A DNA stretch of 36,458 nt from a virus. The notes beneath the pieces are model-generated. The model saw nothing but the letters and a program-made list of their open reading frames with translations. It had not been told where the DNA came from and did no database searches. Of the stretch, positions 1 through 36,458 are shown piece by piece. Made by a program: the position numbers and the translations under genes. Numbering within the stretch: position 1 is the first letter of the stretch; every line of letters starts with the position of its first letter. The stretch covers positions 1 through 36,458 of the IMG/VR virus record IMGVR_UViG_3300031455_000102; one strand, given 5' to 3'.

Positions 1-576
1 CTACCGCTGCTCTCGTGGACGGTTGCGAGGCATGAGCGTGTCATAGATTTCGGACAGCGCGAGAGAAGCGCCGATCTCAGGCATGTCGATCACGCTTGCG
101 AGGTCATCGTATTTCTCGGCCCCCCACGCTCCTTCGCTATCGCGCCTGTAGAGCTTGACGAGGACGGTGCTCGGCTCGACGAACATGATGAGCCGAACCG
201 CGGGGTGTACCCGGTATTCGTCGAGCTTGTCGGTGGTGTCCACTGAACTCGTGCCGGGAGACGAGACCTCAACCACAAGTGTGGGGCTTTCGGCGACCAT
301 CGCGTCCGGGTCGGGAGGACCGCAGTCCACGACGATGTCGGGGTACCGAATGGTGTTTGCCAGCGTCTGGACGGCTGTGTCGCGTGAAGTCGTTCGGCAG
401 CCGCCAGACTTCGATTGCGGCCCCACCGAGGAAACGATGTTCGAAACGACGACGTTGTGGCCCTGCTTGGCGGCAGCCATCATCTCGATGACATAACCAT
501 CAACCAGCTCGAATCGACCCTCTTGGCTGAGGACCCACTCGAGGAAATCCTCCGCCGAGACACGTTTGTGTTCCAT
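1..576 (-). CDS. Uma2 family (DUF820) endonuclease-like protein
   Basis: A 191-aa protein that fits the Uma2/DUF820 family, which has a PD-(D/E)XK-type nuclease fold and is abundant as small cargo genes in bacteria. The N-terminal stretch SAEDFLEW...FELVDG is the usual opening. The core PDIVVDCG (about residues 79-86) followed by LVVEVSSPGT (about 101-110) gives the D...E-V pattern of the active site, and DTTDKLDEYR is the conserved helix after it. The length is normal for the family, the start is an ATG, and the stop codon lies exactly at the window edge. The biological role of Uma2 proteins is mostly unknown. It lies beside restriction genes, which may be a defence or accessory context. Confidence 0.85.
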   Translation of the reverse strand: MEHKRVSAEDFLEWVLSQEGRFELVDGYVIEMMAAAKQGHNVVVSNIVSSVGPQSKSGGCRTTSRDTAVQTLANTIRYPDIVVDCGPPDPDAMVAESPTLVVEVSSPGTSSVDTTDKLDEYRVHPAVRLIMFVEPSTVLVKLYRRDSEGAWGAEKYDDLASVIDMPEIGASLALSEIYDTLMPRNRPREQR

Positions 577-652
577 AGCTTGCTCCCTTCCGAATGGCGG
601 AAAACTGTCCCCAACCCGTGAAATCCGTCCTCACGGGGGCGAGCCGCGTGAA

Positions 653-1060
653 TTACGTCCCTGGCGGCCTCGGCGAGTTCGCCAGGACCTCCGCGATCTC
701 GTCCCGCATGATCCCGGCCGCTCCATCCGGATGCACTTCGACCTCCCGGACAAAGGCGTCGCTGTGATCGAGCGCGACCCACACGCACCCGAGGCGGATG
801 CGATCGACACCTTCTTCGACGGCCATCAGGACTTCCTCCGCGTCGGCCGTGTTCAACAAATCGAGCATCTGCTGATACGTGAGCACCCGGTTTTCCATGT
901 CGAGCGGAAGCCGGTCCCGATGCTGTCTCAGGGTCTCCCGCCACGGCCAGAAGCCGGACCGCACATCGTTCTTTTCGGGCTCGTCGAAATATTCGCCGGG
1001 CGTGGCCATGACGGCCCAGCCGATGCCTTTCTTACCGATCTGGAGAGCGATGGTGTTCAT
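653..1060 (-). CDS. Conserved-looking hypothetical protein, 135 aa
   Basis: I do not recognise this family. The reading frame is open further upstream, but that extension is rich in Arg, Gly and Pro and looks like translated non-coding DNA. I therefore start at the ATG at 1060 (MNTIALQIGKKGIGWAVMA). The protein is soluble and acidic, with a helix-rich middle (LTYQQMLDLLNTADAEEVLMAVEEG) and a C-terminal part rich in Val and Asp. The opening phrase, saying the protein is a working copy of a short beta hairpin, is only an impression. A terminator-like hairpin sits 36 bp upstream at 1096-1121, so the gene is probably transcribed independently of the restriction genes. It is followed after 76 bp by the Uma2 gene on the same strand. 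Confidence 0.6.
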   Translation of the reverse strand: MNTIALQIGKKGIGWAVMATPGEYFDEPEKNDVRSGFWPWRETLRQHRDRLPLDMENRVLTYQQMLDLLNTADAEEVLMAVEEGVDRIRLGCVWVALDHSDAFVREVEVHPDGAAGIMRDEIAEVLANSPRPPGT

Positions 1061-1360
1061 GGAGACAGCCTGCGGGTCGGCGACGAAAGACAAAACCCGG
1101 GAGAGCCGAAACCCTCCCGGGCGGCCACCGGTGAGGGGCCGTGGTTCGCCCTCTTTGGCCGACCTCGCGCCGCCGGATTCCAACCGACACCTGCCTTTCG
1201 GCTGCTCTCTCACGGCCCCAGGAGTTGCCTGACGGGGTTGCCCAGGGGGAGCCACCCCCGGTCGAGCTCAACGCGTCGGGAAGGAATGCGGCGCCATCAG
1301 GAAGGCGTCAAGGCTGCTTTCCTGCATGACTTGCCCGGCTTCCTTGTGCGAAAGGGCACA
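1061..1360. other. Non-coding gap between divergent genes
   Basis: This 300-bp gap lies between the - strand gene at 653-1060 and the + strand vsr gene. It holds one strong inverted repeat (listed separately at 1096-1121), one GANTC site (1176-1180) and no convincing ORF. It must contain the vsr promoter, but I cannot point to a good -35/-10 pair. Confidence 0.5.
1096..1121 (-). terminator. Rho-independent-type hairpin reading on the - strand
   Basis: There is an 8-bp perfect stem, CCCGGGAG (1096-1103) against CTCCCGGG (1114-1121), with a 10-nt loop. Read on the - strand the stem is followed by TTTTGTCTTT, a reasonable U-tract. It would stop - strand transcripts coming from the methyltransferase/restriction operon through the vsr region, insulating the gene at 653-1060. 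Confidence 0.6.
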
Positions 1361-1873
1361 ATGAGCAACATCGCGCCAGATGTCCGAAGCCGAATGATGG
1401 CGGCGGTGAAGGGCAAGGACACGAAGCCGGAGATGGCCGTCCGCAAAGGACTGCACGCGCTCGGCTTCCGCTACTCGCTTCATTCGTCGAAGTTTTCCGG
1501 CCGTCCGGACATGGCGCTGCCGAAACATCGGGCCGTGATCTGGATTCATGGCTGCTTCTGGCACGGACACGGTTGTCCCGCCTGCAGGCCGGCGCGCTCA
1601 AGGACGGAATTCTGGGGACCAAAGGTTGCCCGCACGAAAGAGCGCGATGCCGAAGCGCTGGCAGCCGTCCAGGCGAAGGGGTGGCGTTCCCTCGTCATAT
1701 GGGAGTGCGCTCTCGGCAAGGAGGATGCCGCGGAGACGGTATCGAGGGCGGCGGCGTGGCTGCGCGGGACGGACGAGGCCGCCGAGATTGAAGGCTATCC
1801 TTCCGGGTCTTCCGCCCCTTCGTCGACCTCGTCCTCAGGAGCGGCAAGCGGCACGGACTTGCCCGCGAAATAG
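1361..1873 (+). CDS. vsr: Very short patch repair endonuclease (Vsr)
   Basis: A 170-aa Vsr protein, a strand nicking enzyme that acts at T:G mismatches made by deamination of 5-methylcytosine. The family signature is complete: RSRMMAAVKGKDTKPEMAVRKGLHALGFRY, GRPDMALPKHRAVIW with the metal-binding Asp near residue 50, HGCFWHGHGC (61-72 region) with the conserved His residues, the FW..K....RD segment, and GWRSLVIWEC. I chose the ATG at 1361 because the recognisable domain begins at once and AAGGG lies 4 bp upstream. The last roughly 30 residues (Ser/Gly/Ala-rich) lie beyond the domain and overlap the 3' end of the restriction enzyme gene on the other strand by 79 bp. Partnership with a C5 methyltransferase is the usual context for vsr. 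Confidence 0.93.
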   Translation: MSNIAPDVRSRMMAAVKGKDTKPEMAVRKGLHALGFRYSLHSSKFSGRPDMALPKHRAVIWIHGCFWHGHGCPACRPARSRTEFWGPKVARTKERDAEALAAVQAKGWRSLVIWECALGKEDAAETVSRAAAWLRGTDEAAEIEGYPSGSSAPSSTSSSGAASGTDLPAK

Positions 1874-2469
1874 TCGCTCAGCCTTTGCTCGATTTCGGGG
1901 ACGGTCACCAGATTGTCCGGCAGGTTGTCGAACGCCTTACGGCCCTGGTGCAGCATGTCCCAGAAGGACTTCTTCTGGTCGGGTCTGCCCTTCCCGGGCG
2001 TGTTGTTGCCGATGCCGTCGATGAGCACGTTCCAGATCGGCTGGAAGAGCTGGATCATCATGCTCTCGCCGAGGGGAATCCACACGTCGTCGACAACGAT
2101 GGAGCGGAACCAGAAGGCTTCAGGATCGAGCGTCGTGGTGGCGGCATTTATCGAGCGCATGTGGTTGCGCAGCCTGTTCTTCAGCGCGCCGCCCTTCGAC
2201 GAGTCGAACATCATGCCGCCCTTGCGGGCACCCTCCGGGATGGCCTTGCCGACGTAGATCGGCTGCTCGAACGCTCCGTTGAGGTTCTTCGCTACGAGCG
2301 GCGCGTAGGGCGGGAAGCCCCCGGTGTAGTATATCGCGTAGATGCCCGCGCCCACGAGCTTCCCCGTCTCCTCACGGGTCAGCGGGGCAACCGGGACATC
2401 CAACAGGGCTTCGGCGATCGATCGGCCGAGATTGGATTTATCGAGGGGATTGTACGGGACCTGCGCCAT
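1795..2469 (-). CDS. Eco29kI-like GIY-YIG restriction endonuclease
   Basis: A 224-aa Type II restriction enzyme of the Eco29kI/NgoMIII group, whose known members cut CCGCGG. The GIY motif is at residues 42-44 (AGIYAIYYTGG) and the YVG motif at 72-74 (PIYVGKA). Then come LKNRLRNH with a candidate catalytic Arg near 101 and His 103, Glu near 135 (PLGESMMI), and Asn near 147 (PIWNVLID), matching the GIY-YIG catalytic set in order. The ATG at 2469 shares its A with the TGA of the methyltransferase, so the two are translationally coupled. The recognition sequence here is inferred from the family only; CCGCGG does occur in this window, for example near 1728 and 2813, so protection by the methyltransferase would be needed. 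Confidence 0.9.
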   Translation of the reverse strand: MAQVPYNPLDKSNLGRSIAEALLDVPVAPLTREETGKLVGAGIYAIYYTGGFPPYAPLVAKNLNGAFEQPIYVGKAIPEGARKGGMMFDSSKGGALKNRLRNHMRSINAATTTLDPEAFWFRSIVVDDVWIPLGESMMIQLFQPIWNVLIDGIGNNTPGKGRPDQKKSFWDMLHQGRKAFDNLPDNLVTVPEIEQRLSDYFAGKSVPLAAPEDEVDEGAEDPEG

Positions 2470-3638
2470 CAGGCCGCCGCCCTGCGGGACGGGAGGCGGA
2501 CCTTCGAAAAGATGTCCATCATGTAGCGCCCGAAGGATTCGGCAAGCTCGGCCGGGGCTGCGTTGCCGAGCTGGCGCATGTTCTCCGTCCACGGGCCGAC
2601 GAACTCGTAGTCGTCCGGCAGGCCCTGCAGGCGCGCGGCCTCGCGCACCGTGAAGTAGCGCACGGAGCCATCGGAGAAGGCCAGCGTGTTCTCGCCGCCC
2701 GGGACGCCGTGGACGCCTGCCTTGAGCGCCTTCGAGGGCTCGTCGGCGGGGCTGCCGGTGTGGCCCTTGTAGGACCTCGCGCCGGGCTGGTGGACGTGGT
2801 TCAGGACCTTCGAGCCGCGGACCGGATCGCCGAGTCCTTGAATGGCGTCTCTGACGGTGCGCCATGGCAGGGTCTCCGGCTCCTTGCCAGCGTGCCTCAG
2901 GGATTCGGCCCTGGCGTGGTCGGCCGCGCTGCCCGGCCCCGAGGGCTTCCGCATGCCGTGGCGCTTCCAGTACTCCCCCGTCACCCACTGGTCCCACAGG
3001 AGGCGTTCCCGGGAGTGCGTCTGCGGAGGGGGAGCGACGGCGTCGGCCATGTCCTTGCGCACGCCCATGAAAAGGACGCGGTGGCGCTTCTGCGCCGCGC
3101 CGTAGTCGGCGGCGTTCACCTTGACGACGGCGACGTGGTAGCTGCCCTCCGGCTCGTGCCTGCGCAGCCGCTCGAGGTGCGTGGCCCTGTCCTCGTCGTC
3201 GCGCTGGACGAGCATCGGCTCCTTCAGCGACAGCCTGATCCAGTCCAGGTGGTCTGAGAACTTCGGGCGCAGCAGGCCGCGCACGTTCTCGAAAAGGAAA
3301 CCCGCCGGGGCGACCTCGCGCACGGCGCGGACGGCCTCGGGCCACATGTCCCTGGCATCCTCCTCGCCCTTGTGCAGGCCTCCGATGGAGAAAGGCTGGC
3401 AGGGCGGCCCGCCGGCGACGAATTCCGCCTTGCCACGGAACGCGGTCCAGTCCACTTCGCGAACGTCCTCGGAATGGACCTTCCAGTGACCGACGTGCTC
3501 GATGTCACGGCCGATGTTGTGCCGGACGTTCTCGACCGAATGCCGATCCCGCTCGACCAGCAGCAGGTGTTCGAACCCCGCGCGGGCCAGACCCAGCGCG
3601 AGACCTCCGCACCCTGAAAACAGTTCGACACTACGCAC
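2469..3638 (-). CDS. dcm: DNA (cytosine-5-)-methyltransferase of the restriction system
   Basis: A 389-aa C5-cytosine methyltransferase, cognate to the downstream GIY-YIG enzyme. Motif I is FSGCGGLALGL (7-17), motif IV GGPPCQPFS with catalytic Cys 80, motif VI FENVRG (116-121) and motif VIII ADYGAAQKRHRVLFMG. A target-recognition region follows, then motif IX TVREAARLQGLPDDY and motif X QLGNAAP. The start is a GTG with GGGGAGAA upstream at good spacing; translation from it begins V/M-RSVELFSGCGG, immediately at motif I, so nothing further upstream is needed. The upstream region has three GANTC sites (3662, 3680, 3712). No controller (C) protein gene is visible. Confidence 0.95.
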   Translation of the reverse strand: MRSVELFSGCGGLALGLARAGFEHLLLVERDRHSVENVRHNIGRDIEHVGHWKVHSEDVREVDWTAFRGKAEFVAGGPPCQPFSIGGLHKGEEDARDMWPEAVRAVREVAPAGFLFENVRGLLRPKFSDHLDWIRLSLKEPMLVQRDDEDRATHLERLRRHEPEGSYHVAVVKVNAADYGAAQKRHRVLFMGVRKDMADAVAPPPQTHSRERLLWDQWVTGEYWKRHGMRKPSGPGSAADHARAESLRHAGKEPETLPWRTVRDAIQGLGDPVRGSKVLNHVHQPGARSYKGHTGSPADEPSKALKAGVHGVPGGENTLAFSDGSVRYFTVREAARLQGLPDDYEFVGPWTENMRQLGNAAPAELAESFGRYMMDIFSKVRLPSRRAAA

Positions 3639-3788
3639 GCTCGTTCTCCCCTATCCGCGCAGACTCGTCCTCCTCGAAGGATTCGCAACAGCTTCCGGAC
3701 CTTCTCCACACGAATCCTAAGGCCAAAGTAAGAACAAGAGGTGAACGCAGCCTATCCGCCGTCGGTTGCGCCGGGCTGGATTGGCCGA
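3639..3788. promoter_or_regulatory. Upstream region of the methyltransferase with a GANTC cluster
   Basis: Three GANTC sites lie within 55 bp (GACTC 3662-3666, GATTC 3680-3684, GAATC 3712-3716). The middle one is inside the recurring octamer AAGGATTC (3677-3684). Alphaproteobacterial CcrM methylates GANTC and GcrA acts at promoters containing it. A promoter role here is inference; I see no clear -35/-10 pair. Confidence 0.4.
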
Positions 3789-4130
3789 TCAGCCCCGTCC
3801 CTTGGCTGCCGCGTACGCGTTGGCGGCCGGAACCGCCGCCGCGCGCTCGAGCGACGAATCCTTGATCGCCTCGAACCACGCGAGCTCGACCTCGCGCGCG
3901 GCGCGCCTCGGCGTCTCCTCGTATCCCGAGGTCCTCCCGGCCCGCGACACGAACGGCCCGTGCGCGTTCATGGCCCAGAACCAGTGCGTCTCGAGGGTTC
4001 CGGCCTTGCTGGATTCGTAGATGCGCCCGACGGAACCGTCGTAGCCCGGCGCCTCGGCGACGTAGTCGTTGTCCTTCCCGGACCACGTGTGCCGCCAGGA
4101 CAATCTCAGTTCGATCTCGTGGTCTTCCAT
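3789..4130 (-). CDS. Small hypothetical protein (WSG...GRIY...HWFW type)
   Basis: A 113-aa acidic soluble protein. The pattern of a short beta-rich start (IELRLSWRHTWSGKDNDYVAEAPGYDGSVGRIYES), an aromatic strand (THWFWAMNAHGPFVSRAGRT) and a C-terminal helix (REVELAWFEAI) resembles many small uncharacterised proteins of rhizobial-type genomes that end in a TxEEA...W helix. I cannot assign a function. No Shine-Dalgarno sequence precedes the ATG at 4130, so the start is less certain. It faces away from the HTH gene at 4253, and the 122-bp space between them should hold divergent promoters. Confidence 0.65.
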   Translation of the reverse strand: MEDHEIELRLSWRHTWSGKDNDYVAEAPGYDGSVGRIYESSKAGTLETHWFWAMNAHGPFVSRAGRTSGYEETPRRAAREVELAWFEAIKDSSLERAAAVPAANAYAAAKGRG

Positions 4131-4252
4131 GGCGGCGAGTCATAGCGCCATCATGAGAACAAATCAAGAACACCGTTGCGTTTCGGGCCGCCGGCGTTTG
4201 TGCGGGTCGCCGCCGGCGCTCACCATTCCTTCAGATGCGGGAGGAGCGCGGC

Positions 4253-4876
4253 ATGAACACGAACTGGAAGCAGGAAGACGTCGACAGGCTGGCCGCCATG
4301 GTCGCCGACGGCATGCCCCAGAGGTCAATCGCGGCCGCGTTTGGCAGGTCGCACACGACCATCAAGAGGCAGATCAGGCGCTTGCGCAGCCTCGGGGAAA
4401 AGGCCTTCGGAGGCGCTGTCACCGTCCGCGTCGACGGCGCGTGGAGCGAGGACGACCGGGAGATCGCCCGCCTGATGCGCGGGCTTGGCTTTTCGACCGG
4501 GGACATCGCCCGCGCCCTCGACAGGGACGCGGCATCCGTCGCGTCGCGGCTGTGCAGGTTGAGGCTCGACACGTCGGACATCGATCCCGTCGACTTCGGT
4601 GTCGGCACGCGCCGCCCGTGGCATCACGACGAAGACGTCCTCCTGGCCATGCTGGTCGACCGCGGACTGAAGGACGACGACATCGCCGCGATCCTGAAGC
4701 GGACGCCCAGCGCCGTCCAGAGCCGCAAGAGCCGCCTCGGCATCGTCAGCATCCGGTATCCGTCCCGCGTTCGCGCTGGCGCGTCGTGGCGGGACTGCAT
4801 GTGCTGCCGGCGGCAGTTCAAGTCGGAGGGCAGCCACAACAGGCTGTGCGTTCGGTGCAAGGAAACCTACTGCTGA
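4253..4876 (+). CDS. Three tandem GcrA/Myb-like HTH modules plus zinc ribbon
   Basis: A 207-aa predicted DNA-binding protein. Three copies of a roughly 45-aa module follow one another: NWKQEDVDRLAAMVADGM..IAAAFGRS...IKRQIRRL, AWSEDDREIARLMRGLGF..IARALDRD...VASRLCRL, and PWHHDEDVLLAMLVDRGL..IAAILKRT...VQSRKSRLGI. Each has W at the start, an acidic first helix and a recognition-type helix, the pattern of Myb/SANT and GcrA N-terminal domains. The C-terminus has CMCC...C..C (about 183-207), a likely zinc ribbon. The ATG at 4253 is preceded by GGGAGGAG at good spacing; an earlier in-frame ATG at 4235 has no such site. GcrA is the alphaproteobacterial regulator that works with GANTC methylation, but GcrA itself has only one such module, so this is a relative at most. 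Confidence 0.75.
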   Translation: MNTNWKQEDVDRLAAMVADGMPQRSIAAAFGRSHTTIKRQIRRLRSLGEKAFGGAVTVRVDGAWSEDDREIARLMRGLGFSTGDIARALDRDAASVASRLCRLRLDTSDIDPVDFGVGTRRPWHHDEDVLLAMLVDRGLKDDDIAAILKRTPSAVQSRKSRLGIVSIRYPSRVRAGASWRDCMCCRRQFKSEGSHNRLCVRCKETYC

Positions 4877-4921
4877 AACGACGCCGTTAGATCTTTCCTG
4901 GATCCCGGCGCCCCATGGTCC

Positions 4922-4943
4922 GCCTCCAAAAAGAACAGGAGGC
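4922..4943 (+). promoter_or_regulatory. Hairpin sequestering the Shine-Dalgarno of the next gene
   Basis: GCCTCC (4922-4927) can pair with GGAGGC (4938-4943), which is the Shine-Dalgarno of the ATG at 4948, leaving a 10-nt A-rich loop. Such a stem would lower translation unless opened. This is seen directly in the sequence; the control role is inferred. Confidence 0.45.
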
Positions 4944-4947
4944 TCAC

Positions 4948-5271
4948 ATGCACGGCAGGCGCAGCGCACTAGCGGACCCCGCGACCTCGACGTTTCTCCA
5001 GCTCGGCGCGATCAGCACGGTCGGAGTGGCCGTCGCGGCCCGCGCCCACGCGGCGGGAATGGAAGCCCTGCGCGAGTCCCGCGAGCGGCAACGCTACAAC
5101 GGCCTTTGGCACCAGCGCCTGCTGCGCGCTAGGTCCTCGGCGTCCGAGGCGCTGTCGGTGGCCCGCGCCGCGGTCAACCGCGTCCACGACCTCGAGGAGG
5201 AGGTCGCGGCCCTGCGGCGCGCGGTGAACTCGCGCGACACTCTCATCAAGAGCCTGTCCGGCAATGCCTGA
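4948..5271 (+). CDS. Small hypothetical protein with C-terminal coiled coil
   Basis: A 107-aa protein of unknown function. The N-terminus has a weakly hydrophobic stretch (STFLQLGAISTVGVAVAA, about 14-31) that is marginal as a membrane segment. The rest is strongly helical and charged. The last part, RVHDLEEEVAALRRAVNSRDTL, has heptad spacing of Leu/Val typical of a coiled coil. The start is set by AGGAGG six bases before the ATG at 4948. The stop overlaps the next ATG by 8 bp, so 4948-5458 is one operon. Nothing else in the window resembles it. Confidence 0.7.
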   Translation: MHGRRSALADPATSTFLQLGAISTVGVAVAARAHAAGMEALRESRERQRYNGLWHQRLLRARSSASEALSVARAAVNRVHDLEEEVAALRRAVNSRDTLIKSLSGNA

Positions 5272-5458
5272 CCTCGACGACGAGTTCGGAGGACGCTGGC
5301 TCGACATCCGGCGGGAAACTCCCGAGGTCGAGGAAGCCCTGCGCCGCTACCTGATGAGGAAGCGGATGAAGGAGGCGGCCGACCGGATGCGCCGAAGGCA
5401 CGCCGCCGTCATCGAGGGTCTCCTGCGCTCCGCACTCGCCAGCGGCCATGACGGATAG
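5264..5458 (+). CDS. Small basic hypothetical protein, 64 aa
   Basis: A 64-aa protein with an acidic start (MPDLDDEFGGRWLDIR) and a basic helical second half (ALRRYLMRKRMKEAADRMRRRH). It overlaps the preceding gene by 8 bp (ATGCCTGA), which supports real translation by coupling. I do not recognise it. It lies 67 bp upstream of the AbiEii-like nucleotidyltransferase and could in principle be its partner, but nothing in the sequence proves that; it does not resemble an AbiEi-type antitoxin. Confidence 0.65.
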   Translation: MPDLDDEFGGRWLDIRRETPEVEEALRRYLMRKRMKEAADRMRRRHAAVIEGLLRSALASGHDG

Positions 5459-5525
5459 ACCTGCATCTTTTGTGCCTTGCTAGGCCCGAACGGACCTTTC
5501 CCGGGAGGAACCTGGGGAGGGGCAG

Positions 5526-6437
5526 ATGCGGGCGTTTTCATCCATGCCGGTCGCGGAGCGACTGGCGGATTCCATCAAGGCGAAGGCAAGAGCGAAGGGA
5601 GAGCGGCCGGACCGGGCCATGGTCCGCTACGTGCAGGAACGCGTAGCGTTCAGGCTGGCAGAGACGTTCCCCGGCCTCGTGGTCAAGGGGTCGTTCGCCG
5701 AGGTCGCGCGGAACCCGCCGGGTGCGCGTTTCGCTCCCGACCTCGACCTCTGGCTGCCGGAGAGGCCCGAGGACATGGACCTGCTGCTCGAGGACGTGTT
5801 CAGCCTCACCTACTACGACGAACGTGGTGCGATCGAGGACGGCATCGATGTCACCGAGGTTCGTTGGCAAGAGACGCACGCGCATCTGGAAGAACCCGGC
5901 ATGAAGTTCAGGCTGACGGTCAACGTCGGGAAGGTCCGCGTGCCGCTGAAGGTCGACTTCGCCTTCGGGCTCGGCCATGCCGACGGATACGAGACCGCCG
6001 TGCTGCCGTCCATGGTCCCCAGCTTCGGCGAGATATGGCTGCCGGTTCAGCCCGCCGCCCGCGCCGTCGCCGAGAAGCTGCACGCCATGGCCGAGTTCGG
6101 CGCGGCCAACACCAGGGTCAAGGATGTCTGGGACCTGCGTGCCCACCTGGTCCGCGATGGCGTCAACGTCGATGCCGTGGCCGTCGAGATCGCGAAGGTG
6201 TTCGCCGCCCGTGGCCGGGACGTGGACCCCGGCCTCGCCTGCCTGACGCGGGAGTGGGCCGAGGCCAACGAGGCCGCATGGACCCGCTGGCACGTAGAGG
6301 CCGGACTCCCGCTCGAGCGGTCCCTGACGGATGCAGTGGACGCGATCAGGCCGCCAGCGCGAGCCGCGCTGCTGGCCGCGGCGCGAACGCTGGACGCGGT
6401 GCCGGAGGCGGTCCCGCTTCCCGCGCCGGCGGCGTGA
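5526..6437 (+). CDS. AbiEii/AbiGii-like nucleotidyltransferase
   Basis: A 303-aa protein of the AbiEii (DUF1814) nucleotidyltransferase family, the toxin half of AbiE abortive-infection systems. The polymerase-beta-like active site is visible: VVKGS (52-56), then DLDLWL with the Asp pair at 72 and 74, and a third Asp at 144 in LKVDFAFG. The family's later motif AEKLHAM...RVKDVWDL (182-204) is well kept. The start ATG has GGAGGGG at good spacing. There is no recognisable AbiEi antitoxin next to it; the neighbours are the 64-aa and 107-aa unknown proteins. Family members known as toxins modify tRNA or GTP, but its substrate cannot be read from sequence. The 3' end overlaps the opposite-strand gene by 92 bp. 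Confidence 0.85.
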   Translation: MRAFSSMPVAERLADSIKAKARAKGERPDRAMVRYVQERVAFRLAETFPGLVVKGSFAEVARNPPGARFAPDLDLWLPERPEDMDLLLEDVFSLTYYDERGAIEDGIDVTEVRWQETHAHLEEPGMKFRLTVNVGKVRVPLKVDFAFGLGHADGYETAVLPSMVPSFGEIWLPVQPAARAVAEKLHAMAEFGAANTRVKDVWDLRAHLVRDGVNVDAVAVEIAKVFAARGRDVDPGLACLTREWAEANEAAWTRWHVEAGLPLERSLTDAVDAIRPPARAALLAAARTLDAVPEAVPLPAPAA

Positions 6438-6867
6438 CGGTGCCAGTCTCGGTCGGCATCGGGATGCCGGGAAGACCGCAGCGCTTTCCCGCCGCCCAGC
6501 GCGCGCAGGCATCGGGACCGGCCGCCGCCAGCCGGGCGAGCTGGTGCGACGGCATCTTCAGGAGCGCCACCGCGACCTGCTCGGGCATGTTGGACATGTC
6601 CAACGCCTCCCGGCCCACCCTGTCGGCGGCCGCGTAGGCATGGACCGAGGCACCCAGTCCCGGGTCGGCGTGCCGGCGCGTCCTGCGTCCAGCCGTCTCA
6701 AGGTCGCGCCGCAAGGCCTCCGCTTCGGCCGCCGTCGCGTCGTCTTCGCTGGAATCCGGTATCGCGTATCCAGTCGCCCCGCCACCGAGAAGTCCGCGCA
6801 GCAGGTCTCCCGGCAGCGCCAGCGCCGCCCTGATCATCCTCATCGCCCAGGCCAGTATCCGTCCCAT
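6346..6867 (-). CDS. Hypothetical phage-region protein with N-terminal amphipathic helix
   Basis: A 173-aa protein of unknown function. I chose the ATG at 6867 because AAAGGAGGG lies at ideal distance; the open frame upstream lacks such a site. The first 30 residues (MGRILAWAMRMIRAALALPGDLLRGLL) form a basic amphipathic or membrane-seeking helix. Residues 45-80 are charged and helical. A segment with Met and His follows (MPEQVAVALLKMPSHQLARLAA), and the C-terminus is Pro/Ala-rich (low complexity). Its last 31 codons overlap the 3' end of the nucleotidyltransferase gene tail to tail. It is divergent from the operon at 7066-9143. Confidence 0.65.
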   Translation of the reverse strand: MGRILAWAMRMIRAALALPGDLLRGLLGGGATGYAIPDSSEDDATAAEAEALRRDLETAGRRTRRHADPGLGASVHAYAAADRVGREALDMSNMPEQVAVALLKMPSHQLARLAAAGPDACARWAAGKRCGLPGIPMPTETGTVTPPAREAGPPPAPRPAFAPRPAARLALAA

Positions 6868-7065
6868 GGTTCCCTCCTTTGGTTCCGGACGAAAATAGGC
6901 TGACGTTGCGCAACCCACAAAAGCTCCGGAAAGTCCCGGCTCGTCAACGAATTTGCAAGTAACCGTCTGAAAACATGCACGAAACGTGCTTGTTCGTTCC
7001 ATGCCGGCGTCTCACCCTGTCTGTGCGGGCCAAGGAATGCCCGCCGGATAAGGGAGGAAAAGACA
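6868..7065. promoter_or_regulatory. Divergent control region with a 13-bp palindrome
   Basis: This 198-bp region separates the - strand gene at 6867 from the + strand operon at 7066. It is less GC-rich than its surroundings and contains the perfect odd palindrome GCACGAAACGTGC (6977-6989), a good operator candidate for a divergent promoter. TTGACG on the - strand near 6940 is a possible -35 box, but I see no convincing -10. Confidence 0.45.
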
Positions 7066-7416
7066 ATGGTGGAACTGGAATCGTGCAGGAAGCTGGTGGA
7101 GTGCGGGATCATCCGCCAGCCGGTCCCGGACAGCGCAATTTGCGAGGTCGGCGGCCACGCCGGGCTGAAACCCGCGACCGCGCAGCGTGCGCTGGAAACG
7201 GCCGCCCGCATCATCATCGAGGCTGGCCGGGATGGCAGCCCTTTCGGCCCCGCCGACGAGGCGGAGGTCGTCCTCGCCGTCGAGAAGGCTGTGCCGTCCT
7301 CCCGAAGGCTGGCGCCGGTCACGCTGCGGCGGGTGCGGGCCATCGTGAAAGCGATGGTCATCCACCTCGCCGAGGAGATCGAGTGGCGCTCCAGGATGCG
7401 GAGGGCCGCGGCGTGA
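7066..7416 (+). CDS. Hypothetical protein, first gene of early-type operon
   Basis: A 116-aa protein with a clear Shine-Dalgarno (GGGAGGA) before the ATG. It is helical: a possible HTH-like segment around 30-55 (GLKPATAQRALETAARIIIEAG) and a C-terminal amphipathic helix (VTLRRVRAIVKAMVIHLAEEIEWRSRMRR). I do not recognise the family. Its stop overlaps the next gene's GTG (GTGA). It heads a tightly packed series of overlapping genes that ends with the phage cytosine methyltransferase, so all are likely one transcript started in the 6868-7065 region. Confidence 0.7.
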   Translation: MVELESCRKLVECGIIRQPVPDSAICEVGGHAGLKPATAQRALETAARIIIEAGRDGSPFGPADEAEVVLAVEKAVPSSRRLAPVTLRRVRAIVKAMVIHLAEEIEWRSRMRRAAA

Positions 7417-7637
7417 CGTGGGTCAGGTACCAGATCAGCGACCGGGGCCTGCTCGAGTTCAGGGCCCCGGCGTTCGTCACCGAGTGCCCCGAGGGGAGCG
7501 TCCTGAAGGGATCGCCGGAGGGCGAAGCCGCCCTTGCGGAGGCCATGGCGGAACAGATCCGCGTGTTTGGACGGGATCGCCGCACGCGGGCCAAGCGTCG
7601 CAAGCTCATGCGGACGGGGCGCGTTTCCCATGGGTAG
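7413..7637 (+). CDS. Small hypothetical protein, 74 aa, GTG start
   Basis: A short gene starting with GTG inside a 4-bp GTGA overlap with the upstream stop codon, giving VTWVRYQISDRGLLEFRAPAF. A beta-rich N-terminal half is followed by an Ala/Glu helix and a very basic tail (RDRRTRAKRRKLMR), which could bind nucleic acid. The tight packing on both sides (8-bp overlap with the following ATG) is the main argument that it is real. No family is recognised. Confidence 0.6.
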   Translation: MTWVRYQISDRGLLEFRAPAFVTECPEGSVLKGSPEGEAALAEAMAEQIRVFGRDRRTRAKRRKLMRTGRVSHG

Positions 7638-7905
7638 GCTGGTCACTCCCGAGGCGGACCTGCGCCGCAGGAAGAAGGACTGGGGCCGCGCGAGGAAGCG
7701 CTGCCCCCTGTCGGCGGCGGAAGTCGCGCAACTCGTCGGCCGGTCCGAGGACACGGTCCGCAAGTACAACGCCCGAGGCGGACTGACGCCGCCGTGGGAG
7801 GTGATCCGCGCCGTGGAGGAATGGAACCTCAGGCAGGCGATCGACATCTTCGGCGAGGCGTTCGGCGAGGATGCCATCACCTTGGTCACGGGGGCGGCGG
7901 CATGA
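7630..7905 (+). CDS. Small HTH protein, 91 aa
   Basis: A 91-aa basic protein with a helix-turn-helix-like core, LSAAEVAQLVGRSEDTVRKYNARGGLTPPWEVIRAVEEW (about 26-63), similar to short phage regulators and excisionase-like proteins. It starts at an ATG overlapping the previous gene by 8 bp and ends in an ATGA overlap with the methyltransferase gene. A role in regulating the operon or in DNA binding is inferred from the HTH only. Confidence 0.65.
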   Translation: MGRLVTPEADLRRRKKDWGRARKRCPLSAAEVAQLVGRSEDTVRKYNARGGLTPPWEVIRAVEEWNLRQAIDIFGEAFGEDAITLVTGAAA

Positions 7906-9143
7906 GGGTGCTGTCCACTTTCAGCGGCATCAGCGCCGCCAGCGTCGCGTGGAAGCCGCTGGGTTTCGAGTTCGTGGGCTATTGCGAACCCGAACCGCTG
8001 CCGTGCCACGTGCTCAACGCGCGGCTCGGCGCGACGGCGCCGATCTACCTGCCGGACGGCTTCCGGCGTTCGAACTACAAGCACCTGAACGGCGGGAGCA
8101 TCCCGAACTTCGGGGACATCGAGCAGATCAGCGACCGCGACCTTCGCGCGCTGGGTCCCGTGGATGTCCTCGAGGGCGGCAGCCCCTGCCAGGACTTCTC
8201 GGTCGCGGGGCTGCGCATGGGGCTGAAGGGCGAACGGGGCAACCTGACGCTCGAGTTCCTGCGACTCGCGATGCGGATGAAGAAGATCAACAACCTGAAA
8301 TACGTGGTCTGGGAGAACGTGGATGGGGTCAGGTCCGACGAAACGAACGCCTTCGGGAAGCTCCTTTCAGCGCTGGTCGGAGGACCCGAGCGTGGTGTGG
8401 TCGCTTCAGGAAGGGGATGGAGCCGGGGATGGACCAGTGCAGGTCACGCTGCTGGACCGGACGGAGAGGTGGCGTGGCGGATCATGGACGCACAGGGCTG
8501 GGGAGTTCCCCAGCGTCGCCGTCGCGTCTTTGTTGTCGGACGTCTTGGAGCCGGACCCGTCTGCCCTGGAGAAGTACTTTTTGACCCGCGAGGCGAAGGA
8601 TGGGGTGCTGAACCGGGCGGCGAAGCGTGCCGAGACACGTGGGAAGGGCCTGCCGGAGATGCTGGAGGCGGCGCTGCGGGCGGACTAGGTCCCATCGCCT
8701 TCATGGCCGGTCAGGGAGCGAAGGCCGGGTCGGTGGCCGCATCGGTCGACTTCTCGCCGACGCTCCGGTCCGCCGAAAGCGGATCGAACCGGACCCCCTG
8801 CGTGGCCTACTTCGATCGCCAAGGCGTGGACCGCTACGGGGATGCGGAAACCCAGGCATCGACGCTTCGGGCTTGCGAGAGCGCGGCCTACGAGACCGAC
8901 CTCGTGGTCTATCCCGACGCACTGAAACCCGTCGTGCGCCGCCTGACGCCGCTGGAATGCGAGAGGTTGCAGGGCTTCCCCGACCTGTGGAGCGAGGTCG
9001 GCTACAAAGGGAAAAACCGTCCGCCGGACGCGCCCCGCTACCGGGCGCTCGGGAACAGCATGGCCGTCCCCTGCATGGCGCATATCGGGCGTGGACTGTT
9101 GCGGGAAGACGCGGCGGCGCGGAAGGCGGCGCTGGCCGCCTAG
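7902..9143 (+). CDS. dcm: Phage-type DNA (cytosine-5-)-methyltransferase
   Basis: A 413-aa C5-cytosine methyltransferase of the orphan phage type, distinct from the one at 2469-3638. Motif I is FSGISAASVAW (7-17), with a Ser/Ala variant of the usual glycine-rich loop. Motif IV is GGSPCQDFS with catalytic Cys 96, motif VI WENVDG (137-142), motif VIII DAQGWGVPQRRRRVFVVG, motif IX LTPLECERLQGFPDLW and motif X YRALGNSMAVP. No restriction enzyme gene accompanies it, so self-protection or anti-restriction is the likely role. A separate +1-frame ORF (8323-8688) lies wholly inside it. It is the last gene of the + strand operon; its stop is 13 bp from the stop of the convergent spanin gene. Confidence 0.93.
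   Translation: MRVLSTFSGISAASVAWKPLGFEFVGYCEPEPLPCHVLNARLGATAPIYLPDGFRRSNYKHLNGGSIPNFGDIEQISDRDLRALGPVDVLEGGSPCQDFSVAGLRMGLKGERGNLTLEFLRLAMRMKKINNLKYVVWENVDGVRSDETNAFGKLLSALVGGPERGVVASGRGWSRGWTSAGHAAGPDGEVAWRIMDAQGWGVPQRRRRVFVVGRLGAGPVCPGEVLFDPRGEGWGAEPGGEACRDTWEGPAGDAGGGAAGGLGPIAFMAGQGAKAGSVAASVDFSPTLRSAESGSNRTPCVAYFDRQGVDRYGDAETQASTLRACESAAYETDLVVYPDALKPVVRRLTPLECERLQGFPDLWSEVGYKGKNRPPDAPRYRALGNSMAVPCMAHIGRGLLREDAAARKAALAA
8323..8688 (+). CDS. Overlapping ORF inside the methyltransferase gene (+1 frame)
   Basis: A 121-aa ORF read in the +1 frame within the methyltransferase gene. Its C-terminal half contains EFPSVAVASLLSDVLEP, then KYFLTREAKDGVLNRAAKR and a closing RGKGLPEMLEAALRAD. From memory, small phage proteins share the pattern (S)LS.ILE....KY.LS..A..GILRRA..RGK.LP..L..AL, often next to or overlapping Dcm-type genes, so this may be a true dual-coded gene. 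The methyltransferase frame is also clearly real here, since it carries motif VIII. The ATG at 8323 has GGGAG about 10 bases upstream, so it could be translated, but no expression evidence exists in the sequence. Function unknown. Confidence 0.55.
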   Translation: MGSGPTKRTPSGSSFQRWSEDPSVVWSLQEGDGAGDGPVQVTLLDRTERWRGGSWTHRAGEFPSVAVASLLSDVLEPDPSALEKYFLTREAKDGVLNRAAKRAETRGKGLPEMLEAALRAD

Positions 9144-9156
9144 AAAAAGAAAGCGC

Positions 9157-9357
9157 TCACGGGTTCCACCCGCAGGCGGACTGGCCGTAGCGGTTGTGCG
9201 CGACGATCTGGGTCGCCAGCGAATTCGAGAGCACCGGCACGTCGGCCACGGCTGGCCGGATCGGCCTGAAGCCGTCGCAGCCGCCGCTACTCGTGGCGCA
9301 CCCAGCGAGCAAGCTCGTCGCGAACGCGAGGGTCAGGAGTCGCGGCCACTTCGTCAT
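9157..9357 (-). CDS. Rz1-like outer-membrane spanin lipoprotein
   Basis: A 66-aa lipoprotein. The signal peptide MTKWPRLLTLAFATSLLAGC has a lipobox LLAGC with the acylated Cys at residue 20, followed by TSSGGCDGFRPIRPAV. Small size, lipobox and partial out-of-frame overlap with the upstream Rz-like gene (9287-9357 shared) are the classic o-spanin arrangement. With the Rz-like protein it would fuse inner and outer membranes at the last step of lysis. It is the last gene of the late - strand series and converges on the methyltransferase gene with only 13 bp between the stop codons. Confidence 0.8.
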   Translation of the reverse strand: MTKWPRLLTLAFATSLLAGCATSSGGCDGFRPIRPAVADVPVLSNSLATQIVAHNRYGQSACGWNP

Positions 9358-9535
9358 CGATGCGGTTCCTTTCGCGCAGGTTCTCCAGGTCCTGCTCCTG
9401 CTGTTTCGCGCGCTCGGCATCCCGTCCCGCGTCATGGACGCGCCACAGGAAGGCGAGGATCACCGCCGCGACACCGACCCATTTGGCGACGGCGCGGCCG
9501 GTGGACGTCCAGAGCCATGCGAGGAAGGCGCTCAT
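9287..9535 (-). CDS. Rz-like inner-membrane spanin
   Basis: An 82-aa protein with one N-terminal membrane segment (AVAKWVGVAAVILAFLW, about 15-31) and then a charged helical region (RDAERAKQQEQDLENLRERNRIDDEVAA) that would extend into the periplasm. Size, topology, position after the holin and overlap with the lipoprotein gene in another frame match an i-spanin. The ATG at 9535 overlaps the stop of the holin gene (ATGA), so I prefer it over the longer open frame. The C-terminal VRDELARWVRHE is a typical Rz-like ending. Confidence 0.8.
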   Translation of the reverse strand: MSAFLAWLWTSTGRAVAKWVGVAAVILAFLWRVHDAGRDAERAKQQEQDLENLRERNRIDDEVAATPDPRVRDELARWVRHE

Positions 9536-9720
9536 TCTTCGCCGCCCCCGGTCTTGCGGCGCTGGCGCTTGTTGTGGACGGACCACAGCACAGACGCGAT
9601 GGTGACCACGGCGCCTGCGATGGTCGCCACGTCGTCGACGCTGAAGTCGGACGTGCCGAGGACGCTGACCCCGATTGCGGTAAGGGCGTGCCGGGCCAGC
9701 CCGGCGATGATCTCAGCCAT
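9532..9720 (-). CDS. Pam3-gp28-type phage holin
   Basis: A 62-aa membrane protein resembling the Pam3-gp28 putative holin family. It opens MAEIIAGLARHALTAIGVSVLG, the family's RHALTA start, then VDDVATIAGAVVTIASVLWSVHNKRQRRK, a second membrane helix ending in a basic tail. Two membrane segments and about 60 residues are usual. It sits between the endolysin and the spanins, with an 8-bp overlap to the endolysin and a 4-bp ATGA overlap to the Rz-like gene, so the lysis genes are translated as one unit. Its role would be to open the inner membrane at the time of lysis. Confidence 0.8.
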   Translation of the reverse strand: MAEIIAGLARHALTAIGVSVLGTSDFSVDDVATIAGAVVTIASVLWSVHNKRQRRKTGGGEE

Positions 9721-10519
9721 TTGCGACCTCCTGCGCGACGTTGGCGTAAGCCCGGGCGCGCTCACGGTTGACCCGGGACTTGTGGATGAGGACGACGGCC
9801 AGGACGACGAGCGCCACGGCCGCGCCGGCGGCGATCCACGGCATGACGGAATCCAACGTCGAGATGTCGAACTGCGAGGCCGAGCCCGCGCTGCCCGCTC
9901 CGGACGCCACCGCCGTGCCTTCCTGTGCGTGGGCCTTGCCCTCGGCCTTCGAGGACTCCGCCTTGAGTTCGCTGGGGACCGAAGCTTTCGGAAGATCCTT
10001 TGCCAGCGCCATCGAGACGGCCTTGGCCTCGGTCCCGGTGACCCGGCGCAGCCAGCCTTTCCCAAAGGTGGACCAGTGCGACAGGGCCTTCAGGAAGCCC
10101 AGCCGGTGCGCGCACATCGAGACGATGACCTTGCGCTGGTCGGAGGCGTTGGCGGCTCCGACGGTCTTCGGCCCGGCCACGCCGTCCTGCGAGACGCCCA
10201 ACGCCTTCTGGAGCCATTTGACCCCTCGGGACGGTCCCGAGTTCACCCCGCCGTCGAAGGTGGCGAGGTCGATGCCCGCCGGAAGCGCGTCGCCGCTGAC
10301 CTTGTTCCAGTAGTCGCGGCGGTAGATTTCCTGCAGCTCGGGATCGGTGATGTTGCGGACGCTGCGCAGCGGCAGGCCCTTCGACCTGCGGTAGGCGTCG
10401 TAGGTGCGCTGGATCACGCCCTTCATGGTGGCCCCGCCGGGGTCCTTGGGGTGGTTGGCCCATCCCCCTTCATGCTCGAGCACGATGGCCAGACAGGCCG
10501 CGTAGTTGCCAGCCGCCAT
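9713..10519 (-). CDS. GH108-family endolysin (N-acetylmuramidase) with C-terminal membrane anchor
   Basis: A 268-aa endolysin. The glycosyl hydrolase 108 domain occupies about 6-95, with the EGGW motif at 17-20 (catalytic Glu 17), followed by the peptidoglycan-binding region GVNSGPSRGVKWLQKALGVSQDG to about 165. After a Lys/Ala/Gly-rich linker (175-215) comes a hydrophobic helix at about 227-246 (PWIAAGAAVALVVLAVVLI) and a basic tail. The C-terminal membrane helix is uncommon among classical soluble endolysins and suggests the enzyme is held at the inner membrane until lysis. The octamer AAGGATTC occurs upstream (10540-10547, - strand). Start ATG at 10519; the Shine-Dalgarno is only moderate (GGGAGCGGCCC). 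Confidence 0.88.
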   Translation of the reverse strand: MAAGNYAACLAIVLEHEGGWANHPKDPGGATMKGVIQRTYDAYRRSKGLPLRSVRNITDPELQEIYRRDYWNKVSGDALPAGIDLATFDGGVNSGPSRGVKWLQKALGVSQDGVAGPKTVGAANASDQRKVIVSMCAHRLGFLKALSHWSTFGKGWLRRVTGTEAKAVSMALAKDLPKASVPSELKAESSKAEGKAHAQEGTAVASGAGSAGSASQFDISTLDSVMPWIAAGAAVALVVLAVVLIHKSRVNRERARAYANVAQEVANG

Positions 10520-10539
10520 GGGCCGCTCCCGGGTTCGGT

Positions 10540-10547
10540 GAATCCTT
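10540..10547 (-). repeat. AAGGATTC octamer copy upstream of the endolysin
   Basis: One of ten copies of AAGGATTC that I find in the window: + strand at 2533, 3677, 12345, 24504, 31391, 33764 and 33796; - strand at 3856, 10540 and 32949. Seven of the ten lie outside or between genes. The octamer contains GATTC, a GANTC site. Confidence 0.6.
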
Positions 10548-10555
10548 GAGCGAGA

Positions 10556-10584
10556 AGCGTCAGGCGCCGGCTGGAGAGGGACAA
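10556..10584. repeat. 29-bp imperfect direct repeat, copy 1
   Basis: Matches 13439-13467 in 26 of 29 positions, in the same orientation. This copy overlaps the last codons and the stop of the phosphoesterase gene. The core GCGCCGGCTGG is identical in both copies, followed after one variable base by GAGGGACAA. The two copies bracket 2.85 kb holding three genes that are not standard structural genes. Confidence 0.8.
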
Positions 10585-12200
10585 GGATCCGGCAGGTCGG
10601 CGGTGGCGCGGTGGCGTCCGTCCGAGGCCATCAGGACGAGCGCGCGGTGCCCGCCGTGGTACTGGACGACGTGGGCGTGCGCGTCGGTCGTCCAGCCGTC
10701 GTTGTAGCCCTGGTAGATTTCACCCGTCGTCCCCGCCACGTAGACGCCCTCGCAGGCCCATGGCGTGTGCGGGTGGTCGAGCGTGATCCTGCCGCCGTGC
10801 TTCCGGAACTGCGCCGGCGAACCGGGGCTGCCCTTGATCCCCTTGTCGGAATGGACGCCTAGCTCCACCCCGTCGATGACGCAGGAGCGGTCCCGGTAGC
10901 GGAACTCGACATCGTCGGCGAGGCCAGCCTCCCGCAGCGCGTGCTCGACGATGCGGGTCTCCCGCCACGCGCCGCGCGTCTCCCTGATGCGGGAGTGCAT
11001 GACGGCGTTGAGGCGGTGATAGTAGTAGGCGTTCTCGGGGTCGGAACGACCCTTCGAGTCCTTCAGCCACTTCACCAGCTTGCGCTCGTGATTGCCTTCC
11101 TTGAGGTGGACGCGGGTCCAGTCCCGCCTGCACATGTTGACGAACCCGGCCGCGGCGGCGATCTCGGCCTCGATGTTGCCGCGTCCGGCGTGGAAGGACT
11201 GCGCCATCCGGACCGGGTCGGAGATGACGTGAGTGTTGCGGTCCCCGAAATGCACGAGGTCCGAGAAGAACTGGTCCTCCGGCTGGAGCGTGTCCAGCAG
11301 GCTGTCGCCGCCGACGACGGCGTGCGCGGCCCGGTCGTAGCCGAAGCTGGCGATGCCGATGGCGCGCTGCATGATGGCGTGGTGCGCATCACCCCAGGTC
11401 ACCGCGCGGACGCGGCGGCCCCCGTGGACACGTCCGTCGGCGACGAACTCGTCGAGACACTGAAAGCTGCCGTCCCCGTAGGCGCTGATCTGGTGGAAGA
11501 AGCACTCGCCGTCGGCGTCGACCTCGATGAGCAGCGCGCCGAGCGCGTGGTGCTGGAGCGCCTTCACCGAGGCATCCACGGCGGGAAACGTCACCGCCCC
11601 GGTGGACACGGCGTAGCGCGGCGGCGCGTCCAGCATTCGGGGGATCGACTGCAGGGCGAAGCGTGGATGCGCCACGACGACGTGCTGGCCGCGGTTGGCG
11701 GAGACGTGGTCCTTCAGCGGCTCGACGGCATCGGCGTTGCCGCCGTGGCCGACGAACAGGAGGCTGTCGTTGAGCCTCACCCGGTCGGGGCAGAAATAGG
11801 GCCGCAGTTCCCCGGGGCACTGGCGGGCGTGCTTGGGGTCGCCGCCGACGAAGAACTCGGCGCGCTTGTGGGCGGCGAAGGCCCACAGGTTGTCGAGGAA
11901 GGGGACCGGCAGCGGTCCCCAGCCAGCCATGCCGACCACGAACCTCTGGACCGTTCCCTTCGGCACGGAGGCGTCCAGTTCCCGCACGTGCGCCCACGCG
12001 GGGGACGAGACAGGGCTGGAACCGGACAACGCCGCGGTCACCGCCTCCTTCTTCAGCGTACCGACTATCCCCTTCGAGATGGACAGCCGCCTCGCGATCG
12101 TCCTCTCGGGAAGGCCCCGTGCGGCCAGCGTCCCGACGCGCTCGACGAGATAGCCGCGCTCCGCGTCCTCGAAGCGCCTGCCCCTTTTCCCCGCCATCAT
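10560..12200 (-). CDS. Calcineurin/Mre11-type metallophosphoesterase with N-terminal HTH
   Basis: A protein of about 546 aa. The N-terminus (RFEDAERGYLVERVGTL..IARRLSISKGIVGTLKKE) looks like a helix-turn-helix. The C-terminal two thirds has the metallophosphoesterase motif series in the right order: D-x-H in TWGDAHHA (Asp 271), GDSLLD (298-303), GNHE (369-372), a lone His in LGVHSDKG (about 450) and HxH in LDHPHTP (about 476-478). The fold covers Mre11-type nucleases and phosphatases. In size and layout it recalls the phage T5 pre-early DNase A1, but that is from memory. The start is one of three close ATGs (12227, 12200, 12197); AGGGGG favours 12200 or 12197. It is not a standard structural or lysis gene and sits in the cargo segment. 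Confidence 0.75.
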   Translation of the reverse strand: MMAGKRGRRFEDAERGYLVERVGTLAARGLPERTIARRLSISKGIVGTLKKEAVTAALSGSSPVSSPAWAHVRELDASVPKGTVQRFVVGMAGWGPLPVPFLDNLWAFAAHKRAEFFVGGDPKHARQCPGELRPYFCPDRVRLNDSLLFVGHGGNADAVEPLKDHVSANRGQHVVVAHPRFALQSIPRMLDAPPRYAVSTGAVTFPAVDASVKALQHHALGALLIEVDADGECFFHQISAYGDGSFQCLDEFVADGRVHGGRRVRAVTWGDAHHAIMQRAIGIASFGYDRAAHAVVGGDSLLDTLQPEDQFFSDLVHFGDRNTHVISDPVRMAQSFHAGRGNIEAEIAAAAGFVNMCRRDWTRVHLKEGNHERKLVKWLKDSKGRSDPENAYYYHRLNAVMHSRIRETRGAWRETRIVEHALREAGLADDVEFRYRDRSCVIDGVELGVHSDKGIKGSPGSPAQFRKHGGRITLDHPHTPWACEGVYVAGTTGEIYQGYNDGWTTDAHAHVVQYHGGHRALVLMASDGRHRATADLPDPCPSPAGA

Positions 12201-12227
12201 GCCCCCTGCAGTCACGTTTCCCAGCAT

Positions 12228-12408
12228 TTCCGGCCTGATCGTGCGGGGCTCGGGGGTCAGGAATCAAATCGCCTGGACAAGCGTGTTGACGCCGCCTGCG
12301 GATGTCTGCGGTGCCTCGAATCCTGCCGGCGGAATCCGCGTCGCAAGGATTCAGGAAATCCGCGGTCCCGTGCTATTCCGGTCCCCGCAGCGGCAGGAGG
12401 CTCGGGAC
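12228..12408. promoter_or_regulatory. Divergent promoter region with four GANTC sites
   Basis: This region of about 180 bp lies between the phosphoesterase gene and the DUF2971 gene, which point away from each other. Four GANTC sites fall within 92 bp: 12261-12265, 12318-12322, 12332-12336 and 12348-12352, the last inside an AAGGATTC octamer. At this base composition I would expect about 0.3 in 92 bp (rough estimate). Confidence 0.5.
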
Positions 12409-13128
12409 ATGGCGACGCGGACGAAGAAGGGGAAGGAACAGCTGATCTGGAGGTACACGTCGATCCCGGGAGTGATCGACACGCTGCGGAGACGCCAGCT
12501 TTCCCTGCTCGACCCGCAGGCCTGGGACGACCGCAACGACCGCCATTTCATGCTGCTCTACAAGGAGCGCCGGAAGGCGAACAGCATGTACGCGATGTGC
12601 GCAGCCATGTGTCCCGAGACCTACCACCACTGGCGGGTCTTCACGGGCATAGGGAGCGGCGGGGCCTGCATTGTCCTGCACCGCGAGCCGCTGGAGGACC
12701 GCCTCCGCAACGTCGGCCTCCCCAACGGCGACCGCGTGCGCTGCGGCGAGGTCGAATATCTTTCGTTGAAGGGGACGCAGGACCTCGACCCGACGGACAT
12801 GAACCGGCTCCCGTTCCTGAAGCGTGTCGGGTTCCAGGACGAGGACGAGTACCGGATCGTCGTGGAGTCCTCGGAGGACCAGCGCGGGGCCTACCCGGTC
12901 GACTGCCCGATCGCGTGGATCGACCGCATCTACCTGAACCCCTGGCTGCCGACATCCGTCGCGGACAGCGTCATCGACACCCTTCTCGACCTCGATGGCT
13001 GCGGCAAGCTGGACATCAGGCACTCGCGCCTGATCGACAGTTCGACGTGGAAGAAGGCCGGCGACCGGGTCGCGGGCAAGGATGCCGAGGGGAAGCGAAG
13101 CTCAACGAGGCGCGGGACGCGGCGCTAG
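12409..13128 (+). CDS. DUF2971 family protein
   Basis: A 239-aa protein of the DUF2971 type: an opening WRYTSIPGVIDTLRRRQLSLLDPQAWDDRNDRHF (the family's 'relics of a window of loading' of small N-terminal motifs Y-S/T...L...l..s.p..fND is recognisable), then HHWRVFTGIGSGGACIVLHR, a Y-x-S strand (EVEYLS), and IVVESSEDQ. The ATG at 12409 has AGGAGG 9 bases upstream. Function is unproven; DUF2971 genes are frequent cargo in phages and genomic islands. It is the only + strand gene within the late - strand series, and its stop codon overlaps the stop of the opposing gene at the shared CTAG (13125-13128). The C-terminal 20 residues are basic. Confidence 0.75.
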   Translation: MATRTKKGKEQLIWRYTSIPGVIDTLRRRQLSLLDPQAWDDRNDRHFMLLYKERRKANSMYAMCAAMCPETYHHWRVFTGIGSGGACIVLHREPLEDRLRNVGLPNGDRVRCGEVEYLSLKGTQDLDPTDMNRLPFLKRVGFQDEDEYRIVVESSEDQRGAYPVDCPIAWIDRIYLNPWLPTSVADSVIDTLLDLDGCGKLDIRHSRLIDSSTWKKAGDRVAGKDAEGKRSSTRRGTRR

Positions 13129-13391
13129 AGGCCGAGGTACCTGTGGACTGCGGCGTAGGCCACCGGCGACAGGAGCGTCAGGAGGGCGAGCCCACCCGCC
13201 ACGAAACGGCCGTTGCCGAAGCTGCGCTGTTCGAGGTCGTCCAGGCGTCCGTCATGTTCGTCGATCTTCTTCTTCATCGACTGCTGCTCGATGATGAAGA
13301 TGTCGAGCTTGGAGTCGATGCTGGACACCTTCTTGCCCGTCGAGATGATCTCCTGGACGAGCACGGTGTTGGAGATCGGGGTGTCGGTCAT
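13125..13391 (-). CDS. Coiled-coil protein with C-terminal membrane helix
   Basis: An 88-aa protein. Residues 10-55 form a coiled coil (VQEIISTGKKVSSIDSKLDIFIIEQQSMKKKIDEHDGRLDDLEQ), followed by one membrane helix at about 63-80 (FVAGGLALLTLLSPVAYAAV) and a short tail. This layout is that of XhlA-type hemolysin or holin accessory proteins and of other small phage membrane proteins. The ATG at 13391 is the first good start; the open frame upstream reads through the 29-bp repeat and is not convincing. It lies between the receptor-region tail gene and the DUF2971 gene. A lysis-accessory role is an inference. Confidence 0.65.
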   Translation of the reverse strand: MTDTPISNTVLVQEIISTGKKVSSIDSKLDIFIIEQQSMKKKIDEHDGRLDDLEQRSFGNGRFVAGGLALLTLLSPVAYAAVHRYLGL

Positions 13392-13438
13392 TCGTCGGGC
13401 TTTCGGGAAGTGATGTTCAGGCGTTTGACGTGTCAGAC

Positions 13439-13467
13439 AGCGTCCCGCGCCGGCTGGCGAGGGACAA
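13439..13467. repeat. 29-bp imperfect direct repeat, copy 2
   Basis: Second copy of the repeat at 10556-10584 (3 mismatches, same orientation), here in the 82-bp gap just after the stop of the tail-region gene at 13474. See copy 1. Confidence 0.8.
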
Positions 13468-13473
13468 TTCCGC

Positions 13474-14049
13474 TTACGCGCCTTCGAGGGCGGCAAGCCT
13501 CGTCTCCAGGTCGGCGACGGTGTCGTTCAGGTCGGCGACCTGCGTCGTGAGCCAGTTGTTCTGGCTCTTGGCCTGCGCGAGGTGGTACTCGAGTTCCTCG
13601 AGCGCGGCCTGCACGTTCCCGGTCTCCACGAGCCCGAAGATGGTCGGAACCGCCACCTCCACGTCTGCGGCGGTTCCGCCGCCCCCGCCACCCAGCGGCA
13701 GCCAGAACCCGTTGTCGAGGTCGTCGTAGAACTCCTCGCCGGACTGGTGAGGGATCACGCACAGGTACGTCACGCCCTCGTGGCTGACGAGCGAGCGGTT
13801 GGTGTAGGGGTTGCCCTCGCTCCACGCTCCGGCGTTCAGGAACGGCGCGGGCAGCGGGATCTCGGCCATCGGGTTGCCGTCGGTGCCGATGGCGATCAGG
13901 TTCGCCCCGTCTCCGGAGATCACGAAGCCCGCGAGCCGGACGAAGCCGCCGGCCATGTCGTCGTAGGCTCCCTTGATCGCGTTCCAGTTGGCGTCGACCT
14001 CGGCGGCCGTCAGCGGCCGATCGAGCGCGGCGTAGGTGTTCAGGTCCAT
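13474..14049 (-). CDS. Phage tail-tip or fibre protein with CBM-like motif and coiled coil
   Basis: A 191-aa protein. It starts MDLNTYAALDRPLTAAEVDANWNA, the short opening often seen in phage tail-fibre and receptor-region proteins. In the middle, AWSEGNPYTNRSLVSHEGVTYLCV (about 100-123) matches the W...Y..GS-V...G..Y.C pattern of carbohydrate-binding type 5/12-like repeats found in phage tails. After a Gly-rich linker (GGGGGG) the last 55 residues form a coiled coil (ALEELEYHLAQAKS...DLETRLAALEGA), suited to trimer formation. GGAGGAGACTGAC precedes the ATG. Position after the tail genes supports a host-binding role; the exact receptor cannot be seen. Confidence 0.7.
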   Translation of the reverse strand: MDLNTYAALDRPLTAAEVDANWNAIKGAYDDMAGGFVRLAGFVISGDGANLIAIGTDGNPMAEIPLPAPFLNAGAWSEGNPYTNRSLVSHEGVTYLCVIPHQSGEEFYDDLDNGFWLPLGGGGGGTAADVEVAVPTIFGLVETGNVQAALEELEYHLAQAKSQNNWLTTQVADLNDTVADLETRLAALEGA

Positions 14050-14050
14050 G

Positions 14051-14449
14051 TCAGTCTCCTCCATGCGAGGGGGAAGCGCCATCGAAACCGAAGCTGGTCG
14101 CGCCCATCCCGTCCTGCGGCGTCGGGGTGTAGTGGTGGTTGCCCTCGCCATCGTACCAGCCGACGGCATCCAGGGTATGGACCACCCAGCCGGAGCCGGG
14201 GTGCCCCGTGGGGAAATACCAGGAGACGATCGGGTGGCCGTGGACGGGATCGGCGGTCGGCGTGTCGCCGAATCCGGGGATGCCCTCGGAACTGGACAGA
14301 TGGGCCCACTGCGGGTCCGCCATGGCCTGGCCCACGCGTTCGGCCTCGCCGGGGTTTGCGCCGCCGTTCCAGCGGACGACGGAGCGCACGCCCTCGTTCC
14401 ACGTCAACGGACGGAAGCCCGACATCGAGGCGGAGAACGGGTTCTTCAT
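14051..14449 (-). CDS. Hypothetical tail-region protein
   Basis: A 132-aa soluble protein rich in Gly, Trp, His and Pro (WYFPTGHPGSGWVVHTLDAVGWYDGEGNHHYTPTP). I do not recognise it. It lies 1 bp from the next gene and 2 bp from the preceding one in the late operon, so it is almost surely transcribed with the tail genes and may be a minor tail or receptor-binding component. The ATG at 14449 was chosen because it directly follows the large tail gene; the in-frame region upstream lies inside that gene. Confidence 0.6.
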   Translation of the reverse strand: MKNPFSASMSGFRPLTWNEGVRSVVRWNGGANPGEAERVGQAMADPQWAHLSSSEGIPGFGDTPTADPVHGHPIVSWYFPTGHPGSGWVVHTLDAVGWYDGEGNHHYTPTPQDGMGATSFGFDGASPSHGGD

Positions 14450-14451
14450 GG

Positions 14452-16368
14452 TCAGGCTCCGAGGTCGATGCCGCGCGGACCCGTCGCGACTGCGCACGCC
14501 GCCGACAGCTTCCGTTCCAGCATGTCGTGCGAGGCGAGCGACCGTAGGGCCACTTCGTAGGAAGTCTTTGGGACGCCGTCGCGAAGGTCCAGCGTCTGCC
14601 TGCTGCGCTCGCGGGCGTAGGCGAGCTGCTGCTGCAGCAGGTTCTTCCAGACCACCCTCGTCACCGCGTAGCTCGGGACATGGAGCCTCTCGACGAGGAC
14701 CGGCTTACGGATCGCGTCCGCCTGGATCAGCATGGCCACGCCGGTCCCCTCGTGGGTGTATCCGTCCTCGGAGGGAACGTAGGCGTAGCCGTCGGCGAAT
14801 GCTTCGCTGTAGGAGGTGTTGCCGGGCAGCGCAGGTGCCGCGTCGCCGGTGGCGAGCGACACGCCGAGGGTGACCTCGACGAAGCGCATCTGTTTCTCGC
14901 CCGTCCAGTGCTTGCGGTAGGCGATGACCTTCCCGGTGCACTCGCCGCCGGGGAAGCTGGGGTGCTCGATGCGGACCGAGTCCTTGAGCGTGACGTCTCC
15001 GAGGTCTTCCCAAACCCCCCTGAACTTCACCTCGACGCAGCGCATGCGCCTGCGGAGGAAGGCGTTGAGGCGCAGGGCCATATGCTCGGCCGCCTCGTTG
15101 CCGCGGCCGGTGTCGAGGAAGGAGTACGCCTCCCTGCTCTTCAGCGCGCCGCCGCCCAGATGCGGGACGGCGACCCACTGGACGAGAACGCTGACGCTGC
15201 CCTGCGAAGCGCTGGACCGGGAGATGAAGATGGCCTTGCGGTCCGTCGGCACCACGGTGAACGTCCCGGTGCTGCAGTGGTCGAGGCGGCACTGCCAGAC
15301 CTGACCCTTGTAGCGGACCAGGTCGCCCCACTCGTAGTCCTTGTCCGCTTCCCATTCCGGGATGGATGCCAGCGGGTCGTCATGCACCGGGGACACCGAG
15401 AACTCGCCGATGTGCTCCTCGCGGTCGGCGGTGCCGATGACCGCCTGGACCCCGGCTTCCATGGTGAGCGCCATCGTCTCGCGACGCGGCTGGACGTAGT
15501 CCCAGGACGCGAACATGCGTTCGGCCTTGAGCTTCCAGTAGAGGAGCGAGCGCTGGCGGTGCATCAGCTTCGTCTGGGTCTGCGGCGGGTTGCCGTATTT
15601 CACCAGCCAGACGTATTGGCTCTCGCCGTCGTAGAAGTGCTCGCGGGTCGCGTATGGCGTGCCCGGCGTGAAGGACGCGTCGTCCACGGTCCAGCCGCTG
15701 TTCGAGCCGAAGCCGCCGTGGTCGCCGAGCGAGGTCACGTCCGGCGTGAGGGTCTTGATCTCGTGCGGCGTGATCCTCTGCGAAATCTCCACCCGGCCCG
15801 TGGAGGTCTGCTCGAACTCCGCCACCAGCGTGGCGGTGGCCTTCTTCAGCGGATGGCCCTTGCTGTTCACGGCGATCGAGGACACGTCGTAGTGCCCGCC
15901 GAGGTCGATGACGCGGTCGCCCACCAGCACGTCAGAGAGCGTGATCTCGTGCGTGACGGGATGGACGTGGAAGTGCGCGGCGCGCGTTTCCAGCACCTCG
16001 GCCGGGTCACGCGGGACGCCGTCCTCGGACCGGGGGAAGAAGAGCACGTCGAAATACGGCCGTTCCCGCAGGCCGTCCGCGAACTCGGCCAGCTTGGCGG
16101 GAAAGTCGTCCGGCTGCGCGAGGAACTCGACCTTGACCGTGGAGCGGGCGAGGTTCGACGGCACGGAGTTGACCACGCCGGAAAAGATCGCGCCGTGGCC
16201 CGGCACCGTAAGCGTGCCGCGCTGGTTCACGCCGGTGAGCACCGGGCCGATGCCGGGATTGCCGACGGATGTCTCAAGGATGGCCGCCTCGCCCTCGCTC
16301 TGCGACACGTCGAACTCGGTGACGACGTAGCCTGCGCCCCACGAAAAGGTGACGGGTTCCTGGGCCAT
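14452..16368 (-). CDS. Large distal tail protein (baseplate/tail-hub or tip candidate)
   Basis: A 638-aa protein placed second after the tape measure, where siphoviruses encode the distal tail or tip. It is beta-rich for most of its length. A segment at about 343-370 (IPEWEADKDYEWGDLVRYKGQVWQCR) matches the W...Y..GD-V...G..W.C pattern of carbohydrate-binding type 5/12-like modules, similar to the shorter copy in the protein at 13474-14049. The C-terminal part, LQQQLAYARERSRQTLDLRDGVP, is helical. I do not recognise a named family, so the function is inferred from position, size and the possible sugar-binding motif. Confidence 0.65.
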   Translation of the reverse strand: MAQEPVTFSWGAGYVVTEFDVSQSEGEAAILETSVGNPGIGPVLTGVNQRGTLTVPGHGAIFSGVVNSVPSNLARSTVKVEFLAQPDDFPAKLAEFADGLRERPYFDVLFFPRSEDGVPRDPAEVLETRAAHFHVHPVTHEITLSDVLVGDRVIDLGGHYDVSSIAVNSKGHPLKKATATLVAEFEQTSTGRVEISQRITPHEIKTLTPDVTSLGDHGGFGSNSGWTVDDASFTPGTPYATREHFYDGESQYVWLVKYGNPPQTQTKLMHRQRSLLYWKLKAERMFASWDYVQPRRETMALTMEAGVQAVIGTADREEHIGEFSVSPVHDDPLASIPEWEADKDYEWGDLVRYKGQVWQCRLDHCSTGTFTVVPTDRKAIFISRSSASQGSVSVLVQWVAVPHLGGGALKSREAYSFLDTGRGNEAAEHMALRLNAFLRRRMRCVEVKFRGVWEDLGDVTLKDSVRIEHPSFPGGECTGKVIAYRKHWTGEKQMRFVEVTLGVSLATGDAAPALPGNTSYSEAFADGYAYVPSEDGYTHEGTGVAMLIQADAIRKPVLVERLHVPSYAVTRVVWKNLLQQQLAYARERSRQTLDLRDGVPKTSYEVALRSLASHDMLERKLSAACAVATGPRGIDLGA

Positions 16369-16378
16369 GCCGACGCTC

Positions 16379-16909
16379 CTACCGTTCCACGAAGTCGGCG
16401 CGCCAGCCGACCGTGCCCGCCCACTCGTTCCCGTCCCAGGAGGCCCGGTCGAGGAAGGCGGTGAGGATCGGCCGGAAACGGACGATCCCTCCCAGCGCCT
16501 GTCCCATCAGCGTGACCGTGGCCGCCGCCGTGTGGTTCCACTGGGCATCGGGAACGATGGTGCCGTCGGCGCGGATCACCTCGACGCTGTCCCCGACCGC
16601 GGGCCTACGCAGGTTGACCTGCGTCTGGCCGGGCGCGAACGGCATCGACCAGTGCTTGATCATGTGCAGCGTCACGAGGTCGTGGCGCTTCAGCCCGGCG
16701 AAGGCTGGCAGCGCCCAGTCGTCCGAGCAGGAATAGCTGACCCGGTACTTGTCGTCGGAATCGGGAATCCGGAGCGAGTGCGCGACGTTGTTCACGTCGC
16801 GGACAAGCTCGCCGAAGCCGAGGTCCTCGACGTCTTCCGCGATGCTGCGGCCGCCGAAGGGGGCGACCATCGCCCCCATCTGGAGTACGGTGTTCACTGG
16901 CTGCCTCAT
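16379..16909 (-). CDS. Distal tail-region protein, hypothetical
   Basis: A 176-aa protein between the tape-measure gene and the large tail-tip candidate. It contains a mix of beta-strand segments (ATVTLMGQALGGIVRFRPILTAFLDRASWDGNEWAGTVGW) and ends VDFVER-like (RADFVER). In lambda-like siphoviruses the first gene after the tape measure often encodes a distal tail protein, and I infer such a role from position only. The start ATG lies 3 bp from the tape-measure stop with GAGGT upstream. Confidence 0.6.
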   Translation of the reverse strand: MRQPVNTVLQMGAMVAPFGGRSIAEDVEDLGFGELVRDVNNVAHSLRIPDSDDKYRVSYSCSDDWALPAFAGLKRHDLVTLHMIKHWSMPFAPGQTQVNLRRPAVGDSVEVIRADGTIVPDAQWNHTAAATVTLMGQALGGIVRFRPILTAFLDRASWDGNEWAGTVGWRADFVER

Positions 16910-16911
16910 GG

Positions 16912-19900
16912 CTACCTCGCTTCCCAGCTGCTGGTCCTCGACAGGCTCGCCCGTCCCGAGCGGGAGGCGATCCGTTCCAATTCCGCTATGTCGTAGCTGA
17001 CGAGGTCCGTCCTGTTGCCGTCTATGACGAGCGTGACCGGGGTGCCGGTCATGCCCGCGTAGCGCGGGTCACCGACGGCGCGCAGCGTGCGGCGGTCGAT
17101 GTCGGGGCCGAAGTCGATTGAGTTCAGCCGGGCGTTGAAGGCGTCGAACGCCTGCTTGCCCCATACGTCGATGCCCTGGACCTGCGCGCCCGCGCCGCCG
17201 AAGACGTTGCGGCCGTCCCCGAGCAGGCGGGTGCGGCGCTCGTCCACCATCTGCGCCACGTACGGGTGGACCTTGCCGGGGATGATCCCGCCGTTGGCCT
17301 GCCGCTGCCGCATGAACTCCTCGTCCCTGCGGCGGATGTCGGCGGCGATCTTCTCGCGGCCACCGGAATAGAAAACCCGGTCGATCCAGTCCCCCACCAT
17401 GCTGGCCACGCCGAGGAACTCGAGGAACTGGTACAGGAGGTTGCCGAGCGCCACTCCCAGCACGACGAGCGCCGCCCCCGGTCCGACCGCCAGCGACAGG
17501 ATCGCCGGCGCGAGCCGGGCCACGAGGCCGCCCGCCAGCAGCCCGACGGCGGAGGTCACCGCCTTCAGCAGCCCGAGGATCACCAGCATGGTGGCGAAGA
17601 ACTGCGTCGTGCTGAGGTCGAGGCCCGTCAACAGGTTGAACACGCCGAGGAACCCGCGCGCGATCATCAGGATCGGCTCGAGGACCAGCCAGAGCGCCTC
17701 GATCAGCGAGGACACGACCTCGAACGCGGGGCCGAACGCCTCCTCGAGCGTGGCCGCCATGGTCGGGAAGGTCTGCTTGAACAGGTCCCATGCCACGGTG
17801 AACAGGTCGGTGATGTCGTCCCAGTACGCCGCGACGAGCGTCACGCCTCCAGCCAGCAGGACGGGCCAGCCGATCACGGCCGCCAGTGCCGTCAGGAGCG
17901 ACGAGACCGCCGGCAGCGCCAGGGAGAAGACCAGCGATGAGATCAGGCCGATCGAGCGGGTGAACACCGCGCCGAGCGACGACACGAGGCCGATGATGCC
18001 GAGCAGGTTCGCCGCGATGAAGCCGAGGAGCAGCGTCAGGCCTTCGCCTTCGCCCATCCCCAGCTTTCCCGCCAGCCAGTCGAGGAAGGGCTTCGCCTTC
18101 TGGTAGCCGGTGGCCATCGCGTTCCACACCAGCATGGTGGCATCGTAGACCGCCATGAGGAACTCGTAGACGGTGCGGGTCCACTCGAAGTGCGTCGAGA
18201 CGTCACCGCCGTGCTTGAACAGCTTGATGAAGTCGAGGAAGGCGTGGGCGATCCACTGGTAGACGTCCACGATCCACGCCGCGATCTCCTTACGGTAGGT
18301 CGTGAGCATGCCGACGAACCAGACGGCGAGCGCCTCGATGTGAGGAGCCATCTGCAGGGCCAGCTCGTAGCCCACGCCGATGATGGAGGCCCATGCGTCG
18401 TAAATCTGCTCCCGGGTGGCCTGGAACTGCGCGGCCATGCCCTCGGTGACGGTGGTCCCCATCCTGTCGGATGCGGCAAGGGAGGCTTCCCAGCTGGCGC
18501 GTCCGGCGTTGAACAGCGGCAGCAGTTCGCGCACGCCGAGCGCGTCGGCGACCTGAAGCTTGAAGGCGCTGTCGGGAATCTTCGCGAACAGGGCGAACAG
18601 GTCGTCGAAGACGCGGGCGGTGTCGCGCGCCACGATCCTCGTCTCCCCGAGGGAGTTGGTGTACCTGTCCACCAGCTTGATCGTCGCGCCGTACTGGTTC
18701 TCGCCCTTCTCGAGCGCCTCCAGGAGCGCGTCCTGCTCGCCTTCGACAAGGGCCAGGGTCTTCTGGCGCAGCCCGTCGAACGCGGTGGAGACGGCATCCA
18801 CGCCCACGCCCGCGCGGTTGGCGGCGTAGCGCATGCGGGAGAACTCGCCGACGGCGATGCCGAGCTGCTGGGCCGTGCGGCCGACGGCCGCTCCGTCGAA
18901 GGCGGCCCAGCCCGCGCCAGCGAGAATGCCGCCCTGCACGGCGAGGCCCGCGAGCGCGCCCACGCCGAGAACCAGCGCGCCGACGAGGCCAACGATGCCC
19001 GTGCGCAGCGCGGCGTTGCCGAGGGCGTATTCCAGCGACCGCAGCGACGTGGTGAACCTGCCGACATGGGTGGTGACCTCGCCGACACCCTTGCCGAAGC
19101 GGCGCAGGTGCGGCAGCAGTCCGTCGGCATCCGCGCCGAGCTTGCCCTTCGAGCGCCCGGCCTTGTCGTTGGCCTCGGCGAGACGGGTGGATTCCGTGCG
19201 GGCCTCGGCCATAGCCTTGCGAACCCGGCCGAACACGCCATCGAAGCCGCGCAGCCGTTCGTCGAATTCGCGCAGGCGGCGCTGCTGTTCGTCGGTGAAG
19301 AGGCCCTGCTGGTCAAGAAGCTGGTCGAACCTGCGCGAAGGCGCGGACCTTCCGATGCCGAGGACATCTTCCACGGTGCGGCCGGTGGCGGCGCGGTGCG
19401 CGTCCCGGGCCTTCCGCTCCTCGAGTTCGGCCGCCGACAGGATGCCCTTCTCGCGGGCCGCGGCCACTTCCTGCCATTCGCGGTTGATGACGCGGATCGC
19501 GTCGCGCTGGCGGCGCAGCCGGTCGGCCTCCGCCTTGCCAGCCTGGGCCTTCCGCTTCTCGTCGTCGCGCTGCTGTTGGGCCAGCCGGCGCAGCGCGTCG
19601 GCCTTCGCGTTCTCGTCAGCGTCCTGCTGGTCGAGCACGCCCTTCCACCAGGAGACGTACTCGGACCGCCGATATGCCTCCTGCTTGCGGGCGAAGTCCG
19701 CCCGTTCGCGGTCCTCGGCATCGAGACGCGCCTGCATTGCGGCGAGCTTGTCGGCCTCGGCCTTCTCGTAGGCGGCGACCTCGTCGAGGACGGCCTTCTC
19801 GGATTTCTCCCGGGCCGCCGCAGCCAGCTTCTCGCGCCTGCGGCCCTCGGCCTTGATCTTGCTGGCGCGGATGCGCTCGGCGTTGGCCTCCTGCGCCTCG

Positions 19901-20460
19901 ACCTTGTCCAGCCGTTCCCGGTTGACGTGCAGCCACGCGTCGGACGCCGCCTCGAGCGCGTCCGCAGTCGTGCGCAGGGAGCGCTTGTCGTCGTCGGAGA
20001 GGATGCCGCGCCTGTCGGGGTCCCGGTCGATGTCGTCCAGTTCCCGGCGGATGTCCCGGGCGGCCTGCACGGACGCGAGCCGGTCCCGATCGAGGTCGCG
20101 GGCCATCGCCCGCCACGCGCGGCCGCGGCCGGTGCGCAGCGCGTCGCCGATCTCGCCGATCTGGACGCCGATGGCCTTGGCCTTGGCATCGAGGTCGTCG
20201 GCGAGCGCCAGCGCGGCCTTTTTGGCCGTGGGCGACATGAGGTTGTCGTCGACCTTGATGCCAGCCCGGATGTTGGCGGCCATCGCGCGCAGCTTGGCCA
20301 GTTCCGCCTGCAGGTACTTGACCCGGGCGGCGGCCTGCATCGCCTCGCGGTCGATCTTGTCGAAGGAGCGTTCGGCCGCCTCGCCGATGGCCTCGAAGGT
20401 CGCGACGACCTTCGGCCCGCCGAGGACCTCGAGACGGGCCTTCAGGGAATTGTTCGCCAT
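16912..20460 (-). CDS. Phage tail tape measure protein
   Basis: An 1182-aa protein, the longest in the window. Residues 1-430 are highly charged, helical and coiled-coil rich (many Arg/Ala/Glu heptads). From about 480 come several hydrophobic helical segments, for example TGIVGLVGALVLGVGALAGL, then LLLGFIAANLLGIIGLV, LISSLVFSLALPAVSSLL and LVILGLLKAVTSAVGLL. This combination of coiled coils, transmembrane-like stretches and great length in the tail operon is diagnostic of tape measure proteins, which set tail length. By the usual rule of about 0.15 nm per residue, the tail would be roughly 170-180 nm. Its ATG shares one base with the upstream stop (TGATG). Confidence 0.92.
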   Translation of the reverse strand: MANNSLKARLEVLGGPKVVATFEAIGEAAERSFDKIDREAMQAAARVKYLQAELAKLRAMAANIRAGIKVDDNLMSPTAKKAALALADDLDAKAKAIGVQIGEIGDALRTGRGRAWRAMARDLDRDRLASVQAARDIRRELDDIDRDPDRRGILSDDDKRSLRTTADALEAASDAWLHVNRERLDKVEAQEANAERIRASKIKAEGRRREKLAAAAREKSEKAVLDEVAAYEKAEADKLAAMQARLDAEDRERADFARKQEAYRRSEYVSWWKGVLDQQDADENAKADALRRLAQQQRDDEKRKAQAGKAEADRLRRQRDAIRVINREWQEVAAAREKGILSAAELEERKARDAHRAATGRTVEDVLGIGRSAPSRRFDQLLDQQGLFTDEQQRRLREFDERLRGFDGVFGRVRKAMAEARTESTRLAEANDKAGRSKGKLGADADGLLPHLRRFGKGVGEVTTHVGRFTTSLRSLEYALGNAALRTGIVGLVGALVLGVGALAGLAVQGGILAGAGWAAFDGAAVGRTAQQLGIAVGEFSRMRYAANRAGVGVDAVSTAFDGLRQKTLALVEGEQDALLEALEKGENQYGATIKLVDRYTNSLGETRIVARDTARVFDDLFALFAKIPDSAFKLQVADALGVRELLPLFNAGRASWEASLAASDRMGTTVTEGMAAQFQATREQIYDAWASIIGVGYELALQMAPHIEALAVWFVGMLTTYRKEIAAWIVDVYQWIAHAFLDFIKLFKHGGDVSTHFEWTRTVYEFLMAVYDATMLVWNAMATGYQKAKPFLDWLAGKLGMGEGEGLTLLLGFIAANLLGIIGLVSSLGAVFTRSIGLISSLVFSLALPAVSSLLTALAAVIGWPVLLAGGVTLVAAYWDDITDLFTVAWDLFKQTFPTMAATLEEAFGPAFEVVSSLIEALWLVLEPILMIARGFLGVFNLLTGLDLSTTQFFATMLVILGLLKAVTSAVGLLAGGLVARLAPAILSLAVGPGAALVVLGVALGNLLYQFLEFLGVASMVGDWIDRVFYSGGREKIAADIRRRDEEFMRQRQANGGIIPGKVHPYVAQMVDERRTRLLGDGRNVFGGAGAQVQGIDVWGKQAFDAFNARLNSIDFGPDIDRRTLRAVGDPRYAGMTGTPVTLVIDGNRTDLVSYDIAELERIASRSGRASLSRTSSWEAR

Positions 20461-21149
20461 CAGCTAACCCCCTGCCGCGACTTGGCCTTGTTGAACTCGG
20501 CCGAGAACTTCGCCGGAAGGAGGCGGTGCGCCCATTTCGCGGCATCGTAGAAGTTGAGGAGCTTCGGCATGCGCACGGCGTACTGGAGCTTGAAGAGAGC
20601 GATGTCCCGGCCACCGTCATCGGCCATGACGAGCTTGCCGCCGTCAGGGGTGTCCGCCAGCCAGGTCATCCCGAACCGTTCCCTCGCGAGGTCGGTCAGG
20701 GAGTGCTTCTGGTGGAGCTTCCAAGGCTCGAGGATGTCGTCGGCGTTCCGGCGGCGGGTGCTGCGCGCCAGCCCGTGGTCCTCGGCGGCCTGCAGCGGGA
20801 TCGCCAGCGGACGGCCCGGCGAGCGCGCGGAGATGACCGCGCCCTCCTCGAAGACGTGCGCCCAGGAGGAGGCCGCAACGAGGTCGGCTGCCGGGGTGTA
20901 TGACCAGTCAAACGCGCCGCCGGGGCGCGGCCACATGTGGACGCGGAAGGCCTTCGAGAAGTCCTGGCCCTTGTATCGGTGGGGGCTGTTGCGGAAGTTG
21001 CGCTTGACCTGGTTGCGGACGCGCTCGATCGCCGCGCGGGAAGCCGCGCGCATCGCCTCGGTGGCACCCACGCCCAGCGGGTATTTGAGCCTGTCGAAGT
21101 AGTCTTCCGGACTGTCCCGGTCGATCAGGCTAAGGGAGAAGCGACGCAC
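20460..21149 (-). CDS. DUF6441-like phage protein
   Basis: A 229-aa protein between the tail chaperone and the tape measure. A helical opening with many Arg/Ala, then VFEEGAVISARSPGRPLAIPLQAAEDHGL, fits a pattern I associate with DUF6441, a family frequent in alphaproteobacterial phages; that match is from memory. Known or inferred relatives are tail components of unproven role. It starts at GTG (21149) with GGGGAGGA upstream, 1 bp after the end of the frameshifted chaperone, and its TGA overlaps the tape-measure ATG. Confidence 0.65.
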   Translation of the reverse strand: MRRFSLSLIDRDSPEDYFDRLKYPLGVGATEAMRAASRAAIERVRNQVKRNFRNSPHRYKGQDFSKAFRVHMWPRPGGAFDWSYTPAADLVAASSWAHVFEEGAVISARSPGRPLAIPLQAAEDHGLARSTRRRNADDILEPWKLHQKHSLTDLARERFGMTWLADTPDGGKLVMADDGGRDIALFKLQYAVRMPKLLNFYDAAKWAHRLLPAKFSAEFNKAKSRQGVS

Positions 21150-21150
21150 G

Positions 21151-21755
21151 TCAGGTCCTCCCCAGCCATTTCCGGTAGTCCTCCGGTTTCGCGTGATGCG
21201 CGATCCGGGCCGCAGTGGCTTCCGCCTTCAGTTCGCGGTCCTTGCGGAGACGGTCGAGGAGACAGAAGTTGTAGATCTGCCTCGGGGTCAGTCCCCACAC
21301 GTATTCCGCGCCGTAGGCCGGGATCAGGGAGACCACGGCCTCCCCGACCCAGTCTAGGAAGCCGCCGCTTCGGCGGCGGGCGCGTCGGCCCCCGGGCGCG
21401 CCAGACCCAGGGTCGTCAGGAAATCCTCGACACCCTTCGGGAAGGTGCGGTCCCAGCATGGCCTGAGGATCGCCAGTTGGTCGCCCGCGCCGAGGCTGCG
21501 GGCCATGGCCTCGGCATCGGCATTGCCGCCGAGGCGGCAGGCATAGGCGATGATCGCGCCGACCACCTCGCCGCCGAGGCGGGTGACGGTATCCGCGTCC
21601 ATGCCGCCGATCCCGCTCTTGAAGACTTCCTGCAGTTCCGGGAACCGGAACATGAGCGCGGCGATGGCATCGGCTGGAAGCCCGTAGACCGCCAGATCGA
21701 TCCCCGCGACGTGGACCACGTCGAACTGCGGAGCGATGTCGAGAAGAGTTGCCAT
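21151..21755 (-). CDS. Tail assembly chaperone, -1 frameshift product (GT-like, 201 aa)
   Basis: The 0-frame gene from 21755 runs to a slippery CCCGGGG. A -1 shift there joins codons 1-122 to 79 more residues (starting GRRARRRSGGFLDW, ending DYRKWLGRT) and stops at 21151. The extension has the usual character of the lambda gpGT tail, with a short helical domain. Two proteins from one gene at a fixed ratio are the rule in long-tailed phages: the longer binds the tape measure, the shorter the tail tube. Without a shift the stop lies at 21354. The hairpin just downstream of the site supports the shift. Confidence 0.75.
21354..21755 (-). CDS. Tail assembly chaperone, unshifted product (G-like, 133 aa)
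   Basis: A 133-aa acidic helical protein in the standard place between major tail protein and tape measure. It begins MATLLDIAPQFDVVHVAGIDLAVYGLP and ends in a loosely structured Ala-rich tail. Before its stop lies the slippery heptamer CCCGGGG (21390-21396 on the - strand) followed by a 7-bp hairpin (21361-21377). Normal termination gives this form; the -1 form is listed separately. It is separated from the major tail gene by a strong terminator hairpin. Confidence 0.8.
   Translation of the reverse strand: MATLLDIAPQFDVVHVAGIDLAVYGLPADAIAALMFRFPELQEVFKSGIGGMDADTVTRLGGEVVGAIIAYACRLGGNADAEAMARSLGAGDQLAILRPCWDRTFPKGVEDFLTTLGLARPGADAPAAEAAAS
21361..21377 (-). promoter_or_regulatory. Hairpin downstream of the frameshift slippery site
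   Basis: Perfect 7-bp stem GCCGCCG / CGGCGGC with a 3-nt loop, about 12 nt downstream of the slippery heptamer on the - strand. The placement (short spacer then a stable GC hairpin) fits a -1 frameshift stimulator. Confidence 0.65.
21390..21396 (-). promoter_or_regulatory. -1 ribosomal frameshift slippery heptamer CCCGGGG
   Basis: In the chaperone's 0-frame the heptamer reads C CCG GGG, i.e. X XXY YYZ with X=C, Y=G. The two tRNAs can re-pair after slipping one base back (CCC GGG). The -1 frame that opens runs 79 codons to 21151, where the next gene starts. Confidence 0.75.
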
Positions 21756-21785
21756 TCAATTTCCCCCTTTTGTGTCTGCTGTCAT

Positions 21786-21817
21786 GAAAAAGGGCGCTCC
21801 CCCGGAAGGAAGCGCCC
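21786..21817 (-). terminator. Rho-independent terminator after the major tail gene
   Basis: On the - strand, GGGCGCT (21817-21811) pairs with AGCGCCC (21798-21792), with further G-C pairing inside, and the run TTTTTC follows immediately (21791-21786). A strong stem and U-tract make this a good terminator, probably partial, reducing expression of the chaperone and tape measure relative to the tail tube. Confidence 0.8.
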
Positions 21818-21836
21818 ATGGTTGTCAGCCGGGCGA

Positions 21837-22622
21837 CTAGGCCGCTGCGGCGATGGTCTGCTCGACGCCGAAGGCGAACTCCTCGATGTCGCCCTCGGCG
21901 AGCGCGCGCGTGGAGTCGGCGAGCGCCGTGCCCTCCAGTTCGATGGACCCGCGCTCGCTCTCGGAAACGTACTGCCGAGAGCCGGACGGCGTGAGGCGGA
22001 CCTTCCAGAGCCTGACGTGCGGCTTCTGGCCACGCGACGCGTTGCCGATGATGAGCAGCTCGCACGTCAGGTCCGGGTTGCCGCCCACGCCCGTCTTCAG
22101 GCGCTTGGCCGCGGAAGTGATGGCCGGCTGGTCGAACGTGATGTGGAAGTCTGCCGCGATGAGCGGCTGGAACACCCCGGTAGGCTCGTCGATCTCGTAG
22201 TCGGTTCCCTTGACGTAGGTGACCGGGTCGACATCCCCGCCGTCGGTCACCTCGACATCGGTCACGTTGAACGCGCCGAGGTCGTAGGCCTGGAACGGGA
22301 CCGCGTCCTCGATGACCTTGGTCACGCCTTCCGCCGCCGTCTGCGTCATGTAGCCGAGCGAGCCCATCACGCCGAGGGCGCGGTTGCGGGCGGTCTGCTG
22401 CATGAGCGTCATGGAGATGGACACGGTGATGTCGGTCACCTGCTCGTCGGCCGTGCGCGAGACGCCGAAGCGGTTGTCCTTGCGGGGATCGCGCTCGACC
22501 TCAACGGTGATCTCCACCGCGTCGGTGTCGCCGAGTTCCTCGAAGTAGTCGTTGCCCTCGAACCTGGCGAGGACGTAGGCCTTGGGGATCGTGTAGTCGC
22601 CCTGGATGCCGCGGATGTTCAT
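21837..22622 (-). CDS. Major tail tube protein
   Basis: A 261-aa protein of major tail protein type. Its position directly upstream of the tail chaperone pair, beta-rich sequence, and conserved-looking segments (EITVEVERDPRKDNRFGVSRTADEQVTDITVSISMTL; TYVKGTDYEIDEPTGVFQPL) fit the tube protein that polymerises to form the siphovirus tail. GAGGTGAACAC precedes the ATG at 22622. A strong terminator hairpin follows the gene, usual where a structural protein must be made in large amount. Confidence 0.82.
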   Translation of the reverse strand: MNIRGIQGDYTIPKAYVLARFEGNDYFEELGDTDAVEITVEVERDPRKDNRFGVSRTADEQVTDITVSISMTLMQQTARNRALGVMGSLGYMTQTAAEGVTKVIEDAVPFQAYDLGAFNVTDVEVTDGGDVDPVTYVKGTDYEIDEPTGVFQPLIAADFHITFDQPAITSAAKRLKTGVGGNPDLTCELLIIGNASRGQKPHVRLWKVRLTPSGSRQYVSESERGSIELEGTALADSTRALAEGDIEEFAFGVEQTIAAAA

Positions 22623-22652
22623 GTGTTCACCTCTTTCAAAAGGGGGTTGGGG

Positions 22653-23111
22653 TCAGGGGTTGGAGGGGTCGAAGTCGAAGCTGAGGCCCAGCCTGACGAC
22701 GAAGGCGGCGGCCGCCGTGTCCGGCGCGGTGGCAGGCGGCGGAAAGGCCGCATCCCGCAGCGCGATGCCGCCCCCGTTCTGGGCCAGCAGCCTGAGCAGG
22801 CCCGCGTCGGTCCAGATGGCGCGGATCGTGGCGGCGAAGAGTTCGTTGCGGCGCGTGCCGACCAGCGCGTCGGGAGCCTCGACATAGCCCCAGACCGTCG
22901 GCTCCAGCGTCATCTGGAAGTGGGGGTCGCGTCCGCGCGCCACCGCCGTGGGGCGGTCCGTCTGGCCGTCGAGGTCGCCGTCGAAGGCGACGAGCGCAGG
23001 GGTCATCCCCTCCGGCACCATGGAGGTGCGGTTGCGCTCCACCAGCTGGGTGCCTGGCACGGCCGCCAGCGCCGCCATCAGGGCGGTCATGACCTGTTCG
23101 GTGAGTGGCAT
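22653..23111 (-). CDS. Tail terminator-like protein
   Basis: A 152-aa protein in the head-tail junction segment, immediately before the major tail gene. It has an N-terminal helix (MPLTEQVMTALMAALAAVPGTQLVERNRTSMVPEGMTPALVAFDGD) followed by mixed beta segments, the usual plan of tail terminator (lambda gpU-like) proteins. Identification rests on size, position and overall pattern rather than a clear motif. Its stop at 22653 lies 31 bp from the next ATG. Confidence 0.65.
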   Translation of the reverse strand: MPLTEQVMTALMAALAAVPGTQLVERNRTSMVPEGMTPALVAFDGDLDGQTDRPTAVARGRDPHFQMTLEPTVWGYVEAPDALVGTRRNELFAATIRAIWTDAGLLRLLAQNGGGIALRDAAFPPPATAPDTAAAAFVVRLGLSFDFDPSNP

Positions 23112-23115
23112 GGCT

Positions 23116-23457
23116 TCAGGCCTTCTGCACGGTCAGGACCCATTCGCCCTTGCCGGGCCGTCCCTTGAGCTTGGCGTCGCGCACCGAATAGGCCTGGTCC
23201 TCGCCGACGACGCGGACGGTGCGGCCGATGGGACGGTCCGGACATTCCGAGTGGCGGACGAGGAAGACGGCCTCGGTGGCCGAGATGCCGGGAGCCAGCG
23301 CGGAAATCTGGTGGCCCTTGGCGGAGACGAGGTCCATGCCGTCGCGATGGTCGAGCACGGTCACTGGCACGTCGTCACCGTGCGGATGCGACAGCAGGGC
23401 CGGAACGCCCGTTGTCGCGTAGACCGGGCCGAGCAGCAGCGTCTCGAAGTCGATCAT
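23116..23457 (-). CDS. Head-tail joining protein (gpFII-like)
   Basis: A 113-aa protein, MIDFETLLLGPVYATTGVPALLSHPHGDDVPVTVLDHRDG, ending GRTVRVVGEDQAYSVRDAKLKGRPGKGEWVLTVQKA. A beta-rich protein beginning with the MIDFE..LLGPVY opening and closing with the Y.V.D....G.G...L motif is typical of lambda gpFII-like head-tail connector proteins. It lies between head and tail genes and is followed by the terminator-like gene after 4 bp. Assignment is by pattern and position, not by a strict motif. Confidence 0.7.
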   Translation of the reverse strand: MIDFETLLLGPVYATTGVPALLSHPHGDDVPVTVLDHRDGMDLVSAKGHQISALAPGISATEAVFLVRHSECPDRPIGRTVRVVGEDQAYSVRDAKLKGRPGKGEWVLTVQKA

Positions 23458-23485
23458 GGGGCTGCTCCCCGGCGCGTGGCGGTGG

Positions 23486-24151
23486 TCATTCGGCTGCGGC
23501 CTCGAGGTCTGCCACGCGACCCTGGAGCGCGGCGACCTGCTCGCCGACGGACTGGATCATGCTGGTCAGGCGCTGCAGTTCCGAACTGAGCGAAATCTCG
23601 GCCCCGGTTGCCACGTGGCGGTCGATGACGGATTCGGCACGCGTGAGCGATGCGGGGGCCGGGTTGCCGTAAATGCCGAGGAAAATCGCAAGCGGGGTGT
23701 ATTCAAACCCCGTCCAAAGCTCATCTTCCTGGGAGACATCGTACCCGTAGGGCTGGATTTCGAAATAGACCTGGCCGCCGATGACACCGGGGAAAATGTA
23801 GACGCCGGTAGTTTCGGCAATGTCGTTGAGGTCGGTTTCGAGCTCCCAAAGCGCGCCCATCAGGGATGCAGACGTGTTGACGGTGACGAACTCGGATCCC
23901 GTCATGGTCGAGACCACGAGAGTGGAATCGCCCGCAAACCCCTGGGCCGCGAGGGACGCTTCGAAATCCAACGGCAAGCCCGATGGCGTCTGCCCGAAAA
24001 TGTGACCGCGGTGCTGGATGTCGTGCACGCCGTCAGGGGTCAGGCCGTCGACGCGGCCCTTGAGCGCGGCGATGTCGGCACGGGCCTCGGCATCCTCACT
24101 GGAACCGCCGCCGCCAGGGTGGTTGTATGGCCTACCGCTGAAACCCGGCAT
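23486..24151 (-). CDS. Unknown head-region protein with C-terminal coiled coil
   Basis: A 221-aa protein that I do not recognise. A Gly-rich start (MPGFSGRPYNHPGGGGSSEDAEARADIAALKGRVDGL) leads to a middle of mixed strands, then a helix (LTRAESVIDRHVATGAEISLSSELQRL) and a final coiled coil (GEQVAALQGRVADLEAAAE). The codons for the middle look less GC-rich than those of the flanking genes. Trimeric coiled coils and a Gly-rich N-terminus fit a fibrous or decoration protein. GGAGGTCTGAC precedes the ATG at 24151. It is one of two extra genes between the cement protein and the connector. Confidence 0.55.
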   Translation of the reverse strand: MPGFSGRPYNHPGGGGSSEDAEARADIAALKGRVDGLTPDGVHDIQHRGHIFGQTPSGLPLDFEASLAAQGFAGDSTLVVSTMTGSEFVTVNTSASLMGALWELETDLNDIAETTGVYIFPGVIGGQVYFEIQPYGYDVSQEDELWTGFEYTPLAIFLGIYGNPAPASLTRAESVIDRHVATGAEISLSSELQRLTSMIQSVGEQVAALQGRVADLEAAAE

Positions 24152-24152
24152 G

Positions 24153-24485
24153 TCAGACCTCCATCGCGGGGATGAGCAGGATGACGGCGGCACCGGCACC
24201 GAAGGTTTCGGCATCGGCCGTGAAGGTCACCTCGCTGCCCTCGGAGAAGTACGAGATGCCGTCGTCGCCCGGGAACAGGACGTAGCTGTCCGTGGGCGAA
24301 GCGTCCTGGGACAGCCACACCGGCACGCCAACGCTCTGGATGCGGTACAGGCCGCGTTCGAGCGTGACCGCGACCGAGGCGTCTCCGCCACCGCCCACGT
24401 CGACGCGCAGCCGGGCCGCGAAGTCGAGGGCCGCGACGGGCACCGGGTTGCCGTTGCTGTCTTTGGGAAGGCGGACGGTGTCCAT
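24153..24485 (-). CDS. Small beta-rich head-region protein, unknown
   Basis: A 110-aa protein of beta-rich composition: LDFAARLRVDVGGGGDASVAVTLERGLYRIQSVGVPVWLS, then YVLFPGDDGISYFSEGSEVTFTADAETFGAGAAVILLIPA. I do not recognise the family. It could be a decoration or capsid-associated protein. The stop lies 1 bp from the next ATG, so it is part of the head operon. Upstream is an AAGGATTC octamer (24504-24511). Confidence 0.6.
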   Translation of the reverse strand: MDTVRLPKDSNGNPVPVAALDFAARLRVDVGGGGDASVAVTLERGLYRIQSVGVPVWLSQDASPTDSYVLFPGDDGISYFSEGSEVTFTADAETFGAGAAVILLIPAMEV

Positions 24486-24551
24486 GCGGCTGCTCCGTTC
24501 GGGAAGGATTCGTCAGGACCGGGAAGGACCCGCTGCCCGGTGGCGGAGGGC

Positions 24552-24896
24552 TTAGCCCCCGCCGCCCGGGACGGCCGTGATGTCAGTGCCGTTCAGACGG
24601 ACCTGTCGGTTCGTCCCGTCCACGCCGACGATGGCGCCGATCTTGTAGAGCCCCGTGTCCGATGCCCCGGCGACGGCCTTTTCGGCGTTGTCCCAGAAGG
24701 CCGGGGCGAACGCGTCGCCGGCGCCGGGGAAGCTGTAGATTCCGGTCAGGTGCAGGGTGACGGTCTCGCCTTCGACGGCGTTGTTCGCCGCCACGCCGAA
24801 GACGCTGCCCTTCACGTAGCCCTGTCCGGCGACGTAGGTCTCGCCTTCGCCTGCGGTGAAGTCGATGGACTGGCCGGGCGCGATGTAGTTCCTCAT
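24552..24896 (-). CDS. DUF2190 family capsid cement protein
   Basis: A 114-aa protein that opens MRNYIAPGQSIDFTAGEGETYVAGQGYVKGSVFGVAANNA, the very characteristic start of DUF2190 proteins, which sit next to the major capsid gene and act as capsid decoration or stabilising proteins in several phages. The remaining beta-rich sequence, including VTLHLTGIYSFPGAGDAFAPAFWDN, matches the family. It follows the capsid gene after a hairpin, as in other phages with this gene order. Confidence 0.85.
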   Translation of the reverse strand: MRNYIAPGQSIDFTAGEGETYVAGQGYVKGSVFGVAANNAVEGETVTLHLTGIYSFPGAGDAFAPAFWDNAEKAVAGASDTGLYKIGAIVGVDGTNRQVRLNGTDITAVPGGGG

Positions 24897-24938
24897 GTTC
24901 GTTCTCCAGAAAGAGGGGATGGTTGGTCCGGAAAGGCG

Positions 24939-24960
24939 AAGGGGAGCCGAAGCTCCCCTT
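24939..24960 (-). terminator. Stem-loop between capsid and cement genes
   Basis: A perfect 9-bp stem AAGGGGAGC / GCTCCCCTT with a 4-nt loop that reads UUCG on the - strand, an unusually stable tetraloop. It lies right after the capsid stop; no good U-tract follows, so it may stabilise the mRNA 3' end or partly terminate. Confidence 0.6.
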
Positions 24961-24986
24961 TCGCGGTCAGGTGCTTGTCCCGGCGC

Positions 24987-26930
24987 TTACTGGCGGCGGA
25001 ACTTGTAGATGCCCTTCTCGCCGGTGATGCCGACACCGAAGTCATGGATGATGCGCATCTCGGCGCCGTCCACCGTCCAGCCTTCCTTGGTCTGGACCTT
25101 CGGGCCGGAAGCCCCGTTGAGGTAGCCGTAGGTCAGCACCTCGGCATCCGCCGGCGATGTCGCGACGTACCACGCGTTGTGGTCGTCCATAGCCGGGTCG
25201 CAGACGATCTGGAGCTTGCCGGAGAAGACGTTCACGTCGCCTTCCTTCGTGGCGAGGATGGCCGTCATCAGCTTCTCGGCCTCGGTCTCGAGGTCGGTCG
25301 GCACGATGAGGTACCTTGCCGTGAAGTTCAGCGGGATACCGTCGCTGGTGTGCTTGCGCAGCGCGGTGCGGGAAGCCGACAGCGCGGCGAGGTCCGGCGT
25401 GGCAACCACGGAACCGTGCAGGTTCTTGTGGTCGGCGTGGAAGACCGCCTTGCCGTCGCTCATCTTCGGGTTCGCGAGCAGCACGCCCCAGGCGATGCTG
25501 TTCTCCTGCGCCGCGATCCTGCGGCCCTGCTTCGAGATCATGTCGGCGATCGCGCCGATGCTGTCGTTGACGAGCAGACGACGGGTGATCCCGATGCGGA
25601 TCGCCTTGGTCTCGAGGTTGACTTCCTCGACCTGCGCGTCGTTCAGGCTGCCCGACTTGATCTCGCCGTGTTCGGACAGCGGCTGGAGCGCGGGGAACTC
25701 GCCCGAGCGCAGGACCTTGTGCGGCCTGAAGTCGGAGAAGTTGCGCTGGCGCGCGATGGTCCGGAACGCGGGAGTGGCAGCCTGGTAGTCGCCCAGAACG
25801 ACCCTGTGCGCCGCGTCGGCGAGGATGATCGGAAAGTCCGACGTGCCCTGCAGCGAGCGCTCCGCAAGGAACTCCTTGTCGAAGCGGTGGTCGCGGCCGT
25901 GCGCCCTCTCGAGGGTATGGAAGCCCGACAGCATGGTCGCGCTGCGGAACTCGAGCGCCTTGCCCTCGATCGGCAGCGCCGGGTTCATCTGGTGGGCGAA
26001 GGCGTCCACGAGCGCGGCGCGGATGACCGCCGGGTCGTCGTAGCTGCGGCCGACCTGCACCACGGTGCTGGTGGCCGTCGCGTCGTCCGCGTCGGCGATG
26101 GCATCGAGGACGGCTGCCCGCGCGGCGTCGAGGCTGGTGCCGTCGGCGATCAGCTTCTCGGCGAACTCGGAGCCGAGCTTCGCCTTGCGGACGACCTCGG
26201 TGATGGCCGCGACGCGGGCGCGCTCGTCCTTGCGGGCCTGCTCGGCGGCGGCCGAACGGGCGGTCTCGAGCTCGGTCGCGCGGGCCGTGTCGAGGTTGGA
26301 ATCGGTGACGGTGGGAGTCGTCATGGTGTCAGACCTTTCAGTGGTTGCTGTTGCGGGGGTGACTGCCGGCGTGTCCCCGGCAACTTCGACTTCGCAGCGG
26401 TGGAGGACCTCGTCGCTGCGGATGACGGCGCCCGCGTCGGCGGGCATGGAGACGATCGAGATTTCGTACGGCTCCCAGTCCACGGCGGTGCGGACAAGGA
26501 CGCCTTCGGCGTTGCGGCTCTCGACGAACTTGTGGACCTTCGCCCCGACAGAGACCGCGCGGACGATGCGCTGCTGGAGCTTGTTGTTGATCGCGTCGGC
26601 CTGCTCGGTCCCGGTTTCCATCCGGAACTGGACATGGCCCATGCCGTCGGTGATCCAGTGCCTCTCGACCACGCCCGACTGGCTGCGCACCGACTGGTGG
26701 TGGTCGAGCAGGATGGGGACGATGCCCGAATCCAGCCGCTGCGTGCGGATCGCGGACGGCTGCATCGACAGAACCTCGATGTACGGCTCGTCCTGGCGGT
26801 AGTCGTAGCGACGGACCGCGGCCCCGGTGGCGTAGACCGCCTCGTAGACGTTGGCCTCGCCCTCGACCGCCGAGACGGTGGCGGCGCGCTGCATCAGCGG
26901 GATTTCGATGGTGCGGTTCGTTTCGCTCAT
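24987..26930 (-). CDS. Prohead protease-scaffold-major capsid fusion
   Basis: A 647-aa fusion. Residues 1-170 form a prohead serine protease domain: LLDHHQS with His 77 and EISIVSMPAD with Ser 158, the two residues of the HK97-type protease. About 195-290 is highly helical and coiled-coil-like (ATELETARSAAAEQARKDERARVAAITEVV), as a scaffold. From about 300 comes the major head protein, with VLGDYQAATPAF and VNLETKAIRIGITRRLLVNDSIGAIADMISKQGRR, recalling Mu gpT-like capsid proteins. A single fused gene is known in many phages. An internal ATG at 26324 has AAAGG 9 bases upstream and could yield a protease-free 445-aa product. The start overlaps the portal stop (ATGA). Confidence 0.88.
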   Translation of the reverse strand: MSETNRTIEIPLMQRAATVSAVEGEANVYEAVYATGAAVRRYDYRQDEPYIEVLSMQPSAIRTQRLDSGIVPILLDHHQSVRSQSGVVERHWITDGMGHVQFRMETGTEQADAINNKLQQRIVRAVSVGAKVHKFVESRNAEGVLVRTAVDWEPYEISIVSMPADAGAVIRSDEVLHRCEVEVAGDTPAVTPATATTERSDTMTTPTVTDSNLDTARATELETARSAAAEQARKDERARVAAITEVVRKAKLGSEFAEKLIADGTSLDAARAAVLDAIADADDATATSTVVQVGRSYDDPAVIRAALVDAFAHQMNPALPIEGKALEFRSATMLSGFHTLERAHGRDHRFDKEFLAERSLQGTSDFPIILADAAHRVVLGDYQAATPAFRTIARQRNFSDFRPHKVLRSGEFPALQPLSEHGEIKSGSLNDAQVEEVNLETKAIRIGITRRLLVNDSIGAIADMISKQGRRIAAQENSIAWGVLLANPKMSDGKAVFHADHKNLHGSVVATPDLAALSASRTALRKHTSDGIPLNFTARYLIVPTDLETEAEKLMTAILATKEGDVNVFSGKLQIVCDPAMDDHNAWYVATSPADAEVLTYGYLNGASGPKVQTKEGWTVDGAEMRIIHDFGVGITGEKGIYKFRRQ

Positions 26931-28462
26931 GCTGCTTCGTCCTGCAGTTCCTCAAGGCAGCGCCTCACGGCCTCCCTGAGCTGGGTTTCGGCGGCCTTCG
27001 CCGCCTGCTGTCGGGGGTCGCGGTTGCGCAGGAAGGGATGCTCGAAGCCTTCCTTCTCCAGCTCCTTGGCCTCGGCCTTGAGGTTCTCGATGTGCTGGCC
27101 GGGATTCAGGCCACGTGCCTTGAGCTTGTCGGACCAGGTGGCCAGGCCGTTCTCCAGTTCCTGGATTTCCGCGTCGCCGTCCTTCTTGGGATCGACGAAC
27201 TGCGTCTTCGGCATCGTGATCTCGGCCCGGTACGGAGCCTTTTCCTCGGAAGGCCAGTGACCGGCCTGGAAGCCGGCCTCCACGAACCACCCGACGATGC
27301 GCTCGATGCCCGGCGCGACGGTGTGCCATTGGTGCTTGGAGACGGTCTGCTGGAACTCCAGCTTGCCGGCCCGAAGGCTCGAATAGTTCGCCCCGGTGAG
27401 GTCGCTGTAGGCCTGGTCGTAGGTCAGCCCCACGCCGATGGCGATCATCCTGATGAAGGACGATGCCAGCATGGTGTGGCCGGACGAATTGCCAGGATCG
27501 AAGGCGTGGGCGCTCTCTCCGCGCTTCAGGCGCAGGATCCCGCCGGGCGACAGCTTGCTGGGTCCCTTGTCCCCTTCGGCCTGGGCGATGCCGGGAGGTG
27601 CCTGCGTGTCCTCGGTCTGGATGGCGACGGTGAAGCAGGCCTCGACCTTCGCCTTCATCTTCAGCGCCTCGAAGTAGTCGTCGAGGTCGCGCAGGCTGGT
27701 GATGACGGCGTGCAGCCACGTCACCCCATGCACCTGGTTCCGTTCCTTGCGGAACATGTAGATCACGTCGTCCGCCGGGACCGGGAAGGATGCCATGCCC
27801 CGCAGCGGCGAGGACGAGGATTCGCCCGGATGTTCCGGCCAGAGCCAGTAGGCGACTACGTTGTCGTGGCTGTCGAACTCGATGCCCTGCACGATGCGGT
27901 GCCCGGGCTGCCTGCCGGGGCCGTCCTTCGTGTGGTCGATGAAGTCCGGCTCCAGCACCTGCAGCTGGATCGGCACCTTGTCCCGCAGGTTCCTGTAGCG
28001 GCGAAGGCTGCGTTTGCGCCTGCGGATCAGGACGCCTCCGGCCTCCACCATGATGCGGGCCGCGAGCGCCTCGAGGCCATAGCCGTCCAGACGTCCGTCG
28101 GCATCGCAGTCCGTGGACTCGAACCACCTGAGCCACCGTTCGCGGCGGCGCTTCGTGACCGCGTCCTTACCGATGAAGTCGACGGTGATGCCGTCGCCGA
28201 CGAGGTGCAGTTCCCACAGGTCCACGATGCGCTTGGCGAGGCTGCCGTCGCGCACCAGCTGGCGCACGCGGTTCCGCAGCATCGACATGGACTGGCCGAT
28301 CTCGGCGTTCGCCCCGGTCGATCCCGTGGTCCATTCGTCCCGGTTCCGAGACGCCCGCGCCCCGGCGTAGGAGCGCAGGATGTCGCCTGCCTCGCGCCAC
28401 TGCTGGCGGCGGAAGGCGGCCTCGGGCGAGAATACGCCGATGACGCGGTCCAGGAAGCTCAT
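26927..28462 (-). CDS. Phage portal protein, lambda gpB family
   Basis: A 511-aa portal protein. Signature stretches include MSMLRNRVRQLVRDGSLAKRIVDLWELHLVGDGITVDFIG near residue 60-100 and RKRNQVHGVTWLHAVITSLRDLDDYFEALKMKAKVEACFTVAIQ-like segments (about 240-285); YDQAYSDLTGANYSSLRAG is the typical late motif of this family. The dodecameric portal forms the DNA channel at one vertex and binds the terminase. It starts at an ATGA overlap with the gpW-like gene and ends overlapping the capsid gene, matching the standard order terminase, gpW, portal, protease, capsid. Confidence 0.92.
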   Translation of the reverse strand: MSFLDRVIGVFSPEAAFRRQQWREAGDILRSYAGARASRNRDEWTTGSTGANAEIGQSMSMLRNRVRQLVRDGSLAKRIVDLWELHLVGDGITVDFIGKDAVTKRRRERWLRWFESTDCDADGRLDGYGLEALAARIMVEAGGVLIRRRKRSLRRYRNLRDKVPIQLQVLEPDFIDHTKDGPGRQPGHRIVQGIEFDSHDNVVAYWLWPEHPGESSSSPLRGMASFPVPADDVIYMFRKERNQVHGVTWLHAVITSLRDLDDYFEALKMKAKVEACFTVAIQTEDTQAPPGIAQAEGDKGPSKLSPGGILRLKRGESAHAFDPGNSSGHTMLASSFIRMIAIGVGLTYDQAYSDLTGANYSSLRAGKLEFQQTVSKHQWHTVAPGIERIVGWFVEAGFQAGHWPSEEKAPYRAEITMPKTQFVDPKKDGDAEIQELENGLATWSDKLKARGLNPGQHIENLKAEAKELEKEGFEHPFLRNRDPRQQAAKAAETQLREAVRRCLEELQDEAA

Positions 28463-28656
28463 TCGTCTCCCCTCCGGAACGCGACCTGCTCGACGATGCT
28501 GCGCCTGCTGCCGTTGACCTCGGCCTCCATCATGCGGAGACGCTCGACCATGGACTCGAAGGTGTCGTAGGTGACCATGCGGCCACCCTCCATCACCTGC
28601 TTCACGCCGGACGCGATGGCGGCCTTCAGCCGGACGATGTCAGCCTGTGTCCACAT
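28459..28656 (-). CDS. gpW-like head-tail joining protein
   Basis: A 65-aa protein in the position of lambda gpW, between terminase and portal. MWTQADIVRLKAAIASGVKQVMEGGRMVTYDTFESMVERLRMMEAEV has the gpW pattern of two helices separated by a short beta hairpin (G-x-x-V-x-Y). An in-frame TTG upstream at 28674 would give a longer protein, but it would overlap the terminase end and has no obvious advantage. I take the ATG at 28656, with GGTAGG just upstream. gpW-type proteins complete the head and join the tail. Confidence 0.75.
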   Translation of the reverse strand: MWTQADIVRLKAAIASGVKQVMEGGRMVTYDTFESMVERLRMMEAEVNGSRRSIVEQVAFRRGDE

Positions 28657-28658
28657 GC

Positions 28659-30761
28659 CTACCGTCCCAGCCAATCGTCGCCCCCGCCGCCGAACCAGTC
28701 GCTGTCCCGCCGCGTCTGCTGGCGGGGAGCGTCGGGCTCAGGCCTTGCGGGTTCGGGTCTTTCCACTGCCGCCTGCCGCACCGGGACAGGCTCCTCTGGC
28801 GGCCTCGCGGCCTCGCTATCGGGGTGCGCGAACTGCGCCTCCAGCACGGCCCATTCGGCATCGGTCCACCTGTCGGCACCGCGCCAGATCGCAGCCGCAC
28901 GGGCGTAGCACCAGCAGTCCAGCGCCTCGTTGGCGTGCTTCTTGATCCAGTCGTTCTTCTCCGGAACCCACTGTTCGGCGACCAGCTGCTTGCAGACCTC
29001 CTCGTCCACGAAGGCCGGGAGGTGCACGAAGCCGGGTGGCCAGGGCTTTCCGTCCTCGGGGGTGTCGAGGTTGAGCGCCGCGTAAAGCTCCTGCTTCAGC
29101 GCGTGGCCGCCGACATTGTGGACGTGGACCTTGTTCTTCGCCGTCCCCTTGCCGGATGCCTGCTCCATCGCCTTCGACGGAGCGATCGGCAGCGCTGACA
29201 GTTCCTTGGCCCCCTTCACCGGGAGAGCGAAGCTGACCCCCAGCTTCCGGCAGAAGCGGTAGGCCATCTGGGTGGCGTAGCCCATGTCGACGGCCACTTT
29301 CTCGAGGCCAAGCATGGAGCCGTTCTCGTGCTGCCACTTCCCCCTGACGAAATCGTAGAGTTCGTCCCAGACGCGCTGCTCGAACGCCGAGCCGTAGATG
29401 ACCTTGTGCTCGACCAGCCAGCAGCTGCCTCCGCGACCCCAGGCCCAGACGTATGCCTCGACCCTGCCGTCTCCCGCGGCCTGGACATCCACGCCGCAGG
29501 TCAGGAAGCAACCGCCGTAGGGGACGACGCCCTTCCTGCGGTCCTCACGCCTGTCGTGGAGGCGCTTCCACTCGGGGGCCTCTCCCTGCACGGCCCAGAT
29601 CCAGCCGAGCGTCGTGTTCACGAAGGTCTTGTGGGTGGCCGGGGTCTTGTAGGCCCCGAGGAACTCCTCGATGAGGTCCTTCCAGTCGGCTCCGGGCTGG
29701 AGCGAGTAGAGGGAATTGACGTGGAACCCGGCGTGGCCGGTCTGCTCGTAGACCTCGGGCTTCTCCGGTATCCAGAGGCCGTTCTGCAACGACCACAGCT
29801 TCCGGCTCTCCTCGAAGCGGCAGCCGTTCTTGCACTGGTACCAGACCTCCTCGGGAGCCTTGAAGGGCTTCCACCGGAGGCCGGGTTCGTCGTCCCTGCC
29901 GTGGCCCCAGACCAGCGTCTGGGTCTCGCCGCAATGCGGGCAAGGCACATGGTAGCGCCGCATGTCCGACAGGAGGAAGCGGCGGTAAATCTTCGAGATC
30001 GCCTCGTCCGTCGGGGTCGATCCGGCGATGTCCCTCGGATCGTGCGACTGTTCGAGGCGCTTGTGCCCGAGGGCGAGCTGGTCGCCGTCCACCCCCGCGA
30101 CGACGGGATAGCCGTCAACCTCGTCGAAGATGACGAAGTCGGCATCGTGGTCGCGGAACCCGGTGGGGCTGTTCGCCCCGATCGACTTCAGCCACCCGCC
30201 GGGGAAGTACTTCTCCGTGATCGTGTCGCGGTTGGTGCCGGCGAGCAGGCGGGCGAAGGCCTGCTGCTTGACGATGGGCCAGTTCAGGACCTCGCTGATG
30301 TGCTCCTTCGAGAAGGCGGCCGCCACGTCCTTGTCGGGGCGGACCATCAGGCCGTTGCCGGGATCGTTGACTATCCGGTGGGCGATGTAGACGAGCAGCG
30401 ACTGGGTGTAGCCGACACGCGCCGATTTCATCCACGTGAACATCGAGGTCCGGGGCGCGACCATGGTGTCCAGGATTTCGACCTGGAACGGCCATGGCTT
30501 GTATCGGCTGCCGTCCTTGAGCCTGCCGTGTTCCGCGCCCCACACCGAGAGCCTGATGCGCTCGGGAGCCTTCGCCACCGCGAAGCAGCGCCGCAGGTCG
30601 CTGGCGACCTTCGCGCACTCCGTGAAGATCGCGTCGGTCTGCCTACCTCTGCTGCTCCGGGCTTTCGGGGCCGAGTTCGATGTCGCCTTCCGCGACCTCC
30701 CGGCCGATGGTTTCGACCGGCGTGGACGCGAGTTCGTCGAGTCCTTCGCGGATGCACTCAT
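28659..30761 (-). CDS. Terminase large subunit, GpA family
   Basis: A 700-aa packaging ATPase/nuclease. The ATPase Walker A-like SARVGYTQ is at about 113-120 and Walker B DFVIFDEVDGY at about 208-218. A zinc-ribbon-like CPHCGE with a further C..GC follows at about 280-320. The C-terminal nuclease domain carries Asp residues near CGVDVQAAGDGRVEAYVWAWGRG and DMGYATQMAYRFC. The extreme C-terminus is Pro/Arg-rich. The start is the ATG at 30761, with GGGAG 7 bases upstream; the next possible start is 18 nt earlier. It overlaps the small terminase gene by 119 bp because no in-frame start codon lies nearer its end. Confidence 0.92.
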   Translation of the reverse strand: MSASAKDSTNSRPRRSKPSAGRSRKATSNSAPKARSSRGRQTDAIFTECAKVASDLRRCFAVAKAPERIRLSVWGAEHGRLKDGSRYKPWPFQVEILDTMVAPRTSMFTWMKSARVGYTQSLLVYIAHRIVNDPGNGLMVRPDKDVAAAFSKEHISEVLNWPIVKQQAFARLLAGTNRDTITEKYFPGGWLKSIGANSPTGFRDHDADFVIFDEVDGYPVVAGVDGDQLALGHKRLEQSHDPRDIAGSTPTDEAISKIYRRFLLSDMRRYHVPCPHCGETQTLVWGHGRDDEPGLRWKPFKAPEEVWYQCKNGCRFEESRKLWSLQNGLWIPEKPEVYEQTGHAGFHVNSLYSLQPGADWKDLIEEFLGAYKTPATHKTFVNTTLGWIWAVQGEAPEWKRLHDRREDRRKGVVPYGGCFLTCGVDVQAAGDGRVEAYVWAWGRGGSCWLVEHKVIYGSAFEQRVWDELYDFVRGKWQHENGSMLGLEKVAVDMGYATQMAYRFCRKLGVSFALPVKGAKELSALPIAPSKAMEQASGKGTAKNKVHVHNVGGHALKQELYAALNLDTPEDGKPWPPGFVHLPAFVDEEVCKQLVAEQWVPEKNDWIKKHANEALDCWCYARAAAIWRGADRWTDAEWAVLEAQFAHPDSEAARPPEEPVPVRQAAVERPEPARPEPDAPRQQTRRDSDWFGGGGDDWLGR

Positions 30762-31254
30762 CGAGCAACTCCCGGACATCGACCTCGTCGTCCATCGACG
30801 CGAGGGCCTTGGCCCGCTGCTTCGGAATCTTGAGGAAGACGCGCTTGGCGCGGGCGAACGCGGCGGAGACCGCCAGCACCATGTCGGACCGCTCGATCAG
30901 GTCGCCCAGCGCCTTGCGCTTCTTGATCTTGGCAAGCTCGATCTGCTCGATCCGGTAATAGGCGAGCTGGACATCCGGGTCCTTGGACTCGTCGGAGGGA
31001 GCCTTCTCCTCCTGTTCCCAGCGCGCTGCCTTGGCCCGCAGCCAGTCGAGGTACTCGAGCCTGCAGCGGTCCAGGTCGATGTTGTTCCGGTCGCAGGTCA
31101 GGATGCCCTTGTCGAAGAGCTCTCGGACCCGGCGCTCGGACGCCAGCCCGAAGTGGGCGGCGAGATCGGCCTGTTTCACCTTCGCGGCGCGGTTGCGGGC
31201 GACATTTGCATCGAGGCCGCCGGTCGCGGGCTTGGTCTTCGCCCTGGCGGCCAT
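30643..31254 (-). CDS. Terminase small subunit (Nu1-like)
   Basis: A 203-aa protein. VKQADLAAHFGLASERRVRELFDKGIL is a Nu1-type winged helix-turn-helix that recognises the packaging site. It is followed by a helical charged middle (RAKAARWEQEEKAPSDESKDPDVQLAYYRIEQIELAKIKKRKAL), typical of a Nu1-like oligomerisation or terminase-binding region, and an acidic end. The ATG at 31254 has AAGGAGG at good spacing; upstream reading in the same frame is not convincing. It is the first gene of the late operon. The 650-bp gap upstream would be the place for cos. Confidence 0.88.
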   Translation of the reverse strand: MAARAKTKPATGGLDANVARNRAAKVKQADLAAHFGLASERRVRELFDKGILTCDRNNIDLDRCRLEYLDWLRAKAARWEQEEKAPSDESKDPDVQLAYYRIEQIELAKIKKRKALGDLIERSDMVLAVSAAFARAKRVFLKIPKQRAKALASMDDEVDVRELLDECIREGLDELASTPVETIGREVAEGDIELGPESPEQQR

Positions 31255-31900
31255 GGATGCCTCCTTCGAAAGCGGCGGCGGCCCCCTTCCTGCAAAAATC
31301 ACCGAAAATCCGGAGACGGCGCCGTCTTGCCCCCCGTGTAGCTCCAAGGCCGGGGAAGGACCCAAATCGTTGACGGAGGCCCGCCCCGGCAAGGATTCGT
31401 CAACGGATTGACGTCCGAGCGTGACCGGCGGCATCCGGCGGCGGTCCAGGCCGGGGATCGAGTAGCATGGGGTGCGTGACGGATGCAGGCAGACACCTGC
31501 GATGAACGGGAACGCCAGCGGCCGGGGCGGGAAGGACGCCCTTCAACCGGGGGAGGCTGCCGCTGGCGACTGGCGGCGTTGCCGCCAATGGAAAGCCCCG
31601 GACCTGGGGAGGACCGGGGCGCAATTCGTGACCGTGCCTGGAACTATGCCTTCGTGGTTCGCCAGGGAAAAGGGCCCACCCGCGCGCCGGCGGCGCGGGA
31701 CATGCCCCGGGACATCAAAACCTCGCCGGAGGCCGCAGCGCGTTCGCCGGGATCGCCCCGGGCATGCCGACGGCAAGGGGCAGCGGCATGCGACGCGGCC
31801 GCCGGAGGGGCGCTGCCGATCGCCGAAAAGCGAAAGGCCCCGGGGGTCAGCCGGGGCCAGTCAGGACAGGCAGGGACGTGAACGCGTCCCTGGTGGTTGG
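31255..31900. other. Hairpin-rich non-coding gap, candidate cos/packaging region
   Basis: About 646 bp with no convincing gene on either strand. It holds the terminator hairpins listed separately near its right side, a hairpin at 31595-31620 (GCCCCGG / CCGGGGC, TTTCC after it on the - strand) and a small hairpin at 31571-31587 (TGGCGGC / GCCGCCA). The AAGGATTC octamer at 31391-31398 is followed by GTCAACGGATTGAC (31398-31411), a short inverted repeat of TTGAC. In lambda-like phages cos lies just upstream of the small terminase gene, so it is the best place in this window for cos, but no cos sequence can be recognised by eye. Confidence 0.4.
31836..31858 (-). terminator. Rho-independent-type terminator of the small - strand gene cluster
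   Basis: Perfect 8-bp stem GGCCCCGG (31836-31843) with CCGGGGCC (31851-31858) and a 7-nt loop. On the - strand it is followed by TTTCGCTTTT. A second stem, CAGGGACG / CGTCCCTG (31871-31892), precedes it directly after the stop of 31901-32194. Together they would end the transcript of 33593-31901 before the terminase genes. Confidence 0.65.
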
Positions 31901-32194
31901 TCAGGCATCGCGGAAAACCTCGCGAAGCTCGCGCTCCCTGCGCTTGCGCGCGATGAAGGACGAGATCGAGTCCTTACCGCGGTCGTGCTCGTTCGAGCGC
32001 GCCATGTGCCCGGGGTCCAGCCATTCCATGACCGCCGCGAAGGCGCCCCAGAAACGGCTGTCGTGCATGCGCTTCGCAGCGTGGCTGCACAGCGTCTCGT
32101 CCGGATCGCCGCCGAGCATGGCGTTCGCCAACTGGTCGATGGCGATCGCGATGTTCCAGACGTATTTCCCGATGATGTCCCTTTTCCTCGGCAT
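31901..32194 (-). CDS. Small phage-region protein (GGDPDET motif)
   Basis: A 97-aa protein starting MPRKRDIIGKYVWNIAIAIDQLANAMLGGDPDETLCSHAAKRM. A short protein with ID-x-L-x-N-x-x-x-GGDPDET-x-S is one that I have seen repeatedly in alphaproteobacterial and related phage genomes, of unknown function. The rest is basic and helical (ARKRRERELREVF). The ATG at 32194 has GGGAGGGGGAC upstream. It is the last of a small - strand gene set (33593-31901) before a pair of terminator hairpins. Confidence 0.7.
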   Translation of the reverse strand: MPRKRDIIGKYVWNIAIAIDQLANAMLGGDPDETLCSHAAKRMHDSRFWGAFAAVMEWLDPGHMARSNEHDRGKDSISSFIARKRRERELREVFRDA

Positions 32195-32214
32195 GTCCCC
32201 CTCCCTGTCTCCCG

Positions 32215-32451
32215 TCAGGCCGCCCTGCGGCGGATCACCTCGTAACCAGCAGCCCGGATGCGGGCCCTGGCCCGCTCGAGCGCCATCTCCTCCATCTCCG
32301 CCAGGACATCCGCCGGCGGCACCATTTCCATCCTGGACGGCGAGGCCCAAGCCTTCACCGTCCCGTAGGGCCGCCGGAGTTCCCGGGCCAGGATGTCGAG
32401 CGGCTGGCCCAGTTCCTCGCGCAGCGCGTTGAAGCGTCCCTTAGCACTCAT
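32215..32451 (-). CDS. Small HTH-like phage protein, 78 aa
   Basis: A 78-aa basic protein, MSAKGRFNALREELGQPLDILARELRRPYGTVKAWASPSRMEMVPPADVL. The segment DILARELRRPYGTVKAWASP looks like a Cro/repressor-type or recombinase-associated HTH: ALREELG...LARELRR.YGTVKAW. The C-terminal helix is basic and Ala-rich. AAGGGG lies 8 bases upstream of its ATG. It might regulate the small gene cluster, but that is inference. Confidence 0.65.
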   Translation of the reverse strand: MSAKGRFNALREELGQPLDILARELRRPYGTVKAWASPSRMEMVPPADVLAEMEEMALERARARIRAAGYEVIRRRAA

Positions 32452-32469
32452 GTCGACAACCCCTTCTAG

Positions 32470-32943
32470 TCAGACATCGTAGGCTTCGCCGAACTTGGCT
32501 TCGTGCCTCTGCATGTAGGCGACGAGGAACTCCTGGTCGCCGCAGGGCGCCATCTCAGCGTGGAGTTCCTCGCGGATGCCGTCGTCCATGTGGAATACGA
32601 CTTCGTCGTAGTCGACCGGCCTGCCGCCAAGGGACACCTTGCCGCGCAGCCTGTTTTCGAGTTCGTGCTGGATGTACTTCGCCATTTCGAACACGTTCTT
32701 CCTGAACATCGGGTTGTCCCTGTCCACCCCGTCGCGCTCGTCGATGACGTGCTCTTCGAGCGATCCGTCAGCGTTCCAGGTCCAGGCCGTGATCCACAGG
32801 CTGCCCGCGTCCCGGTCGCTCTTGTTGGTGAACAGCCAGTCCGCATGGTTCTCCATGCGCGCGGCAAAGGGATTGCGGATGGGGCAGTCGTAAACCGCAT
32901 ATGCCTCGAAAGGCAGGTCGAACTTCTCTTTCACGATTTTCAT
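32470..32943 (-). CDS. Hypothetical protein, 157 aa
   Basis: A 157-aa acidic protein, MKIVKEKFDLPFEAYAVYDCPIRNPFAARMENHADWLFTNKSD. No family recognised. Charge-rich with mixed alpha/beta pattern; the C-terminal part (LHAEMAPCGDQEFLVAYMQRHEAKF) is helical. The ATG at 32943 uses the AAAGGATTC copy of the octamer as its Shine-Dalgarno. It forms part of the 33593-31901 - strand cluster. Confidence 0.6.
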   Translation of the reverse strand: MKIVKEKFDLPFEAYAVYDCPIRNPFAARMENHADWLFTNKSDRDAGSLWITAWTWNADGSLEEHVIDERDGVDRDNPMFRKNVFEMAKYIQHELENRLRGKVSLGGRPVDYDEVVFHMDDGIREELHAEMAPCGDQEFLVAYMQRHEAKFGEAYDV

Positions 32944-33028
32944 TTTGCGAATCCTTTCCATCGTCGTTCGCGTTGCTGGCTCGGCTGTCGCCGCCGGAAG
33001 CCTCTACCAAGGCCTCGGGAGGGGGCAG

Positions 33029-33046
33029 CCGGGGCCGAAGCCCCGG
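33029..33046 (-). terminator. Stable intercistronic stem-loop with UUCG loop
   Basis: Perfect 7-bp CCGGGGC (33029-33035) / GCCCCGG (33040-33046) with a 4-nt loop that reads UUCG on the - strand, lying in the 116-bp gap between the genes at 33060 and 32943. No U-tract follows, so it may control mRNA stability more than termination. Confidence 0.5.
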
Positions 33047-33059
33047 TTCCCGGATGCCG

Positions 33060-33593
33060 TCAGGCTGCCTCGCGGTCCTCGTGACCGACGGCATGGATCA
33101 CGTGGACCTTGCCCAGCACCTCGCCGCGGTCGAGGCGGCCATCCGCGGCGTACGCCTCGCCGCGCGGGAGGCGTGGCAGCAGGACGGCGGTGTAGACCGT
33201 GGCTTCGACATCCGGCTCGTCCTCGCGATGTACGTCGCCGACCTGGAGTTCGACGTCGATGCCCTCGATCTGCGACAGCTCGGCATCGAGGGCGCGCAGC
33301 ACTTCGTCCGAGAGACCCGTCTCGCACTCGACATCGGTGGACACCCACACGAGGCCGGACAACGTCCGGCGGCGGTCGTACTCGACGGACTCGCTGACGG
33401 TCAGCACGACCGTGCCGGACGGATAGCTGCAAGCGCTCGCCGCCGACCGCATGGCGGCCTCGATGCGCTCGTCACCGATGCTGTCCGAGAGCGCATAGAA
33501 CTCCCGCACGTCCTCGGCGCTCGTCCTCGCGTCCAGCGATCCGGCCAGGAAGCCTTCGTAGATGTCCTGATCGAGATTGATGATCCTCGGCAT
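33060..33593 (-). CDS. Hypothetical protein, 177 aa
   Basis: A 177-aa acidic protein of unknown function, MPRIINLDQDIYEGFLAGSLDARTSAEDVREFYALSDSIGDERIEAAMRSAASACSYPSGT. The second half is rich in Val, Asp and Glu strands (SVEYDRRRTLSGLVWVSTDVECETGL; EGIDVELQVGDVHREDEPDVEA). The ATG at 33593 has GAAGGGAA upstream. It is the first gene of the small - strand cluster and lies downstream of the AT-rich gap at 33594-34120, where its promoter must be. Confidence 0.6.
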   Translation of the reverse strand: MPRIINLDQDIYEGFLAGSLDARTSAEDVREFYALSDSIGDERIEAAMRSAASACSYPSGTVVLTVSESVEYDRRRTLSGLVWVSTDVECETGLSDEVLRALDAELSQIEGIDVELQVGDVHREDEPDVEATVYTAVLLPRLPRGEAYAADGRLDRGEVLGKVHVIHAVGHEDREAA

Positions 33594-34120
33594 ATGTATT
33601 CCCTTCCATTTTCCCGGTGTCGGCAGCCCGATGCAGCCGCTCACATGAAAAGGATGTCCACCGCCGGACAGGAAAACAAGAGTTAATATGTTGACGGAAA
33701 GAAAGATGGCGTCTTCATGCCGCAAAGAATGTTTACGAAGGTCGACAATGCTGATGTGTTGTTAAGGATTCGCCTGAAATTATTTTTTGCACGCCAAGGA
33801 TTCATTTCGCCTTGGGCGCGTCAGGACGCGCTATCGTAGGTCATCGAGACGTCGGAGACATCGTGTCCCGAAGGACTCGTCCCGGCCCGCCGGATGCCCG
33901 CAGCGGGCACCGGCCGCCGACCCACCCCAGGAGGGTGACGCCGTTCCCGACGGCGCGCAACCGCCCGAAGAGCTTCCCGAACGGCATCATGATGAGACCC
34001 GCTGCGGGCGGGAAGGCGCACCCTCGGCACGCCCGCGCATATAACTAATAAATGCGCGCGACCCGGGCGGGCGTGTGGGCTCGGGCAAGGATTGCGGTCA
34101 GCAAGAGATGGAGAGACGAC
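33594..34120. other. Partly AT-rich non-coding gap with repeats and palindrome
   Basis: A 527-bp gap with no convincing gene. Its left part (33670-33800) is clearly richer in A and T than the rest of the window. It contains two AAGGATTC octamers 32 bp apart (33764 and 33796), a third GANTC at 33874, a small stem-loop TGCCCGC-A-GCGGGCA (33895-33909), and CGCGCAT / ATGCGCG (34034-34040 and 34052-34058) around an 11-nt AT loop. A promoter or control site is likely; an origin or attachment site is possible, but nothing proves it. Confidence 0.4.
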
Positions 34121-34609
34121 CTACGCGAAAGGCGGCCATCCTCTCGGCATCCAGTCAAACATCTCATTGTAACCCCATGGGCCGTCGTCCTCGGCATCGA
34201 ATCCACCGACGCGTCGGAACCGCCGGACTGCTCCGGTGAACAAGTCGATGATGTCGACGAATTCTGGCGGAACGCATTTCGTGTCGTCGGATGCCTTGTT
34301 GAGGAGTTCCGAGATGGTGTCGGCGCTGCCGACCATCGTGTCGATGCCGCCGTACAACTGACACTCGTTGAAGCCAAAGGCGATGTAGCGGCACAAGGTG
34401 TTGGACAGCGTTCGGGCCTCTCCAGCTTCCTGCTGCCGGATGTATTCGAAGATGCGGACGTCGTCGTCGAGGTCGGGACGCGCGGGAATGTGCGTTACGA
34501 AACGCTCGGCGCGCTCCAGCACCTCACCATCCCTGCGCCATGCCGATTTCACGAGCCTGTGCGCGATCTCCCTGGCATCCCCATGGCTGATGGGTCTTGA
34601 TTCCGACAT
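34121..34609 (-). CDS. Hypothetical protein, 162 aa
   Basis: A 162-aa acidic soluble protein, MSESRPISHGDAREIAHRLVKSAWRRDGEVLERAERFVTHIPARPDLDDDVRIFEYIRQQE, with a mostly helical N-terminal half and a C-terminal region with aromatics (DGPWGYNEMFDWMPRGWPPFA). No family recognised. GGGGGAGA precedes the ATG at 34609; the open region upstream in the same frame is not convincing. It is on the opposite strand from the next two genes. Confidence 0.6.
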   Translation of the reverse strand: MSESRPISHGDAREIAHRLVKSAWRRDGEVLERAERFVTHIPARPDLDDDVRIFEYIRQQEAGEARTLSNTLCRYIAFGFNECQLYGGIDTMVGSADTISELLNKASDDTKCVPPEFVDIIDLFTGAVRRFRRVGGFDAEDDGPWGYNEMFDWMPRGWPPFA

Positions 34610-34825
34610 CGTCTCCCCCGTTCCCCAGACCCCCCTCCGGGTCAAAAAATTGACGACCCCACCCCCTTTGTTTTCCCGGATGGGTATCTGCCTTTCGAGG
34701 ATGTGAGCCGGCGGCAACCGAAACAAGGATCCAGGGGTGTCCATTGACCTGTGGAGGGCTGGGGAAACTCGGGAAAGCCCCGACTTCTACTTGCGATTCA
34801 AGCCTTCCGAGCATTTCCTCTTCGC

Positions 34826-35812
34826 ATGTCTGATTCTGTAGAGAATGCCCGCAAGTTCCTGGAGAGCCTGCAACGTCCTGACCTGTCCAAGCTCCTCGCT
34901 TTCTCAGAACTCGAGTTCGATGTCGGCGAGTGGTTCGGGACCGAAATCATAGTGAAGTCTCCGCGTCCTTTCGCGGAGGCGATCGCCGCGTTGCCGCCAC
35001 ACGACCGCAAACGGATCGCGGAGGCCGTGGTCAGTGACGAAGGCGACACGACCGCGCCGTCCGACATCATTTGCCGGACGCTGCCCGGGCAGACGATAGA
35101 TGGCGCCCAGGCGCTGCTGCCCGAACTCATCGTCCACCAGCAGACCATGATAGACGCGGGGACTGGCAACGCCGCCATTCAGGACGTCAACGACTACTAC
35201 ATGGCACGCGAGGCCAGGATCGTGGCGCTCTGCGCGGCCAACGGGGTGCCTTACGAGAACCCCCATGACGACCTCTGGCACTGGTTCCGGCACTACAAGG
35301 AGCACTTCGGTACGTATGCCGAGCGCCGCCAGTACATCCGCGAGCTTTTCAAGCCCGCCATCCGCGCCGTCTCCGGCCGCACGTTTGCGACGGTCCCGGA
35401 GCGCGAGCCGACCGGATGGGAGCGCGTCGACCGCGGGCTGGCGAAGGCGCGCGCCGACCTCGACGTGGCTGCCGCCGAGGAAGCGTGGCAGGCCGTCGGA
35501 CTGCTGTGCCGGGAGGTCATCATCTCGCTTGCCCAAGCCGTCCACGATCCCGAGGTGCATCCGACCACCGACGAGAAGGGTACCGTCATCAGCCGCACGG
35601 ATGCCCGGCGCCTGCTGGAGGCATGGCTGCACCACGAATACGAAGGCGGGAGCAACAAGGAAATTCGGGCGCATATCAGGGCATCGCTGGACCTGGCCAA
35701 CAACCTCCAGCACCGCCGAACGGCGACGCGCAAGCTGGCGGCCCTGTGCCTCGAAGCGACATCGTCCGCCGTGGCGGTCGTTGCGATCCTTGCGGGCCGG
35801 TGGGAAGGATAG
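34826..35812 (+). CDS. Abortive-infection/HEPN-like protein
   Basis: A 328-aa protein whose C-terminal third, AVGLLCREVIISLAQAVHD...DARRLLEAWLHHEYEGGSNKEIRAHIRASLDLANNLQHRRTATRKLAALCLEATSSAVAVVAILAGR, matches a pattern I associate with AbiJ-type or HEPN-fold abortive-infection proteins, where LDLANNLQHRRTAT is the best-kept part; the R...H could be the HEPN catalytic pair. This is from memory and needs a search. The start is uncertain: the ATG at 34826 has no clear Shine-Dalgarno, and a GTG at 34751 gives a longer form. The next gene begins 73 bp after its stop, with two palindromes between. Confidence 0.6.
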   Translation: MSDSVENARKFLESLQRPDLSKLLAFSELEFDVGEWFGTEIIVKSPRPFAEAIAALPPHDRKRIAEAVVSDEGDTTAPSDIICRTLPGQTIDGAQALLPELIVHQQTMIDAGTGNAAIQDVNDYYMAREARIVALCAANGVPYENPHDDLWHWFRHYKEHFGTYAERRQYIRELFKPAIRAVSGRTFATVPEREPTGWERVDRGLAKARADLDVAAAEEAWQAVGLLCREVIISLAQAVHDPEVHPTTDEKGTVISRTDARRLLEAWLHHEYEGGSNKEIRAHIRASLDLANNLQHRRTATRKLAALCLEATSSAVAVVAILAGRWEG

Positions 35813-35813
35813 T

Positions 35814-35868
35814 GTTCCCGCTCGGGAACTTTGGTGGTGAGTGGGCAGCTGAGTTCCCGAACGGGAAC
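35814..35868. promoter_or_regulatory. Pair of identical-arm palindromes, candidate operators
   Basis: Two 16-bp palindromes, GTTCCCGNNCGGGAAC, at 35814-35829 (spacer CT) and 35853-35868 (spacer AA), with centres 39 bp apart. Identical arms, close spacing and location in the short gap before the ATG at 35886 suggest operator sites for a dimeric regulator. The regulator is not in the window. Confidence 0.7.
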
Positions 35869-35885
35869 TTGGAGGGAGGCAACGC

Positions 35886-36458
35886 ATGGAAGAATTCGGA
35901 CTCGAGTGGGCGCTGGCAGGCATCTTCCTGACGGCGTTCGTGACGTCTTGCTTCACGTGGTTGATCACCAGCTACACGCTCAGCCGCCAGGAAGAACGGG
36001 AGACGGAGACGCGGCGGGAAGAGCGCGACCGGCACGGGACGTATCTCGCGGTCCGGGTTTCGTCCATCCTCGACCCCTTCGTCATGTCCTCCGTGGACGT
36101 GGTCAACGACCAGGGAACCTACGATCAGCAGGGCGAACGTGAGCCGGAAGAACAGACACCCACGCTCACGCTGCCGGATGACGTTGACTGGAAGAGCATC
36201 GACCCGCATCTGATGGACCGAATCCTGACGCTGCCGAACGAGATCGAAAGCGCGAAGAAGTCGATGTCCTTCGTTGCCGAGGTCATTGCGGGGCCGCCGG
36301 ACTATGAGGACTGGTTCGAGGAACGCAGGTATCAATGGGGCCGTATAGGGATACTGGCCCTCGACCTCGCCACCGATCTGCGAAAGAGGTATGCCCTCAA
36401 GCCCCGCGACTACAGCCGATACGATCCCCGGCCCCATCTCGAGAAGGCCTTCCGGGAG
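35886..36458 (+). CDS. Membrane-anchored hypothetical protein, partial (3' end off window)
   Basis: An incomplete gene: 191 codons open to the window end. An N-terminal membrane helix (WALAGIFLTAFVTSCFTWLI, about 8-27) is followed by a charged region (RQEERETETRREERDRH, coiled-coil-like) and a helical cytosolic domain containing DPFVMSSVDVV and NEIESAKKSMSFVAEVIAG. No family recognised. GGAGGGAGGCAACGC gives a strong ribosome site. The two GTTCCCG palindromes just upstream suggest its own control. It follows the HEPN-like gene closely on the same strand, so they may form a pair, perhaps a defence unit. Confidence 0.65.
   Translation, partial: MEEFGLEWALAGIFLTAFVTSCFTWLITSYTLSRQEERETETRREERDRHGTYLAVRVSSILDPFVMSSVDVVNDQGTYDQQGEREPEEQTPTLTLPDDVDWKSIDPHLMDRILTLPNEIESAKKSMSFVAEVIAGPPDYEDWFEERRYQWGRIGILALDLATDLRKRYALKPRDYSRYDPRPHLEKAFRE

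Follow-up and report, generated by a model that had tools for sequence, protein, structure and literature searches.

C5-cytosine DNA methyltransferases (MTases) that consist of two polypeptides are known from M.AquI and M.EcoHK31I (PMC3404938), and the overprinted nested genes of viruses have been reviewed (PMC8227390). The DNA analysed here, the whole of which is referred to as the window, is a viral record from IMG/VR (IMGVR_UViG_3300031455_000102, positions 1 to 36,458) with a length of 36,458 bases, and one of its MTase genes contains an open reading frame (ORF) in the +1 frame. M.EcoHK31I reportedly involves an overlap in alternative frames. Few long nested genes that lie out of frame in dsDNA phages are known to have strong comparative support. 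Judged from sequence comparison, the best explanation of the window ORF is that it is a real overlapping gene and a member of a widespread, unrecognised protein family.

The host gene is located at 7902-9143 (+) and is translated in the 0-frame into a protein of 413 aa, which matched PF00145 of Pfam (2e-33), phrog_116 of PHROGs (1.6e-68) and TIGR00675 of NCBIfam (1e-32). Motifs I, IV (SPCQ), VI (ENV), VIII (QRRRRV), IX (RLTPLECERLQGFP) and X (GNSMAVP) were all found in this single frame, which, together with the PF00145 match, identifies the product as a C5-cytosine DNA MTase. The protein also matched phrog_864 (5.5e-30), a profile labelled DNA primase; given its C5-MTase-like region, this label may mislead. 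A second, unrelated C5-MTase lies at 2472-3638 (-) of the window (PF00145, 2e-49) and has no nested ORF, and a viral scan using it returned zero relatives. Another ORF of the window, at 9713-10519 (-) and with EHEGGWANHPKDPGGATMKG, is convergent with the host gene and presumably resembles a GH108-type endolysin.

The nested ORF spans 8323-8688 (+), from ATG 8323 to TAG 8686-8688, and encodes 121 aa inside the MTase, between the ENV motif and the target-recognition domain (TRD). The difference 8323-7902 leaves 1 modulo 3, which is the +1 frame, and the stop-free stretch around the ORF covers 129 codons, from 8299. A preliminary description had reported 121 open codons with particular motifs here, which translation reproduced exactly, and had placed motif VIII of the 0-frame at the same site, where VPQRRRRVFVV is indeed present. 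The conserved part of the product comprises residues 52-121 (8476-8685, +), including EFPSVAVASLLSDVLE...KYFLTREAKDGVLNRAAKRAETRGKGLPEMLEAALRAD, as delimited by a profile match (residues 52-120), the alignment and the helices predicted by AlphaFold. The alignment also revealed that the window copy is divergent, with inserted residues; the copy being divergent, decay of the +1 gene in this phage cannot be fully excluded.

The openness of the frame, on which the preliminary description had partly relied, carries no weight alone. When synonymous codons were permuted within each MTase, with the 0-frame protein and the codon counts fixed, 47% of the 3000 shuffles made for the window were as open as the observed +1 frame, so the length of the window ORF is by itself no evidence, and judging the ORF on open length only was rejected. 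The sequence, however, is not random: on a profile of the +1 frame from which the window had been left out, the window ORF scored 65.9 bits, whereas the shuffles averaged 4.1 (SD 4.8, maximum 28.2). In a single-sequence search, it matched the family profile excluding the window with E=1.1e-22, and hhalign gave a probability of 99.5% for its relation to the +1 family.

Homologues of the +1 product, for which a search with E below 1e-5 had been proposed, were found, without exception in an identical +1 register within a C5-MTase. Matches to the 121-aa product were obtained by tblastn in 116 phage records, with E down to 1e-11. In eight annotated loci (L001-L008), including that of the P1-like phage SJ46, the match is offset by +1 from a longer annotated MTase CDS, and an overlapping gene annotation is absent from all eight. 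A scan of viruses with the +1 motif supplied 80 further loci, and the +1 ORF was located within an MTase ORF in 89 of the 89 viral loci examined; one candidate member, L010, was a false positive and represents an unrelated protein. The scan of bacterial and archaeal genomes contributed 80 loci, all in MTases except one decayed fragment, from Bacillota, Pseudomonadota, Actinomycetota, Armatimonadota, Synergistota, Verrucomicrobiota, Acidobacteriota and one archaeal MAG, with the phylum names taken from the record titles. The dmt gene of phage P1 carries the +1 ORF (NC_005856, about 66728-67201), which is missing from the hand-made annotation of this model phage. The P1-like phage vB_EcoM-813R1 (L258, 1741-2232) has a frame-broken dmt, and its +1 ORF is annotated as a hypothetical protein.

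As an ascertainment control, the search for MTases used just their N-terminal part, as an alignment covering window 7902-8300, a region upstream of the ORF. In all 80 of the 80 viral MTases chosen in this way, the +1 frame is open for 117-282 codons and matched the +1 profile, three being truncated by contig ends, and the motif common to them is SLSDILE..YFLSxKACxGILRRAEKRGKxLPxxLxxAL. Their mean P(open) was 0.038, and their mean +1 score was 93.7 as against 10.4 in the shuffles.

All inspected family matches sit in the MTase type of the host gene, apart from the decayed fragment. In eight family-holding genomes, QRR-type MTases scored 84-125 bits on the +1 profile, whereas ordinary MTases with another motif VIII (PQ.RERV and the like) gave no match or ≤25 bits; the second MTase of the window scored 0.9 bits. 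This confinement of the overlap to one MTase family suggests, by inference, that the MTase is the older gene of the pair. L241, the one family copy that seemed to lie outside an intact MTase, was rejected as a decayed MTase fragment (about 690-1300) joined to a ParB-like N-terminus, with a stop in the +1 frame. Other unusual arrangements were an MTase whose catalytic PC/Q motif is the exact site of an intein-like insert (L187, 1311-3281) and, in the Mycobacterium phages Thibault and Schatzie (L293 and L294), an HNH element that interrupts the MTase gene, where the boundaries of the annotated intron are undetermined.

The codon-phase tests delimited a segment at 8526-8684 (+) in which the phase is inverted, with conserved third and variable first positions of the 0-frame. 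Among 75 representatives of the N-terminus-chosen MTase set, 0-frame third-position diversity was 0.21-0.38 over this segment versus 0.48-0.73 in the rest of the gene, and amino-acid diversity was 0.28-0.49 in the +1 frame and 0.45-0.79 in the 0-frame, the order being reversed elsewhere. Across 53 close, mutually independent pairs, the substitution counts for 0-frame positions 1, 2 and 3 were 367, 137 and 260 in the core and 445, 278 and 1941 outside it, so the share of third positions was 0.34 versus 0.73 (Fisher p 8e-84); the shift is from the third to the first codon position of the 0-frame, which is the +1 wobble position. Naive omega in close pairs was 0.43 for the +1 frame and 0.73 for the 0-frame in the core, 2.44 and 0.15 outside the core, and 1.10 and 0.29 in the 200 bases upstream of it, so it is chiefly the C-terminal part of the +1 product that is under selection, its N-terminal ~50 residues being poorly conserved. 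In that C-terminal part the +1 frame is, by these counts, more constrained than the MTase frame. On the same comparative evidence, purifying selection on the predicted +1 amino-acid sequence is shown across many phyla, in phages as well as prophages, and the register between motifs VI-VIII and the TRD is always the same. The preliminary description had held both frames to be under selection and had proposed a test for reduced 0-frame synonymous change over 8323-8688; dual coding is supported, but strong +1 selection is limited to the C-terminal ~55-65 residues instead of all 121 codons, and the reduction, strong over about 8526-8684 both in the MTases chosen without the +1 frame and in the 53 close pairs, does not extend over the whole ORF.

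It might be argued that the +1 frame merely appears conserved through the conserved 0-frame protein (motif VIII and the linker) and GC-richness, as the window is GC-rich, the openness of its ORF is unremarkable and motif VIII of an unrelated MTase scores 25 bits on the +1 profile. However, shuffles that preserve the 0-frame never attained the observed window score, and over most of 8526-8684 the 0-frame amino acids vary more than those of the +1 frame, in the ranges given above. The inverted substitution phase already refutes such apparent conservation, and we attach essentially no likelihood to it. A conserved DNA or RNA element, be it a structure, a packaging signal or a regulatory site, could also conserve synonymous sites and so explain the third positions; yet the change is periodic and concentrated at the +1 wobble position, the +1 frame is without stops in divergent sequences, and what is conserved is the +1 amino acids. 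Such an element is already strongly disfavoured and keeps only a very slender chance.

For the +1 protein itself, translation would begin within the MTase mRNA, at a start codon close to ENV that would be ATG 8323 in the window and the conserved ATG-CAA at -56 nt in many relatives, and the internal start would yield a short polypeptide, disordered at its N-terminus and with a C-terminal mini-domain of three helices. ATG-CAA ('MQ..') is found about 56 nt before the ENV codons in many relatives and is common in the +1 family without defining it, many other relatives being without it. The window has no such ATG-CAA upstream of ENV, where a +1 stop is found instead; its sole ATG is 8323, just after ENV, a start that differs from the position used by most relatives. 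This ATG is preceded by a Shine-Dalgarno (SD)-like GGGAG (8308-8325, +; anti-SD duplex -7.3 kcal/mol), whose function is inferred and which derives from the WENV codons TGG GAG AAC GTG. SD pairing was stronger for the first +1 ATG near ENV, at -5.1 versus -2.8 kcal/mol for other ATGs in the genes (p 1e-21), a p-value that is inflated because the loci are related and not independent. An in-frame stop upstream inside the MTase ORF was observed in 247 of 250 loci, and a possible start in 250 of 250. Programmed ribosomal frameshifting, in which ribosomes pass from the MTase frame to the +1 frame, would instead produce a shortened MTase ending in the +1 domain, and no separate small protein, in agreement with the constraint being strongest downstream of motif VIII, with the weakly conserved N-terminal part of the ORF and with the single, non-standard ATG of the window. 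Against this, many loci have start codons accompanied by SD-like sequences, often in the form of ATG-CAA at a constant spacing from ENV, and frameshifting seems to us quite improbable. Internal initiation instead of frameshifting is the probable route, as an inference made in the absence of expression data.

A different arrangement was discovered in ten loci, where the 0-frame MTase stops after motif VIII, 140 nt after the start of the +1 core in most and 260-284 nt after it in L219 and L223, and where the +1 ORF continues in frame through the TRD and motifs IX-X, so that the +1 product carries the second enzyme half as a fusion. The C-terminal half of the L182/L195 group is under purifying selection in the frame of the +1 ORF (omega 0.08-0.33), while the single pair L219/L223, which is 31% identical, has an omega of 0.83. 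The +1 ORF of the split loci starts with ATG after a strong SD-like sequence (for example L195, -8.8 kcal/mol, and L223, -11.4 kcal/mol). The simplest reading is that this ORF is translated to provide the second enzyme half; initiation within the C-terminal half, or frameshifting, is not excluded. These loci illustrate how a one-chain enzyme could in nature become a two-chain one.

AlphaFold predicted a disordered N-terminus and a C-terminal helical mini-domain for the +1 product, with helices at residues 71-74, 82-85, 89-106 and 112-120 in the window copy, and pLDDT values of 94-96 over residues 101-130 in a relative (L169) and 86-92 over 91-120 in the window copy. No match to the +1 product was found in Pfam, NCBIfam or PADLOC, none to its window copy in PHROGs and none to the family profile in a sequence search of the PDB. 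The best Foldseek hit in the PDB, to sigma-factor helices, was non-significant (E 3.1), and VIA-align reached a best Z of only 3.3 over 37 residues, which is uninformative. A library of viral structures returned an MTase-named protein of 521 aa and gp104 of phage Thibault, both borderline (E about 4e-3).

The product may work with the MTase whose mRNA it would share, acting in its assembly or modulating its activity or specificity, which is a less sure inference. This partnership is favoured because the family is never found apart from the MTase and is joined to the DNA-recognising half in the split loci; that all the inspected family matches lie in this MTase type, bar one decayed fragment, likewise favours an MTase-linked function. 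We put the partner role at somewhat short of an even chance. The lack of stand-alone copies fits simple overprinting in place too. An independent phage effector, acting for example in host takeover or counter-defence and sharing the MTase DNA merely for space or co-expression, would suit a small protein with a disordered N-terminus and no known fold match, but the pattern scans, which did not require an MTase, detected no stand-alone copy, and the product is fused to the TRD-IX-X half in ten loci, so that we consider an effector unlikely.

Taken as a family, dual coding is almost certain on the comparative evidence, and the window copy is very probably still coding. That window 8323-8688 is a nested gene made by internal initiation is fairly likely, its translation being unproven without expression data. 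Dual coding is well supported by the evolution of these sequences and unsupported by any expression experiment. A more far-reaching proposal, that a near-universal, unrecognised overprinted gene occurs in one whole family of phage C5-MTases, including P1 dmt, that the enzyme has the product of this gene as an obligate partner and that single-chain MTases became two-subunit enzymes by way of this frame, remains tentative and is more doubtful than the partner role alone. The evidence of selection spans very divergent sequences, and the overlap affects the annotation of very many phage and prophage genomes; earlier MTase knockouts that removed the overlap region would have deleted both genes.

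Part of the family has already been catalogued. In PHROGs, 40 of the 79 members of phrog_16143 (139 aa, labelled DNA methyltransferase) match the +1 product (best E 1.2e-12), and Thibault gp104, an 81-aa hypothetical protein that is a called piece of the +1 ORF, matches it in structure, yet neither was recognised as a +1 overlap of an intact MTase. Apart from this one unexplained cluster of PHROGs, no curated family describing the product was found, and no description of the overlap was found in the literature, with subscription papers and preprints outside our coverage. Like M.AquI and M.EcoHK31I, the locus is a C5-MTase locus giving two polypeptides, and in the ten split loci (L182, L195, L198, L219, L223 and others) the break follows motif VIII, as in M.AquI, the second polypeptide beginning in another frame inside the first. 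Unlike in those enzymes, the 0-frame MTase of the window and of 210 of 250 loci carries motif IX/X itself, and the +1 product there is an extra protein with its own domain rather than a missing MTase half; motifs divided between two polypeptides, which define a two-subunit enzyme, are met only in the ten split loci and not in the window, whose 0-frame holds I-X. As in overprinted viral genes, a new protein is read from a second frame of a gene that is more widespread and presumably older. The present family differs from these in its occurrence across several bacterial phyla, in dsDNA phages as well as prophages, in being present in every sampled member of one enzyme family and, in the split loci, in being joined to the C-terminal half of its host gene.

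Follow-up and report, generated by a model that had tools for sequence, protein, structure and literature searches.

Does a short direct repeat flanking several non-structural genes mark a cassette that phages exchange as a block? This question is raised by the late region of an IMG/VR virus record, which we analysed over its whole length (36,458 bases, hereafter the window). The preliminary description of this DNA had reported a 29-bp direct repeat (10556-10584 and 13439-13467) around a 2.85-kb segment between the tail-fibre and endolysin genes, and had proposed that the segment is exchangeable cargo. The repeat is exactly as reported: its copies are identical at 26 of 29 positions in the same orientation and constitute the sole direct 29-mer pair with at least 26 matches in all 36,458 bases, where no inverted pair of at least 26 matches was found. 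When up to three mismatches are allowed, the 19-base core of the repeat is present in the window at these two sites only (0.11 expected). The identity is divided into runs of 6, 11 and 9 bases, and the 20 bases adjoining the copies match at 5/20 on one side and 4/20 on the other. A direct pair as good as 26/29 was present in 2 of 100 shuffles in which codons were permuted within 600-base blocks (direct pairs alone were counted), a chance figure to be read with the earlier reader's freedom to choose any feature of the sequence. The repeat is unusual: uncommon, but not far past chance expectation.

The genes around the repeat belong to a late region read from the minus strand. The tail-fibre-like gene (13474-14052, minus), which has matches in the related loci L004, L084 and L086, owes its label to its place and to a CBM_5_12 match (PF02839; E = 1e-6). 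It is followed by a gene for an 88-aa protein whose C-terminal part contains a hydrophobic segment (13125-13391, minus), a DUF2971-like gene in the orientation opposite to that of the late genes (12409-13128, plus), a gene similar to the A1 gene of phage T5 (10560-12203, minus; start at 12203 or 12227) and the endolysin gene (Glyco_hydro_108 and PG_binding_3; 9713-10519, minus; PF05838 E = 1.1e-27, also identified in the PHROG search). The stop codons of the DUF2971-like and 88-aa genes overlap in the sequence CTAG (13125-13128). The lysis genes continue with a holin of the Phage_holin_10 family (9532-9720, minus; PF23987 E = 3.3e-9, these coordinates being the portion of ORF 9532-10065 that matched in frame) and overlapping Rz/Rz1-like spanin ORFs identified in the PHROG search (9157-9586, minus; ORFs 9287-9586 and 9157-9435). 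In the tail region, a 638-residue protein presented no PHROG match and no match among named phages, such that "tail tip" is a label by place. A search against solved structures yielded a single match (E = 0.34). No tRNA gene and no Rfam family were detected in the window, and its two ends have no identical repeat of 10-59 bases in common; the record is possibly incomplete.

The two copies of the repeat occupy different positions relative to these genes. Copy 1 is not an intergenic border: the final codons and the stop codon of the A1-like ORF, on the minus strand, make up 25 of its 29 bases (10560-10584). Copy 2 is non-coding and lies between the small membrane-protein gene and the fibre stop codon (13474-13476), from which it is separated by 6 bases.

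We then compared the fibre-endolysin interval with that of related phages. Single-sequence scans of IMG/VR contigs with the A1-like, 638-residue tail-region and tape-measure proteins, which depend on exact short peptide matches, identified no close relatives, and a terminase scan yielded one 5-kb fragment (L083, 81%) ending short of the fibre-endolysin site. A DNA search among named phages returned eight records, which match at endolysin-type genes alone. Among the best 80 of 185 relatives found in the endolysin scan, only L004 had further genes in common within the stretches compared, and two-row alignment scans added L086 and L084, with a further scan of this kind recovering the first two again. 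L004 and L086 are 87-99% identical in eight proteins compared and represent one lineage, so that the comparable relatives amount to this lineage and one distant locus (L084); L085 and L087 are the L004 record and L088 is the L086 record, and none was counted as an additional relative. L004 and L086 present the same order: a protein like the 638-aa tail protein, a small gene, the fibre, an 89-aa membrane protein, the A1-like gene (43% identity across 481 positions for L004), the endolysin (48%) and the holin. Neither copy of the repeat was found in L004 or L086. The DUF2971-like gene was absent from the L004 record, the L086 record and the Devosia genome (0/3) in a search run without a positive control. 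In L084, a distant prophage-like locus of Devosia, the interval is occupied by an inverted Prim-Pol gene. The fibre-endolysin interval varies between phages, without this repeat, and the difference in L084 supports the earlier reading in reduced form.

These comparisons bear directly on the possibility that the repeats are recombination borders, with the 2.85-kb segment having entered, or being able to leave, as a block by exchange between them. No other pair in the window matches as well, this one does bracket the segment, and the interval does differ in the Devosia locus. However, L004 and L086 keep an A1-like gene and a small gene for a membrane protein between fibre and endolysin without either copy, and the gene missing in relatives (12409-13128) is located well inside the repeats rather than at their edges, while the rest of the segment has counterparts in both. 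Neither a single-copy empty site nor other cargo between two copies was observed in L004, L086 or L084, a weak test given the few relatives. The exact core had no match in the other IMG/VR contigs covered, from which near copies of this genome were possibly excluded, and in six loci tested the top match of either copy was 18-19/29, equalled by 19 to 100 of 100 mononucleotide shuffles. Both results come close to what the preliminary description had itself named as contrary to its reading, namely related phages that always retain the segment without repeats, or the absence of the repeat outside this genome. In addition, copy 1 lies almost wholly within an ORF, profile searches (Pfam/NCBIfam, PHROG and PADLOC) identified no recombinase in the segment, and perfect identity extends over 11 bases at most, a short length for RecA-type recombination. 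Repeat-mediated exchange of the segment finds no support, and we consider recombination borders highly improbable. The 29-bp similarity most likely arose by coincidence or through a local duplication of small size, and would have no function in mobility.

The copies could also represent a duplicated regulatory or RNA-processing site, placed ahead of the membrane-protein and A1-like genes and again ahead of the endolysin, holin and spanin genes, that would separate the expression of lysis genes from that of tail genes. Both copies are indeed just upstream of late genes. On the minus strand, copy 2 can form a hairpin of 5 + 4 pairs (GTCCC-T-CGCC-AGCC-GGCG-C-GGGAC), with a folding energy of -20.1 kcal/mol in a 51-base stretch (z = -2.0; 6 of 200 shuffles as stable); as an intrinsic terminator this hairpin was rejected, none being called there in the terminator scan. 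The motif TTGTC[C/T]CTCGCC lies behind the fibre stop codon in the window as well as in L004 and L086, and matches as good were obtained in 51 and 36 of 2000 mononucleotide shuffles, L004 and L086 not being independent. In an L004-type phage, this reading would place transcript ends at TTGTCTCTCGCC behind the fibre gene. Yet all three positions at which copy 1 differs fall within the stem of the hairpin, the whole 83-base junction holding copy 2 folds with z = -0.1, and the junctions of L004 and L086 are not more stable than their shuffles (z = -0.3 and 1.7, respectively). The similarity between fibre end and A1 end ranks 2/66 among junction pairs in L086 but 14/66 in L085, which is the L004 record, and neither a promoter-like nor a terminator-like site was found there. 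Such a regulatory role appears improbable.

The gene that distinguishes the window from its relatives encodes a protein of 239 residues that matches the PADLOC profile PDC-S31 over residues 6-210 (E = 3.4e-11; profile positions 10-235 of 245). PDC-S31 is part of PADLOC's "phage defence candidate" set, and four PDC-S31 models each match three of the four aligned family members. The earlier label of DUF2971 applies to the family more than to this protein: Pfam DUF2971 (PF11185) matches the other three of the four aligned members (best E = 7.5e-6), whereas the window protein has no match at E of 1. Of 289 genomes sampled from the class to which the Devosia strain belongs, 3 contained homologues, and the other ORFs of these three loci (3.6 kb), named by eye, do not appear phage-like. 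The window gene lies in a phage record, whereas its three homologues come from bacterial genomes, possibly from prophages in them. The protein had no match among named phages, and the literature search found no paper on PDC-S31, nor on DUF2971 together with phage. In five genomes with A1-like or DUF2971-like genes, a search for endolysin run without a positive control found none (0/5).

Morons are additional genes that occur singly in the late operons of phages such as the lambdoid ones. The DUF2971-like gene resembles them in being a single gene, inverted between two late genes and not found in relatives, and it may be of benefit to the host cell. It differs in its base composition, which resembles the phage's own: its GC (0.661) and GC3 (0.917) fall among the values of the 23 listed genes, of which it is one, and do not mark it as foreign. 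It may also differ in its signals, as a consensus scan for sigma-70-type sites identified neither a promoter-like site upstream of it nor a plus-strand terminator-like site behind it. It appears to be the one credible moron of the segment. The suggestion of anti-phage cargo may hold for one gene of the three, as a candidate defence family, and is unsupported for a block bounded by repeats. Alternatively, this gene might serve the phage itself as a late gene, by modifying the host or countering defences. Its location in the late region would fit such a role, and the literature searched gives no function for it; against this stand its inversion relative to the late genes, its homologues in 3 of the 289 genomes at loci judged not phage-like, and the membership of PDC-S31 in a defence candidate set. 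We regard this alternative as rather unlikely.

The A1-like gene was previously described as a metallophosphoesterase with an HTH, which our searches do not bear out. The protein matches PHROG 1745 ("DNA transfer protein") over residues 108-535 of 555 (E = 8.1e-95), no Pfam or NCBIfam metallophosphoesterase model matches it at E of 0.1, and its HTH match (PF22943; E = 0.005; 17 of 27 bits) is below the cut-off. An AlphaFold model failed (mean pLDDT of 36.8), with residues 21-60 at 67-73. A1-like genes are present in 1121 of 50,697 named phage records and homologues were found in 3 of 385 sampled genomes (L092-L094). T5 A1 is described as a host-takeover protein (PMC3556154; PMC13250531), such that the earlier idea of host-takeover genes survives in reduced form. 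In T5, A1 is encoded in the pre-early terminal-repeat DNA (PMC3556154), whereas the window gene adjoins the endolysin. Because L004 and L086 keep the fibre-to-holin order without repeats and without the DUF2971-like gene, the A1-like gene appears to belong to the standing late genes of its phage group.

The 88-aa protein, earlier described as a coiled-coil membrane protein, presents a hydrophobic segment of 19 residues starting at residue 64. It has no detectable homology to its L004 counterpart (575 of 1000 shuffles as good) and no relative among named phages (best E = 0.8); a relationship to XhlA was rejected (E = 0.15). The membrane genes of the window and L004 are positional counterparts, alike in place and build, and not demonstrated homologues. 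The membrane proteins of L004/L086 and of cyanophage Pan1, on the other hand, are homologous (score of 84, reached in 0 of 1000 shuffles); apart from its near-copy in L086, the L004 protein scores 21-29 in its eight other pairings. In L004/L086 and in Pan1 the membrane gene is the next gene upstream of A1, though the surrounding phage genes differ. R5C and the window encode proteins of like length and build near A1 without clear homology, the gene lying one gene further upstream in R5C and beyond the DUF2971-like gene in the window. In these pairings, the best partner of the window protein is a Rhizobium phage protein encoded five genes from A1 (score of 45; 2 of 1000). A search of the whole collection with the L004 protein returned nothing at E up to 1, Pan1 included, and no convincing small membrane ORF was read by eye near the A1 homologues L092-L094. 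In a hand-picked set of 16 named phages, 3/32 positions at offset 1 from A1 were occupied by a small membrane gene, as were 4/31 at offset 2 and 8/90 at offsets 3-5. Since such genes are no commoner beside A1 than farther off, the pairing was rejected as a general rule. The late A1-like protein and the upstream membrane protein could still form a functional pair recurring in unrelated phages, as a membrane-tethered version of T5 A1 that would clear host DNA or alter transcription just before lysis; this idea is speculative and we hold it to be unlikely.

The observed gene order, the presence and absence of genes in the relatives found and the family matches are best accommodated, in our view probably correctly, by an ordinary variable slot of the phage late region between fibre and endolysin. 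Its apparent standing content would be the T5 A1-like gene with the small membrane-protein gene upstream. The DUF2971-like gene would be a passenger placed between them, its stop codon overlapping that of the membrane gene, and gained here rather than lost elsewhere. Recombination at the gene junction, independent of homology, is its most likely route of entry, rather than the 29-bp repeats, which would have no role in mobility; no 9-mer is common to its flanks (12200-12420 and 13091-13200). The passenger may be expressed on its own and would most likely act as a stand-alone defence of the host cell against other phages. A loss of the gene in the L004/L086 lineage is possible, as one lineage and one distant locus were compared.

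These results caution against a tempting reading: direct repeats on either side of non-structural genes should not be taken to mark a cassette before relatives have revealed which genes are gained and lost. The analysis leaves a candidate defence gene, testable, within a phage late region, together with a late-placed relative of T5 A1 that has a possible membrane partner. T5 A1 is tied to host-DNA degradation and also to host RNA polymerase in the two papers cited above.

The direct repeat that the preliminary description had pointed out in the late genes is real: the 29-base stretches at 10556-10584 and 13439-13467 are identical at 26 of 29 positions, with perfect runs of 6, 11 and 9 bases. 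No other direct pair in the window (36,458 bases; a virus record of IMG/VR) reaches this level, and no inverted pair does either. A direct pair as good was found in 2 of 100 codon-block shuffles, the identity breaks off sharply at either end, and the pair ranked first among the 171 pairs of gene-end regions from 19 minus-strand genes (score 44; runner-up 28). These results suggest that the similarity of the two copies is probably, though not certainly, beyond chance.

The late genes of the window lie on the minus strand. Copy 2 (13439-13467) occupies part of the non-coding stretch that follows the fibre gene (13474-14052), and copy 1 (10556-10584) lies almost entirely within an A1-like ORF (10560-12203), where 25 of its 29 bases encode the last residues and the stop codon. 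Because copy 1 runs through the end of this gene, it is poorly suited as the end of a cassette, which speaks against the repeats being the borders of an exchangeable segment. In the A1-like frame, two of the three differences between the copies are silent and the remaining one is in the stop codon; each of them also maps to the stem of a hairpin possible for copy 2. After chance or local duplication, the next best explanation of the repeat would be a shared regulatory site. In the window, and likewise in L004 and L086 (two related records of one lineage), the fibre stop is followed by the motif TTGTC[C/T]CTCGCC, a similarity that 51 and 36 of 2000 shuffles equalled. The relatives do not, however, link the fibre end and the A1 end consistently (rank 2 of 66 in L086 and 14 of 66 in L085, the L004 record again), and folding gave no clear signal.

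Of 80 endolysin loci, only L004, from an IMG/VR record, has other genes in common with the window. Two more loci came from scanning with aligned sequences of the 638-residue tail-region protein: L086, which belongs to the L004 lineage, and L084, a prophage-like locus of Devosia nitrariae. L004 and L086 present the same gene line: a 638-residue-type protein, a small gene, the fibre, an 89-residue membrane protein, the A1-like gene, the endolysin and the holin. Neither repeat copy was found in these two records (best matches 18-19 of 29, the level of shuffles), and the exact repeat core had no match in the IMG/VR contigs scanned. Between fibre and endolysin, L084 carries small ORFs and an inverted 1285-residue ORF (11159-15016, minus strand) with a Prim-Pol domain (E = 1.7e-10); an A1-like gene or a window-type membrane gene was not matched in this stretch. 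The fibre-endolysin interval thus does vary, though not via the 29-bp repeat.

The gene labels of the preliminary description were borne out in part. The 555-residue ORF labelled a metallophosphoesterase has no match backing that label in Pfam or NCBIfam; it matches PHROG 1745, 'DNA transfer protein' (E = 8e-95), whose members in named phages are annotated A1 or A1-like, and has relatives in 1121 of 50,697 named phage records. From the 43% identity between the window and L004 proteins, we infer that the gene has long resided at its present place. An A1-like gene was also matched in a genome of the Devosia strain's class (L092, 1504-3108, minus strand), with one internal TGA reported.

Upstream of the A1-like gene, an 88-residue ORF (13125-13391, minus strand) presents a single C-terminal hydrophobic segment; it resembles its L004 counterpart in place, length and build, but not in sequence. 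This arrangement recalls phage T5: according to the phiCbK paper (PMC3556154), T5 A1 fractionates with membranes, and the sole first-step-transfer gene whose product is predicted to be a membrane protein adjoins A1. The L004/L086 protein (L004 3960-4229) is homologous to that encoded directly upstream of A1, among head and tail genes, in cyanophage Pan1 (L097 5667-5930; score 84, 0 of 1000 shuffles). A general pairing is nevertheless disfavoured by the counts of small membrane genes around A1 in 16 hand-picked named phages (3 of 32 adjacent positions, 4 of 31 positions two genes away and 8 of 90 positions three to five genes away). Also counting against it, a search of the whole collection with the L004 protein as query returned no match at E up to 1, not even Pan1, and the window protein is closer to a Rhizobium phage protein encoded five genes from A1 than to the Pan1 or L004 protein.

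Other genes of the same candidate defence sort as the inverted DUF2971-like gene (12409-13128, plus strand) lie towards the left end of the window, which may belong to the phage or to adjoining host DNA. Positions 1-3638 hold a Uma2-type gene, Vsr, an Eco29kI-type restriction enzyme and a cytosine-5 methylase, by sequence a restriction-modification set of type II that includes Vsr; it could be cargo of the phage or host sequence next to it. A predicted AbiEii-type nucleotidyltransferase toxin gene follows (5526-6437, plus strand; Pfam E = 1.3e-17, PADLOC 4.7e-28), and a second cytosine-5 methylase (7794-9143, plus strand), best matched in PADLOC by an orphan methyltransferase model, adjoins the spanin genes.

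The DUF2971-like ORF itself matches the PADLOC candidate defence family PDC-S31 (E = 3.4e-11), which suggests a role in defence. Among 289 sampled genomes from the class to which the Devosia strain belongs, 3 held homologues; four PDC-S31 models each match three of four aligned DUF2971-like proteins, and Pfam DUF2971 likewise matches three, the window protein being the one unmatched. The gene was not found in L004 or L086, in a search run without a positive control. Its stop codon shares CTAG (13125-13128) with that of the convergent membrane-protein gene. The simplest account is that a single inverted passenger would have been placed tightly between two other genes, with overlapping stop codons, in a slot whose content would differ in other members of the group; we infer how it came in, the direction of the change (a gain, not a loss) and the defence role. 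The proposed cargo thus retains one candidate defence moron, while mobility of the segment is not supported. Overall, our results point to ordinary phage mosaicism with two leads.
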